Assembly: GCA_032622095.1 (NCBI GenBank)
Contig: CP136066.1
Location: 168,836,664-168,900,663 of the forward strand
Reading direction: 5' to 3'
Source of the DNA: Siphonodentalium dalli
Lineage: Eukaryota; Mollusca; Scaphopoda; Gadilida; Siphonodentaliidae
DNA: 64,000 nucleotides
Shown here: positions 1 through 64,000 of the stretch, in pieces
How positions within the stretch are numbered: position 1 is the stretch's first letter
Layout of the letters: the number at the start of each line of letters is the position of its first letter
The notes under the pieces: generated by a model
The model's database searches: none
Told to the model about the DNA's origin: nothing
What the model saw: only the letters and a program-made list of their open reading frames with translations
Translations under genes and position numbers: made by a program

Positions 1-45
1 TATATGTTATAATATTCAGACGATATGTCAACTGAAGCAATGTAG

Positions 46-431
46 CAATTTACTAACATCGCCGAAAATCTCGAGCAAAATCTACCCTACTACTTCAAAG
101 AAAATATCGCCCAAACTACGCTCAGTTGTAAATATTTACTCTTAGCAAGATTATTCACAAGTTATACATCTAATCACCCTACTTATAGTGTTTCACATCA
201 CTTTGGAAAAGAACAACATTGAGGATTGCCGGCAATTATGTCATGCAATCATACATACTTACTAATTACATGAACGCGCTATTTGACCTACACCCTGCCC
301 ATGGATTACACCACTTAGACACTCATGCACCCTCAATTTCAACCCCCAGGCCAGGTACTATATCCAACTATGTTGATGAGCACAAATATATAATGACGTT
401 ATTACATGCTGTTTTGCTATGTTTGTCTTGA
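46..431 (+). pseudogene. Coding-like fragment, unrecognised, one frame break
   Basis: Two consecutive open frames on the plus strand read like one protein fragment. The first (46-219) contains NIAENLEQNLPYYFKENIAQ and ends near GKEQ. The second (219-431) begins LRIAGNYVMQ and continues through NYMNALFDLHPAHG to a stop. They are joined if one A is restored in the CAACATTG stretch near 216-219. No domain was recognised. It could be debris of a retroelement gag or another repeated protein. The call rests on amino-acid texture and frame continuity only. Confidence 0.35.
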
Positions 432-1095
432 AAAACGCGAGAACGGAGCATCGCTATAATGCAAATGTGTTCAACCTTTTAAGGCTCTGTATCTTATCTT
501 TTTGTTCTTAAGTAGAAAGGAAGTCTTTCTTTTGAGACAATTTTCATCAGATTGACATGTTCATATGGATGGATCCACTGCATGCGCTCTTGTGTGAGAA
601 AGATGATTTAAGTCGGTGACTCACATTCTTTGTTCTGAGCGGACACCTTTGATACAGGTTCGATTAATAAGGCGGTGCCCATTCCGCTGCTGCTATATGT
701 TGTGGTATCTTAAAATAGTTATATAATGAAGCGATCAGCGATCGAATATGATCAACTGTGAGTCGAATATAGTATAACACTTTATATGGCCACAATAAAA
801 CAAAAATTGAACACTATCAAAAGTTGAAGTATAATTAACATAACTATATAAACCACAAGATCGGTGAATATATCATATTGTTCTCTGGACATTTAAAAAA
901 TCCCAACAGAGCGTGTATTGCCGGTCATGCGATGAATTGCTATTAAAATGTTCACGTATACTTGAATACTTTCATAATACATGTATATGAATGAAGGACG
1001 GAAATATTTAGTTGACAGATTTCTTATATCATTGACATTATTCGTTGTTTAGAATCTTTTATCCAGCAGCTTGGACTACATGGTGGAAATATGGT
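432..1095. other. No gene seen
   Basis: AT-rich sequence with stops in all frames. Nothing recognisable on either strand. Confidence 0.6.
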
Positions 1096-1250
1096 TCATG
1101 TATATGTAATATACTGTGGTATGTAAACTATCTCACAATCTAAGGCATTCCTATCTCCATCGTGGGAATCTTCGTCCATACTTTCTTCGTCATCTTCAGT
1201 TTTTTCACTTTCCTCTTCGGATAAAACTTCAACATCTTCCCATTCATCTT
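1096..1250 (-). CDS. Candidate acidic terminal exon
   Basis: On the minus strand a pyrimidine-rich stretch ending in TTCTTGTAG (AG at 1251-1252) precedes an open frame to a TGA at 1096-1098. It encodes an acidic tail including DEWEDVEVLSEEESEKTEDD and ending NALDCEIVYIPQ. About half the residues in the first 40 are Glu or Asp. Acidic C-terminal tails are common in nuclear proteins, but no family is recognised. It could be the last exon of a gene whose other candidate exons lie at 2.2-7 kb on this strand, or chance low complexity. Confidence 0.35.
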
Positions 1251-1329
1251 CTACAAGAAATTTAAATATAATTTTAGTCTGGAATATAGACGTACACCAC
1301 GCCTGGTTGGCCCATTATGTGTACATGTA

Positions 1330-1498
1330 AAAAGTTGCTCATATACATATATATGTATATCATTGTTAATTACTCGAGCTGTTTAAACTGTTCAATAAAA
1401 TTTTCACACATCATTTACTTAGTAGCATGACCATCAAGTTGATGTTAAATCGGCTCTGGGTCCAGCTAGTGCTTGAATTACATTCTTTAATTAAGGTT
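1330..1498. repeat. Dispersed repeat, copy 1 of 2 (about 165 bp)
   Basis: This stretch, from AAAAAGTTGCTCATATA to TTTAATTAAGGTT, recurs almost unchanged at 2696-2857. The differences are a short AT-repeat length change near the start and a few bases. The second copy lies between the two halves of another repeat and next to a SINE. Confidence 0.85.
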
Positions 1499-1659
1499 GA
1501 GAGCAGTATAAGCTGAAATTGTTTTAGGAAAGCTGAATTTCAATCACATAGTGACCATCCACACCATATGTAACCTACTCAGTCCTGTGGTATTAAAACC
1601 GGAATTCGGTCAGGAATATTACATCTCCTAGTTTAGTGAGGACATATCTCATGTGAAAA

Positions 1660-1788
1660 TGCATAAAAGCAGTTATTGATTTTGACATTTGGTTCTGCTG
1701 GATACCCGCTCATGTCCGGATGTGTGACAACGAAAGTGCCGACAACGCTGCAAAGGCAACTCTTGAAACGAGATCCAGTATATAATCA
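1660..1788 (+). pseudogene. LINE RNase H domain remnant
   Basis: The plus-strand frame reads IDFDIWFCWIPAHV, then CDNESADNAAKATLETRSS, then a TAA at about 1786. Known: WIPxHVGIxGNExADxxAK is the C-terminal signature of the RNase H domain found in I/Nimbus/Jockey-like LINEs. Trp, Pro, His, Asn-Glu and the Ala-Asp are in place, and the usual Gly after HV is changed. No reverse transcriptase is seen upstream, so this is a short relic. It could derive from the same LINE family as the ORF1 copies at 8.4-10.2 and 41.2-43.5 kb. Confidence 0.7.
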
Positions 1789-1959
1789 GGTTATACCTTT
1801 GTCAACAGTTTCGTGAATGACATCGCATCAAACACACTCACAGGGTCAGTTTTCTCTAACAGTCTGGATTCCACAAAATCGTCATACAGCAGCTTGCCTT
1901 ATGTGTACGTTCGACTAATATCGTCCTTTATTTTTGGTGTAGCAGTCATCACGGTTTTT

Positions 1960-2043
1960 TCATGCTGCTCGGTCCGTGTCCTGTCGAGATCTCTCCGTTT
2001 GCGTCGACGTTCTTTTCTTGATGCTGACTGTTCGCATTGCTTG
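1960..2043 (-). CDS. Candidate terminal exon, basic/Ser-Thr-rich
   Basis: A pyrimidine-rich tract ending CAAACATCAG (AG at 2044-2045) precedes an 84-bp phase-0 frame. It begins QAMRTVSIKKRTSTQ, runs through TERSRQDTDRAA and ends at TGA. The phase matches the donor of the candidate exon ending at 2180. A second frame here is also open (KQCEQSASRKERRRKRRDLD), so the reading is not unique. Function unknown. Confidence 0.3.
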   Translation of the reverse strand, partial: QAMRTVSIKKRTSTQTERSRQDTDRAA

Positions 2044-2179
2044 CTGATGTTTGGGAGAACATATAAACCAGAATACAAGATCCCCACTATTCGTGAAATG
2101 ATCTATAAGATAGTGTCTATAATGAAGTCAGCAGTCGGCAATCATCCATTTCTTGTGACTTTTGAAAAAAAGTTCTTAC

Positions 2180-2310
2180 CAGTTTCTTTGGCCTGGGAAG
2201 GTCTTTTGATCTAGAGTATCCTTCATATTGGGCAAGTTCTCGCCCTGGTACCACTTTGAATACTTCCTCTTCTTTCATCATAAGTACAAAACTTTCAACA
2301 TCTTTTTGAA
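2180..2310 (-). CDS. Candidate internal exon with canonical donor
   Basis: The minus-strand frame reads IQKDVESFVLMMKEEEVFKV, then VPGRELAQYEGYSRSK and DLPRPKKL. It is followed at once by GTAAGA, a near-perfect donor (intron from 2179). The amino-acid texture is protein-like. The 5' limit is unclear because a C13 run and a copy of the zinc-finger-gene repeat lie just upstream. No homologue is recognised. Confidence 0.4.
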
Positions 2311-2368
2311 TGTTGTACGTGCACCCCCCCCCCCCCACGGTTATCTATCCGCTATAGCTTGTATAATC

Positions 2369-2520
2369 CATTTACCCAAAATGAACGCACACAACTGCAA
2401 TTTTGTCCTGTCCTAGAATCGGGGGTTGACAGCCACAACCAAATGTCTGACGCGGCGAGGCCACATGTTGGCCGGACCCATTACTTCCTGAATTAACGCC
2501 CATTGTCGACACGTTTCGCG
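2369..2520 (-). repeat. Partial copy of the zinc-finger-gene 3' region
   Basis: The stretch from CCATTTACCCAAAATGAACG through CGTTTCGCGGTTT is a diverged copy of 25021-25172 and 26370-26508. It shares CAGAATCGGGGGTTGA and CCCATTGTCGACACG. Like copy 1 of the duplication it retains TACTTCCTGAATTAACGCC, which copy 2 has lost. Confidence 0.8.
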
Positions 2521-2534
2521 GTTTCACTTGACTT

Positions 2535-3460
2535 GTTGAATATTGTGCCGCTTATAGACTAGTTACCTCTACCCATGTCTTCATTGATATGAGGTCCTTA
2601 TCATATTCTGTCTTTAGATCAGAAAGAGCTTTGAGGGTAACCCCTTTGCTAATGAAAAGACCCATCGCATTAAATTGTTTGAACATCTGTTTGAAAAAGT
2701 TGCTCATATATATGTATATCATTGTTAATTACTCGAGCTGTTTAAACTGTTCAATAAAATTTTCACACATCATTTACTTAGTAGCATGACCATCAAGTTG
2801 ATGTTAAATCGGCTCTGGGTCCAGCTAGTGCTTGAATTACATTCTTTAATTAAGGTTCTTTAGCAGAAATCAAGTCTATGTGGATGTGGTAGCCCAGTGG
2901 GTAGAGTGTCGGACTTGTAATGGTGTTAATGCACCGGCGTGAGTTCGCGCCTCGCTCGGTGGACTATTGTCTCCACAACAGTGGCTTGGTCGAATTGAGC
3001 GGTGTGTGTGCTATATATAGCCACACGCTGTTTCAAATCTCGCGCCAGTTTCTGACCCTTGGGCAAGGTCACTTGTACTGTGCTCGCTTCGTCGTACCTA
3101 GACGAGAAATAGGTACCTGGTTGTTGGGTATCCGTAAGCCGCTCTAGTGAAGCGCCTGTAAAATGGCAGCAGGCACAAGACTCGGCATTACTCATAAAAA
3201 ACAGCTGGGGTAATAATGTAAGCGCTTAGAGCTACACCAGGGATTAAGCGCTATATAAATGATATGCATTATTATAAAAACAGTTATAAAATATACATAC
3301 AATTATCCAAATTGTGGGGAAGGGGGTAGTGGAGTGTAAAAACCAAATAAACGATACATTTTCATTCATTTAGTTGCAGTTTAAGACATGTGCATCTTAC
3401 AACTCGAGGTATATGTTGGATACAGTACTAATGTGATAAGCGTGCATTATGTTAATGTCA
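2535..3460. repeat. Dispersed repeat R1, interrupted copy
   Basis: The left half (2535-2695, from TTGAATATTGTGCCGCTTAT) and right half (about 3275-3460, to GATAAGCGTGCATTATG) together match the uninterrupted copy at 6560-6890. Between them lie the 165-bp repeat (2696-2857) and the SINE (2882-3277). A third copy of the left half is at 15085-15250. Confidence 0.8.
2882..3277 (+). mobile_element. tRNA-derived SINE, copy 1
   Basis: The head TGGTAGCCCAGTGGGTAGAG resembles a pol III A box, and GAGTTCGCGCC about 45 bases on resembles a B box. The tail carries AAGCGCTTAGAG, GCGCTATATAAATG and an ATTATTAT end. Known: such GCGCTATATAA tails are shared with CR1/L2-group LINEs, which are thought to mobilise these SINEs. 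A second copy is at 20417-20785. The pol III boxes make it look like a tRNA locally, but no cloverleaf is complete. Confidence 0.85.
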
Positions 3461-3969
3461 TTCTGCTTTGTTCTATGGAGAAAAAATAAAACAAGGTGTG
3501 ACAAATAAACTTACGGCTATCAATTGCATATAAGATTTTGTTATTAAAAAAAAAAAAAAAAAAATTTGCTTTGTATCGATATGAAATATAACTGGATAGA
3601 GCATCCGAGATGAAACAATGTCGTTCCTATCGAACCAAACTTATTATTTTATACACATATCTTATACATATTTCGCAAATATTGTTGAACCTTGATTGCA
3701 CTCCTAATTTACCAGGCTACCATACCTAATGTTTTCTGCGATTGATTTAGCGTCATCGAAGTGTGCTTTTTTAAATGAGACAGACTCCAATGTGGGATTA
3801 TGAATTCAGTACAATGCCAACTACATATATTTTGTGTGTCGGGTGGTCAATGAACCAAACGTGATTAACTATCCATCAAAGTGACATCACTTAGTCGAAA
3901 TGTGATAAGATATATGAATAACTGAATAAAATTAATTTAAAAATCTAGTCAACGTAATAACGCACTAAC

Positions 3970-4099
3970 CAATTGTTTTCGGAACCTTGGTAGGAGGTTC
4001 AAGATTCGACTTTTTGTTGTCCTTTTCAGCTTCATTCAGTATATCGTCAAGGGGAGTTATGAAACAATGAAGAGAGAAGCGTTCGATCAATTCCGCAAG
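3970..4099 (-). CDS. Candidate internal exon
   Basis: The minus-strand frame reads LAELIERFSLHCFITPLDDI, then LNEAEKDNKKSNLEPPTKVP and KTIG. It ends at a donor-like ATTG|GTTAGT (intron from 3969). A TGA just upstream of the Leu means the 5' boundary is unknown. The amphipathic, charged composition looks protein-like. The product is not recognised. Confidence 0.4.
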
Positions 4100-4723
4100 T
4101 CAATATGCTATCGTGTACATATAGACGTATATAAATATGTATATTGAATATACAAGGAAAACAAACAAGCCGATTTTGGAAATGTGAAATCGGGTCATAA
4201 AGGTCTACCGAACGCAAGCACACCAGCTATCGCTAAACGATATTAGATACCTCGAGATTTTGTTTGCGCGAAAAATAAACTGCTAAACAATTTTCGGTGT
4301 TTATTCTTCAGTGCTGGAAAATTATGTCCGATTGTACACTTACACGAGATGGCGAAGAAATAACTACGAATATGTACATGTAGTGCGCTGACAGCGAAAT
4401 TAGAGAGAAGTTTGAATTAGCCAAATCATCGTTGGGCTTGAAACGGGCTCCGCATTCCCAATCTCCGCACCACACAAAGTTTAAGCGCCGTTTCTATATA
4501 TATACTTTTGATATACATGTATACGGTTTAGTACTTGTTTAGTATCTATCTACTTTGATAGTGCAAAAAACAGACATTGACATACAGCTTGCAGACACTA
4601 TAAACAAAAAAGTACATGACACAAATACATGTATCAATGTAAGTTATGAAATGCAGATCAATTGAATTCACATTCTTGTGGAATTTCTCAAACTTGGTCT
4701 TACTTTTTTCCATGTTTGCCTTT

Positions 4724-5848
4724 CTAGCATAACATATCATGGGGATGGTAGTCTGCTGAATGTGTACCAACAGCCTCAACTTCATCCTGCTTATTGAACC
4801 TAATACATGTAGCCGTCTCTCTGGGAATTTTATTGTGGCATTTCTCAGTTGATTTCCTGTACTGTTTCTGTTTGATTGGTTTTTTGGATGGTGATGAGAG
4901 AGCCTTCCTTTTCTTGACAGGAGATCCCATGCACGATGACAGAGGACTGACAAATGTACTTCCATTAGTATTTCAAGTGTTCCTTTGTTCGGGTTTTCTT
5001 CGTGGAGATACTAGTATCCACCCATTTTCTTCACTGGAATGGTCTTGCTTGGTAAACAAGTACTGTGACTAGGATTTGAGATACTAGTAGCAGTTGCCAC
5101 AGGTTTGTTATTTATCGATCCAATCCAGTTCCTCTCACAACAGTAGAATATAGCTGATCATTACCAGAAGACAGAGTCTGACTTAAAGGCATACCGGTAA
5201 TATTGTCAGCAGCAACTAATGCACGAGCCAGTGCCTGACATATACATGTACCGTATCTTCTTTTGGCGGAATACAGTCATAATGATCAATATGGTGACAT
5301 TGATATATATGGGATGACTGGCTTCCCTGTTGTTTTGAATACAGGGTCCAATTTTGTCCATTGAAGTCTGCCAGCATACGAACAAAGGACGTACGTTGGA
5401 CACTGGAACAGTGTAGCTGCAGCATACATTTCAAGCTGTGTACCCCAGCTTAAGGTGGAGCCATCGGTTCTGTACATTTACTGCAGATGAGCATCCAATG
5501 AGCCATCAATTTAGGTAGAAAATCTATCCTGATATTTCTTGATGAAGTTACATATAGCTCTCCGAATGTCAACATGGTGGTCCTCGGTCTGCACCAGAAA
5601 AGCTGAAATGGCTCTGAAAAGGCAATTCCCATCAGGTTGAATTCTGTATATTGCCCTCCCTATGAGCAATGTGTTATTCTCGTAAGGGTCAGGCATACGA
5701 CCAGTAGTGATTTCTTCAGAATGTACATTACTTGTACTGATGCCAGTGGCTGAGTTATTCAGTTGGGTTACCAAGGATAACCGTCTTGCATAACACGAAC
5801 AGTTTGTTAAGTTCTGCCAATATCTACCAACAATCCTAAGATTGTGCC
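4724..5848 (-). pseudogene. OTU-type cysteine protease, broken
   Basis: An acceptor TTATTTCAG (AG at 5849-5850) opens a frame running to RIQPDGNCLFRAISAFLVQ and TEDHHVDIRRAICNFI. Known: DGNCLFRAI carries the catalytic Asp and Cys of OTU deubiquitinases. The frame continues past two in-frame TAA codons (5511-5513, 5478-5480) into SWGTQLEMYAAATLFQ. A shifted frame then gives HIDHYDC, resembling the catalytic His-Tyr-Asp block. Farther down, a lysine/serine-rich tail (SPVKKRKALSSPSKKP, 4724-4930) reads in yet other frames. Two stops and at least one shift make it non-functional as written. OTU domains occur both in host genes and in mobile elements such as animal Helentrons, and I cannot tell which this is. 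Confidence 0.75.
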
Positions 5849-6559
5849 CTGAAATAAGAAAACCTTATTTGATGGTACTATACCTATACCGCAACACAAA
5901 TTAACATGTTTATTTTTTTATAAAGATTATGATAGGGTCTGCTCATGCGAAATAAAAGTGTTTATCAATATAAAAGATATTGATTTGTATGAATTAAAGA
6001 TGAAGACGAAGAGGAGACAAACTAATACTAATAACACCCGTATTTTGGTACTCATAGTCACCAAATATTTGTTCAACCAAAGTTATCGTTTTCAAAACTC
6101 AAGGTTTGAGGAGGGTGCCGGGAGGGTCATAAAACCCACCTATTATATCAAATATGAGAGCTTTCATCAAAGTTTGCTATTAGTGTGCTAACCATGTATT
6201 CTGCTTGAACCAAATTAAGATACCAGTAGTGGACTCAAGTTGTATGCAGCAGTTATACACTAACAGGTATGCATACATGCATGCATTTCAATATTTAAAG
6301 TGATGTGAAACACACCGGTAGGGTTATCAGATATAAATAGAAAATAATATTGTTAAAAGTTGTTAAATTTTACAAATATTATATCCAAATTGATATGACA
6401 CACCATAATTCTTATAATTTAATTAAATGTAGTGAATCTCGATGCTGACATCGTTTTCATTGTTAATTTAATTGAGCCTACTAGTAGTTCAGACGATGTT
6501 TTCAATGGAGGATTGTGGTCAATTTGCTTGAGATTTTTGGTGATGTTAGAATATTTACT
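5849..6559. other. No gene seen
   Basis: AT-rich. The open frame at 5958-6191 has no recognisable texture. Nothing else supported. Confidence 0.5.
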
Positions 6560-6890
6560 TAACTTATTGAATATTGTGCCAGTTATAGACTAGTGTTACC
6601 TCTATCGATGCACTTATCATATTATGTCTTTAGAGCAGAAAGAGCTTTGAGGGTAACATCTTTGCTCATGCAAACACCCATCGCGTTGAATTGTTTCAAC
6701 GTCTGTTAAATGATAAAACAATTATAAAATATACATAATGATGATTATTCAAATTGTGGGGAAGGGGGTATAGGAGTGTGAAAACCAAATCAGTAATACA
6801 TTTTCATTCATTTCGAAGCAGTTTAAGACAAAAGCGTCATACAACTCGAGGTATATGTTTGATACCGTACTAATGTGATAAGCGTGCATT
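6560..6890. repeat. Dispersed repeat R1, uninterrupted copy
   Basis: Contiguous from TTGAATATTGTGCCAGTTAT to GATAAGCGTGCATTATG. It serves as the empty-site reference for the copy at 2535-3460. Confidence 0.8.
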
Positions 6891-6910
6891 ATGAATTTCC
6901 TGTCACTTAC

Positions 6911-6991
6911 ACAAAGGAGTGTTGGCAATTTATCCTGCTTTAAGGTATACGGATCCTCATCAACCATATGTATATAGTGCAATGTTTTGTG
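6911..6991 (-). CDS. Candidate exon with canonical donor
   Basis: The minus-strand frame HMVDEDPYTLKQDKLPTLLC is followed directly by GTAAGTGAC, a consensus donor (intron from 6910). The ATG in HMVDED could be a start. The repeat R1 begins just downstream in the intron. The product is not recognised. Confidence 0.35.
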
Positions 6992-7380
6992 TTACGTGTT
7001 TATGCATAATTTATGTGGTAAAATAACTATTATACACCGACCGATGGGAAGTTCGGGGCATATAGTTGAGGACTTTGTCATGGTGCATCTGGTTTGTCTG
7101 TTTGGTTAGGATTTTATGTCGTTTTAGGCACAAGGCCACATCACGACTGAGAAAACTGAATCAGAATCAAGCGAAGCAACTGTGTATAGACGTAACTGTG
7201 AATTGGACTAAAACGGAACTAAATATATACAAATAAAAACACCCAAAAATTAGAGCGAGAGTGCTCAATTGGGGTCAGAACCATTAAGGTAATGACCACT
7301 GTGCAAACACATAGAACAGAATATCAAAAAAGGCAGCAATACTGTTTTGGAAACAGCCAAGTTATAAATATAATTAAGAA

Positions 7381-7531
7381 ATAAATACACGGTTTAGAGG
7401 TGTGTATGGTCAAGTTGTACCACAAAAAACTGGTTGTAGGACGACGCGTAGCGGAGTCCTACAATCAGTTTTTTTGTGGTACATACCATACACATGACCA
7501 TACACACCGATACACCGTGTATTTATTTATT
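7381..7531. repeat. Large imperfect inverted repeat (fold-back)
   Basis: The left arm AATACACGGTTTAGAGG through GTACCACAAAAAACTG is mirrored by CAGTTTTTTTGTGGTAC through ATACACCGTGTATTTA. The centre GTAGGAC...GTCCTAC is near 7445. The arms are about 60 bases with short gaps. It is probably a foldback-type or MITE remnant. Confidence 0.75.
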
Positions 7532-8362
7532 TTGTAATACGACTGAAAGTTTATGGTCACAATTCGACTGAATAGTCAACGAAATACTGCGCTTTTTCGG
7601 TCTCAGGTGAGAAAACATTTCGTGGTGTAATTCGTATTGGGCGTACTCGATTTATTTGCATGGAGTACTTTGGTAAATTGTTTGCGTAAATAATCGTTGT
7701 GATTGCCTAAAAAACTATGTGTTTTCAGCGGCGTCCGTGCCTTTCATTTAAATTGTACAGGAAATACGATTGCGGTCATTTCTGTGTTGAACGTTGTTGG
7801 GACAACATGTATATGGTCATCGACTATGGACCATTTTCCTTACACAAAGCGATCTAAATGATCTAGTTTACTAAACTAATCTTTTTCCCCTTCTGTACTG
7901 GTGAACAAACGCTTTCATTTTCAACTTGATTCCGAAATATCGAATATGATCGAGATTCGAATCGACAAATGCACAGCCCGGCCCCATGGATTTATTCTGT
8001 CATTTAATATACTTATTAAGTAACTTTCTTTGGTCCTAACATACATCAATATACCATAACATCATTTGGACCATATTCATTGGCAACCAAACTGGTTTCA
8101 AGCGACAAATCGCTAGAAAATTCGCAAGATTGTCAAGATGCAAAATTCAAAGGGTTGCGGGTGTACTCCGTTGATGCCCCGTTTGCGCGGAGTTAGAAAA
8201 GACGGGAAAAGTCGCGTGCGGCGATCTGAATAAACCGATTTGTTTCGTGGTACAATTGGAAAAAGTAGAATTGTACCACCAAACTGGAACGAGATAGCCA
8301 TGGTAACTCGGGCCACTGGCCAATCAGGACATGGCTTTTAAGCATAGTTAGGCAGGGTCGTA
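7532..8362. other. No gene; one short hairpin
   Basis: No coding texture. GTGGTACAATT (8247-8257) pairs perfectly with AATTGTACCAC (8269-8279). It shares the GTGGTAC word with the fold-back at 7381-7531, so both may belong to one element. Confidence 0.5.
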
Positions 8363-10215
8363 TTACAAAACCTGCATAACATTAATCAGCAAAAATAAAT
8401 AATTTAATTGTAAGACTGCCAGACCATAATATTTGTAGAAGGCGTCAAAAAAGCGTCCCGAATGATTGATTAGATATTTATAGATGTTGAATCTGGTGTG
8501 AATCTTAATCAAATCATCAAGTTGACTATCGAGTGGTAGACTAACCATGCGAGCATTCACCCACATGTCAGCATCAGCCACTACGCATGCTTGGGGTCCT
8601 CCTTCTGCGAAGTAGACAGTTTTCGTTAAACATCGTAGTGAATACTCGAATTCCAACCTGGTGATCTGAGAGTCGAAACTTTGGACGGATTTTGGAGATT
8701 TCTGTTTTGGAAATCTTCCTTTGTTGGTTTTGGTAAAGCTGCAACTGTATCCATTGCCTGTGATATATGTTCAGGAACATGAGTAATATCATTCTCTTGC
8801 ACTTGTGCTGCTATCGATGTATTGAGGAGTTTTGTTTGACTCTCTGTCTGAGTGCAGGTATCAACAGACTTTTGTTTAGAAATGGCTGCCGAGTATGTGA
8901 CTTGAGAAATTGATGGTCTGGTCCAACTAATTTCTTAGTATCCATATATGCTAAATGTTTCTCATCCTTACATCTGTGTATCTTGAATTCATAGTCCCAT
9001 ATGGGACATGAACGATCCATTGCAGCATGTGAACCTTCACAATTCGAACATTTTTTAGGATTTGTACAATTCTTATGATCATTACCAGAAACAGAACACC
9101 GTGCGCAAATGGTTTCTTTACTTCTACAATGTTCATGGCCATAGCCCTGGTATTTAAAACATCGTAAAGGATTTGGAACACAGGTACTTATATCAACCTG
9201 CATATATCCAACCTTCAATGTAGGTGGATGTTCGCACCGATTGAAGGTAAGAAGATAACTATTCAGAGGAACTCGAATACCATCAACAGTTTTTGTAAAT
9301 CGGCGGACTTTGAGCACATATTAAACAATTCCGAAGAATCAGCTATATCGCGGGACCGAAACACAGATCTGCTACTATTTAATATCTTGTGAGCAGTAAC
9401 CAACACCGGTGCCTGCGCAATAGTTGTTAATTGCAGCAGAGCGTCAGATTGAACTTTCCTTGAACATTCAATCAAGAGAGAGCCACTTATTGGCCCAGTC
9501 CTGATTGGTTTAACATATTTCAATTGTCCAGCAATGCTTTGTAGTGTTTTGTCTATGACAAAAATAGAAGGTATCTTCACATTTGGGTCAAATCCAAGTA
9601 CTGAGGGAAGTCATCATTCTTACGAACAAGACGTGTTTTTTGGTTTGATTTGGCATACGAAAAGCAAACAATCGACAACTAGGCCAGCAGCCGACATGGA
9701 CTACCCTTCAAATTCTGGTCGGGCCAAAGACTGGTACATAAGTGAAGCGGTGGCCCGTTTAGCCACTGCATATAGCAGCCTCCCGGTACCTATCCACAGT
9801 GAGACAGGAGTGAACAATACAGGATTCAACAATAATCAAGACAAACACAAAGAGACAAGAGAGAACATAAACATCATACATGAACAAAAACTGAAAACAA
9901 TACTTCAAACATCAGACGAGCAATGAAACATATACCAAAATTGAATCTGAAAAAAACTGGAGAGGCGTGACAATCGATTGATACGGGTCAACTCAACCAC
10001 CCGTCTTGAAGAGATGTATGAACAAAGAAGACCATGAGCCAAGTTGTATCCGCAGGTCGACGCCTTACGTGATAAAACCGCCCAAGTGCATCCATGACTC
10101 CTACACCACACCACACGGAATGCACCCCACGGCAAACAGGGTGCCACATTAGGGGATTTTTACCCCTCGCAATGGGGCGGTAGGCCTATTCTACCCCGGG
10201 CACACACGGGACTGG
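8363..10215 (-). mobile_element. LINE copy 1 (ORF1 part), minus strand
   Basis: Reading the minus strand, CCCGTGTGTGCCCGGGGTAG near 10215 begins a leader that matches 41163 onward in the plus-strand copy. ORF1 pieces follow (9580-8811), then an ORF1 3' part (8656-8430) resembling 43005-43196. The pol region is absent. The homology defines a family with at least two members here, both broken. Confidence 0.8.
8811..9600 (-). pseudogene. LINE ORF1 (gag-like) with zinc knuckles
   Basis: The N-terminal part reads VLGFDPNVK, then VIDKTLQSIAGQLKYVKP and RTGPISGSLLIECSRK, an RRM-like region typical of LINE ORF1. A frame change near 9300 leads to VRRFTKTVDGIRVPLNSYLL. Cys-rich knuckles follow: RCFKYQGYGHEHC, CARCSVSGNDHKNC and CSNCEGSHAAMDRSC. 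Known: tandem CCHC knuckles of this spacing occur in ORF1 of I/Nimbus/Jockey-group LINEs and bind nucleic acid. The first knuckle has Tyr where the second Cys normally sits, a sign of decay. The plus-strand paralogue keeps RCFKCQGYGHGQEHC there. Confidence 0.8.
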
Positions 10216-10518
10216 TGCATCAGGTTGCCTGCCCAAAGGAGTATGTGTGAGCTGAATCTAGATACAACAGGAAAACAACGTTGACCTGTGGTGTGATTTG
10301 GTCCCTGTGGGGTCCACCTCAATTTGTAACTTGGGCATTGATTATCAGATTACGTTGTGCTTTGGTGAGTTGATAGCCCATTTTAAGCAGAAAAGTTACC
10401 CACTTTTTACCCGAGTTTTATGGTTAATGTTTAATTCGCTCATTGGTGATCTTCAAAATATATATGCTATATTCGGTCATATTTGCACATAAGCACGTGC
10501 ATGTTTCACAAGTGCTAC

Positions 10519-10670
10519 GTTTAGTGTGGTCGTTGGAGAGTTGAACCCGGAATAAATTGGATACAAGCTGATTTTTGTGTTATTCGATGCGGAAAAACAC
10601 CAGGAACAACATATCAAAAATCCGCTCATGGGAAAATTCAGGATCCAAGATGGCGTCCACAATGTCTGTT
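10519..10670 (+). repeat. Left arm of a 2.2-kb inverted-repeat element
   Basis: Starts AGTGTGGTCGTTGGAGAG and continues GGAATAAATTGGATACAAGC to CCAAGATGGCGTCCA. The reverse complement lies at 12525-12678, with the same start reading inward. The arms are estimated at about 85 percent identical by eye. Words such as AAAATGGCC recur farther inside both arms. No transposase was found between them. Confidence 0.8.
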
Positions 10671-12524
10671 GTTATCGCAAACTACTGATTTCTGCGGTAG
10701 GTGCTCCAAATAATGCCAAATTCGTAATACATTGAAATATGTACAAACAATGCTTTGTCGTAAACCATATCTGTATAATGTATTTCCCAAAATGGCCGCC
10801 AAAATGGACAAAATCGAATGCAATTTACATGTTGTGCAAAATTGAAAATATAGTCCTATACGAGTGAACAAACTATCGAATTATGCGAGTATAAGAGAAA
10901 CTTTTGATTAGAGATGTACGAATTATCTCTAATGTATCTCACGAGAGAGCAAGCGAAACCAGGATCTTATGAAACGGTTAATTCTTGACTTTTGTACGCC
11001 CAGAAACGGAAACAAAACTTTGTATTTTCTGTACTGCTTATCTTGAATCGTGTGATATATGTGTAATTAAACAGCTAAATGGGATTTAGTAGAGATGTAT
11101 TGACTATGGGACCTTTTTCTAGAAGCAGAAAAATGTCTACTCCGAGCAGTCTCACGAATGTGACCGATCATAATTTATTTGGTTATCTACAGCATGAAAC
11201 CTTTAAAAATTAACTGATATAAAACGGTATGAAAGATATTCATATAGTACTGGGTAAAATGCGTATATTCTATTGTCCGTGTCTCAAAATAGTAGTCATA
11301 GTTGCCTCAGATCAAGTGATAAAACACGAATATTTCGCTTTTATCACAAGAATGCATGGTGGTATACCATGATCTAAATTTATTAAAACACGAAGGAGTA
11401 CCATAGACTATCGTCAATAAATTCTAAACTTGACCAAAATTGCCTACATACTCTGTGACAAAGACTGTGTTTATACCTGGAAATTATATATGGTTGAATT
11501 CACCAAGGCCACATCTACGCGAAACTTACTACGTTTTCTTCAACCGCATCACCACGTTTACTCCTTCTCCCTAATGTTACACATAGCTGCTGCACACAGA
11601 ACCACACTTGCGTGAATGTTCAACGTTGAAATAACATCTTAAACGGTGATCACTCGATATTTAGCATGATTATGTGGGTGGTAATGGTAAGATATTTTCA
11701 AACAAAAATATAATGAAAACTAATAGTGTGCATTGCGTAGCTGCATATTCCAGTTGTAAAGTTGTGATTGAAGTAATTTGAACACAATTGTCTACTAAGA
11801 ACACGGTTTGTTAGCAGCATGAAAATTAGTCTAACATACAATGTGTGTTGTACCGTCTCTTTGATATGGTGAGACGCGGTGCTAATCTATTGAAGATATG
11901 AGTGTTTCTTTACGGTATAATAAGCATTGCTACACATATGTATTGTTTAATATCACCGGGAGTGTTGACAAATCCGGAAATATAACTAACATTTAGACCG
12001 CTAGAGTATGCACTTAAATTTCGGCGTTACATTCAATAATTAATCATCATGCCGAATGAAACTACCATGAACTGTGAGGCGAAACATTAGTTCGTGTGTT
12101 GCATGTCCGATATTATTATTTTTGGCCCGACAATTGGATGTTGGATAAGCAGAACACCCAAACTTTAAAGACGCAAATCATTGGGGTTTGACTTGCGTTG
12201 CAGTGGCCGATAAATCCTTCAGATGGATCTGTTTAATGATGTGTGTACCTTTAAAGATATTCAACAACCGACTTGTATATTATCAATACATATTTTCACT
12301 CCTATGTGGTTATCCATTATGTTGCTTTCTTTGTTGCATTGCTTGCAGTTGTGGCCATTTTGACAGCCATTTCATGGCCACGATTGTATGATTTTCTGTG
12401 TGTGTCACTCTATTCGCTCCCGTACTATAATTTAACACAAACTGGTATAACGGCGTAATTCCGATGCCACAATATATCGTATAATGACTTGTTTCGAGAA
12501 CTGATGTAGTATAGACAACCATGT
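10671..12524. other. Interior of the inverted-repeat element; no gene seen
   Basis: AT-rich, with stops in all frames and several small palindromes (for example around 11315-11345, TGATAAAACACGAATATTTC with its partner GCTTTTATCAC). No domain recognised. It is consistent with a non-autonomous element. Confidence 0.5.
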
Positions 12525-12678
12525 TGGACGCCATCTTGGATAACAAAGTTTCCCCACAGCGGATTTTTGATATATTGTTCCTGAGGCTTTTCCGCGTCGA
12601 ATGACACCAAAATCAGCTTGTATCCAATTTATTCCAGGTTGACCCCCAAATTCTGTTTCAACGACCACACTTTGGACC
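12525..12678 (-). repeat. Right arm of the inverted-repeat element
   Basis: Reverse complement of the arm at 10519-10670, ending CAACGACCACACTTTGG on the plus strand. No clear target-site duplication was found outside the arms. Confidence 0.8.
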
Positions 12679-12683
12679 ATACA

Positions 12684-12903
12684 ATGAAACACATTTTGTT
12701 TGATAATAGTTTAGTCTTTTTAATCAGAAATGCATTTTTTTTTGTGTATAATATAGTGAGGAAATTACAAAACAGCAATTGTTTTTTTCAATTTTCTCCA
12801 CTTAAAATCCTTCAGCATAAAATGGAATGTGGCTTATTCTGAGAAGTTGATATAGAATGAAACACATTTTGTTTGATAATAGTTTAGTCCTTTTAATCAG
12901 AAA
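12684..12903. repeat. Short direct duplication, 173-bp spacing
   Basis: ATGAAACACATTTTGTTTGA and the following ATAGTTTAGTC..TTTTAATCAG occur at 12684-12731 and again at 12857-12903. The right copy abuts the truncated end of the KptA-like exon. Confidence 0.85.
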
Positions 12904-13062
12904 TTGTGTGCGAATCTTCTGCCAAGACGCTACCGATGTGCCGTGTAGAACCTTATCCAACTATGTGTGTGACGAGAACTCAAACAACTCCAGATATGGC
13001 ACTGGAATGGTATGTCCCTGCACCGCTCGGATCTTCCAAGTACCGTCCGCCCGATTGACAAG
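12904..13062 (-). pseudogene. KptA/Tpt1-type RNA 2'-phosphotransferase exon, broken
   Basis: An acceptor TATTTCAG (AG at 13063-13064) opens a phase-0 frame: LVNRADGTWKIRAVQGHTIP, then VPYLELFEF, an in-frame TAG (12961-12963), then LDKVLHGTSVASWQKI. Known: the KptA/Tpt1 family (tRNA 2'-phosphotransferase, which removes a splice-junction 2'-phosphate using NAD) has IRAxQGHS/T with the catalytic Arg, followed by a conserved HGT and WxxI. All three signatures are here in order and spacing. The C-terminal RxHIHF block is missing, because homology stops where the duplicated 12857-12903 segment begins. The upstream exon at 13301-13721 is phase-compatible. The TAG and the truncation make it a pseudogene as written. 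Confidence 0.75.
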
Positions 13063-13300
13063 CTGAAATATCTGCTATTATACGAATATATATAGAGAAG
13101 ATGTTTACAAACAATTATAAATTGCTTTCAAGGCAAGGGTCTCCGTTGGGGTAAGAGAACGAAACAGGGGTTTAGGTATATTTCGGCGGTTATACGTAAG
13201 ACAAAGAAGACCAAATTAGGGACTATTGTTCGTGATTAATAGTCCCTAAATTGCAGTTATTTTTCTTACATATAAGCCTCGAATAATACCGATAACTTAC
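13063..13300 (-). other. Short intron of the KptA-like gene with a hairpin
   Basis: 238 bases between the GTAAGT donor (13300 downward) and the TTTCAG acceptor. A perfect 12-bp stem TTAGGGACTATT (13216-13227) with AATAGTCCCTAA (13238-13249) lies in the middle. Confidence 0.6.
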
Positions 13301-13721
13301 CACTTTAGTATAGGTGGACGGAACCATCTATATACTCATATCGCCTCATGCCGACATCCCAGGCAAAGAGCTTGTATTTCTTTTCAACAAAATACGAAAA
13401 CAATCGCTCCATGTGGGCAATGTCGGAGGGTGCGTACATGCTTCTCAGGTTCACCCATTCCATAAAATGTCTCTAGTTTAAACCGTTTACCCACACAAAG
13501 GCGCACAATATTACTCTTCCACAATGTCTCAGGTTTGACGTCCAAAATGATCTGCTGATTTCGCCAGGCCACTGCGATAACGGCCCTACCGCATCAACTA
13601 TCTCCATCCAAACTTTATATTCTGTTCTATTTTCGTTGTCACTCATAGCTACTACTTTCGGAGAATGAAAAATATCGAGGGACATATAAAAAATAGGGTT
13701 CACGGAGTTCAATTGATGCAT
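13301..13721 (-). pseudogene. Upstream exon of the KptA-like gene, domain unknown
   Basis: The frame runs MSDNENRTEYKVWMEIVDAV, GPLSQWPGEISRSFW, then RVILCAFVWVNGLN. After an in-frame TAG (13473-13475) it continues HFMEWVNLRSMYAPSDIAHM, then KKYKLFAWDVGMRRYEYIDG and SVHLYTKV. It ends exactly at GTAAGTTAT, a consensus donor, in phase 0, matching the next exon. I do not recognise this N-terminal region. It is not the usual LRHxP start of Tpt1. It could be a partner domain in a multi-domain protein. The start codon is uncertain. Confidence 0.6.
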
Positions 13722-13734
13722 GTAATAGTCGCTT

Positions 13735-14064
13735 GCACTTCCCTATAACATGACAATCGATCAAGTGGGGCGTCGTCTAACTCATATGGGGCATCTTTGA
13801 TTGTGACTAATGTAGTTCTATTCTCAACGTCTTTAGGTCTCACAATGATCCCTTATATTATCAAGCCTCTTGGATCAATTCATTGTTGTGTTCAAGAGTA
13901 CTTACAATTATCAAGCATAAATCGTTAGTGATTTGAATAGAACGCACTGGATCGCCGGGTATTATCCTCTCAACACTACGCAAAACATCCGCGCCATTAA
14001 GGCGGCCGAATAGTCCAGTACCGAAACTTGATGTCAGTGGTCTCTTCAGCCTCGATGAAGACAT
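13735..14064 (-). pseudogene. Retroelement gag/ORF1-like fragment
   Basis: Two frames read as one protein. The first (13861-14064) includes DVLRSVERIIPGDPVRSIQI and ends HNNELIQEA. The second (13735-13845) reads RPKDVENRTTLVTIKDAPYE, then LDDAPLDRLSCY. Known: the pattern of a short RRM-like unit followed by VTIKDAPxEL and a second RRM-like unit is seen in zinc-knuckle gag/ORF1 proteins of retroelements and in ZCCHC3-like proteins. No zinc knuckle was found. The assignment is by texture only. Confidence 0.5.
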
Positions 14065-14224
14065 GTTGATCTAACTGCCGTTAATGGTCGCAGTGTATGT
14101 TCCGCACCAATATAGCTACCCAATGTACGAAATATATTCAGCGACTGTTGGTTTAGTATGCTTAAATCAGTAAATTTGTTTGCTGTTTTCAAAATATGCT
14201 AACATCCGCCATATTAACCAGAAG

Positions 14225-14660
14225 TTAATTGCATTGCAATAAAACTACTGAGTTGGGTGGAATGATTGTAGTATGATTTACAATAACTCTAGATATTTTT
14301 GGACTTTCGGTAACAACTTGTTGTATTTTGAAATCCAAATTTGGCTCTAATTGAAGAACACCTTTGCATACATCAATTTGGGCTTGATGTTTTATCAGAA
14401 ACTCCAAACCTAATAACATTGGGTCTTCAATTGGTCCGACATAAATTTTCTCGCAGAAGTGTTTATCTCCTATTGTTATTTCCACTGGACCTATTAAATG
14501 ACCTTTGAATTTGGAATTCCTGGTGGTTGTATTAATAGAAATTGTTTTAACAATTTGGGGTGTTGTTTTCAAATTCGAGAACGTTTCTTCAGAAATTATA
14601 GTAATATCTGCAACGGTATGTATCTATCACTGCTTCCGTACTATAATTAGATATACCAAT
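14225..14660 (-). pseudogene. LTR-retrotransposon aspartic protease remnant
   Basis: The minus frame 14225-14572 contains VEITIGDKHFCEKIYVG, then LLGLEFLIKHQAQIDV and GVLQL. Known: the LGLDFL..h.a.ID...G.L block is the C-terminal part of retropepsin-like proteases in gypsy-type retrotransposons. Just upstream, other frames give AVIDT and ADITIISEETF, the surroundings of the catalytic DTG. They are separated by a frame change, and the DTG itself is not intact. No reverse transcriptase or LTR was found nearby. Confidence 0.7.
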
Positions 14661-15084
14661 GGGTGTTCTAATTGCAGATAATGATTTAATTATATTAATT
14701 GTGAGAATGGTTTCATTCTCTTCTGGTACCAAATAACGTTTATTATCTCAACTTGTTTTCTGCGAATTAATATTGTCGTTTCTCACAAATTTTGGTGAAG
14801 TTTGGTGTTGATAAAACATTTAATGAAAAATGTGTTCATGATATTTTTAAAATCAAATCGACTAACACTTAACCAATCTGGAAAAGATTTTCTGGTCTGG
14901 AGTCTGGAAAGTGGTTGACAACATTTACATGAAATTGGAAGGCCGCGTGTATATGAATTTGTGATATACGTCCATTTTAATCCTTAATTTACTAAAATTT
15001 ATTTCTATTTGTTTTTTATTGTGGGTTTATGTGCTAATTACCGGAATATGATATTCTGGTTTTGGCAATGTTTCTCATAAATTC
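14661..15084. other. No gene seen
   Basis: AT-rich; possibly further decayed retrotransposon upstream of the protease, but no motif could be read. Confidence 0.5.
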
Positions 15085-15300
15085 ACTTGACTTATTGGAT
15101 ATTTTGCCATTTATTGACTAGTATTACCTCGATCGATGTCTTCATTGATATGATGTCCTTATCATATTCTGTCTTTAGAGCAGAAAGAGCTTTGATGGTA
15201 ACATCTTTGCTCATGCAAACACATATCGCGTTGAATTGTTTGAACGTCTGCAAAGAGTAAAATCCAAAATGGACGCTGGCAGCCATGTTTTTTGGGATGT
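15085..15300. repeat. Repeat R1 left half, third copy, plus tandem-family fragment
   Basis: 15085-15250 matches 2535-2695 and 6560-6705. It is followed by CAAAGAGTAAAATCCAAAAT and GGCAGCCATGTTTTT, words of the tandem family seen at 33.2-33.8 and 47.5-48.2 kb. Confidence 0.75.
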
Positions 15301-16984
15301 GCTAAACACTAAACATCTATATATGCATATTGAACATAGAAATAAAATAATTATTTAGTACAGCAACTCATTGTGTTCCCACCCAGAGACTTTGTAATTT
15401 TGAATGCACTCTAAATCACACTGTGTAATCACATAAATGTGGTTCAGTCCCAAATCCAGTTTTCAATAGTTATATGTTCACAGTGTAATTCAATTATTTC
15501 TTCATATGACCAAGTAGACGAGTTATTCAGTCATAGTGACATTGAGAGAAATAGAGCTTAGATCCCATGTTTTATGAGAAAAAGTCTTGCACATAAGCGT
15601 ACCTCTATGACATTTCCATATAAAATATTGAAATAAATGTCAGTATTTTCTTTTATTAGATTATATCATTTTATTGTTGTTTGGCTTAAATCATACTTAC
15701 ACCATACAAAATCAAACATATAAAAGTAGAATTGAGCATTTATTTGTGCATTGAGGTCAGAATTAATTACACAGAGTTATTTGGTATAAAACTGTTGAAT
15801 TGTGTAGGCACGATTAATGCTACACAACAAAACAAGTGACAATAGTGACATTTCTGTCAATACAACTATGACTGAAACCTGGTCTAAGTGATACATCATA
15901 TATGTACTTTATTTGACTCATCACAGACTTTTAAAAAGACTATCTGAGACAGGTAACAGATAATCAGAAATTAATGCTTCTCAGGGCTGCATTATAAATT
16001 TGTGTCAGCGGGAAAAATTTAAACCTATGATAGGAATAAAGTTGTTTTTATTATTATATATAAGATAACATTGATAGACCCATATGCCATATGTTCTAAG
16101 AGCAGCATATTTTATCATATCAATCTTGTTGCACAAAGTGTATCATCTGTCCTTGATCCAAGCATGTAGGAAATGGATGCCTGCTTCAAAGGTGAACTAC
16201 TTTATCTTCTACATACAGGTCAAATTTCCTATAAAAAAAAGAAGTGATACAAAATATATAAGTAATTCAAAATAACAGTCAAAATATAAATTGGTCCACA
16301 TTCAATAAAATAATTTTGTGGTTGGAATGCACATCAAATTCAAAGGCTTGGGTTGAAGGTTTCTATTTTGAAGCATGGCATGAATGGCATGCAATCAGCA
16401 TGAATGGACAAGCAGCCACCGGTGGCGTTTTCCCCCACCTACATGTAGATGGGCAAATTTGGGGATGGGCCTTATCAAAATATGCTAAAAAATAATTTAA
16501 ATCAGTGTTAATATTTGTTTTAGTTTGGGCTTGGTTTTGTTAGATTGAGCAAGGAATTCAATCTTTAAAAAAATATATATATTAAAACAATATATATAAA
16601 TCAAAATGTTTCAATGACCAAATGTGCTTGAAGCGCACAAAGTGGCCACCGCTAAATGAAGGCTCTGTCTAAGATCAAGATGTGTGCGAAGTCCCACAAA
16701 GGGGGCCACTGGTAGCTCCGATGCTGAATATAGGCCCCCAAAGGGGGCCTTTTTCACCTAGTTTAGTATAATGGAAGTAAGTTGCATAAGTGGTGTGGAA
16801 TATGTTAGATAATGGGCTGGTTGACAAACTAATCAGGAATATAGTTAGAAATTATGAAATTGTGTGTATTCTGCACAATGACTTAGGTTTACAGATGATC
16901 AGCAATTTATAAAACATTTTTTGTTCAATTAAAACAGCTTCTGAAAAAGGTTAAACTGTTACTCAATCCAATTAAACACCCTTA
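15301..16984. other. No gene; one GC hairpin
   Basis: AT-rich without coding texture. AGGCCCCC (16732-16739) pairs with GGGGGCCT (16743-16750). It is followed by T5 and resembles a bacterial terminator by chance. Near 16640-16720, AAGCGCACAAAGTGGCCACC and AAGTCCCACAAAGGGGGCCA form a weak direct repeat. Confidence 0.5.
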
Positions 16985-17553
16985 AATTACTATTTCTTTG
17001 GCTTTAGGGGTAAAAAATATTTGATTCGAGTCAAGACACCTACTTTACTTGTATTTAAATTCATGCAGTACTATTTTTCGCACACCTGAGTTTAAACTAA
17101 TTTACCACAGGGAAAACAAGATCGATGATTATGTTAATGAGGTACACACATTACAAAAGGTTGGACACTGAATGGATAACTACCCGTACAGATGTAGGCC
17201 TCAATTTAAATTTGGTCAACCAATATCAGAAATCGAGTAAGGTACCCATCAAAGCTCAGAGTGATCAGATATCAATTTTTGAAGTTTGTTATTTCAATTG
17301 TTTGTGGCCCATAAACATGCCGTCAACCGAATGGTCTCAGTCTAAATTGCAGATGAAGATGGACAACTCTAAAACAAGTAGTAATACGGCCATATTTTGT
17401 GAATACTCAAGTGATAATATGGCAATATTTCGTTGAACAAACAATTTTTGGGAAACTTGATACCATAGTTGACAGTGGTTAGCATTATTTTGTTGCAATT
17501 AATCGATTCTGATAACTAAAGCGTATTTTGAAGAAATGTTGTTGTTGTTCTAT
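16985..17553. repeat. Dispersed repeat R2, copy 1, ending in (GTT)n
   Basis: Shares with 39598-39937 AAATTACTATTTCTTTGGCT, TTCGAGTCAAG, CATAGTTGACAGTGGTTAGC, CAATTAATCGATTCTGATAA and the end AAGAAATGTTGTTGTTG. Orientation is the same. The copies differ by large internal indels. A 3' simple repeat hints at a retroposon, but this is not proven. Confidence 0.75.
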
Positions 17554-18880
17554 CTTGATGATATGGGGACCCTCTGATCGGATTGAGTACCTTTGACCCT
17601 TCAAATGTATTGAAATCCATTGTTATGTCTTCTCTTTATAATTGTTCAGATTCTAAACAATATGTGAAATTTTTGATTTTTCATCAGATAGATCCAAAGA
17701 AATTCTTTGTTGAAAATCTCATGCATTTTGCCTCGATTTATTCAAAATGTGTGTTAAGGGGGCTGGGTACAATAGAAAGTCAGTGGATGTATACACTTAA
17801 ACCAGCTTCAACAGGAAAATTCATCAAACTAATATCTGTACAAATGTACAGCTGCCATGGAAATCATATGACCAAATATGACTATTACAATGAAGACCAA
17901 AAAAGTCACAAAATGTTTCGAATTTTGAAAAATATATTTACCTTAAAATAGATGTAAGTAGAATATTGAAATTCTAATAAATAAATGTTTTCTTTTATCT
18001 CACTACCCAGCTGCACTACCATCAAAATATCTCCAATTTCCATAGATATGACCAAGTTCACTTATACATCCAATCAAAACTTACTTCTAGACATATTTTC
18101 AAAATATTTCAATGCCAACTTTCCACCCTGACAGAATGAAATCTGCTGCCATTCCTGATGTGGCATACCAATTTAGTGCTGATGTATTGGAATTCTTTTT
18201 AAGATGAAAGATAACAATGTCTTCTGCATGGAAAGATGTTTATCTGGAATGAAAATAAATAACATTAGAGCAAATTACAATTAAAATGCATTTTTTAATT
18301 ATTAATCATTGAGATATTTATATTTGTTCGAGTTCAGTCAAAAATTGAGAAAAACTGACAAACTAATGACATAACATAGGCAAACAAATCAGGATAAATG
18401 TGATTTTGGCACTGAATTGAAGTATTGTGGCGAAGGCAACTCCCAAAAATTGCTGTAGTTATCAACTCCAATGAAAATAAATCACAGAAAAATCACTGGA
18501 AAATTGATGAATGAAGGGCATATAAGTCAGGCAAAAAAATCCAGACAAACCTGGTTTGCCCACTGATTTGATATTGTGATAAGCCACTTGGTGACAAAAA
18601 AATATTAAAATTGAAATGAAGAGTTACTGATTCATGTTCTGTCCATCTCCTTAACACGTTGACTGCCACTATGAGTTATCTCATATATTTTTTTTGGCAA
18701 TTGTATCCCAGATACATGATTTCGGCAGTTAGTGTGTTAACATACTGGCTTAAGACTTGGAAATTCCCAAGTAATAGAGCGTATTCGACTAGTCATCAAA
18801 TACATCCAAATTAATGTGCTGTGATTTGATTATCCTACAGTAGCATCCAACTTCAAATTTGAAGGGAGACTGATGCAAAC
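17554..18880. other. No gene seen
   Basis: The open frame 17583-17951 has no recognisable domain and AT-driven composition. Nothing else supported. Confidence 0.5.
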
Positions 18881-18992
18881 TAGAAACAATACAAACAAAT
18901 TTAAAATCATGAGACTGAGCCTTAAAAAGTTATGACTAGAAACAATTCAAACAAATTTAAAATCATGAGACTGAGGCTTTAAAAGTTATGAT
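18881..18992. repeat. 56-bp tandem duplication
   Basis: TAGAAACAATACAAACAAAT through AAAAAGTTATGAC is repeated once with few changes, with a unit offset of 56. Confidence 0.85.
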
Positions 18993-20416
18993 CTATGAAA
19001 ATGTGTGGCGTCATCAAATTTACCAATTTTGGAAAATAATAAAAGAGAATTCACATGTTTGTTGTGTTGTCATCTCTTTTGTCACATCTTTAAATAGAAG
19101 CATTGCCTAATTGTTTATACACTGATATATGTGAACAATCCCGTAATGAATCAGAACTGACATTGACATTCTTGTCTATGTTCGCTGCAGTTGTATTTAA
19201 AATTAGACTCTCGAACCAGCTAAGTATATGTATGCCATTACAGAGTCTAAAGGATTTCACTGTGTGTCACATTACCGCTCCTATAAATAACTCTGCATGC
19301 AATCCATACAGTGTGACATTACACCACACAAATATGTTTACTATTGAAATATATCTCCTTTCGATTTTGATTTTATATCCCGCTTCAAACTGGTGTTAAC
19401 TGTAGTTTCTTGGGGGAAAAAATATATGTAATTATATTCTCCCTGCTAAATATTATTGGTCAATTTTGGACTCCTCGTCGATGCATTTAGTGTTTAAATA
19501 GTTGTAATCTCTAATTTTGTGAACATTGTGTGAAATTATAAATGTGACATAAAAAATATTGCACTATTGTAGCTATTTGGCGAATCGACCGCTGTATAGA
19601 AATTCCAACAATCACCTGATTGACTGCATCGCTTTACTGATAAGTGTTGTGACTGGCCAACAGTGAAGTTATGCTTGTTGCGGTAATGATAATCCCAGAT
19701 TTTTTCATTAGACTCTGTAATGCAGAGTTTTTTTGAGAGTCTAATTTTAATTAGAACTGTGTTAGCTGATAAATGTTTATAATGTTTCTAGTTCTCAAAG
19801 ATTACAACTTACCCACTCTATCATTATTTCCTTTTGCTTGTTGGGGTTTTTAGGCCCAGTCTTCTGCCAATCTGCCTGAAATAATAAAATCCATTATATT
19901 TATATGAGTGTGTGTCATGTTCAAGGGAAATGTACAAGTATCAATGTACTATCTGTAGCCACATATTTAAATACAATGGTGTTGCTCACTCAGCTTTAGG
20001 CTAAATAATATAATACCTGTGTTTAAATTTACGTGAGTAAACGCTCAACATTATTTCTGCCATTCTGTTCTATGGGGGGGAATTCTTCTGCCTAAATTGT
20101 CAAAATAATGACTGTTGTTTACTATCTTTAACCCATCCATGAGTGTAGCTGCCTGAAATTTTATGAAAACCCTGTGCCAGTACATTCTTTTATATATGCC
20201 TGTTTCCCATATAATATGTGCATTTTCTAATATATGTGAGGCTCCCTAAGAGAGACTGGCATATATAACAGAATGCACTGGACTCGCATATATAAGAGAA
20301 TGCACTAACCCAGGATATTTTTGATGCTGCAACAGCTCAACTCCTGTCATGAAAGGGTTACATCAATGTCTTATTCCAGTCAATACCCTCTAGGTGTCTT
20401 ATTGGGTGAAAGTGTG
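18993..20416. other. No gene seen; small inverted repeats
   Basis: ATTAGACTCTCGAACC (about 19201) and TTTTGAGAGTCTAAT (about 19730) are inverted relative to each other. ATTACAGAGTCTAA also recurs inverted near 19707, so 19.2-19.75 kb may be a decayed element. At 20175-20310 GTGCCAGTACATTCTTTTAT and TATAACAGAATGCACTGG form a second inverted pair. Confidence 0.5.
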
Positions 20417-20785
20417 AAAATGGTAGCCCAGTGGTTAGAGTGTCAGACTTGTAATGGTGCTAACGCGCCAGCGTGAGTTTGCACCTGCCGGTGGAATATC
20501 GTCTCTGTAACAGTGGCTTGGTCAGATTAAGCGGTGTGTGTACTATATAGAGCCACACCCTTGGGCAAGTCACTCCAACTGTGATCGCTTCATCGTACCA
20601 AGACGAGAAATAGGGACCTGGTTGTTGGCTAAGTGTAAGCCGCTCCAGTGAAGCGCCTGTAAAATGGCAGCAGGCATAAGACTCGGCATTACTTTAATAG
20701 CTGGGGTAATAATGTGAAGCACTTTGGGCCCATCTGGCATTAGGGATACGCACTATATAAGCACCATAATTATTATTATTAATTA
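20417..20785 (+). mobile_element. tRNA-derived SINE, copy 2
   Basis: Same family as 2882-3277: TGGTAGCCCAGTGGTTAGAG head, CAGTGGCTTGGTC and GACGAGAAATAGG in the body, GCGCCTGTAAAATGGCAGCA. The tail AAGCAC..TGGGC..CACTATATAAG runs into (ATT)n. It is shorter than copy 1 in the middle because copy 1 holds GCTGTTTCAAATC..TTTCTGA. Confidence 0.85.
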
Positions 20786-21135
20786 ATGAACCTGGTTCAA
20801 ATGGGAAGGGTTAATTTTATTAATTTTCTGCATAGTTGCAACAATAGTCATGTAGATTTATCTGCTTGTTACCCATTGCGCAGATAATTCATATTGGCTA
20901 GTAGCCATTATTTTAATTTAATAATGATAGCATGTATCTATGGGGTGGTTGTGAAGGGTTATTCGGGTAATATAATTTTCAATATCAATTAATGGGAGGC
21001 CAAATTCATTTTTAATAATTATTTGCACTTAAGCACAAATATTCATGCTTGAGAATAAAAACATTGCACTAAAGCACAAATATTACAGCACAATAATTTG
21101 AGCTTAAGTGCAAATATCTGTGCTTAACCCTTTGA

Positions 21136-21204
21136 ACCCGACTGGCCGCAAAAGCGGCCAGCCAGAAAACGTTCATACACCCGACTGGCCGCAAAAGCGG
21201 CCAG
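21136..21204. repeat. Two GC-rich hairpins, CTGGCCGC-AAAA-GCGGCCAG
   Basis: The 20-bp perfect palindrome CTGGCCGCAAAAGCGGCCAG occurs twice in direct order, each preceded by CCCGA, about 43 bases apart, just inside the left end of the piggyBac-like element. Confidence 0.9.
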
Positions 21205-21799
21205 CAGCATTCGGTGACATCATAAAACCTATGTAGCATGTGTATACATGTTATAACCATTGGTATATCCACTTATATCTATGTAAATGATCCCAAGGAA
21301 CTTCAGCAGTGCCATGGGTGCATGTGTATGAGTTTGTTGCCGACTAGTTGGGGTAGAAAAACATGCGCATGCGCGCAGAATTCAACAAACGTACATTATT
21401 TGAAGCGATTCGGGTAAAGCTCTACATTGTTGCGCGGTTCGCAGGATTGTAGAAAGACACAATTTCGATCACTCTTTTTGGTTTAAATTAGTATTGCATA
21501 CATAATCAGTGTTCTGTCATATGTGAGGAAGGCGCACGCAGTTTCTTATTTGAGTCGATTTGTTTCGCGCATGCGCATAGGATAATATGATAAATGTATG
21601 GATTTTTGTGAAATGATACAATCACACCAAGGATCTCCATAGTACATAAATTTGCGTTATACAGCTGCACGTTTTGACATTGCACCAGAGTAGTACTGTG
21701 GAAATGGGTTGCATGGTCACAATACCATCTAGTTCGATCTACTTGCGCGTGCACATTACAAACACGTGGTCAAATCGTGCATTATTGAGCAATTATGTA

Positions 21800-22650
21800 A
21801 AGTTTAAGACTCGTGGCACCATTTGAACATGACCATCACCGTGCCCTATAGGCGATGTCTAGAACGGGACGTAATGCCATTGAATACACAAGGAAGTGGT
21901 GTCATTGGATCACTTGGGCTATATGCTTAGCAACCATCGATACCGTTAAATACAAACTACATGTAGGTTCAATCTTCTGACCTGATGTATCTCCAGTTTC
22001 ACAATAGGGTATTGACTGCATAGAAAATGCCGTTTCTTAGCACGGAATTATACGACGCTATAAGCTATAATTGCATTATACTTTCAGTTCCGGGTAGTTG
22101 GTCAGAAACCGTTACCAGGGAGTGATCGTGTGGCAAAGTATACCGTTTAAAAAAACATACACAGTGACCCATGGGAACATACCTGTAAAATTTCAGACCT
22201 GTAGCACCATTTTAACATAACCATCAGCATGTGCATGCCAAGAATGTCTAAATTGGGGCCTAATACAATTGGATTCACAGGGCAATGGTGTCATTCGATC
22301 GTTTGGGGTATTTGCTTAGCAACCGTTGCTACCCTTAAATACAAGTTAGGATCCGACATCTGGCCAGATATATCTCAAATTTCACAATAGGGTGTTGACT
22401 TCATCAAAAACGCCATTTCCTTGGGCTGAATTACGACCGTAAAAGCTATAATTGTATTTTACTTTCAATATCGGGTAGATGCATAGCAACCGTTACCAGG
22501 GAGTGACCACTTGGCAATGTAACCAGATCGTAAAATAATCAGTGGTCCATGGGGAACATACATCTAAAGTTTCAGAAATGTGACACCACTTGAACATAAA
22601 CAACACCATACATCTAAACACTGGCCACTGACAATATAAAAAAAATACCA
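21800..22650. repeat. Internal direct repeats, about 383-bp unit
   Basis: CACCATTTGAACAT-type words start units at about 21818, 22205 and 22584. Units share TTGGATCACTTGGG, TTTCACAATAGGGT and CCGTTACCAGGGAGTGA. The third unit is partial. Confidence 0.8.
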
Positions 22651-23037
22651 CTGGGAGCCCAGGGTCAGGGTGTCGATGGTTGTGGGGAGCCAGGGTTCAA
22701 AGGGTTAAGTGCAAATATTTGTGCTTAATCTCAAAGATTTGTGCTCAAGCTCAAATTTGTACATTTCATTCCCAGTCAATATAGATCTTCCCTAAACAAA
22801 TAAAATAGGCTTCCCCATGTTTGAATTGCCATGTCCCATGATACTTTATGGTGGACTCTGCCAATATCAACATGGTGTGTTAGGTAATGTTTTTTAAATT
22901 CCTTCTTTGCGCTTAAGCACAAATAATTGCACTTAAGCTTATTTGTAATTATATTATAGGCACTTGAGCACAATTATTTGTGCTTAAGTACAAATAACTT
23001 AGCTTAAGTGCAAATACTTGTGACTTTGGCCTCCCAT

Positions 23038-24612
23038 TATATGTGCAAAGTACAAAAATATGCCTCGATAAGAAATATGAGGAACAACCCATATATAGAA
23101 TGAGTCAATGGAATCATTGGAAGGGTTTTTTCTATAAAGATCAATAGAAATATACAAGACACTACCTTAAAAAAAACGATTAATAACATTGTGGAAGAAA
23201 TTTGCCCATTTGGAAATAATTTGCCACTGAAATTAATTATTACATTTTTAAATGTTTTGTTTGTGGGTGGGGGGGGGGGGTAATAAAATTGTTAGGGTAG
23301 GTCTGAATCAAGGGCAGGTGGTTGCCGAAAAATGCCACCATTGTTTTTGGGGGTAGGGCTAATGAGGGCTGGTTTCAAAGATTGCACAATAGCTATGTCA
23401 AAGAAACCAGCTTTGACATACAAAGAAATACTTGATCGGTACCTTTAATTTAAACCCAACTCTAGTTTACTCCACCTTACTCCACCAACCGGCCCTGGAG
23501 CCCATGCAAATGAATACTAGTAACTAGATAGCACATGTGTACACAGTTCTTGTTGAAACCATACTAGTACTCATAAAGCTGCATGATACTGAGTCTGGAG
23601 ATTACAATAGGGTGTTTTTCTATTATCAACAGCAAGCATTATGTCAGTGTCAGCCAATCACAACATTTATCAATAAAGCGATGCAGGATCATGCAGCCAC
23701 TCAGATGATTGTCAGAATTGGTATGCAGTGGTAGATTTGCCACATAGCTAAATATAGTGCTATAAAAAATGTCACATTAATAATTTTACACAAAATTAGA
23801 GATTGTGACACCCAACTAAACTCTAAAAGCATATGTGAAGAGTACATAATTGACCAATAATACCTAGCAAAGTGAATAGAAGTACGTATTTCCAAGAAAT
23901 TCAAGAGTTAACAACAATTTTAAGTGGCCAATATACAGGAGATACATGTATCTGTCATTTCTAAGATATTTTGTGCGCTGTGGCATCATACTACGCCAGC
24001 TGCATGCAGATGTTAACTATAGCAACACAGCTATGTTCTTACTCTTTATCACACAGCTATACGAGTATGGTTTCAACTAGAACTGATGTGTACAGGAAAC
24101 CATGCCGGTAATAAACATAAACTAGATTTAACTGAAATGCTAAATATCATCAACGAGGGCCGATAACGATCGGCAGATGTTAACCCATCCCTTGGCGATA
24201 GTAAATTACTATGATCGGAATCATAAATGAGAGTTTTGGTGTTGAATTATAGAGTATACTGTTATGTACTATTATAGACAAATAAATGTACATAACACAC
24301 ATTATTGGAATTTATGGGTCACTCGCATTTATATAAGAGAATGCACTGGTACAACTAAACCACCACAGCCTTGGGTTAAATGTGAAAGGTGGCCTGGACA
24401 TGGAATGCTTGGGTTAAGAGAGTCCAATTTAAGTTTACAATAATAATGTATCAAATTTATTGAAACTTGGTATGTGGTCTTCATTTATGAAAAAGTCCAG
24501 TAATAAATTATAAAGAGCGTTATTAAAAATAATATATTGATAAAGTTATACGGAAAATCGGGAATACATGCCACACATTAGGTTTGTCAAGTTATATATT
24601 GGCTGCCATTGT
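23038..24612. other. No gene seen; G12 run
   Basis: AT-rich. A run of about 12 G starts near 23269. Open frames such as 23537-23734 lack recognisable texture. CGCATTTATATAAGAGAATG near 24327 repeats a word at 20285. Confidence 0.5.
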
Positions 24613-25632
24613 CTTTCTAAGTGAAAATAATCATAACATTTCATGAATATGCCATAAAAGTGAAGTAAATGAGTTTATAATAACCGATTATTATATGATG
24701 TTATTTGATATTACACCACAAGCATGATTAATTCAGTGTGCAGGTTATAGCCCCCTGATGTTCGTGTTGATTCCAAACACAGACGGGCGGATGTTAATGC
24801 AGGCCCTCACTCCACATGGATGGCTCGCTTCTTGGGCCGCTGAATGGCGGAATCTGCTGGCGAGTTAGTCGATCCCTTATGACTAGTGCTGGTCTTAGTT
24901 TTCATTCGCTTATATGTTCCATGTGGCCATTTCACAATATACCCCTCATATTTTGTATCGAGCCATACGAAGCGGGTGCCAAATGAGTCGAGCCGAGCCG
25001 ACTTTATCCGTTTTGTCTAATCCATTTACCGAAATGAACGGAGAAAAGTTTGTCCTGTCCCAGAATCGGGGGTTGAAAGTCACAACAAATTGTCTAACGT
25101 GGCGAGTCCGCAGGTTGGCCGGACCTATTACTTCCTGAATTAACGCCCATTGTCGACACGTTTCGCGGTTTCTGTTCCGGCGAAGTTGTGCTGCCACATT
25201 CATTTTAATAATGACGAATTTCACGAAAATGAACAACAATAGTGCCATTGATAGTTGTATTACAATTAAGCATTCCTTTGCCACTTTTCAACACATCCAT
25301 GTTATGTTGGAAATCACCGGAATTCCGAAGTCTCAGGAGTTCATTTTTCTTTTCAGTCGAATTTTTCTCGAGATGCAGAATTGCTTTGATTTCCTTTTCA
25401 CCACTATGGGGCCCAAAAAAATGTTTGTCAAATTCGTAAATCCATACTGACAAAAAAGGCAGAAGTGAATTTTATCCCAGCGTCTTTTTCCTCCGTCATT
25501 ATTGCGTGGCTGTACCGTGATCATGTTCTGAGACATTTCGGGGTTAACAGTGTGGTCTAGTCCTCGTGACTAGAACCCTGTGCCAGATGTGCCTCATTTC
25601 TGGGAGAGTTTGCAGCAGGAAAGTATTCTGAA
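24613..25632. repeat. 1.0-kb direct duplication, copy 1
   Basis: Runs from CTTTCTAAGTGAAAATAATC to GTTTGCAGCAGGAAAG. Copy 2 is 25961-26960, same orientation, offset 1348. Differences include one T in a T run near 25423 and 18 bp (CTTTTCAGTCGAATTTTT) present only here. A block TTCCTGAATTAACGC near 25130 is also present only here. Copy 1 retains sequence also present in the third copy at 2369-2520. Confidence 0.9.
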
Positions 25633-25846
25633 ATAGGCGCAAAATCTTCTGACATGTCCGATATATATCCATCGCAACCTTCCATTTCATCATTAGAGAC
25701 GTCTCCATCAGAAGTTTGCGGATCATAATCTGGATCTGCCCGGGATTCAGAGATCTCTTGGTATTCATCTGAGGTATTCCATTCACTTGTTTATTCAGCT
25801 TAGCCTCGACATCTGCTGCTGAGAATTTGTATTTCCGAGAAATGAG
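24807..25846 (-). pseudogene. Zinc-finger protein of unknown function, 3' exon
   Basis: After a strong acceptor ACTTTGCTTTTCAG (AG at 25847-25848) the frame reads LISRKYKFSAADVEAKLN. A one-base break leads to an acidic stretch (TSEWNTSDEYQEISESRADP, DEMEGCDGYISDMSEDF) and YFPAANSPRNEAHLAQGSS. Then come KRRWDKIHFCLFCQYGF, FGPHSGEKEIKAILHLEKNS and RLRNSGDFQHNMDVLKSGKG. A final coding block FGTRFVWLDTKYEGYIVKWP, HGTYKRMKTK, ending RPKKRAIHVE, stops at 24807-24809. The CxxC with a downstream His resembles a C2H2 finger. From memory, WDKxHxCxFC plus GDFxHN occurs in many uncharacterised fish and marine-invertebrate proteins, probably of mobile origin. Several frame breaks are present. Confidence 0.65.
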
Positions 25847-25960
25847 CTGAAAAGCAAAGTTAAAAAAATTAATTCAGTCTTCAACCCAGAAAAATAAAAT
25901 TAAAAAAAATCGGGAAAAATAATTCGAAAAAACAAAACAAAACATTTTGTGGGTAGTTTT

Positions 25961-26960
25961 CTTTCTAAGTGAAAATAATCATAACATTTCATGAATATGC
26001 CATAAAAGTGAAGTAAATGAGTTTATAATAACCGATTATTATATGATGTTATTTGATATTACACCACAAGCATGATTAATTCAGTGTGCAGGTTATAGCC
26101 CCCTGATTTTCGTGTTGATTCCAAACACAGACGGGCGGATGTTAATGCAGGCCCTCACTCCACATGGATGGCTCGCTTCTTGGGCCGCTGAATGGTGGAA
26201 TCTGCTGGCGAGTTAGTCGATCCCTTATGACTAGTGCTGGTCTTAGTTTTCATTCGCTTATATGTTCCATGTGGCCATTTCACAATATACCCCTCATCTT
26301 TTGTACCGAGCCATACGAAGCGGGTGCCAAATGAGTCGAGCCGAGCCGACTTTATCCGTTTTGTCTAATCCATTTACCGAAATGAACGGAGAAAAGTTTG
26401 TCCTGTCCCAGAATCGGGGGTTGAAAGTCACAACAAATTGTTTAACGTGGCGAGGCCGTAGGTTGGCCGGACCTATTACGTGCCCATTGTCGACACGTTT
26501 CGCGGTTTCTGTTCCGGCGAAGTTGTGCTGCCACATTCATTTTAATAATAACGAATTTCACGAGAATGAACAACAATAGTGCCATTGATAGTTTTATTAC
26601 AATTAAGCATTCCTTTGCCACTTTTCAACACATCCATGTTATGTTGGAAATCACCGGAATTCCGAAGTCTCAGGAGTTCATTTTTCTCGAGATGCAGAAT
26701 TGCTTTGATTTCCTTTTCACCACTATGGGGCCCAAAAAAATGTTTTGTCAAATTCGTAAATCCATACTGACAAAAAAGGCAGAAGTGAATTTTATCCCAG
26801 CGTCTTTTTCCTCCGTCATTATTGCGTGGCTGTACCGTGATCATGTTCTGAGACATTTCGGGGTTAACAGTGTGGTCTAGTCCTCGTTGTAAACTAGAAC
26901 CCTGTGCCAGATGTGCCTCATTTCTGGGAGAGTTTGCAGCAGGAAAGGATTCTGAAAAGA
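25961..26960. repeat. 1.0-kb direct duplication, copy 2
   Basis: Second copy of 24613-25632. It lies in the intron between the 27888-27997 exon and the 25846 acceptor of the minus-strand gene. The finger region (26542-26960, minus) is open through QYGFTNLTKHFFGPHS, which copy 1 breaks by one T. It lacks the six residues STEKKN seen in copy 1 and lacks the upstream acidic exon. Confidence 0.9.
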
Positions 26961-27091
26961 CGAAAAACCTTGTTTGTTCCCGAAAACAAAGTCTCATATA
27001 AGTCATATCTCCTCCAGTGTTAGTCAGCAAGCCAATTTAAAGTCGTACTATATAGTAATGCCCCAGGATCTACTCAGTTGCAAGTTGGTTA

Positions 27092-27757
27092 GTGCCACCG
27101 CACACGCTGCGATTAAAATCGTAAGTGGGGAAAATCGTAGGAGGAAGCATCCAATGCGCATGCCCACGACAATATCGTAGCCAAATCGTAGCGATCAAGC
27201 ACTGTTTGATTTTGACAGGAAAATCGTGGCACAACATTGGCAACACGCGCGATCATAGCTGTCACATGACCACTGTCGCACTGGTCATGTTGTAAATACC
27301 ACGAAAAGAAAACATTCAAAAATGGCGCAAAGTTTACAAACTTCTTGCACTTACAAAAACGAGTCCACATTGGTGGAGATGTCGCATGACAGGGAGTGCA
27401 GGCCTATACCACATATCAGGTAAGGAGTAGAGGGCTGCCGCAATTGTTGAAATTCAATTGGGGCAGCTGAGCCTGTTGAGTTGACAGGTACAACAATTAT
27501 GTCAAAATAAAAAAAATATTCAATTTCACTTGAACTTTCAAAATCAACTTGTTAGTTTAGAAAATTGAGATACATGTCATGTACATGTATTTAGTTGCAT
27601 AATTCGGAGAATGTGGTATAACATTTTGCTATCATGTCATCGACCACGTGGATAAAATCGTAGCTGCAAATATCGCAGCACCGTAGCGTCTGTGGGCAAG
27701 TCACTTTTCTCCACCTGCGATTTTCCCCACTTACGATTTTAATCGTAGCGTCTGCAC
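27092..27757. mobile_element. PIF/Harbinger-like MITE, TTA target site
   Basis: Near-identical inverted ends around CGATTAAAATCGTAAGTGGG and GGAAAATCG. The outer bases are GTGC/GCAC, flanked by TTA (27089-27091 and 27758-27760). The left end holds about six extra bases before ACGCT. TTA duplication fits PIF/Harbinger. The interior repeats AAAATCGTAGC words and has no transposase. It lies in the intron of the minus-strand zinc-finger gene. Confidence 0.7.
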
Positions 27758-27887
27758 TTAATTATAAATGTTCAATTTAGCGAGGCAGTTATCAATGCGA
27801 CTATATACATTTTGAATAATCATTAATAATCATTATCCATAGCAATCTCTGTCAGTTCATAATATTTATATTTTACATTGTACTCAC

Positions 27888-27997
27888 CCTTTTCCTTCTC
27901 TCCAACAACTTCATTTTGATTTTATGGACATCTTCTTCGCCCTATTCAACAAGATTCTCCTTGAAACCACGGCTTCTGAAGTAGACCTTCAGACCAT
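27888..27997 (-). pseudogene. Zinc-finger gene, internal exon
   Basis: Acceptor TTTTCTCACCAACAG (AG at 27998-27999) and donor AGG|GTGAGT (intron from 27887). After two bases the frame reads GLKVYFRSRGFKENLVE, an in-frame TAG, then GEEDVHKIKMKLLERRKR. It starts in phase 1, matching the exon ending at 30763 (the joined codon is GAT). It ends in phase 0, matching the acceptor at 25846. The single TAG is the only defect seen. Confidence 0.65.
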
Positions 27998-28357
27998 CTG
28001 TTGGTGAGAAAAAATATTTAATTTAAGCTTTACATCTATAAATTAATGAAGCAAAGCACAAAATATTTATTAATTTTGAATATTGGTCATACATCATGAT
28101 CCACATTGTGACATAATTGATTTCTGCATCCTTCTCCATATTGTGCTCAAAACCAAATGCTCCAGATGTGAATTATCAGTTCTCTCCTACAACCAAACAA
28201 GAGCTACATGTATATGTCCACTGTCATGTGGCATTTGCCCCCTTGACGGATTATATTATGGTCGAAACCGTGGATATCTGTTCCGTATCTTTATGAGAAT
28301 AAAAGTGGACAGATGGACAGAGACGAATGCGTGTAATCCAGTATACATGTAAGTACC

Positions 28358-28495
28358 CAGATGCGGACTGGGCCAAAAAAACGGCCCGAGAAATTAATAT
28401 AATACCGGCCCATCTGTTCGGGGGGGGGGTGTCCACAGTCCACCTTGGGAAATTCCAACTGCACCCCCCCCCCCCTTTGAATCAGAATCAGACCA
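28358..28495. mobile_element. hAT-like MITE, one end only (uninterrupted paralogue of 32556-33028)
   Basis: Begins CAGATGCGGACTGGGCC, then AAATTAATATAATACCGGCC, G10 and C13 runs, and GAATCAGAATCAG. It is the reverse complement of the element at 32556-33028, minus the inner insertion there. The second terminus is missing. Confidence 0.75.
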
Positions 28496-30762
28496 AATAC
28501 ATGTTTTTGCATAATTCCATTTGCACCTCTGGCATAATATATCTTATATATTCACAAACCATGGTTCTATATATTCCCGATATGAGACAATTCAGATATG
28601 TTTACCTAAAAAAATGCATAAATTCTAACATCTAGCGGTCTAACTCCAGACAAATGCACATGGCTACTGACAAGAGACAAGGACACACCGGGCTGTTCAT
28701 GGTTGTTCGGCCCGGGGTGATAACATTTTGAAAACTATACAAGAAAATCGCAAATTCTAGCATCTAGACTGGCATCAACTGAAGCGTTCCTATTTTGTAG
28801 TAAATTTCAATTGGGGGAGGGTCCGGGAGTGGTGCGTGAGATATTTTTTGGATTTACAGCTGGAATCTCGAGATTAACGGGGTCTTTGCGTGGTGTTATA
28901 TGATGCTGACAAGTTCATTTAATGACAAAATTATGATTAGCCAATTCGGCTGGTTAAACAACACATGTGGCGGCCCACGTCCGGAATTTTCCCGCTCTCG
29001 ATTGGCCCCCCAACACCCCCCCCCCCCCGAACGTCACATTATGCTCACATGGGGAACCTGCAAACTTCCCAATTTAGGTAACTGTCTTTCCTCGCCGGTT
29101 TTCCGCTTCTCATGTGATATATATTTATATATATATATATTGGCAGTACACATTATCCGAAGTAAAACATTTGATATGTGGAATAATTTCCGAATCAATA
29201 TTTTCTTGTTTAGTGACAGTTCCAAATATGGTTACAATCGGGACAATCTCAGACGCCGTCGTGTGAGAAGAGTGCCATCTTATTGGATACACGGCAGGTT
29301 AAACAACACATGTGGCGGCCCACGTCAGTTTCATTTGCCGCCCAACCACATATACCCCCCCCCCCCCCCAAACCGTTAAAAAACCCTCGGATTCTCGCTT
29401 GATAGAAAATCACGTGGAATCAGAATTTGTCCAGCCTCCGCCCATCGGGAAATTTCCCAGTCTCCCGATCGGCCAGTCCGCCTCTGTAATTAAGTAGCAA
29501 TTTCTCAGAGTTTGGGGTTAGAATAAAACGCTCGTTCTTTGGGTAGTTTAAACATGAAGACATGGAAAAGGGACAAATATTTATCAATTTGGCCTTGGCA
29601 TTGTTTTTAGAAGACAAGAAAAGAAGATGATATTATCTGAATTGAATTGTGACAAATTGTTATGTACAATCACACCATACACATTATCCGCTTGTTGCCG
29701 CGTGATATAAGCCAACATATTATGTACTTTTACCTGGCACGGGAAACATAAGGAAAGACTATTCTCACTATTTATGAACCCGGCCCATTGGAGAACAAGT
29801 GAATTTAGAAACAATGGTTTCCGGATGGACTCTGTTTTAATTTATATGATATTAAATTTTTAAAACAGAGTCAAAAATTGTAAAATATAGAAATACAAAA
29901 GTTGAAATACATAAAGGTGGACGACACTATATATCCTACCAAATGCTGCGCTGTTGACTAAATAATATGCATCAAAGAAATATCGCGATAATATCGGAGG
30001 CCCCGGTTTGGTTCACGGGCATTTTTTTTCCAAATCGATGAGGGAGGGAGGGTTTTATTTTTATTTTCCGTAAGGAATATATTCTATACCGAAACGAGCT
30101 TACAATCTTGAGCCTTTGGTAAGAAATTTAAACATTGTATCAAGAACCGATTGAAACATTTTTTGCAATTGACCAGCATTGATTGGTTGTTTCACTTTTT
30201 TCTGTAAAATTGAAATTCTCTGATACAAACATTACAAGGATAATTGAATTAAAACATATTTTTAAATTCATACTATCTAGTGGTAGATTTGGGTCTAAAA
30301 TAACCAAAATAAGTGATGCAGGTAATTCTTAAGTTAGCTATCACATGTTCATTCATGATTGATAAAAAATTCCCAAAAATATTTTTCAAATATGTTTTTT
30401 CTGTCGTCACAGAAAAGTGTGACACATATGCGTCTCAAAGTACCCCATATAACTGACCGGGATGGTTTTCTAATCTGCCATAACATGTTCATTCATGTCC
30501 CCCAAAAAAATTTGGATTTGACTTTTTTTCTGTCATCAATGAAAATGGAATAAAAACGATCGACGCTGCGGGTAAAAGTTGAAGCGGCGTGGCCCGTGAA
30601 CCAAAACTCTTCTCTTTTTTGCCGTACATGTATATTTTGCACATCTTCAATAGGTGGGTAACAATATTCTCACCTTTTGAATTTCTAAACTTCCTTCGGA
30701 TTGTGGAAGGGCGTCTGGGGTAGTACTAATTAACATGACAATTTCCCGTTACAAGTACAAAC
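28496..30762. other. Intron with repeat fragments, no gene seen
   Basis: Two related fragments share AACAACACATGTGGCGGCCC (28958 and 29302) and are followed by C runs. CCAGTCCGCCTCTG near 29473 resembles the terminus of the 32.5-kb hAT-like family. The remainder is AT-rich with no coding texture. A 41-bp block at 30674-30714 looks exon-like but fails on phase. Confidence 0.5.
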
Positions 30763-30854
30763 CTGTTATGCTAGCTGCATTTGCTTCTGGCATCCAGCCT
30801 CTGACAATTTCCGTTAATGTTTCAGTCAAATCCTTGTTTTGGGGACTATCGATC
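30763..30854 (-). CDS. Zinc-finger gene, upstream exon
   Basis: Acceptor TATTTTATAG (AG at 30855-30856) and donor ACAG|GTTTGT (intron from 30762). The frame reads IDSPQNKDLTETLTEIVRGW, then MPEANAASIT. It ends in phase 1 and joins the exon at 27888-27997 without a stop. No domain recognised. The exon before it was not found. Confidence 0.55.
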
Positions 30855-31121
30855 CTATAAAATAATAATTATAATGGAAATGAGATACATGTATCATCAC
30901 ACATTGGACATGCAGTATACCACCATTTAAAAAGGGTACCTTTGCCATGTTTTTGTTTTTCATACGGTACTGTCGAGTATATTTTTAAATCAGCCAATGT
31001 GATATATTATTCTGTACAACTTTAATGCATACATTTGGTGTACTAACATTCTAACGTTAATGCATAATTGTGAAAAATTGATCAAGTAACAAAAATTCAA
31101 ACTCGAAGCTGATAATTTTTT

Positions 31122-31217
31122 TTAAAAGGGTACATAGTGTAATTTCTTTCCATTGGCTTTGCATACCCACTCATTGCCCATAGTAACCTGCTGCTTGTAT
31201 GCCCCTTGGATCGCTAC
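31122..31217 (-). CDS. Candidate terminal exon, unrecognised
   Basis: Acceptor TTGATTATTTACAG (AG at 31218-31219) opens a phase-0 frame: VAIQGAYKQQVTMGNEW, VCKANGKKLHYVPF, TAA at 31122-31124. The texture is protein-like. The phase does not fit the exon at 30854, so it is either another gene's last exon or an exon whose donor I cannot place. Confidence 0.4.
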   Translation of the reverse strand, partial: VAIQGAYKQQVTMGNEWVCKANGKKLHYVPF

Positions 31218-32318
31218 CTGTAAATAATCAATGTGGGAGATATCAAGGTAGTGAAGGTACATGTATATTAAGTTGACAGTAGGCATTGATAATACTATGA
31301 AAGGTATATATTTTCCAGTTGCCCAAGTACAATTCTAAGGCAATCTCTTTATGGGTTGCCCTCAATTTTGTTATGCTCAGCAGCTCAGGTATACTTGGAG
31401 TATCGTATTTAATTTGACACTTGAATATTAATGAGCTTCAAGTTCTGAGTACATTTTTCATGCATTTAAAAAAATAAAAGCAAGCTCGACTCTGAATTAC
31501 CGGTACTTGAAAGTAATATTATTGTGTAAGAAATTAAAATTAAAAATATTAAAAACTATTGAATAACAGGGCACTATAGTATACACATGTACAAGTATTT
31601 AGACATGTTTGACTTGTCTCATGTGAAATATTTCCGAAGATTTATTTGAGCGTGTCCTAACTGTCCTTAAATGAAACCAAAAAGTCATAACAAAATTAAA
31701 AAAGTGAACTGTATTTACAAGTTTAAAACAAGAACTTTAAGTAATCCAATTATCATAATAATAACACAACTAGGCCTATCTCACCAGCCCCAATTAACCC
31801 AACTTTCAGCCTCAGCCCTAACTTGCTAAATCATATTTCACCACTTCTCCACCAATCTATATACCTGCTCCCTGCACTCACCACAGTGAAGGTAAAGCTA
31901 ATCAGATCTGAGATTTAATTGATAGGAAATAAGTAAGATCACTTGGAAAGTTAATATCGACAATACTGATTGTAATGATAATGACCAACTGAGACACTGG
32001 CGACAGCGTCCCTTTTATATGAGAGGGGCGGACCGGACTTGACGCTAATTGACCAATGAAAAGGCCAGAAAATGACAAGTCCCAAAATTTAGAGAAAAGT
32101 AAAACTTTAAGAGGATTTGGATGTTTTAGAAAAATATAGGATAACTTTAATAATAAGCTAAGATGATAAGATCAGATTAACTAAAGGGAGCGTTTTCGAT
32201 GGGAGGATATAAGCTTTAAAATGATATGTATGAAGACGAAATTGATCCTCGCATGAATTTTTTTTCCTTGTGGAGCTTTTCCAGCGGACTCAGTTACACT
32301 CAAAATACAATCCTTATA
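31218..32318. other. No gene seen
   Basis: AT-rich; no coding texture or repeats recognised apart from short TACATGTA words. Confidence 0.5.
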
Positions 32319-32553
32319 GAATGACAGTGACTGGTTCAATTTGTCAGTCAATACTATCAACAATAAATTAAAATTAATATTCAGTAATTTACCTGGATTT
32401 AATTTGAAATTTTGGGATCATCGGGAGTTTCCAAAAAAACATGACCACCTGCTGTCTGATGGAGTACATTTCAACGAGGCAGGCATGTTGAAGTACATAG
32501 CTACTATTCGTGGAGCTCTGCTGCAGTTTGTTTCAATTCGCAAGGTATTAACA
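32319..32553 (+). pseudogene. SGNH/GDSL-hydrolase-like C-terminal fragment
   Basis: The plus-strand frame reads NDSDWFNLSVNTINNKL, then NLKFWDHREFPKKHDHLLSD, GVHFNEAGMLKYIATIRGAL. Known: DxVHxN..G corresponds to the block V Asp-His pair of SGNH hydrolases. Similar C-termini with RGAIL are common in multi-copy marine-invertebrate proteins. The catalytic Ser region is not seen upstream. The frame is cut by the hAT-like insertion whose target duplication starts at 32548. Confidence 0.5.
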
Positions 32554-32555
32554 TG

Positions 32556-33028
32556 CAGAGGCGTACTGGCGGATCAGATTCTAATTCAAGGGGGGGGGGG
32601 TACAGTTGGATTGTCACAATGTGGACACCCCCCCCCCCGCCCAAACAGATTCTGATTCAAGGGGGTGCAGTTGGAATTTCCCAGATGGGCCGGTATTATA
32701 TTCATTTCCCGGTAGGGCTGCAACGATACACTTTGTCACGATACGATAAGTATCACGATACATGACCAATGATACGATAGTAGTACATATCATGATACGC
32801 AAAAACTATGTTTTGCAAAGATTTTCTACCTAATTGCTAAAAGAAAACACAGTAAATATGGGTTATTTTTGCTTCCAGTGACCTAAAATTGTGATCATTG
32901 TGTATCGCGATACACTTCACATGATGTGATACGCGTATCGTGTGAAAGCGTATCGCGATACATCGAAATCACGATGAATCGTTGCAGCTCTATTTCCCGG
33001 GCAGGTTTTTTGGCCCAGTGCGCTTCTG
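32556..33028. mobile_element. hAT-like MITE with 8-bp target duplication TTAACATG
   Basis: Termini CAGAGGCGTACTGG and CCAGTGCGCTTCTG are imperfect 14-bp inverted repeats. TTAACATG occurs on both sides (32548-32555 and 33029-33036). The interior holds G10, C10 and GATTCTGATTCAAGGGGG segments shared with 28358-28495, and a complete second hAT-like insertion. Confidence 0.9.
32713..32992. mobile_element. Second hAT-like MITE nested in the first (TSD TTTCCCGG)
   Basis: Termini TAGGGCTGCAACGAT and ATCGTTGCAGCTCTA differ by one base in 15. TTTCCCGG flanks both sides (32705-32712 and 32993-33000). The interior is rich in CGATAC palindromes (TATCGCGATA). The uninterrupted paralogue at 28385-28400 supports a clean insertion. 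Confidence 0.95.
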
Positions 33029-33205
33029 TTAACATGTTTTCTTGTTGTCTGTTGGTTGGTACATGTAACTGGGAATTGATCTTACTAGTATATTTGCAGG
33101 CCTCAAAATTGTATCTGCATTGGAAACAAGTACGCATAAATTACATAATCTATAATATAAATGAGTACATGTATATATATACGATATTAGCATAGTGTTG
33201 TTTAG

Positions 33206-33780
33206 CTCAACTTACTTTGTAAGTTTGAGATATTGCCATGGGTTGGCGTCCGTGTGTCTGTGTGTCCGTCAACAATTTCCTTTGCAGCGGGCTACAGATC
33301 GTACCTTTGGTCGGATCTTCATGAAATTTGTCATGGATGTTAACAATGACATGTAGATGGGAACGAGTCATTTGGGGTTCGTTCGGCCAAAAAACATGAC
33401 CACCAGCAGCCATCTTGGATTTTACTCTTTGCATGACTAAATCTTTTGCACAGGCTACATGTCGTACCTTTGGTCAGATCATTATGAGATTTGTCATGGC
33501 TGTTGACCTTGACATGTAAATGGGAACGAGTTATTTCGGGGCCATTCGGCCAGAAAACATGGCCGCTGGTGGCCATCTTGGATTTCAAAATTAAATCCAT
33601 TGGCGCGAGCTACAGGTCGTACTATTCGTCTGATCATTATGAAATTTGTCATGAACGGTAATATTGACATGTAGATGAGAACGAGTCATTTTGAGGCCTT
33701 TCGGCCAAAAAACATGGCCGCCAGCAGCCATCTTGGATTTTACTATTTGCATGACTAAATCCTTTGTATATATCGTAGTT
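33206..33780 (+). repeat. Hairpin-headed tandem-core element, family A
   Basis: Starts TAGCTCAACTTAC with an imperfect partner GTAAGTTTGAGATA, then GGGTTGGCGTCCGTGTGTC. Three units follow, marked by GTACCTTTGGTC-type words at 33301, 33474 and 33619, each ending CAGCCATCTTGGATTT. Unit lengths are about 173 and 145. The same family lies inverted at 47520-48222. The architecture resembles bivalve pearl elements and Helentron-associated non-autonomous elements. Confidence 0.75.
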
Positions 33781-34012
33781 AGTCCAACGATAGTGGAAAA
33801 TCGCTTCTATTTGCGTGATTTACATTGTAGCAATTACATATTTCTCTCCTTTCAGTATTCTTCAGTAAGGGTCAAAGAAGTGTTACTGCATCTGGCGAAA
33901 AATACAAAGAATACTTCTACGAACATCCAATTTTGGTGAGTTAAATTTTTCTATATGGTGTACTAAGTTAGTTTAACTGTACTTTTTAGCTAACCTCAGA
34001 CAAAGTCGGAAG

Positions 34013-34371
34013 TACGGCTGTCACGATTAATCGTTATTCGACTATTCCTCAGCCGGGTTGAAAATCGATTATTATTTTTGATCATCAATTAATTGGTCAT
34101 TTTTGGTATGGTATCCTGACCGGAAAATTAAATGTGTAAATTTATTTATTTATTCCTGCGAATTGTAGTTATACAATATACATGTAGCTTGACGGAAAAT
34201 GTCACTATATGGTACTTTACTAAAGGGAGCCGTTCGGCTTGCAGTTCTGTTTCCGCGGCACACCATCATGTAGTCCAATTTATTTGACCCTGGGCCAATG
34301 ACCTATATGTATAATTAAGTATTGGCCGAACGATTGTCGATTAAAAAAAACCCATAATCATGACAGCCTTA
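34013..34371. mobile_element. hAT-like MITE with TSD GTCGGAAG
   Basis: Termini TACGGCTGTCACGATTA and TAATCATGACAGCCTTA are inverted repeats. The 8-bp GTCGGAAG occurs at 34005-34012 and 34372-34379. The interior has ATCGATTATTATTTTTGA and an AT-rich centre, with no transposase. Confidence 0.9.
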
Positions 34372-34547
34372 GTCGGAAGTTGAGCTATACCCATTTCTCA
34401 TTTTCTTATGTTGAAACGAGGAGAAAACATGTCATTGTTGGCATTAAATTGTCGCACCAGAATCCGTAATATTTGATTACAAAATTTACCTCAAATTATC
34501 AATAATTAGGCGGTGAGACACCTGAAGAAATGAAGATACCATGTTGT

Positions 34548-34982
34548 TACTCTTGGGCTCCAAATAAACATGCATGCACGTTTATTATTTTCTGGGGAAA
34601 TCCCCCCTGCACAGTGCTTATTTGCGTCAGCACGTTTATTAATTTTGAGGCTATGAAAATTGAAATCAGCACAAACTCAAGATTTCTATATGACTCTGAT
34701 ACCAAAATGATGAGTTTATATCTTTATGCATGTACATATTCAAATATATGAGACACATGTGAACATTTAAAAACTGAATAAAACACCGCATGACACATAC
34801 CGTACTATGTTGATTCCTATACTTGACCAACATGAACTGTAAAAATAATATGTTTAACAGTTGATGTTTTGCTCAGAGTTTCCCTTGCAATATTATTTGG
34901 GTCTGCACTTTTATTAACTTTCAATGGAATTTCCCCCTGCACTATTATTGGGGCCTGCACTTTTATTTGGAGCCCGAGAGTA
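34548..34982. mobile_element. MITE of uncertain superfamily, 5-bp flanks GTTGT
   Basis: Ends TACTCTTGGGCTCCAAATAA and, inverted, TACTCTCGGGCTCCAAATAA, flanked by GTTGT (34543-34547, 34983-34987). Subterminal CTGCAC..TTTATTA words occur several times in both arms. A 5-bp duplication does not settle the superfamily. Confidence 0.75.
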
Positions 34983-35115
34983 GTTGTGTGTGCTCCGTCT
35001 GATTTAGACTATGGTATCTAAATCCCAATATATCCATTCCAAATTGAGGCAAATTTCTTTAACAACTGTACATGCATCATGTAAGACACCATTATTTTGT
35101 TCATTATTTCAGATT

Positions 35116-35682
35116 ATGCCTGGAAGGAAGACTGCAGAGCAGAAGAGAACCTGGAGGCGAAAGAACAGGGACAAAAAACGAGTAAGACAAAAAGAGATGA
35201 AAAGGGGGCAGGGTAACCTGGGTTCAGATGTACCAGACACATGTACAGGAGGGGAAAGTTTGGAGGCTGAGCAGTCTTTGAGCAGCAGTATAAGTAATGC
35301 GTCATGTAGTAAATCAATTATTGATATCAATACCGAAACACCTCCGGTCTCTTGGAACATAATCAATTCAGATGGAGGCCTCGAATCCTTGCAAACAGAT
35401 CTCTGTTCTGAGATGCAGGATAATTGTTATGCCTCAAATTGTGTCAAAAAGCATTTAAAATTTGCAGATGTTTTCCCCCCAAAAGATTTGTGGCTTCCAA
35501 AAGCCCACAAAATGATTGAAGATGAGAAACGTAAGCGTTTCAAGGCACAAGATTTAGCATATATGTGTCTCCATCGGGCTAAAAAATACAAAAAACTGAA
35601 ACAAGTCCAATCAAAATTATCCAAATTTTCTGATGAAGTTTCATTTAATATGAATGTTGACTCCGTGCTAAGTGACGACTAA
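35116..35682 (+). CDS. Unrecognised basic protein, 188 aa
   Basis: An ATG follows directly after TTATTTCAG, so translation may begin at a spliced 5' end (MPGRKTAEQKRTWRRKNRDK). The N-terminal 40 residues are strongly basic. The middle is Ser/Thr/Glu-rich. The C-terminal part is lysine-rich and likely helical (FKAQDLAYMCLHRAKKYKKL) and ends MNVDSVLSDD. The frame is intact. No domain was recognised. The basic start suggests nucleic-acid binding. It lies 1.2 kb upstream of the CACTA transposase on the same strand and could be a second protein of that element, by analogy with the DNA-binding partner proteins of CACTA elements. It could equally be a separate gene. Confidence 0.6.
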   Translation: MPGRKTAEQKRTWRRKNRDKKRVRQKEMKRGQGNLGSDVPDTCTGGESLEAEQSLSSSISNASCSKSIIDINTETPPVSWNIINSDGGLESLQTDLCSEMQDNCYASNCVKKHLKFADVFPPKDLWLPKAHKMIEDEKRKRFKAQDLAYMCLHRAKKYKKLKQVQSKLSKFSDEVSFNMNVDSVLSDD

Positions 35683-36841
35683 AATTTTATCTCTGTTTCC
35701 AGCCACAGGTGCCCACATGATTGTAACATGCATATACCTTTATATTATTATATATATATATACTACCTAGGGCATTCTCAAAATATATCACCCTGTCTCA
35801 GAAAAGTCTGAATAAATATTCATCAGAATCTGGACAGGTAGTTTGTCAACTAAATTTTGGGTCCACTCGAGGGCTATGCAGGAAAAATGAATAATGTATT
35901 TGTCTACAGCTACTATTTTTATTTTGTAATTTAGTTCGCCAATGTTTTTGTAACAATTTTTGCCAGATATATTTCATATACGTTAGGCATAACCAAAAAA
36001 ATATCTTTGTTTCCGGCTTCCGACCGACCCTACAATGTCAAGTTCAAATCGGATTACGGTCCGATTATTTCTGCCACCAGCAGCCATCTTGGATTATTCT
36101 ATTCTTTGCATCACTAAGGCTAAAAAAATTATACCTGTTTTTATGGCAGCGAGAGCATAACATAGAGGGGCGGGCGGTAATTGGTTTTATTAGATAATTT
36201 TTATCTAATCGGGCTGTAATTTATAGAGTGTTTCCACCAATGACCTGATATTGATCATTATTTGACAAAAATGGATTTATCGAATTGATAGCTTGCAGAG
36301 ATGATTTTATGAGCAGGCAATTGGTTTGATAATGTATTACGACTGACTGATCTTAATTTTTGCAATTGTTTGCTACAGTCATTCTCTTTTGAGCACATAA
36401 TATATTTTGTTGGGAAAAAAATTATGTGGAGAAGAATTTGAAAAATTTATAAAATGGGTTAGGGGCGGGTGGTCTAGGGTAGGGGCGCTTGGATTACTGT
36501 AAACACAGGTAATATTTTATTTAGCCTAAACCAAATTGTATATGCATGATCGAGACCACCGCCTTGAGATGGGGGCTATCAAATTTGAATGATCAACAGA
36601 AATTTCACTTATTTTGCAGTTTACGTGACTGGAGATTCCACGCTGAAACATTGACTTCAATTTGTTAGCATATATACATGTACAACCCTTTTTAATAAGA
36701 TAATTTGCGTAGGCAATTAAAATCTGAGTTTACACAGTGATTGCCATTGCATCCCATGCAATAAATTGCCTTGGCAAATTGGAAAACTCCTAGGCAACCA
36801 CTAGACATTGCCTAGGTTATTAAAAAGGGCTGCATGTCGAA
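35683..36841. other. Spacer between the basic ORF and the transposase
   Basis: No coding texture. GCCACCAGCAGCCATCTTGG (36075) is a family A remnant. TTAGATAATTTTTATCTAAT (36190) is a palindrome. Around 36700-36880 the words ATTGCC and GGCAAT recur at least eight times in both orientations, just before the transposase start. Confidence 0.5.
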
Positions 36842-38335
36842 ATGCCTATGCCATTGCAGTTAGCATGGGCAATCAATAACAACAAGAGAAGGCAATGCCC
36901 TGGTTGTAAACAGTGCTATAGTCCAAGATACATGGAAAGGCATAAGGAGGTGTCTTTTTTAGATGGTAAATGGGTGTGTGCCCCCAATCTATCTGGTAAT
37001 GAAGTTGCAAATAATCATTCAAATAGTACTTGTAACTCAGATTTTTCTGCGGACTCAAGTGGCAATCATAAAAGAAAATTCCACAAACATTCTTCTGAAT
37101 GTAACTCTTCAGATGATGAAACTGATGAAACGTTTCATTTGAATCTTAGAAAGTTAGTGCACTCATCTATCCCTGCTGCTGATTTGGATGAAATTATAAA
37201 CTCAAATGATCATGATATTGTGGAAAATTGGGATGATAGAGAAGAAGACATAAATGATGATTTTCAAAAATCTCAAAACGGAGCAGGTGGTCTGAATGAG
37301 ATTGATGAAGAGACATCCCCACAGGCTAATATATTTGTCTGGTTGTTCTCATTCATTTGCAAATGGCAGGTGTTTTATAATATCACCGATGCAGCTATAG
37401 ACTCCCCGCTAGGTTTCCTTGGCACATTCCTTGACAAACTTTCCTTATTAATTCCCGTTCTGAATGAGATATCGGGTACATTCCCACGAACTGGCTATCG
37501 TTTATGGAAAAAATTGGGTATTAAAAGGATTGTTTCGTGAAGTATGTAACTTGCCCGCATTGTTGTGCACTTTACCGTTTTGATGATTGTGTAGTTCGAC
37601 AAAACGGGCTCTTAAAGTCTGCCTCTTGTAAATTTATCCAATTTCCCAGGCACACACAAAAATTTCGTAGGTCTCGATGTAATGCACAACTTCTTAGATC
37701 TGTCAAACTGTCTTCTGGTAGTACAAAAATGTACCCATTCAAAACATACTGCTATAAACCTGTTGCCGAAACTTTAGAACGTTTTCTTTTCAGAGAAGAT
37801 TTTTATGATAAATGTCAATTGTGGAGAACAAGAAAGATGACAAATGGTTACTTGCAGATATCTTTGATGGCAGAGTTTGGAAAGAGTTTGCATCCTCTAA
37901 ATTTGATAATTTTTTAGATAATCCTTACAATTTTGGAATAAAGATAAATCTTGATTGGTTCCAACCCTTTGAACATGTACAGTACTCAGTATGTGTACTT
38001 TGTGGCGTCATTGTTAACTTACCTAGGGCTGATAGATTTAAAATGCATAATATCATTCTCATCGGTATCATACCAGATTTGTCCAGTGAACCCAGAGTAA
38101 ATACATTTTTGGAACCATTCATTGCTGATATGGAGAAATTGTGGGAGGAAGGTATGACTGTTAAACTAAATACGGGAAAAAGCATAACAATAAAAGCCGC
38201 TATCATGTATATAGGTTGTGATATTCCTGCCTCTCGCAAATTATGTGGGTTTTTGGGTCAAACAGCAACTCTTGGTTGTTCCAAATGCAAAAAAAATCCT
38301 TCCCAGGTGGTGTACCTGAGTATATATTAGATTAG
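36842..38335 (+). pseudogene. CACTA/EnSpm transposase (Tnp2 family), three frame breaks
   Basis: An N-terminal zinc-binding block CPGCKQCYSPRYMERHK is followed by an acidic linker. The Tnp2 body then reads WQVFYNITDAAIDSPLGFLG, CPHCCALYRFDDC, FPRHTQKFRRSRC, INLDWFQPFEH, VIVNLPRADRFKMHNI, EPFIADMEKLWEEG, CDIPASRKLCGF and GCSKCKK. Known: this order matches transposase family tnp2 (PF02992). CDIPA carries one of the catalytic acidic residues. The reading frame changes at about 37525, 37845 and 38290. Each change is repaired by one extra A in an A run. Coding ends at 38335 after a VPEYILD-like segment, so the C-terminal catalytic part is missing. No CACTA termini were located. Confidence 0.88.
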
Positions 38336-39239
38336 AAAGTCTGCAGGAAGGGTTGAGAAGCATGCAGTCTTATAATTTCGGATTATATCATAATGCGACG
38401 TGGCTTTCCGCGTGTGGCGTTTTGCACAAGGATTGATGCCTACACATATTACACACACCACACCCTCACACGTACCCTCACATAACAATACATGCATGTA
38501 TCCAAAATAACGTGCCAGTTTATATTAAATGGCCGACGTGGAACAGATGGTGACTTGCTTATTCGTATAATACATGCATATACAATACATGTATATATTG
38601 TTTCCATCGTGGAATTAAGTTTCACCTCCAGAATAAAAGAAATAAAATAAAGCTCATGCATCCAAACAAATTCACGTTGAGCTACATATGGAGTCTTATT
38701 GACTTAAATTGTTCCTTGCCTCTGTCCGCCAGGCTCATGCGTGTTCTATTATTATTTTCCAGCCGAAATGACATATTTTGATGTAATTTAGTTTAATACA
38801 TATATTGGATATTGCTTGAGCGAATAAATGTGTGAAATCTATGATATTACAGAGTAGAACTATTAAGTATGGATTCCATATCTTCTTAACTGGCTGGCAG
38901 GGGTCACCCATCTTTGTCAACTGTATTCATGGGTAGGGGTGACACCCTCTATTATTCAACATGTTTGAGTAACTTACATGCATGTGACCATGCATCGCGC
39001 CTGAATCAATATGCATATACTTTGAAATTTGTGACATATAACAATTTCCGTCGTCCACCATGAGTTAGCTACACCCCATAGACTAGTGTGACTTTTCATC
39101 TCAAAAGTACTGTGTCCGACCAAGGGCACACAGCCGCTGTACGCCTACAAGGTATTGCTAAATCATGCAAAGAGTAATATATACATGCACTATGCAAATA
39201 ACATCCACAAAAACGTCTACATATAGACCAATCATGGTG
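38336..39239. other. No gene seen
   Basis: AT-rich; CACACACC/CCTCACACG simple stretch near 38450. No coding texture. Confidence 0.5.
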
Positions 39240-39519
39240 CATGTACCTTGCAGATTAGCCATGACTATTCACTGATTCAAAAAGCAATGATTCTCCTTTA
39301 GCGAATCTCCTATTTGAACTTGTGGCTTCTCTGATTGACCAGCCGATACGAAGTCGTACGGGTCGTGCTTTGCCTTCTTCATTCGCAAAGATGGATTGTT
39401 GACGCGAATGTTATGGCCGTTGATGGACCTTCTGCATGGGCGTCGCCATCACAATCCACTGCGTCGGTCCACAACGATCCCACTTTACTGTGCTTTTTCT
39501 GATTAGCATCAAGTCTGGT
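39240..39519 (-). CDS. Candidate exon, two competing frames
   Basis: An acceptor TTTTGTTGCACAG (AG at 39520-39521) precedes TRLDANQKKHSKVGSLWTDA. Another frame downstream reads NIRVNNPSLRMKKAKHDPYD, FVSAGQSEKPQVQIGDS. The stretch is more GC-rich than its surroundings and open in more than one frame over 250 bases. Which frame is used, and whether it is coding at all, is undecided. Function unknown. Confidence 0.3.
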
Positions 39520-39597
39520 CTGTGCAACAAAATTAAATTGGTTGTAAAATACACTGAATATATTACAATGTGCAGACATATTAAAGATGCATAATCC

Positions 39598-39937
39598 GAA
39601 TCAACGCTCCTAAATTACAATTTCTTTAGCTTCGGAGGTGAAAAGTATTTCATTCGAGTCAAGGAATCCTCCCATCAAAACTCAAGAGTTATCGGATATC
39701 GTTTTTTTAATCTGTTATTTTTCACCACCTGTAATATTTTGGGGCCTGGCAAATATTTGACGAATGCCGACCGACATACTGTCGATACCAAATTGCGTTG
39801 AGTAAAATTTTGACATATAACACTTTTTTGGGCAATTTTATACTATAGTTGACAGTGGTTAACATTATTAATTTGGCAATTAATCGATTCTGATAACTGA
39901 AGCGGCACTTCAAGAAATGTTGTTGTTGTTGTTGTTG
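39598..39937. repeat. Dispersed repeat R2, copy 2
   Basis: Matches the outer parts of 16985-17553 and ends in a (GTT)n tract. Confidence 0.75.
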
Positions 39938-41162
39938 AAAATTGAGCCAATGTGCTGGAGAGAGGTCGATGTTAAACTACACGTTGAGGTGAAATTTCGG
40001 GATGAAGTGTACGAGTGGTGACGCTGCCTTCGAATCAGCTGAATCTTTCCACCGCTTTCCAACGACCTGATTGTTGTCGACATATGTAATGATATATCCT
40101 TCTTGTGTTGGTGGCAGTGGTTTAGCTGATACAACGTTAAACCTTTTCAATAAAGACTGGTACGCTGTTGATGGCCTGATTGCTGCTGATTATTGTTTTA
40201 CTGGCAGTGACGAAAAATGATTATTGTGATGACGAAATAGATCGGACCTGAAAAAGAGCATATAGACGAATCGTGTATGATTACCACGCTGGTTTGATTA
40301 CGCAATGGTACATCTGACACAAAAGAATAACAGGCCGTTATTAAAATACTCACATTCTATATATAGTTAAACTAAATTATCTGGCCTTTTGGTCTATTTT
40401 CCGATAAAAAGTTGGACTCCAGAGATTCTGAAATCCGTTATTAAATCTGCCGAATCAGAATCGCTTGTGATTGACGTTCGGTAAAATCTTGTTTACATCA
40501 GGCATGCACACAAACCAAATGCTGACCAATTTTAATAGCCAGCACGAGCAATAATAGTTAGTTATGGCTATAGTAGCTAAATTTCAGGTTTACCCATAAC
40601 TGATCATGTAAAAAACGATATTTTATGTTGCAGACTCGACAGATATTGTGTATGTCTGTGTTTTACTTGTAGATAGCTACACATGTTTTGTATTATCTTC
40701 CAATGTATATTCCTCACTTCGCTTTTCTTTGATTCCGTCCTTTCTCGTCGTGATTTGGCTTAACAGTTAAACGACGCAAAAATCTAACTAGAACTATTAT
40801 AGTGAAGATTAAAGAAAACGTGCAAATATTAAATTATTCAAGATCAAAAGTTGCATAACGCCATTCGTTGGAACTTTACGCCTTTTATCAACAAGAAACA
40901 CTGCCATTCTTCAAGACCAGAGTGTTGCACAACCGTGGACAATGTTCCACAAGAGGAAGGAAGTGTCCAAACATCAACCCAATGGTCAACTCTTTAATGT
41001 GAATATCATCTAGTCGGAAATATGAGAATCATTCCCATCAGACGTTGCCGACGCCTGTCATTCGGTTTACTTGGATCTCAACCTTCAGTGAATACGTTGC
41101 ATATGTTCATAATATCATATGCACCAACACACACATCAGACAAACATAAAGTTCATTGGTTT
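39938..41162. other. No gene seen
   Basis: A few open stretches (for example 40883-41012) read ambiguously in two frames and were not called. Confidence 0.5.
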
Positions 41163-41649
41163 GAACCCCCGTGTGGGCCCGGGGTAGAATAGGCTACCGC
41201 CCCTCTGCGAGGGTAAACAATCCCCTAACGTGGCACCCTGTCTGTCATGGGGTGCATCCCGTGAGATGTGGTGTAGGAGTCCTAGAGGTACTATGGCGGT
41301 CGTATCACGTGAGGCATCGACCTGCGGATACGACTTAGCTCATGGTCCTCATTGGTCCTACATCTCTTCAAGATCGGTTGTTGAGTTGACCCGGCTCAAT
41401 CTGTCGGGTATTTACGCCTCTCCACAATGTTACAGATTCAATTTGTTTTTTTTGTTGTATTGCTCGTCTGATGTTTGAAGTATTGTGTTATGTTTTTCCC
41501 GTATGATGTTTCTGTTCTCTCTTGTCTCTTTTGTGTTCGTCCTGATGATTGTTGAGTGTCGAATCCTGTTTTGTTCACGCCTGTCTCACTGTGGAGGTAC
41601 CGGGAAGCTGTTATATGCAGTGGCTAAAAAGGTCACCGCTTCAGCTATG

Positions 41650-43196
41650 TACCAGTCCTTGGTCCAGAATTCGAAGGGTATTCCACCGCGGCTGCTGGGC
41701 AAGTTGTGGATTGTTTGCTCTTTGTTTGGCAACTCAAATAAAACAACAGCGTATTGCTCGTAAGAATGATGACTCACCAAGTTCCAATGATGCTGTGGTA
41801 TCCCATCATTGCTTGGTTCTTGGCTTTGACCCAAATGTGAAAAGACCTATCTTTGTCATTGATAAAACGCTACAAAGCATTGCTGGACAATTGAAATATG
41901 TTAAATCAATCAGGACTGGACCAATAAGTGGCTCTCTCTTAATTGAGTGTTCAAAGACAGTGTAACCTGATGCTCTGCTGCAGTTAACAACTATTTCGCA
42001 GACACCAATGTTGGTTACTCCCCACAAGACATTGAACAGTAGCAGAGTTGAGTTGAGATCACGCGATATAGCTGATTCTTCTGAGTCAGAGATATTGGCT
42101 GAGTTAGCACCACAGGGGGTTACAGAAGTCCGTAGATTTACGAAGACAGTTGATGGTCAAAAAGTTCAGTTGAACAGTTATCTTCTGGCCTTCAATCGGT
42201 GCGAACATCCACCGACATTGAAGGTTGGGTATATGAAGATTGATTTAAGTACATTTGTTCCAAACCGATTGCGATGTTTTAAATGTCAGGGGTATGGCCA
42301 TGGTCAGGAACATTGTAAAAGTAAAGAAACCATATGTGCGCGATATTTTATTTCTGGTCATGATCACAAGGATTGTAAGAATCCTACGGACAGGGAGCAA
42401 ATTACTGATTAGCAAATAACCTCACATTGACATGACTAGACAGCAATATTCTAAAATCATATAAAATTCATAACAAATTGCATAGCTATTATCCAAATTT
42501 GGGTAGAAAATTGCGATGCGATACCAGTAAATTTGCTCCCTGCCTACGAAATGTTCAAACTGTGAAGGTTCACATGCTGCAATAGATCGTTCATGTCTAT
42601 TTGGGACTATGAATTCAAGACTCAACTATGTAAACTGAGAAGCATCTGTCATATATAGATGCTAAGAACATAGTTGGTCCTCGACCATCCATTCCACATG
42701 TCGCATACTCCGCAATCGTGTCTAAAAAAACGCGTGTTGATGCCAGCTCTAAGAAAAAGAGTAAAACCAAACTCGCCAGTATATGTAAATCACTTGCAAC
42801 AGAATTAATGCAACTGATATTTTCCTGTTTCAGAACCCGAAGCGCTGGTTATGGATACAGCTTCTGCCGTTGAGAAATTTCCTCCACAACAATATATGCA
42901 CGTTGATCATATTGCTAAAAAACAAATCGCATGTTGCTTCGAAACACAGATCGCCAAATTCACCCAAAGAGAGGTACATCTTTGAGCTTTCAAAATTTGA
43001 CTAAATGTTTGAGGAGAAACGGTTAACTCTCAAAGACAAGAAACAGTATTTGTGGATTGAGGCTGTCGGTTGGGTGAAGGATGACATTCTGTCTCACCCG
43101 CCAGACCATCAGCTTGACGCGTTGATAAAGGTTCATGTGCTATTAATCAAATATTATAAATATCTTATCACTGCAAAATCTGATTTTAAAAGCTAG
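41650..43196 (+). pseudogene. LINE ORF1 with zinc knuckles, split by a MITE
   Basis: Frames include VLGFDPNVKRPIFVIDKTLQ, KYVKSIRTGPISGSLL, EVRRFTKTVDGQKVQLNSYL and RCFKCQGYGHGQEHC, then CARYFISGHDHKDCKNPT. At that point a 152-bp MITE is inserted. KCSNCEGSHAA-type coding resumes at 42551 (CSNCEGSHAAIDRSC). The tail (43005-43196) contains HQLDALIKVHVLLIKYYKYL. The second knuckle has Tyr in place of Cys. Several stops are present. RNA binding is the expected role of the family. Confidence 0.8.
42391..42542. mobile_element. hAT-like MITE, 152 bp, in LINE ORF1
   Basis: Ends CAGGGAGCAAATTACTG and CAGTAAATTTGCTCCCTG. Flanks are CCTACGGA (42383-42390) and CCTACGAA (42543-42550), an 8-bp duplication with one change. 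LINE copy 1 gives the uninterrupted site (AATCCTAAAAAATGTTC, reverse complement of about 9050). Confidence 0.92.
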
Positions 43197-43497
43197 TTTA
43201 CATATTTCGATGTGGATCGTTGGTAAATTTCGTGTTCTTTAGTTGCTATTTATTATCTATTCTTGTATACTTGTATACGTTTTATAGTATTATTGCACAT
43301 TATTCAGTTCTTGAATTTATAGTCCTGTCATCTTGTGTGCTTTTATTTGTACATAACTCATCATTGCATTGTTTTAATCTAATCCACTGTCTGATGTATC
43401 TACAGTTGCTTCGCTACGAACCCGTTTGATTCTTGTTGTTGGTCGTGATATGGCATTGTTGATAAAACGACGTTAAACCCTCAATCAATCAACCATT

Positions 43498-43944
43498 GGT
43501 TTGAAACAATTTCATTTGTAAACGATTTTCTCCTCAGGAAAGCTCATTAGTAAAATGTCTGCGGTCGGCTGGGAGTTCATGAATGGAGCGAAGACCACAC
43601 GAATCAGTCATTTAAACGGACATGGTTCATTCGAACCGCCAATTTGTTTTCTACGTAATTTGGAGCGACGATATGATAGGTGGATAAATAAACGAACTAT
43701 TGATATACCGGCTTCTTATGCTCTGAAAAACACTTGCCAAAGTCACAGCCATTTTTCAGCCGTTTTCAACTTTTCGCCAGAAGTCAGACAAACGCTCTTT
43801 ATTACTACCATATCAGGAATAGACTACCACAAACGCTCTTTTCTGTTCCATGTCGTGCAAATGGCTGTTTTGTGTTTGGGACCCAAACACCGTATTCATA
43901 GTTGTGTTTTGCATTACTCCAATGCGTCTTTTTGGGTTACATAA
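43498..43944 (+). CDS. Open frame, unrecognised (129 aa)
   Basis: MSAVGWEFMNGAKTTRISHL starts 10 bases after an AAGCTCATTAG stretch that follows a TTTTCTCCTCAG acceptor-like site. No domain recognised. AACGCTCTTTATTACTACCA inside it is a word repeated near 50680-50740, so part is repeat-derived. Coding status is doubtful. Confidence 0.25.
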
Positions 43945-44180
43945 TGCTCGTAGAAAGGTAGTACAGATATTTATCGACCTATTTCGATACTGAGAAAAAT
44001 TTAAAAGCGAATAATATTATGTGTTAAAGAGTCATCACCCGTGATTCTGAACATTGATTTGTGAAGGTAATATAATATTTAGTGGTTTGTTTATAAACGT
44101 TATTTACGAAGTTAGTTAATTTGTCGTCGATATTCAACATCTTTGAATGATTTACCGCCATTTTTTTTTAATGTTATTTT

Positions 44181-44712
44181 TATACGCCCTTTTGAAAAAA
44201 GGTCGTAGTATGTAATCAGTCTGTCTGTCCGTCCGTCCGTCCGTTAACATATTTGGTTTCCGATCGATAACTTCAGTTTGGATTATTTGATCTGAACCAA
44301 AGTTGGTATGTGTGTTTCCCAGCTAAAGATACAGGCCAAGTTCGAATATGGGTTCCGTCCAATTATATTTACATGAGTTACTGCCCTTTTTCGACTTAGA
44401 ATTTGACCGTCTTAACATTTTTAGTTTCCGATCGATAACTCCAGTTTGGATTATTTGATCTGAACCAAAAAGTTGGTATGTGTATTTTGCAGCTAAAACT
44501 ACAGGCCAAGTTCGAATATAGGTTCTGTCTAATTATTTTCACATGCGTTATGGCCATTTTTTACTTAGAATTTGTTGCGTTTTTGCATTGAAATTAGGGG
44601 TATATCAGATATTCTTCAAATGTAAGCTCAAAGTGTTATTTTATTTTGCGGTAGTACAATTCGAAATGGCTAAAGGGTGTATTTTGCCACGCCCTAGCGA
44701 TGCTCTTGTTGA
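44181..44712 (+). repeat. Hairpin-headed tandem-core element, family B
   Basis: Head ACGCCCTTTTGAAAAAAGGT, then CTGTCCGTCCGTCCGTCCGT. Two units follow, marked by TTTCCGATCGATAACT at 44259 and 44426 (spacing 167), sharing GGATTATTTGATCTGAACC and CAGGCCAAGTTCGAATAT. The end holds GCCACGCCCTAGCGATGCTC. Confidence 0.75.
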
Positions 44713-46005
44713 TGTTTGTCAGCATAACATGAATACGAGCACATCACTCATATACACGAGTTGTATATACATATGATCCTAGTTCCACGTTTCGACCGCT
44801 CGTCGTCCGAGTTGGCTTTGAACAGAATCCAGGTTGACGGATTATAATATACATCAGTGGATAGGATAGGTTTGAGAAATATACATCGATTCAAGTATTT
44901 GAGGCATTGAGTAGTTGTCTCTCTATAAGACGAACAAACATCCGCATGTTTTAAGGATAGTGGCTTGTATAATTCGGTTGTCTATAGTGGATATTTGATA
45001 GATCGAGTACAATTTGTGCACTACATTGCTAAAGAATTGTCACAATCCGCAGCCTGTACTGTACTTTGATAACTAACTACTATTGATGAATTGCCCTTAC
45101 TGAAAACAATGTATAAAAATAAAGAAATATGCGCAGAATCGTCAGTTCTTAGGACAACCCCAAATCTGAACTGACAGTGACCTCATGTTTGTGACGTCAT
45201 TATTCCCTCCAGCCGCGGACCCATGAAGTCTAACAAACTTTTTTCCGACAAAGTAAGTGATACCCTATCATAATATCATAGCCTCTACATTTGTTCAAAG
45301 AATTCCCACATAAGCGGCTCTACTAATTCCTATATTCGCCACAATGGATCAATTGTCTTGCCACAAATTTCTAATATATGTATTCGGATGCCAGTCGTTG
45401 GGCAGACTTGATCCCTCTAACATTCCAAACGAAACTAATTTATTCAGAGACTGCTTTTCGTTCATAAGTATATTGTTATACTATTTTTGTGTTGTTTGGA
45501 TTGAAACTGGAGTAATGCTCAACAAACTTATATGTTATATATGATTATTTGCGAGTGACTACTCGTATATAAATGCATATATATATATGTATAATGGTGA
45601 TCTTTAATGTAGCCGCATAGGTCTATGTTGGTAGGGAGACACTAGATTAAACGTAACACTATATAGTAGTACTGTATATTATAGTATATCAATATTACAA
45701 TGAAATGAAAACATCATATCTCTGTATAACATATGTAATGCCAACATACTGCGAAGTCTTATTATATGCTCTCAGAGACATTGAAATTGATGAACATGCC
45801 ACAAATTATAGTGTGAAAACATATTTATTGTGAAATACATATTACAGTAATGTTGGTATACATATAGTAGAGTAATAGCTTCTTTCTCCGAAAGCATGAT
45901 GAAACGATAATATCATATATGTTTGTAGACTGTTGCCCATTCATATGAACTTAGGCAACGTTGAACCATCGTGCATGTGCATAAAACAACGATAAACTGA
46001 AGTAT
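44713..46005. other. No gene seen
   Basis: AT-rich, TATA-type simple stretches near 45580. The frame at 45344-45544 has no recognisable texture. Confidence 0.5.
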
Positions 46006-46330
46006 TGTCTGTTCTGGGGATTCGCTTTTGTTTCAAAACGAACCAGTGACAAATGAATTCAACAACTTATTTTGTAACATAGCTGCAGAGTTAACGGAGA
46101 TGCTACCATCTCCATCAGACAATAGTGGTGCAACCTTTGTTGAATCTTATTATTCCGCTAAGGGCATCAAAGTACGTGATACTCGACGAACGAAAAATGT
46201 TATTTTTACAACAGACCGATTTGAGGTTATTCTTTTTAAGATGTTAAATTAATGTGCCGGGGCGTAATTATAAGCAATCAACGCATTTTGTGATGCGCTT
46301 ACTAGCTTACAAAATTGTAAGTGGCCAAAC
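46006..46330 (+). pseudogene. LINE pol linker fragment
   Basis: The plus-strand frame reads GDSLLFQNEPVTNEFNNLFC, NIAAELTEMLPS, then FTTDRFEVILFKMLN. A second frame then gives VIISNQRIL. Known: a NEFNxxFxNI segment followed by F.V.....I..LK...G.D.ISNEhl is the linker between endonuclease and reverse transcriptase in many LINEs. The RT core is not present. Clade not assigned. Confidence 0.5.
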
Positions 46331-47519
46331 AACATACTTGGTATAATTGTATATAGTACATAATTTATTCATTATGTTGTTCGGCTACTTAAGATTTTAT
46401 AAATCCATAAATGCAAGAACAAAATACGTTGATAGCTTATAAATATAGCACATATATGTACGGTTTAGACATCGGCCTTTGATAATAAAGGCATATACAT
46501 GTAATATACTAATGTGTACAGTGAATGGTGTACAATGTATGTCGCTGCCATTAAGCCGCTATTTGAGGATGCCACCTAAGGTCCTCCCGATACAGGCACA
46601 GACATATATGAGGATGAACATGACTAGAAACGAGGGTTCATACGTGTCCGATAGACCGTATATGAATATCCCATGTTATAGTAATTGAAGGGTGTCTGCG
46701 TTTATAGGACTAACCCAGTGAAGCGAAATCGGTTGTCTTGTCTGCAGTCTTGTCTGGATTCTGGCCCGCAAAGACAACTAACGTTTTGACATCATGACGT
46801 CGTAATTGGTTTTCATTAAGCCGACAAACGAAATTAATTGATATAATATTATCAAAACCTATTTATTTATAACTGTTTATAAATGAATTATTCATGATCA
46901 CATATTGGTAGTTATGAAACAACGACAAGAACAGTGATGTGTGCAGCAGGATGGACATATCGGATGACAACCTGGACATATAAATACATTTATTCTGGAA
47001 ACAAAACGAAAGGGCTGATACGTTTTTGTTGAAAAGTGTGCATACAAGAATTGAAGCAAAATTTAAAACATTTGAACTCAAACAACCCCGTTGAAACGTA
47101 CATATAAGGAAGCATGCAATCAATCTGATATGCGAGGATTAAACGCTGAAGGCAAATGTTTTATTGGAAATCTCGTTAAATAAATGACAAGATGTGACTC
47201 GCAGGACATTAAAACATTGTTCAAAACTCATGCTTGCGATCTGAAAATGTGCGAGATGAAATCTTTAAGCAAGCAATGAACTACAAAAAAAACGATAAAA
47301 AGACGCCAATTAAGAACACAATATATTTTAGTTATATTTTAATAAAAGAATTGTTGTATTGATCTAAAGAAATTGTGCGAAATATTCCCAAATGACAAAA
47401 TAATTATGAAAGTGTCAATGATTGTAACTCAGCTTGGGGGGGTGTAATTATTTGCTGAGCAGTGAAAAGAATGATAAAGAAGTCACGCTGAAGATCCATA
47501 TTAAGTTTGATCATGATCG
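46331..47519. other. No gene seen
   Basis: AT-rich without coding texture. Confidence 0.5.
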
Positions 47520-48222
47520 GGTGAGGGATATGGTTTGCAGGGTGCGCCAAAGGATTTAGTCATACAAAAAGTTAATTCCAAGATGGCCGCTGGCGGCCAT
47601 GTTTTTCAACAAATTTCGGTCAAAACAAGAGGCTCCCATCTAGAGATCACTCCGAAGATCCATGTGAAGATTAGTGATGATCGGATGAGGAATGTGGTCT
47701 GTGGGGTGCGCCAAAGGATTTAGTCAAACAAAGAGTAAATTGCAAAATATGAGGCTCCCATCTAGAGGTCACGCGGAAGATCAGTATGAAGTTTGGTGAT
47801 CATCGGATGAGGGACGTGGTATGTATGGTGTGCAAAGGATTTAGTCATGCAAAGAGTAAAATACAAAATAGCTGCCAGCGGCCATGTTTTTCATCGAATT
47901 TTCATTCAAATTCGATAGCTCCCGTCTGCATGTGATCAAAATCGTGCGTGCAAAATTAAAAAATTATCCAGCTATAAATACGGGCTGTATCGTGTGCCGA
48001 TGGATTCAAATTTCAAATCATGATGGCTGCTGGCAGCCATGTTTTTCAACGGACATATTCGATAGCTCCCATCTATAGGTCACCCTGTAGCTACGTTTGC
48101 AGTTTGGTAAAGATCGGATGAGTGATGCAACACGTAGGGCGTGCCGAAGGAAATTGTTGACCTACGGACGAAGGACGCCAACCCATGGCAATAGCTCAAA
48201 CATTACGTCGTAAAGTTGAGCT
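47520..48222 (-). repeat. Hairpin-headed tandem-core element, family A, inverted copy
   Basis: Read on the minus strand it starts TTAGCTCAACTTTACGACGT, whose partner AATGTTTGAGCTA closes a hairpin, then CCATGGGTTGGCGTCC. Units are marked by GGCTCCCATCTAGAG-type words at 47630, 47751, 47921 and 48060 (spacing 121, 170, 139), each with GCCATGTTTTTC. The head matches 33206. Confidence 0.75.
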
Positions 48223-48821
48223 AATAAGAAGCAATAAAATGATTAGTATCAACGGAAGATCAGAGAAGCAGAAAGAATGACGGCACAGTTCCGCCAGAAA
48301 AAAAAACTCACAACAAACGTTAATGCTGTAATCTGTATATCTATGGAAGCACAATCTAACCGGCTTCAATAATGTTACAGTTTATGAAAGTAGCGATACT
48401 AAATCATTTAGATGATACTACACGAAATTGTAACGTCAAACGACTGTAAAAATGTGTACATGCGTATTATTACTACAGGTTTCAGTAGTATACCCGGACT
48501 AAAAATCTAGATATTTGTTTCGATAAATTGATGAATATGATGACAATGAATTAGTAAAAAAAAAATTCATCGCGTTGGTACATTGCTGATTCCGCACTTT
48601 TATGCAACCATGTCGGAAGTCACGTAATTTTTCGCAAAAGTGTTGACAAGACACCGGACTTCTCTACGCTAATGCGTAACGCTCTGACGGCGAAACCGTT
48701 ACGTCGTCGAGTTGCAATGAGACCGTTGCAACGTAACGCCCCCACACACCCTTGTGCCGATAACGGTATGCTTTGGTGTATTGGAGGCATAGTTGACTCT
48801 CCTAACATATTGGGGGGGGGG
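48223..48821. other. No gene seen
   Basis: Two imperfect copies of GCCGATAACGGTATG..TGGTGTATTGGAGGCATAG type (48757 and 48900) lie at the right edge and extend beyond it. Confidence 0.5.
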
Positions 48822-48900
48822 GTAATGCAGGCCCTCAATCTGTATAGATGGATCGCTGAATGCTGGCGAGCTATTCGATCCCTTATGACTAGTGCATAGT
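48822..48900 (-). repeat. Fragment of the zinc-finger gene 3' end
   Basis: TAATGCAGGCCCTCA to GATCCCTTATGACTAGTGC matches 24795-24895 and 26145-26240 with a 9-bp loss. It is preceded by a G10 run. Confidence 0.75.
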
Positions 48901-49055
48901 GCCGAGAACGGTATGATTTGATGTAGTGAAGGCATAGTTGCACACGTATTTTTTTCTTGAAATAAATCTGAATTTCCACAACTACTCCCTTTTTGCAAAC
49001 ATAAATCAGTATAGAAACGCACACAAATGGTTGAGGAATTAACATTGCCTATGAA

Positions 49056-49072
49056 TTTATTTTTCGTTTATT
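49056..49072 (-). terminator. Poly(A) signals of the decarboxylase gene
   Basis: AATAAA on the minus strand at 49072-49067 and again at 49061-49056, about 95-110 bases past the stop codon. Confidence 0.6.
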
Positions 49073-49165
49073 TTAAGATCAGTTTATATAAAGATATACA
49101 CCATAATTTTTGTAAGCTGACACTCATTTCCCTACACAAATGTCAAGGTGCATAATTTCAATGAC

Positions 49166-49728
49166 TTAGTTGCTTGCGACCGCTTCTCTGATGTTGTAAA
49201 GTAATTGGTCAACGTCCTCAACGTGAGACCGGAAGGATGAGATGCACACACGAAGATAGTGGACGCCTCCAATCACTGTTCCGTGGAAGCATGCGATATA
49301 ATTATGGGAGAATTGTTTAGCTATGCGAATGTTAATCTCGTCGATATCACAACCAGGAGGTTCGTATCGGAATAGAACAATACAAAGTTTAGGCCGACAA
49401 ACAATCCGCATGTTGGGAATTTTACCAATCTGCTCCGCTAGATACTGTGTAAGCTGGAGTTTCTCTTCGATCACTTTTTTGAAGAAATCTTCTCCCAAAA
49501 CTTTAAGTGATATCCACAAAGGAAGACCGGTTATTGGTCTGGTTAGTTCGAATGTATAATCCATTGGATTGTATTTTGTCGTATCTGTAACCAGGTAGTC
49601 ATGACCATCCGCGAAGTACATAGTTTCAAACAATTTTGAGCCATTTCTTACAATCAAAGCCCCGAATCCACGCGGCTGAGCCAATAGCTTATGGCAGTCT
49701 ATACTGATTGAGTCTCCTCGCTCTATGC
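49166..49728 (-). CDS. Group II PLP-dependent decarboxylase, last exon
   Basis: The acceptor TATCTTTGCAG (AG at 49729-49730) is followed by two bases completing a Gly codon, then IERGDSISIDCHKLLAQPRG. Known: in group II PLP decarboxylases (PF00282) the Lys of the HK pair forms the Schiff base with PLP. The D-x-HK-x3-QP form is that of bacterial L-2,4-diaminobutyrate decarboxylases, not the NPHKW of animal aromatic-amino-acid decarboxylases. The rest (LTRPITGLPLWISLKVLG, RYEPPG, VIGGVHYLRVCISS) matches the C-terminal domain, ending at TAA 49166. The frame is intact. Substrate specificity cannot be read from this. Expected in the cytosol. Confidence 0.88.
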
Positions 49729-50895
49729 CTGCAAAGATAAATTGATGAGCGGACGGTACGTTACTAGCAAAAAATTCAAACCGGCTATAAATAAAGCACG
49801 CATCGCTACAGTCTACATTACAGTAAGAGTCGACTGCTGGGCTAGTTGGACATATTGTTTGTCATATGGAAAACCAATGCCAAGAAGTAAGAATTATACG
49901 ATTGGCAACGCTACCGAGGTTTATGCTCAGTGCGTGGTTCTTAGTTGCGATCATATTTTCAAGAGACCTGCAGTATTTGGTATCGATAAAAGGACACAAG
50001 TAACTGGTGAAAGCTCGGCTATGTTGATAGAGAGTTTGAGGAAAAGTTCAGACAGCCTGCTCTCGCAAAAATGAGCACAATACGGGCCTATTTTGAGTGT
50101 CGCATTTTCGGCCCATACAGCCTATTTGAGGAAAAATACGCTCGATTTGGGCGTAAAATATGTCGTAAACTAAGCTCATATTGTCACTATTTAATCTGCT
50201 TTTTTAATCGACACGACTTACCAGATGAACATTTTTTTTATAATGTGTGTTAAATGCGACCCGCGCCATTCAGCAGAATAACGGGTATTAGTTCTACATG
50301 AGCTTATTTCAGAATCAAATATGTCCAATATGAATCTATTTGCAGGGGGATATCTTGAGTTCAGACTGATCAGCTAAAATGTGCTACACTGGCCACAGAA
50401 TATTAATTATTAGCAGAGGATTCGCGATTCGTCCGCGATTTAAAGGCATGGGTGGCGCTCGTTATAGAAATATTAATATTTGTTCAAATTGCCATTAACG
50501 GAAGGAATATTAAAATATATATATATAGTTTTGTTCATATGCCAATCATAATCAGCGCGTAAATAGTATATTGTCGTCAATGCGAACGATGGTGTATGTA
50601 AACAAGAACCTTCTTGTGTTACAGAAGTTTTGCTTCTGTTTACATAACAGAACGCAATTATATTTAATCACACACAAACGCTCTTTATGATTTCGATATC
50701 AGGAAAACAGTAACAAATAACGCTCTTTATGTTTACCATATCCGGATCTAAACAAAAGCCAGGAAAAGTAACGTTTTTTTTGCTTTTGTTTACATAACAA
50801 AGGAAAACAGTATTCGACAATACCATACTGTTTATGCCATATTTCTTATTGGTATAAGTACAAACTCTGTCTATATTGTACTATTCTTTCTGATT

Positions 50896-51201
50896 ATGGC
50901 GGCTTTTGACGGAGCTGAATATTTTAACAGCATTCCCACCGCCAACGCAGCCCATATCTTTAACCGATTCGTTTGTGTCGAAGATTTTAGCCGAGCTGGC
51001 TCCACATGGGGCGACAGTTGTGCATGGGTTTTCCAAAAAAACAATGGCGAAAAGGTGACACCGAAGCGCTCTGTTCTGATCAAAGCACTCACCAGCGTTG
51101 GAAGTGTGTGCATTGAGGTTTTACTGAGACATTTTGTCACCCGTGGGTGGTACTTTGGTTTAAACGTTGATATCCACCAGATATATAATTATATTAGATA
51201 G
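50896..51201 (+). CDS. Unrecognised open frame in the intron, opposite strand
   Basis: ATGGCGGCT gives a good start context. MAAFDGAEYFNSIPTANAAH, then HIFNRFVCVEDFSRAGSTWG, FQKNNGEKVTPKRSVLIKAL and FVTRGWYFGLNVDIHQ, stop at 51199. It is richer in GC than the DNA around it and has no internal stop over 101 codons. The preceding 250 bases hold several copies of an AACGCTCTTTATG word and TTTACATAAC palindromes. It could be a small gene, a first exon or a mobile-element ORF. No family is recognised. Confidence 0.4.
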   Translation: MAAFDGAEYFNSIPTANAAHIFNRFVCVEDFSRAGSTWGDSCAWVFQKNNGEKVTPKRSVLIKALTSVGSVCIEVLLRHFVTRGWYFGLNVDIHQIYNYIR

Positions 51202-52215
51202 AAATATATTGAACATGGAAATACATAAAGAATTGTTATAATTGATATGGTAATTTGTTATGGATCTTGTAGATAAGGGATAACGACAGTAAGCAAGCAC
51301 AGTAAGTGTCATTCTCTCCGTGTATCATCAAGGGCCTGTGTAAAATGTATATATTATTCAACCTGGGATTTACGTTAATATCTGGGCCTGGCAGTAGATA
51401 GATAATCCTGATTTTACATGGGTTCTGTAATATTTTGGGAATTTAAAATAAGAGGAGAATTCAGGGGAAGAAGATGAGGATGGAAGGGGAGAAAATTAAA
51501 TGCAGGAATAAAGACGCCATATAACCAATGTCACCTGCTATAGGTCATGAAGACAAGATGTCCATGTTAGAGAGATTCCGCTTCCAGCGAGTGTTCTTGT
51601 AACTCTAACATCATAGGTCACGTGATTCTACACGCTTGTTGTCGATACGCGACTGATATGTGTGAGAACAACTGTCTCTGCTTGTAAACACGGGTTGTAA
51701 TTCTATTTTTGAAACATTTTGTTCTAACTATGATTCTGGATATATGGAACAAACCCTCATTTAATAGTTCGACATGACCATTGCATCAGACAACTGGTTG
51801 AGTATGTAGGTAAATAAATAGTTCACTCTTGGGGTCCACATAGTTTACGCCAAATTTTGATTACACAATTTAACTATCTGAATGACATGTAAGTCAGCCT
51901 CCGTTATAAACTGAAATTTCGAAATAATCTTGTTTCAGGCATGACATTGACCAAAAATGTGACTATTTTACTAGGACATGTGGTTGAGTGAGGTGATAGA
52001 CCCCAAAGCACCGCCCACCCGGTAACACGTCCGCTTTACTGATAAACCACATACATACACAACGCTTAATTGTTCGGCGGAATTTATGTTACATTAATTA
52101 TAACACATTATTAAAAAAGATTCGGACTCCGTATTCTGGATTGCAACAAGCCATATCTGGTGGATGGCAACAGTAGCTGTCGAGAAAACATGCTTCGTTG
52201 CCAAAAATCATTGAT

Positions 52216-52987
52216 TATACCCCCCGCAACGAAGTTAGGGGGGTATACTGGAGTCGGCTTGTCCGTCCGTCCGTCGTCCGTCCGTGGACACAAATTTGTC
52301 CGGAGTTTTTCTCAGTCGTTTTTTGATCAATTTCCGTGAAACTTGGCACAGACATCAACCACCATGGGAACCTGTGCAACTGCGATTATGAAGTCTGTCG
52401 CACTTTTTTTGGTGGAGTTATACCCCCTATTTCGACTTAGAAAATTTTCGCAACATGTATACGTTTGTCCGAGCTTTAATTCCTACATTTTTCGGTCAAT
52501 TTTTTTAAAACGTGGCACAGATATTTAGTACCATGGGAACTTGTGCACCTGCGATTATGACGTCTGTCCGACGTTTTTGGGTGGAGTTATCCCCCTTTTT
52601 CGACTTAGAAACTTTTTTTGCAACATGCATAATTTTGTCCGAGCTTTTATTCCTACAATTTACGGTCAATGTTTTTTAATCTTGGCACTGATATTTAGTA
52701 CCATGGGAACCTGTGCACCTGCGATTATGACGTCTGTCCGACATATTTTGTGTGGAGTTATTCCCCTTTTTCGACTTATAATGTTTTCGCAACATACATA
52801 ATTTTGTCCAAGCTTTTATTCCTACATTTTTTGGTCAATAGGTTTAAGATTAGGATTATGGTTGTACACCTGCAATGGGAACTGTTATTTGATTATTTTA
52901 ACTAAATGTTTACTGACATGTGAAATATCTTAGTATTTTAAAAACAGGGGGGTATCCGTAGTCCCATTGGGACAGTCACACCTCTAG
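52216..52987 (+). repeat. Hairpin-headed tandem-core element, family C
   Basis: Head palindrome TATACCCCCC with GGGGGGTATA (52216-52246), then TGTCCGTCCGTCCGTCGTCC. Three units are marked by ACCATGGGAACCTGTGCA-type words at about 52361, 52529 and 52699 (spacing 168 and 170), sharing GCGATTATGA and CCTTTTTCGACTTA. The end is GGGGGGTATCCGTAGTCCCA. Confidence 0.8.
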
Positions 52988-53080
52988 TTTACACGGCCAA
53001 TTGCATGTCACCCATAATTAATATTCCCTTTACCACTGCAACATATCCTCGCGCAAATACGCAATAATCGACCAATAATA

Positions 53081-53117
53081 ACGACCCCGCTCGGCGCTCA
53101 AGCGCCGTGCTCGGGTC
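53081..53117. repeat. GC-rich imperfect hairpin
   Basis: CGACCCCGCTCGGCGCT folds with GCGCCGTGCTCGGGTCG around a CAA loop. A CpG-rich island in AT-rich intron sequence. Confidence 0.8.
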
Positions 53118-55249
53118 GTGTATAGGTAACAGGCGGGCGTACGTACTTAATTTACAGTATACCGTGTAGGCGAAATTTTTAGTGAACCAACTTTTTCGTG
53201 AAAAAATCACGAGACTTCCGGCTGTGGTTTCCAAAATCGCGGAATCAGCAATGAAACGAATTTACTATTTCACAACGTCCGATATGTGGCAATGGACTAC
53301 TGAACTATTACAGCAGTAAGTTGTCATGAATGTGACCTGCAAAGGTTCATATTAGATCAGTTTCGTTAGCTAAATGAAGGCAGTTACGGCGTCATGACGT
53401 CGAAACGTCATTTGTCCGCGGGCATGGCTGAACGTGTCATGTTGTCTTCGCTTAATCACATCGACGTACATTGTAGTCTATAGCATTCACTATATACATT
53501 ACAATATAGAAGCATTTATTATCAAAGGCCGATATACTATATTAAGGCATATATAATTATCGAAGACCAATGGCATCCAAAACGATCAACACTATTAATC
53601 AAGCATTCGCGTCGCTGACATACGTATAGGCGTAATATATATATATGCATATAGTTCTACGACTATTTGTACGAACCTTCACATTGTCCGTCTTACTGTT
53701 ATGCCGGGGTCGTTCTATATATGCCTTGCATATTATCATATTATGAAATAGGTACATAATGTGATTATTTGAGTCTGAATTGAACTGATAAAGGACCCAT
53801 ACCTGTTATTTTGTTTTGTGGTCTGGGCCACAGTGAAAACACATGCTAAAGAGCGTACACCTGAATAGTCGTGAAATGGCTTATTTGTGTCATTGTCCGC
53901 ACATAATCTACTCAGAATTGCCTCATTATGAGTCGATAATGTGACTAACAAGCTCTCATTTTCAGCACATTATCGACTAAAATAAGGCGATCTCAGCACA
54001 TTATCTACCTAAAACAAGTTCTATTATAAGCAGATAATGTGGAGTTTTCGGGATAACAAGCTGCTTTCCCGCATCGGACATACATATGCTATTTCTAATA
54101 AACTGGTGGTAATGACGAGAAACACTTGAAAATATGTTGCGTTTGACGAAATCAGTAATTCAAAGCGTATATATACATGCGCAAACGGGCCTTATTTTGA
54201 CACACTGATTCGTTGGAGCACTACTTCGCATTGATGCGATATATGCAGTATGGTATTTCATACGCGAAACGATATAGCCCCACCTTTCAGTCGATATCTT
54301 GTTGAATGAATTGCAAAATAGATTGGTTATCACCACTCTGTAGGTTCCCCACATTAAAATATGATATGTATATATAAACTGCACATTTGAAAAAGTTTTA
54401 TTGTACATAAGTTCCTGAAAACAATGAAATATTAAAGGTGTTTCATGGCATAGAAGTATAGTAAATGGGGTTAAAATTTACAACGGGTTGGTGGTTCTTC
54501 AATATGCATGCATTTATCTTTCATGAAGTGCTCAGCGAAGAAGTGTTCGAGCTCTATTAACTAGAACCGGACAAGGAGCGTTGTTTGTTATTCAGTTAAG
54601 GGTTATTTTTTATACAGAACACAATTCTCTCTTTTATTGAGATATATCTCAAATGTTCATGTTATAAAAGTAAACCATTGACCATAATTTGGTACTATGT
54701 TTAAAGTCAGTTAATGGACCCGCGACTGCATTTTGCACTTATCGTTCCGAATGTCCACTCACGTCCATTAGCCCTGACGGACTATTTATTTCATGTTTAT
54801 GTTAATTATATGTATCTTAGATTTGCATAATACACAGACCTTTAGTAAGTATTTATTTCCCCAAGTTGAAAGGCGACCCTACGTGGAAACTGTTTCCCAA
54901 ATTGGCGTTTTACTTGCTTATTTTATTTAATGTATGCTTTATACATAATTGCGTCGCTACATATTGGTTCTGACATTTCTTTTATATAGGTTCTTCGTTT
55001 TTGTGATATGGCCTAGCGGCTGACAACCTGGGCTAATTCTATATCATTTAAGGACAATGCATGTAAAATGGACAATGCAGATTATACACATGTTAAAGTG
55101 CTTTAAATAATTTCTGTCGTACGTTCTGATTGTACATAAATGTACATGTGGTAATACTATTATCAACATGCACTCAAGCGTCCAGTCACAATAACGCCAT
55201 GGAAACAAGGTTCGAATTAACGCTTTAATCGCAAGTATTTTATACAAAC

Positions 55250-55424
55250 CTTCAGACAACTGCTTAACTTTTTCAGACAGTAGACACACTCCGCCAATAG
55301 CAGCATCAATATGGAACCACATGGAATATCGGTCAGCTATCTCAGCCATGCGTTGCATTGGATCAATTGCTCCACTGTCGACTGTACCGAGGGTTCCGAC
55401 CAACATAAATGGCGTCAAGCCTGC
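55250..55424 (-). CDS. Group II PLP-dependent decarboxylase, internal exon
   Basis: The acceptor TTTTATGTAG (AG at 55425-55426) opens in phase 0 with AGLTPFMLVGTLGTVDSGAI, then DPMQRMAEIADRYSMWFHID, AAIGGVCLLSEKVKQLSE and the first base of Gly. Known: the HxDAAxGG block carries the Asp that contacts the PLP ring nitrogen, and TLGTxDSGAID lies in the same cofactor pocket. The split Gly codon is completed by the next exon, restoring the family motif G-I-E-R. Earlier exons were not found between here and 64 kb and may lie outside the window. Confidence 0.88.
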
Positions 55425-56155
55425 CTACATAAAATGGATGAAGTATAAATATACACATATATGTAAATGTAGGTGTTCTTGGTTCGTTTAGAATTATGCG
55501 CTTATTTCAGTGTTTCGAACATACAGTGTTCATACAAAATGTCTTCTTGGAGAGCGCAGTAATCAAACTTATTATATAACATTGTCGCTTATTATATACC
55601 ATTGTCGAAAACTCCGACGTTATCCGTTTCACCATATCACCGAACACAATATCTGAGCTCGCTGAAAATGTAAATGTGTATACCCGCATATTTGAAGCAA
55701 AATGATGTGTATCTGGTGCGTTATTTCGTGGGGCTATCTGATTAAATCAGATTAATCATGACAGCTGAATCGTAATTTAGTGGTAAAACATGTAAATCGT
55801 ACATCCGGGTAACTGACAAATCCCTGCAACGTTCATAATCATTGTAAACAAAACAATCGGCTCATCACATCGCAGTTTTAAAATCAAATAAACATAGGAA
55901 ACCGTTTCTTTTGTACAAATCAATGTAGAATATAAACCAACACCAAAGTGTTTAAGAGACGAAGACAGTTTTGTTGGAGAGTATTTTACTGAAATTAACC
56001 ATTATATTTCGTGACGTTGGGGAGCTCTTCATTTGAAATAGTATATGAAACCTGTTCATTTCATCCATAAAATGTCGCCACACACAAGGTCGATATCATC
56101 TGAAAAACGCGTTCCCTAACTTCGAGGTATTGTTTATGACCTAACTGTAAACACA
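55425..56155. other. No gene seen
   Basis: AT-rich; no additional decarboxylase exon could be read. Confidence 0.5.
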
Positions 56156-57080
56156 ATGCCAGATAAACGACCACCAGCGAGTTCCACATCGAGCGCCAGT
56201 GGCGATGACAGCATCGTTAAAGATAAAGGGAAAGATAAAAGCAAATCTGCACCACCAAAGAAATTCAAATCGTCAGACACTGGACAACAAAAGATATCAT
56301 TTGTGAAATCTGACAGCTCTGACACTTCTATAGGCAAAGTGCTTGCTGAAATAAATGCCAAATTGGACAATTTGGTCACAAAATCTGACCTCGAGAAGAG
56401 TATTGAGCCCCTTGTTACAACAGACAGTTTAAACAGGATCATAACAAACCTGAGGGGAGAGTTCGACAAAAAACTAGAGGAAGTGAAGGATGTGTGTGAC
56501 AGCAAGGTCTTCGACACAGAAACCAGGATGGACCAAATGGATAGCAAGATGTCTCAACTAACAAGCGAGGTCCAGGACAGGAAGAATGAAGTCAGACAAC
56601 TAAAAGATGAAATGAAAGAGTTGCAAGAAAAGAAAAAACAGACTGGAGCAGCAAACAAGAAAAGACAGTATTCGTGTGTTTGGAGTGAGCGACGACAGTG
56701 CCTCTGAAACAATTGACCAGTGCGAGAAAAAACTTGTAAAGATTATGCAGGACAGACTCCATCTTCCAATCGAACAGCGCGACATCAGCATTGCGCACAG
56801 AATTGGTAAATTTTCTGTAAGTCAAAAGTACCCAACAAGTGTTATATGCCAATTCATTTCTAGGCGAGCGAAGAATGATGTCATCCGAGAAAGAAAATTG
56901 TTGAAGGGACAGGGAATTGTGATTAAGGAAGACCTAACAGACATAAACAGTTCCCTCCTAAAAAATGCAAAGGAATCCTCAACTGTGGAAGATTCCTGGT
57001 CTGTCGGTGGGAAAATTTATGTGAAATATACCGACAAATCAAAAAGCATCAAGCAAATCTCGAAATTATGTGACATATAA
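56156..57080 (+). pseudogene. LINE ORF1: coiled coil, RRM and C-terminal domain
   Basis: MPDKRPPASSTSSASGDDSI begins a Ser/Lys-rich N-terminus. A long heptad-like region follows (IGKVLAEINAKLDNLVTKSD through QLKDEMKELQEKKK). One extra A in AAGAAAAGACAG shifts the frame. The corrected frame reads DSIRVFGVSDD, ISIAHRIGKFSVSQ, VICQFISRRAKNDVIRERKL, GIVIKEDLTDIN and GGKIYVKYTDKS, stop at 57078-57080. Known: this order (trimerising coiled coil, RRM, CTD) is that of L1/CR1-group ORF1 proteins that coat LINE RNA. No ORF2 follows directly. Confidence 0.82.
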
Positions 57081-57642
57081 ATTTCTACATTTCAATATTT
57101 GCATTATTGCACATATATTCAGTCCAAGTATATTCTATACTGTCAGTCTAGGCTACTATTTAATACTACATTCAGTATAGAAGTCTCAAAGTAAACACGA
57201 TATGATATTTCAATGTGCCTGTTTGTCAGTGTTTGACATATTCCTTTAATTATAACGCTGACCAAAACAAAACAAAACATGGTTTCATGTCTCAAACAGT
57301 TAAACTCAACATAGGAGATTACATGTAAATCATCCATCTCTGTTCAAAACAGTTAAACTCAGGTTATTATAACACATCATGAAACTAACCTGACATAACC
57401 AGTTATATACATGTACACTATGTCACTTAATTTCTGATATCTGTTCAATGACTGTGACACCTGTACTTTAAATGTCATATGCCAAAACATAACTATGTAC
57501 TATGTCCATCTCTATGATGTGCTCGATCAGTCCACCTATGTCCCTTTAACACTTTCCATACGCTATAAATGCATGTGCTGTATGTCGCGCCACTCAAATA
57601 ACTTATTTTACCATTGAATATTTTAACTATGTAAAATTGTAT
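57081..57642. other. No gene seen
   Basis: Downstream of the LINE ORF1; AT-rich. AAACAGTTAAACTCA occurs twice (57295 and 57347). Confidence 0.5.
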
Positions 57643-60600
57643 ATGATTATGACATGCCCCTTAAATTTGTTATCCAGTTTCTAATTGTCTCCGAACTTTT
57701 GCAAAATATATAGCATGTCCAGGCATGTCCATAAATTATTCGAGCTTTTTCAAATTATAGATGGGATGTGCCACTTTAACACGGATGTACAAATAAATAT
57801 TCGCATTCAAACAGAATCAAGCAGAAAATTGTCTATGATTATGACATGCCCCTTAAATTGCTATCCAGTACAAAAGTTTCTAATTCTCTCCGAACTTTTG
57901 CAAAATATATAGCATGTCCATAAATTATTCGAGCTTTTTCAGATTACAGATGGGATGTGCCACTTTAACCCGGATGTACAAATAAATATTCGCATTCAAA
58001 CAGAAAACTTTTTTTTACCCTATTTTAATACAAACAAAAAACAAGCAAACAAACAAACAAAAATAAATAAATCTTAAGCATCTGGAATGGTGATCATCAT
58101 TCGTTCTTCCGGCCAGGGTTAAAGCGGCAAATGAAATCAATGAGACAATTTTAAGCAATAGCGCACTGTCTTAAGAAACGTCTGGCATGATTCGCTTTGT
58201 AGGATTCCAATAATACAAATTGTTGATTAATTTGTCCATCCAAAATTAAAGCGACGCATGTCATTCATGAAAATTTTTGTATTTCAGCGCAAATTCTTAT
58301 AATGTCTGGCATGATGCTGTATTTGATCGAGTATTATTTATATACAATCTGCTTTTATCATTCTTTCTTATAGCCAGTGTTAAAGTGGCACATGACATTC
58401 AGGAGAGAATTTTATATATTAGCGCGCTGTCTTAAGCAATGTCTGACATGATTCGCTTTGTAGGATTCCAATAGTGCAAATTTGTTGATTAATGTGTCCA
58501 TCCAAAATTAAAGCGACGCATGTCATTCATGAAATTTTTGTACTTCAGAGAAAATACTTAAAATGTCTGGCATGATGCTATATTTGATCGAGTATTATTT
58601 ATATACAATCTGCTTTTATCATTCATTCTTATAGTCAGGGTTAAAGTGACACATGACATTCAGGAGAGAATTTTATATAATAGCACGCCGTCTTAAGCAA
58701 TGTCTGGCATGATTCGCTTTGTAGGAATCCAATAATACATGTGTGTTGATTAATTTATGAATCCAGGTTTAAGGCAACGTGTGCCATTCATGAAATTTTT
58801 TGTATTTCAGCGCAGATTTTTAAAATGTCTGGCATGATGCGCTTTGAAATCTTGAGTCAATAATACAAACATTTGTTCATCCATCATGGAATTGATATGT
58901 AATGTATATGTCAATTCAATTTTTTACAACTTGTAGGTCAATGTAAGATTAAAGCAGCTATTACCATTCATTAGGCTTTTTTCTATAATAAACGTAACAT
59001 TCGGATAATAGTGGAAGACAATTTAGGCAATGCACTGTGTATGATTCTAGCAGTATAATAATTTGGTGACCCATGTGGGATTTATATGTGTGCATGTACC
59101 AGTATGTGTTTATTCTTATTCAATCGTACATTTAAAGTTAAAGTGATAATGTAATTCATGGGTTATTTTTCGATAACAATGCAGATATTATTCAAATAGT
59201 ACAATGCTTTGTTGATCCATCATGTGATTTATGTACACGTATCCATATTTCTCGTTAAAATAGAAAAAACGTTTTATGGATGTCATGTGTTTGTTTTTTG
59301 TTTTTTCTTTAATATGAATTTATTCAGATTACTTTTGAAATTTTGAAAACAGACAATTCTTTGTCTAAACTAATTAGATCTAGAATATTTAAAACTTATG
59401 CACGACTATGGGAAGCTTTATTATACATATGTGTTCCTTGATTACACATGCACGAGATATCTAGAATTTTCTATATTGGCGTACCAACGCACACTAATGA
59501 ATCACGATGGATGGTATACACTGCCTTATTACCCTAAATCTACATGTATGCACAAATGAATCTACAAATACATGTATACAAATCCCATGATGGGTCACCA
59601 AATCTTTCATATTGCTCGAATAGTACACAACATACCCTGTATACCAGACTTAGTCTGGATGGTGCTTTGCTATACAAAAAATGTCCCATAATATGAGATG
59701 TGCCGCTTAACTTAGAATGTACGGATGAATTGATACTGATACATGTACCAAATTATTATACTTAATGACCAGTGTTTAGATATAATGTCGCATGACTTGT
59801 GTTGATCCTAGAACATGTCTCATGAATTGTGTTAATCTAGATCATGCATGTAACAATTACTTGACAGGAACAAATGTACATATAATATACATGTATACCC
59901 CATGATGTGTCATTATACATGTATGCCTACAATTCCTATAATAATGTCTCATGAATTGTCAAAAAAGCCAAAATGGCATATGCCGCCTTTAATACTAGAA
60001 CTAGACCATGTATATACAAATTATTAGGGATACACAGATGTACATGTATACAGATTGAATGATGTTTCACCAAATGTTTTTTAATTACAGACTCGTTGTT
60101 AGGATGGTGCTTTATTTATGAAAATGTCTCATAAATGACATGTGCCGATTTAACCCTGGATGTTTGATTTAACTTTGGATGTATGATTTAACTTTGGATG
60201 TATGAATAAATTAACATTAGCATACATGTATACAAATCCCATGATGGGTCACCAATGTTTTTTAGTATTACCGGAACTGAACACATTGCCTAGATTATAG
60301 ACATCTGTTGCATGAAGGGTATAATTATGCCACCTTAATTACCCTTAAATATGTGAATTGATCAACACATACATGCGTACAATTACAAATCCCATGATGG
60401 GTCACCAAAATTTATGCATCACTTCACTGGAATAACATTCAATCCACCATGCCAAACTTATTTTGTATAATGCTGCTTTAACATGGACACAATTTTCATA
60501 AATGGCATGCTCATCTTTAACCCTAAATGTACAAAAGGATGATCATATATACATGATTACATACATGCAGCCGTACAATACATGTATTTGCATACACCCT
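57643..60600. repeat. Satellite-like field of diverged ~130-bp monomers, mixed orientation
   Basis: 57643-58010 is a 192-bp unit repeated twice (ATGATTATGACATGCCCC to AATATTCGCATTCAAACAG). 58100-58860 contains three 261-bp units, each marked by TTCGCTTTGTAGGA at 58191, 58452 and 58713. Each 261-bp unit is itself two related halves (TTAAAGTGGCACATGACATT and TTAAAGCGACGCATGTCATT). Farther right, weaker copies in the other orientation carry GACATGTGCCGATTTAACCC and AATCCCATGATGGGTCACC (59581, 60235, 60390). No coding texture. Confidence 0.75.
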
Positions 60601-61800
60601 TGTACTTACTGGAATCATGATACCAGTAAGTATACTTATCTTTCCTCATGACTTTGTTGTATTTTTGTATACACTATAGATGATTTTGATTTTGATATGA
60701 CAAAATGTCAAAGCAGAAGATATGCATTCATGTACACAGGTGTGTAAACATACACAATTTCTGACAGGCTATACAGGTATATTTAGTAGTTATTAATACT
60801 TACACTCACATAATGGTAGCCTACATATTCACTGCATTTGATCCTAAAGAGGCATGACCAAATCCGTGTACCACCTTCGGGAATGATGTTTGCCAGCCTA
60901 CAGAATACTGAGTCAATGGGTTAATCGCCTGCACTAGAGGCATTATTGTAACCACCACGTGTTTTAGTCGAATCCATTTAAATAAAACCGAAGACACCAT
61001 AAAACTGTTTGTGCAACAATTGCCTGACATTTACACAAACCGTTTGAATGAATGTAAACTCCGAGTAACTTTTATAAGAAATAAGAATAGCTCAAATGTG
61101 ATGTTTTCAAGTTTCTTGCACACGAGACGACTCCGATATTTCACGAATCCGATGTGATCAAAATGACCTTGACATTTATTATTATTGAATTAGGTCATGT
61201 TGTGACAGTACAGTCAGGTCCGAAACATTCCGAGCACAATTAAGTCAACTCTATTAAGACGAATTAATTCATGAATTTAGATTTCTTTTGAAAACAAATT
61301 ATCCTTTGTCAAATATAATCAGAAGTCGGTATACCATACATGTACATACATTCATTTATAAATCTTCATGTTTTATTAATATAGATTCTTGTTCATGTAT
61401 TTTCAACATATTGGCCCACACTCGTACATTTAGCCATATAGGTCTATATGCCTATACGTATATTATGGAGTTATCTATTTATACTATGACGTAAGTCCTC
61501 GTTGCGGGTCAATTAGATAGCCTACACGTCAAGTCACAGATATGCACTTTTTTGGCAATACTTTCATGAGAAAATAACAAGCGGAATTTGAAATGTTAAT
61601 TGACCGTCGATTGATTCGTACACGAGGACTTACCAGAAACATATACCCGCCGAATACAACACATCATTAAAATAATATGTACTTCATATTACGGTTAGCT
61701 CTGGTAACAATGCACGGACTATACATATTCATGCTTGCATCTTTAATTCATTCTGAAGTGGAGGGCATACATTTCATTCATTCCATTATAGGTCGTACTC
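60601..61800. other. No gene called
   Basis: A minus-strand stretch 60810-61000 holds an ATG frame (MDSTKTRGGYNNASSAG) with a TAA and a following GTAAGTATT donor-like site. Evidence is too weak for a gene call. The rest is AT-rich. Confidence 0.4.
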
Positions 61801-64000
61801 ATGGCTACACATAACGTAAATTTGAGTGAGGTTCGGGATTCTGATGAATATAACTTTACAATGAAATGGAACGAAGCGGAACAGGAAAATGACGATTATT
61901 TAAATTCCGCTATTAATACCTGCAATGAATGTGGATACATTTCACCATCACACACTATAGATCAATCAAATAAAAAACCAAAATTTTCAATATTCAGCCT
62001 CAACTGTCGAAGCATCAATGCAAATTTCGATTCTTTGTGTAATCTCCTATGCGACTTAAAGTCGAATAATAATTCATTCGACGTTATTGCTTTAACTGAA
62101 ACATTTAAAATACGACAAGCATCGCACTTCCAAATACCGGGATATTACCCTATGGAATTCAAGTGTAGGGCTGATGACGATGATGGTAGAGGTGGTGTAT
62201 GCCTTTACATAAAAGATTCCATTCACTATAAAAATCGACCCGACCTTAGTGAATTTATTCCACACGTAATAGAAACAATATTCGTGGAAATTAACCCAGG
62301 AAAAAATGACTCTCGTATAATCGGCTGCGTTTACAGACCAAATACCGCACCAAAGGCCAACGTTGATAATTTTTTGAAAAAATTCGACGATATTCTAAAA
62401 AAAATTAATAACCACAAATCATATATATCAGGAGACTTTAATATTGACCTACTCAATTTCAACTCGCATACAAAAACGAACGATTTCATAAATAACATTT
62501 TCACAAGAGGATTCGTGCCAAGGATAACTAAACCTACTCGAATGACTGATCATTCAGCAACTCTCATCGATAATATATATACCAATAACCTACAAGGCGA
62601 ATGTAAATCTGGCATAATCACATGCGATGTTTCCGATCATTTCGGCATATTTTATTCAGAATCTAACCAAAAGAGACAAAACAGCACCAATAATAACGAA
62701 GCTATCACTAATCAAAGAAGTTTTAGTCCTGATAACATAATTAGATTCAAAAATCTTTTTAAATCTTGTACCTTTGACTCCGTCACATCTTGTAGAAGTG
62801 TCGACCAAGCATATGAAATCTTCTTAGATATCTATATGAATGCATATGAACTAGCTTTCCCCATCAAAAGTCGACATATGCCCAAAAAATTAATAAAACG
62901 CAATCCTTGTATGACAGCTGGATTGATTAAGTCAAGTATTATTAAGAACCAGCTATATTTACACAAATTGAATAAACCCACGGAAACGAACGTAAATAAA
63001 TATTTGAGCTATCGTACCTTATATAATAAACTAATCAGAAGGAGTAAAAATATATACTATACAAATATTCTAGAAGTAAATAAAAATAACTTAAAGAAAA
63101 CATGGGAAATACTTAAGGGTGCATTGAAGATAAATGGAAACACAAATAATAACCCAAGACCTTTACCGAAAACGGAATAGAACTTGAAAATTCCAAACTC
63201 ATATCGGAAAAGTTCAATGACTTTTCTAAAAAATTGGGCGGGAAACTAGCCAACTCAATGAACATGAAAATGACTCTCATTTTACAGATTTTCTCCAAAA
63301 CCGCAAACCAGACGACATCAATTTCAAAATAATTCCGACCTCTATACAGGAGATCATCCTCACGTGTTTCTCTATGACTGGGAAAGTATCAAGGGATTTC
63401 AATAGTATATCAACTAAACTTATCAAGGAAACAATTGAGGAGATAGCCCCAGCATTATTGCATATTTTTAACTTGTCCTTAGAGCATGGAATAGTCCCTA
63501 ACAAAATGAAAATTTCTAAAGTAGTCCCGATCCCAAAAAATAATACCACTCATGAAATTTCCAACTACAGACCTATCAGCATTCTTCCAACTATCTCTAA
63601 AATCCTCGAAAAAATAATGCATAAACGATTATTAGACTTCTTAAATGAACAAAACATACTCTATAAACACCAATACGGCTTCCGTCCTAATCATTCAACC
63701 TTCCATCCTGTATTACACCTCCTCGATCAAGTTGTCTCAAATAATGACAAAATGACAAGAGATTCCACTTTAGCTCTATTTCTCGACCTCTCAAAAGCAT
63801 TTGACACAATAAATCACGATATTTTACTCCTTAAACTAGATCACTATGGTATACGAGGCACAGCATACTCATGGTTTCAGAGCTATCTGCAAAATAGAAG
63901 GCAATATGTTGAACTCAATGGTATTAAATCTAAATTAACGGAAGTGACGTGCGGAGTGCCACAGGGATCAATCCTGGAACCGATAATTTTCTTAATTTAC
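61801..64000 (+). pseudogene. LINE ORF2: APE endonuclease and reverse transcriptase (runs off window)
   Basis: From an ATG at 61801 the frame covers an AP-endonuclease: SLNCRSI (residues 67-73), ALTET with the metal-binding Glu (100), SGDFNIDLL (Asp212, Asn214) and SDHFGIF (Asp279-His280). Two one-base frame changes follow (about 63153 and 63250). The RT then reads NYRPISILPTISKILEKI, YGFRPNHST, LFLDLSKAFDTINHDI with the first catalytic Asp, and CGVPQGSIL. The window ends before the YxDD motif. Known: this layout belongs to the CR1/L2/Jockey superfamily. The two breaks are repaired by one A each. No ORF1 lies immediately upstream. Confidence 0.92.

Follow-up and report, generated by a model that had tools for sequence, protein, structure and literature searches.

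The window analysed here is a stretch of 64,000 nucleotides on contig C6 of the scaphopod mollusc Siphonodentalium dalli (C6:168836664-168900663), the genome of which amounts to 2,226,750,531 bases in nine contigs. Its minus strand carries, at 12908-13076, a fragment of about 56 codons of a KptA/Tpt1 RNA 2'-phosphotransferase domain with one in-frame TAG. The original prediction, made from the letters alone, took this piece for the second of two exons; its coordinates proved correct, and the whole feature reads on the minus strand. This supposed exon B (13062-12904) contains IRAVQGHT, HGT and WQKI, in that order, in a single frame. Translated with X at its TAG, it matched PF01885 with E=5.5e-7 and 30.2 bits over profile positions 71-117 of 177, better than background and above the gathering score of 26, and the KptA/Tpt1 signature is thus real. 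When it was compared by hhalign with a profile of phage KptAs, the probability was 93.9% (E=1.6e-7); the profile was derived from an IRAVQGH pattern scan of IMG/VR that returned 37 loci, seven of which were KptA by eye and six of which were used. A tblastn search of plasmids and phages with exon B found nothing, no relatives of it were confirmed in IMG/VR and GTDB contigs, and a search of phages with the DNA of 12900-15400 gave no match.

Further parts of the domain were not found at E 0.1 in Pfam searches of 10501-12903 and 13063-15400 in all three minus-strand frames. In Tpt1, Arg18, His19 and Arg68 belong to the RNA lobe and Arg121 lies further on (PMC6333775). All four fall outside the window fragment, which covers profile positions 71-117 alone and has neither the Arg-His-Arg-Arg tetrad nor both lobes; it is therefore a relic, not an enzyme, and its description as a decayed KptA copy was correct. 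The short duplication that had been noticed at the truncation point was also found: a 53-bp direct repeat, 96% identical between 12679-12731 and 12852-12904, the latter copy of which sits at the break where KptA homology stops. Homology to the sister loci and to the mobile element described below ends at 12908. A pair of 126-nt inverted repeats (10544-10669 and 12515-12640; 84% complementary, 1.8 kb apart) lies just past the broken KptA end.

The KptA piece had been joined, in the original prediction, to an unrecognised upstream region by two phase-0 exons flanking a 238-bp intron. On that view the window would contain a genuine gene of two exons, or a pseudogene, with KptA attached to a novel N-terminal domain. 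GTAAGT and TTTCAG are indeed present on the same strand. The supposed intron (13063-13300, minus) contains an imperfect hairpin at 13175-13290 with 53-nt arms, and its part at 13063-13076 is KptA coding sequence: where the window has the supposed TTTCAG acceptor, the element has KQRFQLVNRADGTWKIRAVQGH. In the frame that starts with the M at 13646, the GTAAGT donor is in phase 1 and not in phase 0, so that the phases disagree, and a TAA stands just before the donor, which brings the in-frame stops to three instead of the two TAG codons reported.

Two sister loci elsewhere on C6, L046 and L048, decide the matter. A duplicon block at 13075-13838 (minus), which bears no relation to KptA and contains the supposed N-terminal region (frame A) and part of a gag-like relic, corresponds to L046:6387-7151 and L048:7500-8264 with 96.7-96.9% DNA identity, and the KptA block at 12908-13076 corresponds to L046:3312-3480 and L048:4415-4582 with 94-95% DNA identity. 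In both sister loci a distance of about 2.9 kb thus separates the two blocks. At 13075-13076 the window sequence leaves the one sister flank and continues as the other, CT being common to both, and the position is thus a deletion junction with a 2-bp microhomology, at which about 2.9 kb are missing in comparison with L046 and L048. The fusion is a deletion artefact that joined the KptA piece to an unrelated reading frame, and a two-exon gene at this place is extremely improbable.

Frame A itself (13308-13646, minus; 113 codons with one TAG) is 92-93% identical at the protein level to L048 and L046. Strong matches to it were confined to these two of the 23 loci searched, and in the other 21, copies of the element included, the best match had E=2, which also argues against a gene of two exons. 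Searches of this segment for PF01885 or any other Pfam domain, and of PHROGs and PDB, gave no match; its single NCBIfam match (E=0.046) was far under the cut-off, and no relatives were confirmed in IMG/VR and GTDB contigs. The idea that frame A is a diverged Tpt1 N-lobe was rejected, as 51 of 150 shuffled sequences equalled its score against a profile of the phage KptA N-lobe, with which all six left-out KptAs scored more than 100. Eight phage records retrieved with the second half of frame A (best E 0.2) were taken as chance matches, and the AlphaFold model (mean pLDDT 53.9) was too low in confidence for use.

A repeated module on the minus strand (2359-2525, 25013-25172 and 26361-26509) is weakly similar to residues 1-57 of frame A, with 28-32% identity, the best score being reached by 2 of 1000 shuffled queries; frame A may thus once have been coding, which is the other point in favour of a two-exon gene. 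Two of the three copies stop at the same VNGLD point. The differences between copies (7, 4 and 7 of 53 by codon position) reveal no third-position excess. A tandem duplication of about 1.3 kb at 24609-26957, the ungapped blocks of which are 97-100% identical, holds two of these frame A-like modules. An exon-like module, also on the minus strand, occurs in three copies (2523-2689, 6553-6707 and 15082-15250) that are 78-86% identical; it consists of a CAG acceptor, FKQFNAMGVCMSKDVTLKALSALKTEYDKDIISMKTSIE or something near it as coding sequence, and then GTAA in two copies and GTA-A in the third. The copy at 15095-15301 had no Pfam match.

Gag-like and protease relics had been named as neighbours on the same strand. 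The protease was supported: a relic of an aspartyl protease of the retroviral type lies at 14228-14623 (minus), with a match to PF13975 (E=0.0023) that is below the gathering score. Over 85 amino acids it is 47% identical by tblastn to the protease of the KptA-bearing element (L056, L058 and L060), and on this likeness it is probably left over from a related element. The gag assignment was made by eye (13712-14070, minus) and found no such backing, as the piece at 13864-14070 had no Pfam match. The piece at 13712-13852 is 88-90% identical at the protein level to L046 and L048, and up to 13838 the gag-like relic is part of the duplicon common to these two loci.

Elsewhere in the window, a Transposase_21 (tnp2) domain is encoded on the plus strand at 37812-38327 (E=5e-17), and the open frames of a non-LTR element run along the same strand from 61792 to 64000, with an Exo_endo_phos match (E=3.6e-9) followed by a frame at 63230-64000 that is RT-like by eye. 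A fragment of a pyridoxal-dependent decarboxylase is present on the minus strand at 49169-49861 (PF00282, E=2.5e-15). MITE-like inverted repeats of 46 nt (27100-27145 and 27710-27755) are 91% complementary, with 564 nt between them. Scans of the window for tRNAs and for Rfam families at the gathering threshold gave nothing.

At least 83 PF01885 matches, all over the cut-off, were found in the genome, and the homologues are thus not single-copy, as an ordinary host TRPT1 gene would be. The top score of 168.8 bits is common to seven of the at least 83 matches, and the window fragment ranks 82nd among the 83 listed. Near-full-length matches, which start at profile position 10 or before and end at 169 or after, make up 39 of these 83, and the other 44 are partial. 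Thirty-two of the 39 are free of stops and seven contain one; 22 of the stop-free, near-full-length matches lie in frames of at least 800 amino acids, spread over all nine contigs.

A full domain resides in the third open reading frame of an LTR retrotransposon, and carriage of KptA by a mobile element, raised as a possibility from the window, is strongly supported genome-wide. Two copies were examined, one on C2 of about 15.3 kb (L057:1915 to L058:7333) and one on C1 of about 15.8 kb (L059:1761 to L060:7694). In each, the LTRs are 509 bp long and identical within the copy; once one base is trimmed, they have TG..CA ends and are flanked by 4-bp target-site duplications (AAGT/AAGT and TAGT/TAGT). 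The identical LTRs together with these duplications suggest recent integration of the two copies. ORF1 of the C2 copy has gag matches below the Pfam cut-off (Retrotrans_gag, 4.1e-4; PNMA, 6.2e-4; L058). Its pol begins with gag-asp_proteas (1.9e-9), RVT_1 (4.4e-24) and RT_RNaseH (3.9e-17) and continues with Integrase_H2C2 (4.4e-19), rve (1.8e-15) and PHD (1.4e-10). The order protease, RT, RNase H, integrase is found in L058/L057 and, from RT onward, in a further locus, L051; as judged from this domain order, the element is a giant LTR retrotransposon of the Ty3/gypsy type. ORF3 of the C2 copy is 1492 amino acids long. Its residues 1-659 had no Pfam match, a full PF01885 domain (168.8 bits, profile 3-177) occupies about 669-844, and TatD_DNase (5.5e-37) about 1232-1490. 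TatD proteins are, as the Pfam name indicates, DNases. ORF1 contains an internal tandem repeat of unequal extent in the two copies (L058:4299-4800 and L060:4162-4920).

The window fragment is 87-88% identical in DNA sequence to the element copies L038-L044 and 87% to L057. It is closer to four sister relics, with 94-95% identity to L046, L047 and L048 and 91% to L049, all of which are minus-strand loci within a span of about 0.3 Mb, from 168.57 to 168.84 Mb of C6. A 285-bp stretch of the window at 1362-1646 is 95-96% identical to L046:7209-7493 and L048:8322-8606 and shares its duplicon with the KptA relic. The four relics in this small region, all in one orientation, would also be expected if the fragment came from a host TRPT1 gene family that had been duplicated on C6 and from which the retrotransposon took its KptA. 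Among solved structures, moreover, the KptA of the element is closest to TRPT1: its best PDB match was 7yw3 (tRNA 2'-phosphotransferase 1, which we take to be human TRPT1) with 104.9 bits, followed by 7yw2 with 93.9, and the best entry outside these two reached 62.9 bits. This lead points to capture of the element KptA from an animal-type gene. However, all four sister loci match the element copies L038-L045 over 707-962 bp with 84-89% DNA identity, L049 has further, rearranged blocks of ORF3 beyond the KptA domain, and a complete open KptA is present in none of the four: L046 has LRI where the element has LRH, L047 and L049 contain stops, and L048 is split over two frames. Descent of the fragment from a host gene family is accordingly very unlikely, and the piece in the window is, very probably, a dead ORF3 fragment of the giant KptA-TatD LTR retrotransposon. 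The fragment sits in a duplicated block on C6, in which a deletion has put it beside an unrelated frame. Of the original proposal, mobile carriage of KptA thus stands and the fusion with a novel partner does not.

Frames that combine KptA and TatD occur in four diverged lineages (L057, L050, L051 and L052). In L051, RT, RNase H, integrase and PHD are followed by KptA (4.3e-42) and TatD (1.2e-37). L052 encodes a PNMA gag (1.1e-7, above the cut-off) and PHD and then KptA (5e-33) and TatD (1.3e-39); its matches to the integrase end are weak and below the cut-off. L050 has a frame of 894 amino acids with KptA and TatD, upstream of which a protease-like stretch was found by tblastn. Over the aligned codons of the six possible pairs, the KptA domains of the four lineages are 35.5-45.1% and the TatD domains 38.4-45.1% identical. 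The TatD domain covers profile positions 1-253 of 253 of PF01026 in L057, L051 and L052, and its best PDB match is 1yix, deoxyribonuclease YcfH, with 57 bits. In a simple pattern scan for TatD metal-site motifs, L057 contained DSHFH, GEIGLD, HCF and ETDAPY; TatD patterns were also seen in L051 and L052, and in L050 the scan found neither HCF nor ETD. The KptA tetrad motifs, taken after PMC6333775, appear in L057 as LRH, KQRF and RQHIHF, accompanied by HGT, and their counterparts are present in L051; the same simple scan detected neither K-x-R nor QGH in the KptA of L050 and no LRH in that of L052.

ORF3 might be a passenger, a captured host sequence of no benefit to the element. Many of the KptA copies are broken or partial, and the active-site patterns differ between lineages, as would be expected of such a sequence. 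On the other hand, the pairing of KptA with TatD has persisted across four lineages with widely diverged KptA domains, and in the two KptA pairs that gave a finite dS by the NG86 method, dN/dS was low: dN 0.177 and dS 1.017 over 196 codons for L057/L053 (dN/dS ~0.17), and dN 0.026 and dS 0.100 over 185 codons for L050/L055 (dN/dS 0.26). Between lineages, the NG86 dS was not finite for KptA and was absent or above 2 for TatD. We consider a mere passenger unlikely.

A function in the healing of nucleic-acid ends is put forward tentatively, as a reading somewhat less likely than not. KptA, captured from a host TRPT1-like gene, may have been kept in ORF3 by selection because it would heal nucleic-acid ends for the element. 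It removes 2'-phosphates by way of ADP-ribosylation (PMC6333775), and KptA-like enzymes can transfer ADP-ribose to phosphate ends of both RNA and DNA (PMC11833690). The ORF3 enzyme could remove 2'-phosphates from element RNA or from the tRNA primer after cleavage by the host, or could alternatively ADP-ribosylate the phosphate ends of these molecules. TatD might trim the ends of the cDNA. The net effect would be repair or shielding of the element RNA, of a cleaved tRNA primer or of cDNA ends. More generally, it is conceivable, though somewhat less likely than not, that several diverged giant LTR lineages use their KptA-TatD accessory protein to mend or protect the ends of element RNA and cDNA in the face of host nucleases. 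If so, KptA-TatD would be a module for anti-defence or for replication fidelity, such as phages have and, with KptA alone, a few animal RNA viruses, but which the literature searched does not describe for retrotransposons.

The retention of KptA over such a long divergence next to a DNase domain suggests that RNA with 2'-phosphates or otherwise damaged ends genuinely hinders reverse transcription in the host. In fungi RNA 2'-phosphotransferase is essential for tRNA splicing, and it is inessential in exemplary bacteria (PMC6333775); a gene of Mytilus chilensis annotated with PF01885 is among those reported as differentially expressed (PMC11817969). The element offers a direct route to asking what KptA does in this host, and it indicates that LTR elements acquire repair enzymes, as some viruses do.

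The feature in the window is a dead scrap; the LTR retrotransposon with its KptA-TatD reading frame is real, unusual and recently mobile. No KptA- or TatD-bearing LTR retrotransposon was found in a limited, mostly open-access body of literature; the passage of PMC5408686, a paper that mentions both TatD and LTR retrotransposons, has no bearing on such an element. In its LTRs, short target-site duplication and order of protease, RT, RNase H and integrase, and probably in its gag-like ORF1, the element resembles Ty3/gypsy (Metaviridae). It is unlike them in its PHD finger after the integrase, in its ORF3 of 1492 amino acids with KptA and TatD, and in its length of 15.3-15.8 kb in two copies. Its KptA is like Tpt1/KptA (PF01885; 7yw3) in having the full domain (3-177) and, in the L057 lineage, LRH, K-x-R, HGT and R-x-H-I-H, but differs in that the domain lies, together with TatD, inside a mobile-element protein of 894-1492 amino acids. 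The second domain is likewise akin to the TatD nucleases (PF01026; 1yix) in its overall match (E=5.5e-37) and in the four motifs seen in L057, whereas here TatD forms the C-terminal domain of a retrotransposon reading frame. KptA has been described as an accessory of jumbo phages, sawfly nucleopolyhedroviruses, Bodo saltans virus and two animal RNA viruses (PMC9503650). In the latter two, the Beihai picorna-like virus and the Botrylloides leachii nidovirus, KptA is part of the viral polyprotein and, as in the present element, belongs to the accessory equipment of a selfish element (PMC9503650). By this likeness of description, the element from S. dalli stands beside these RNA viruses, from which it differs in being an LTR retrotransposon and in combining KptA with TatD.
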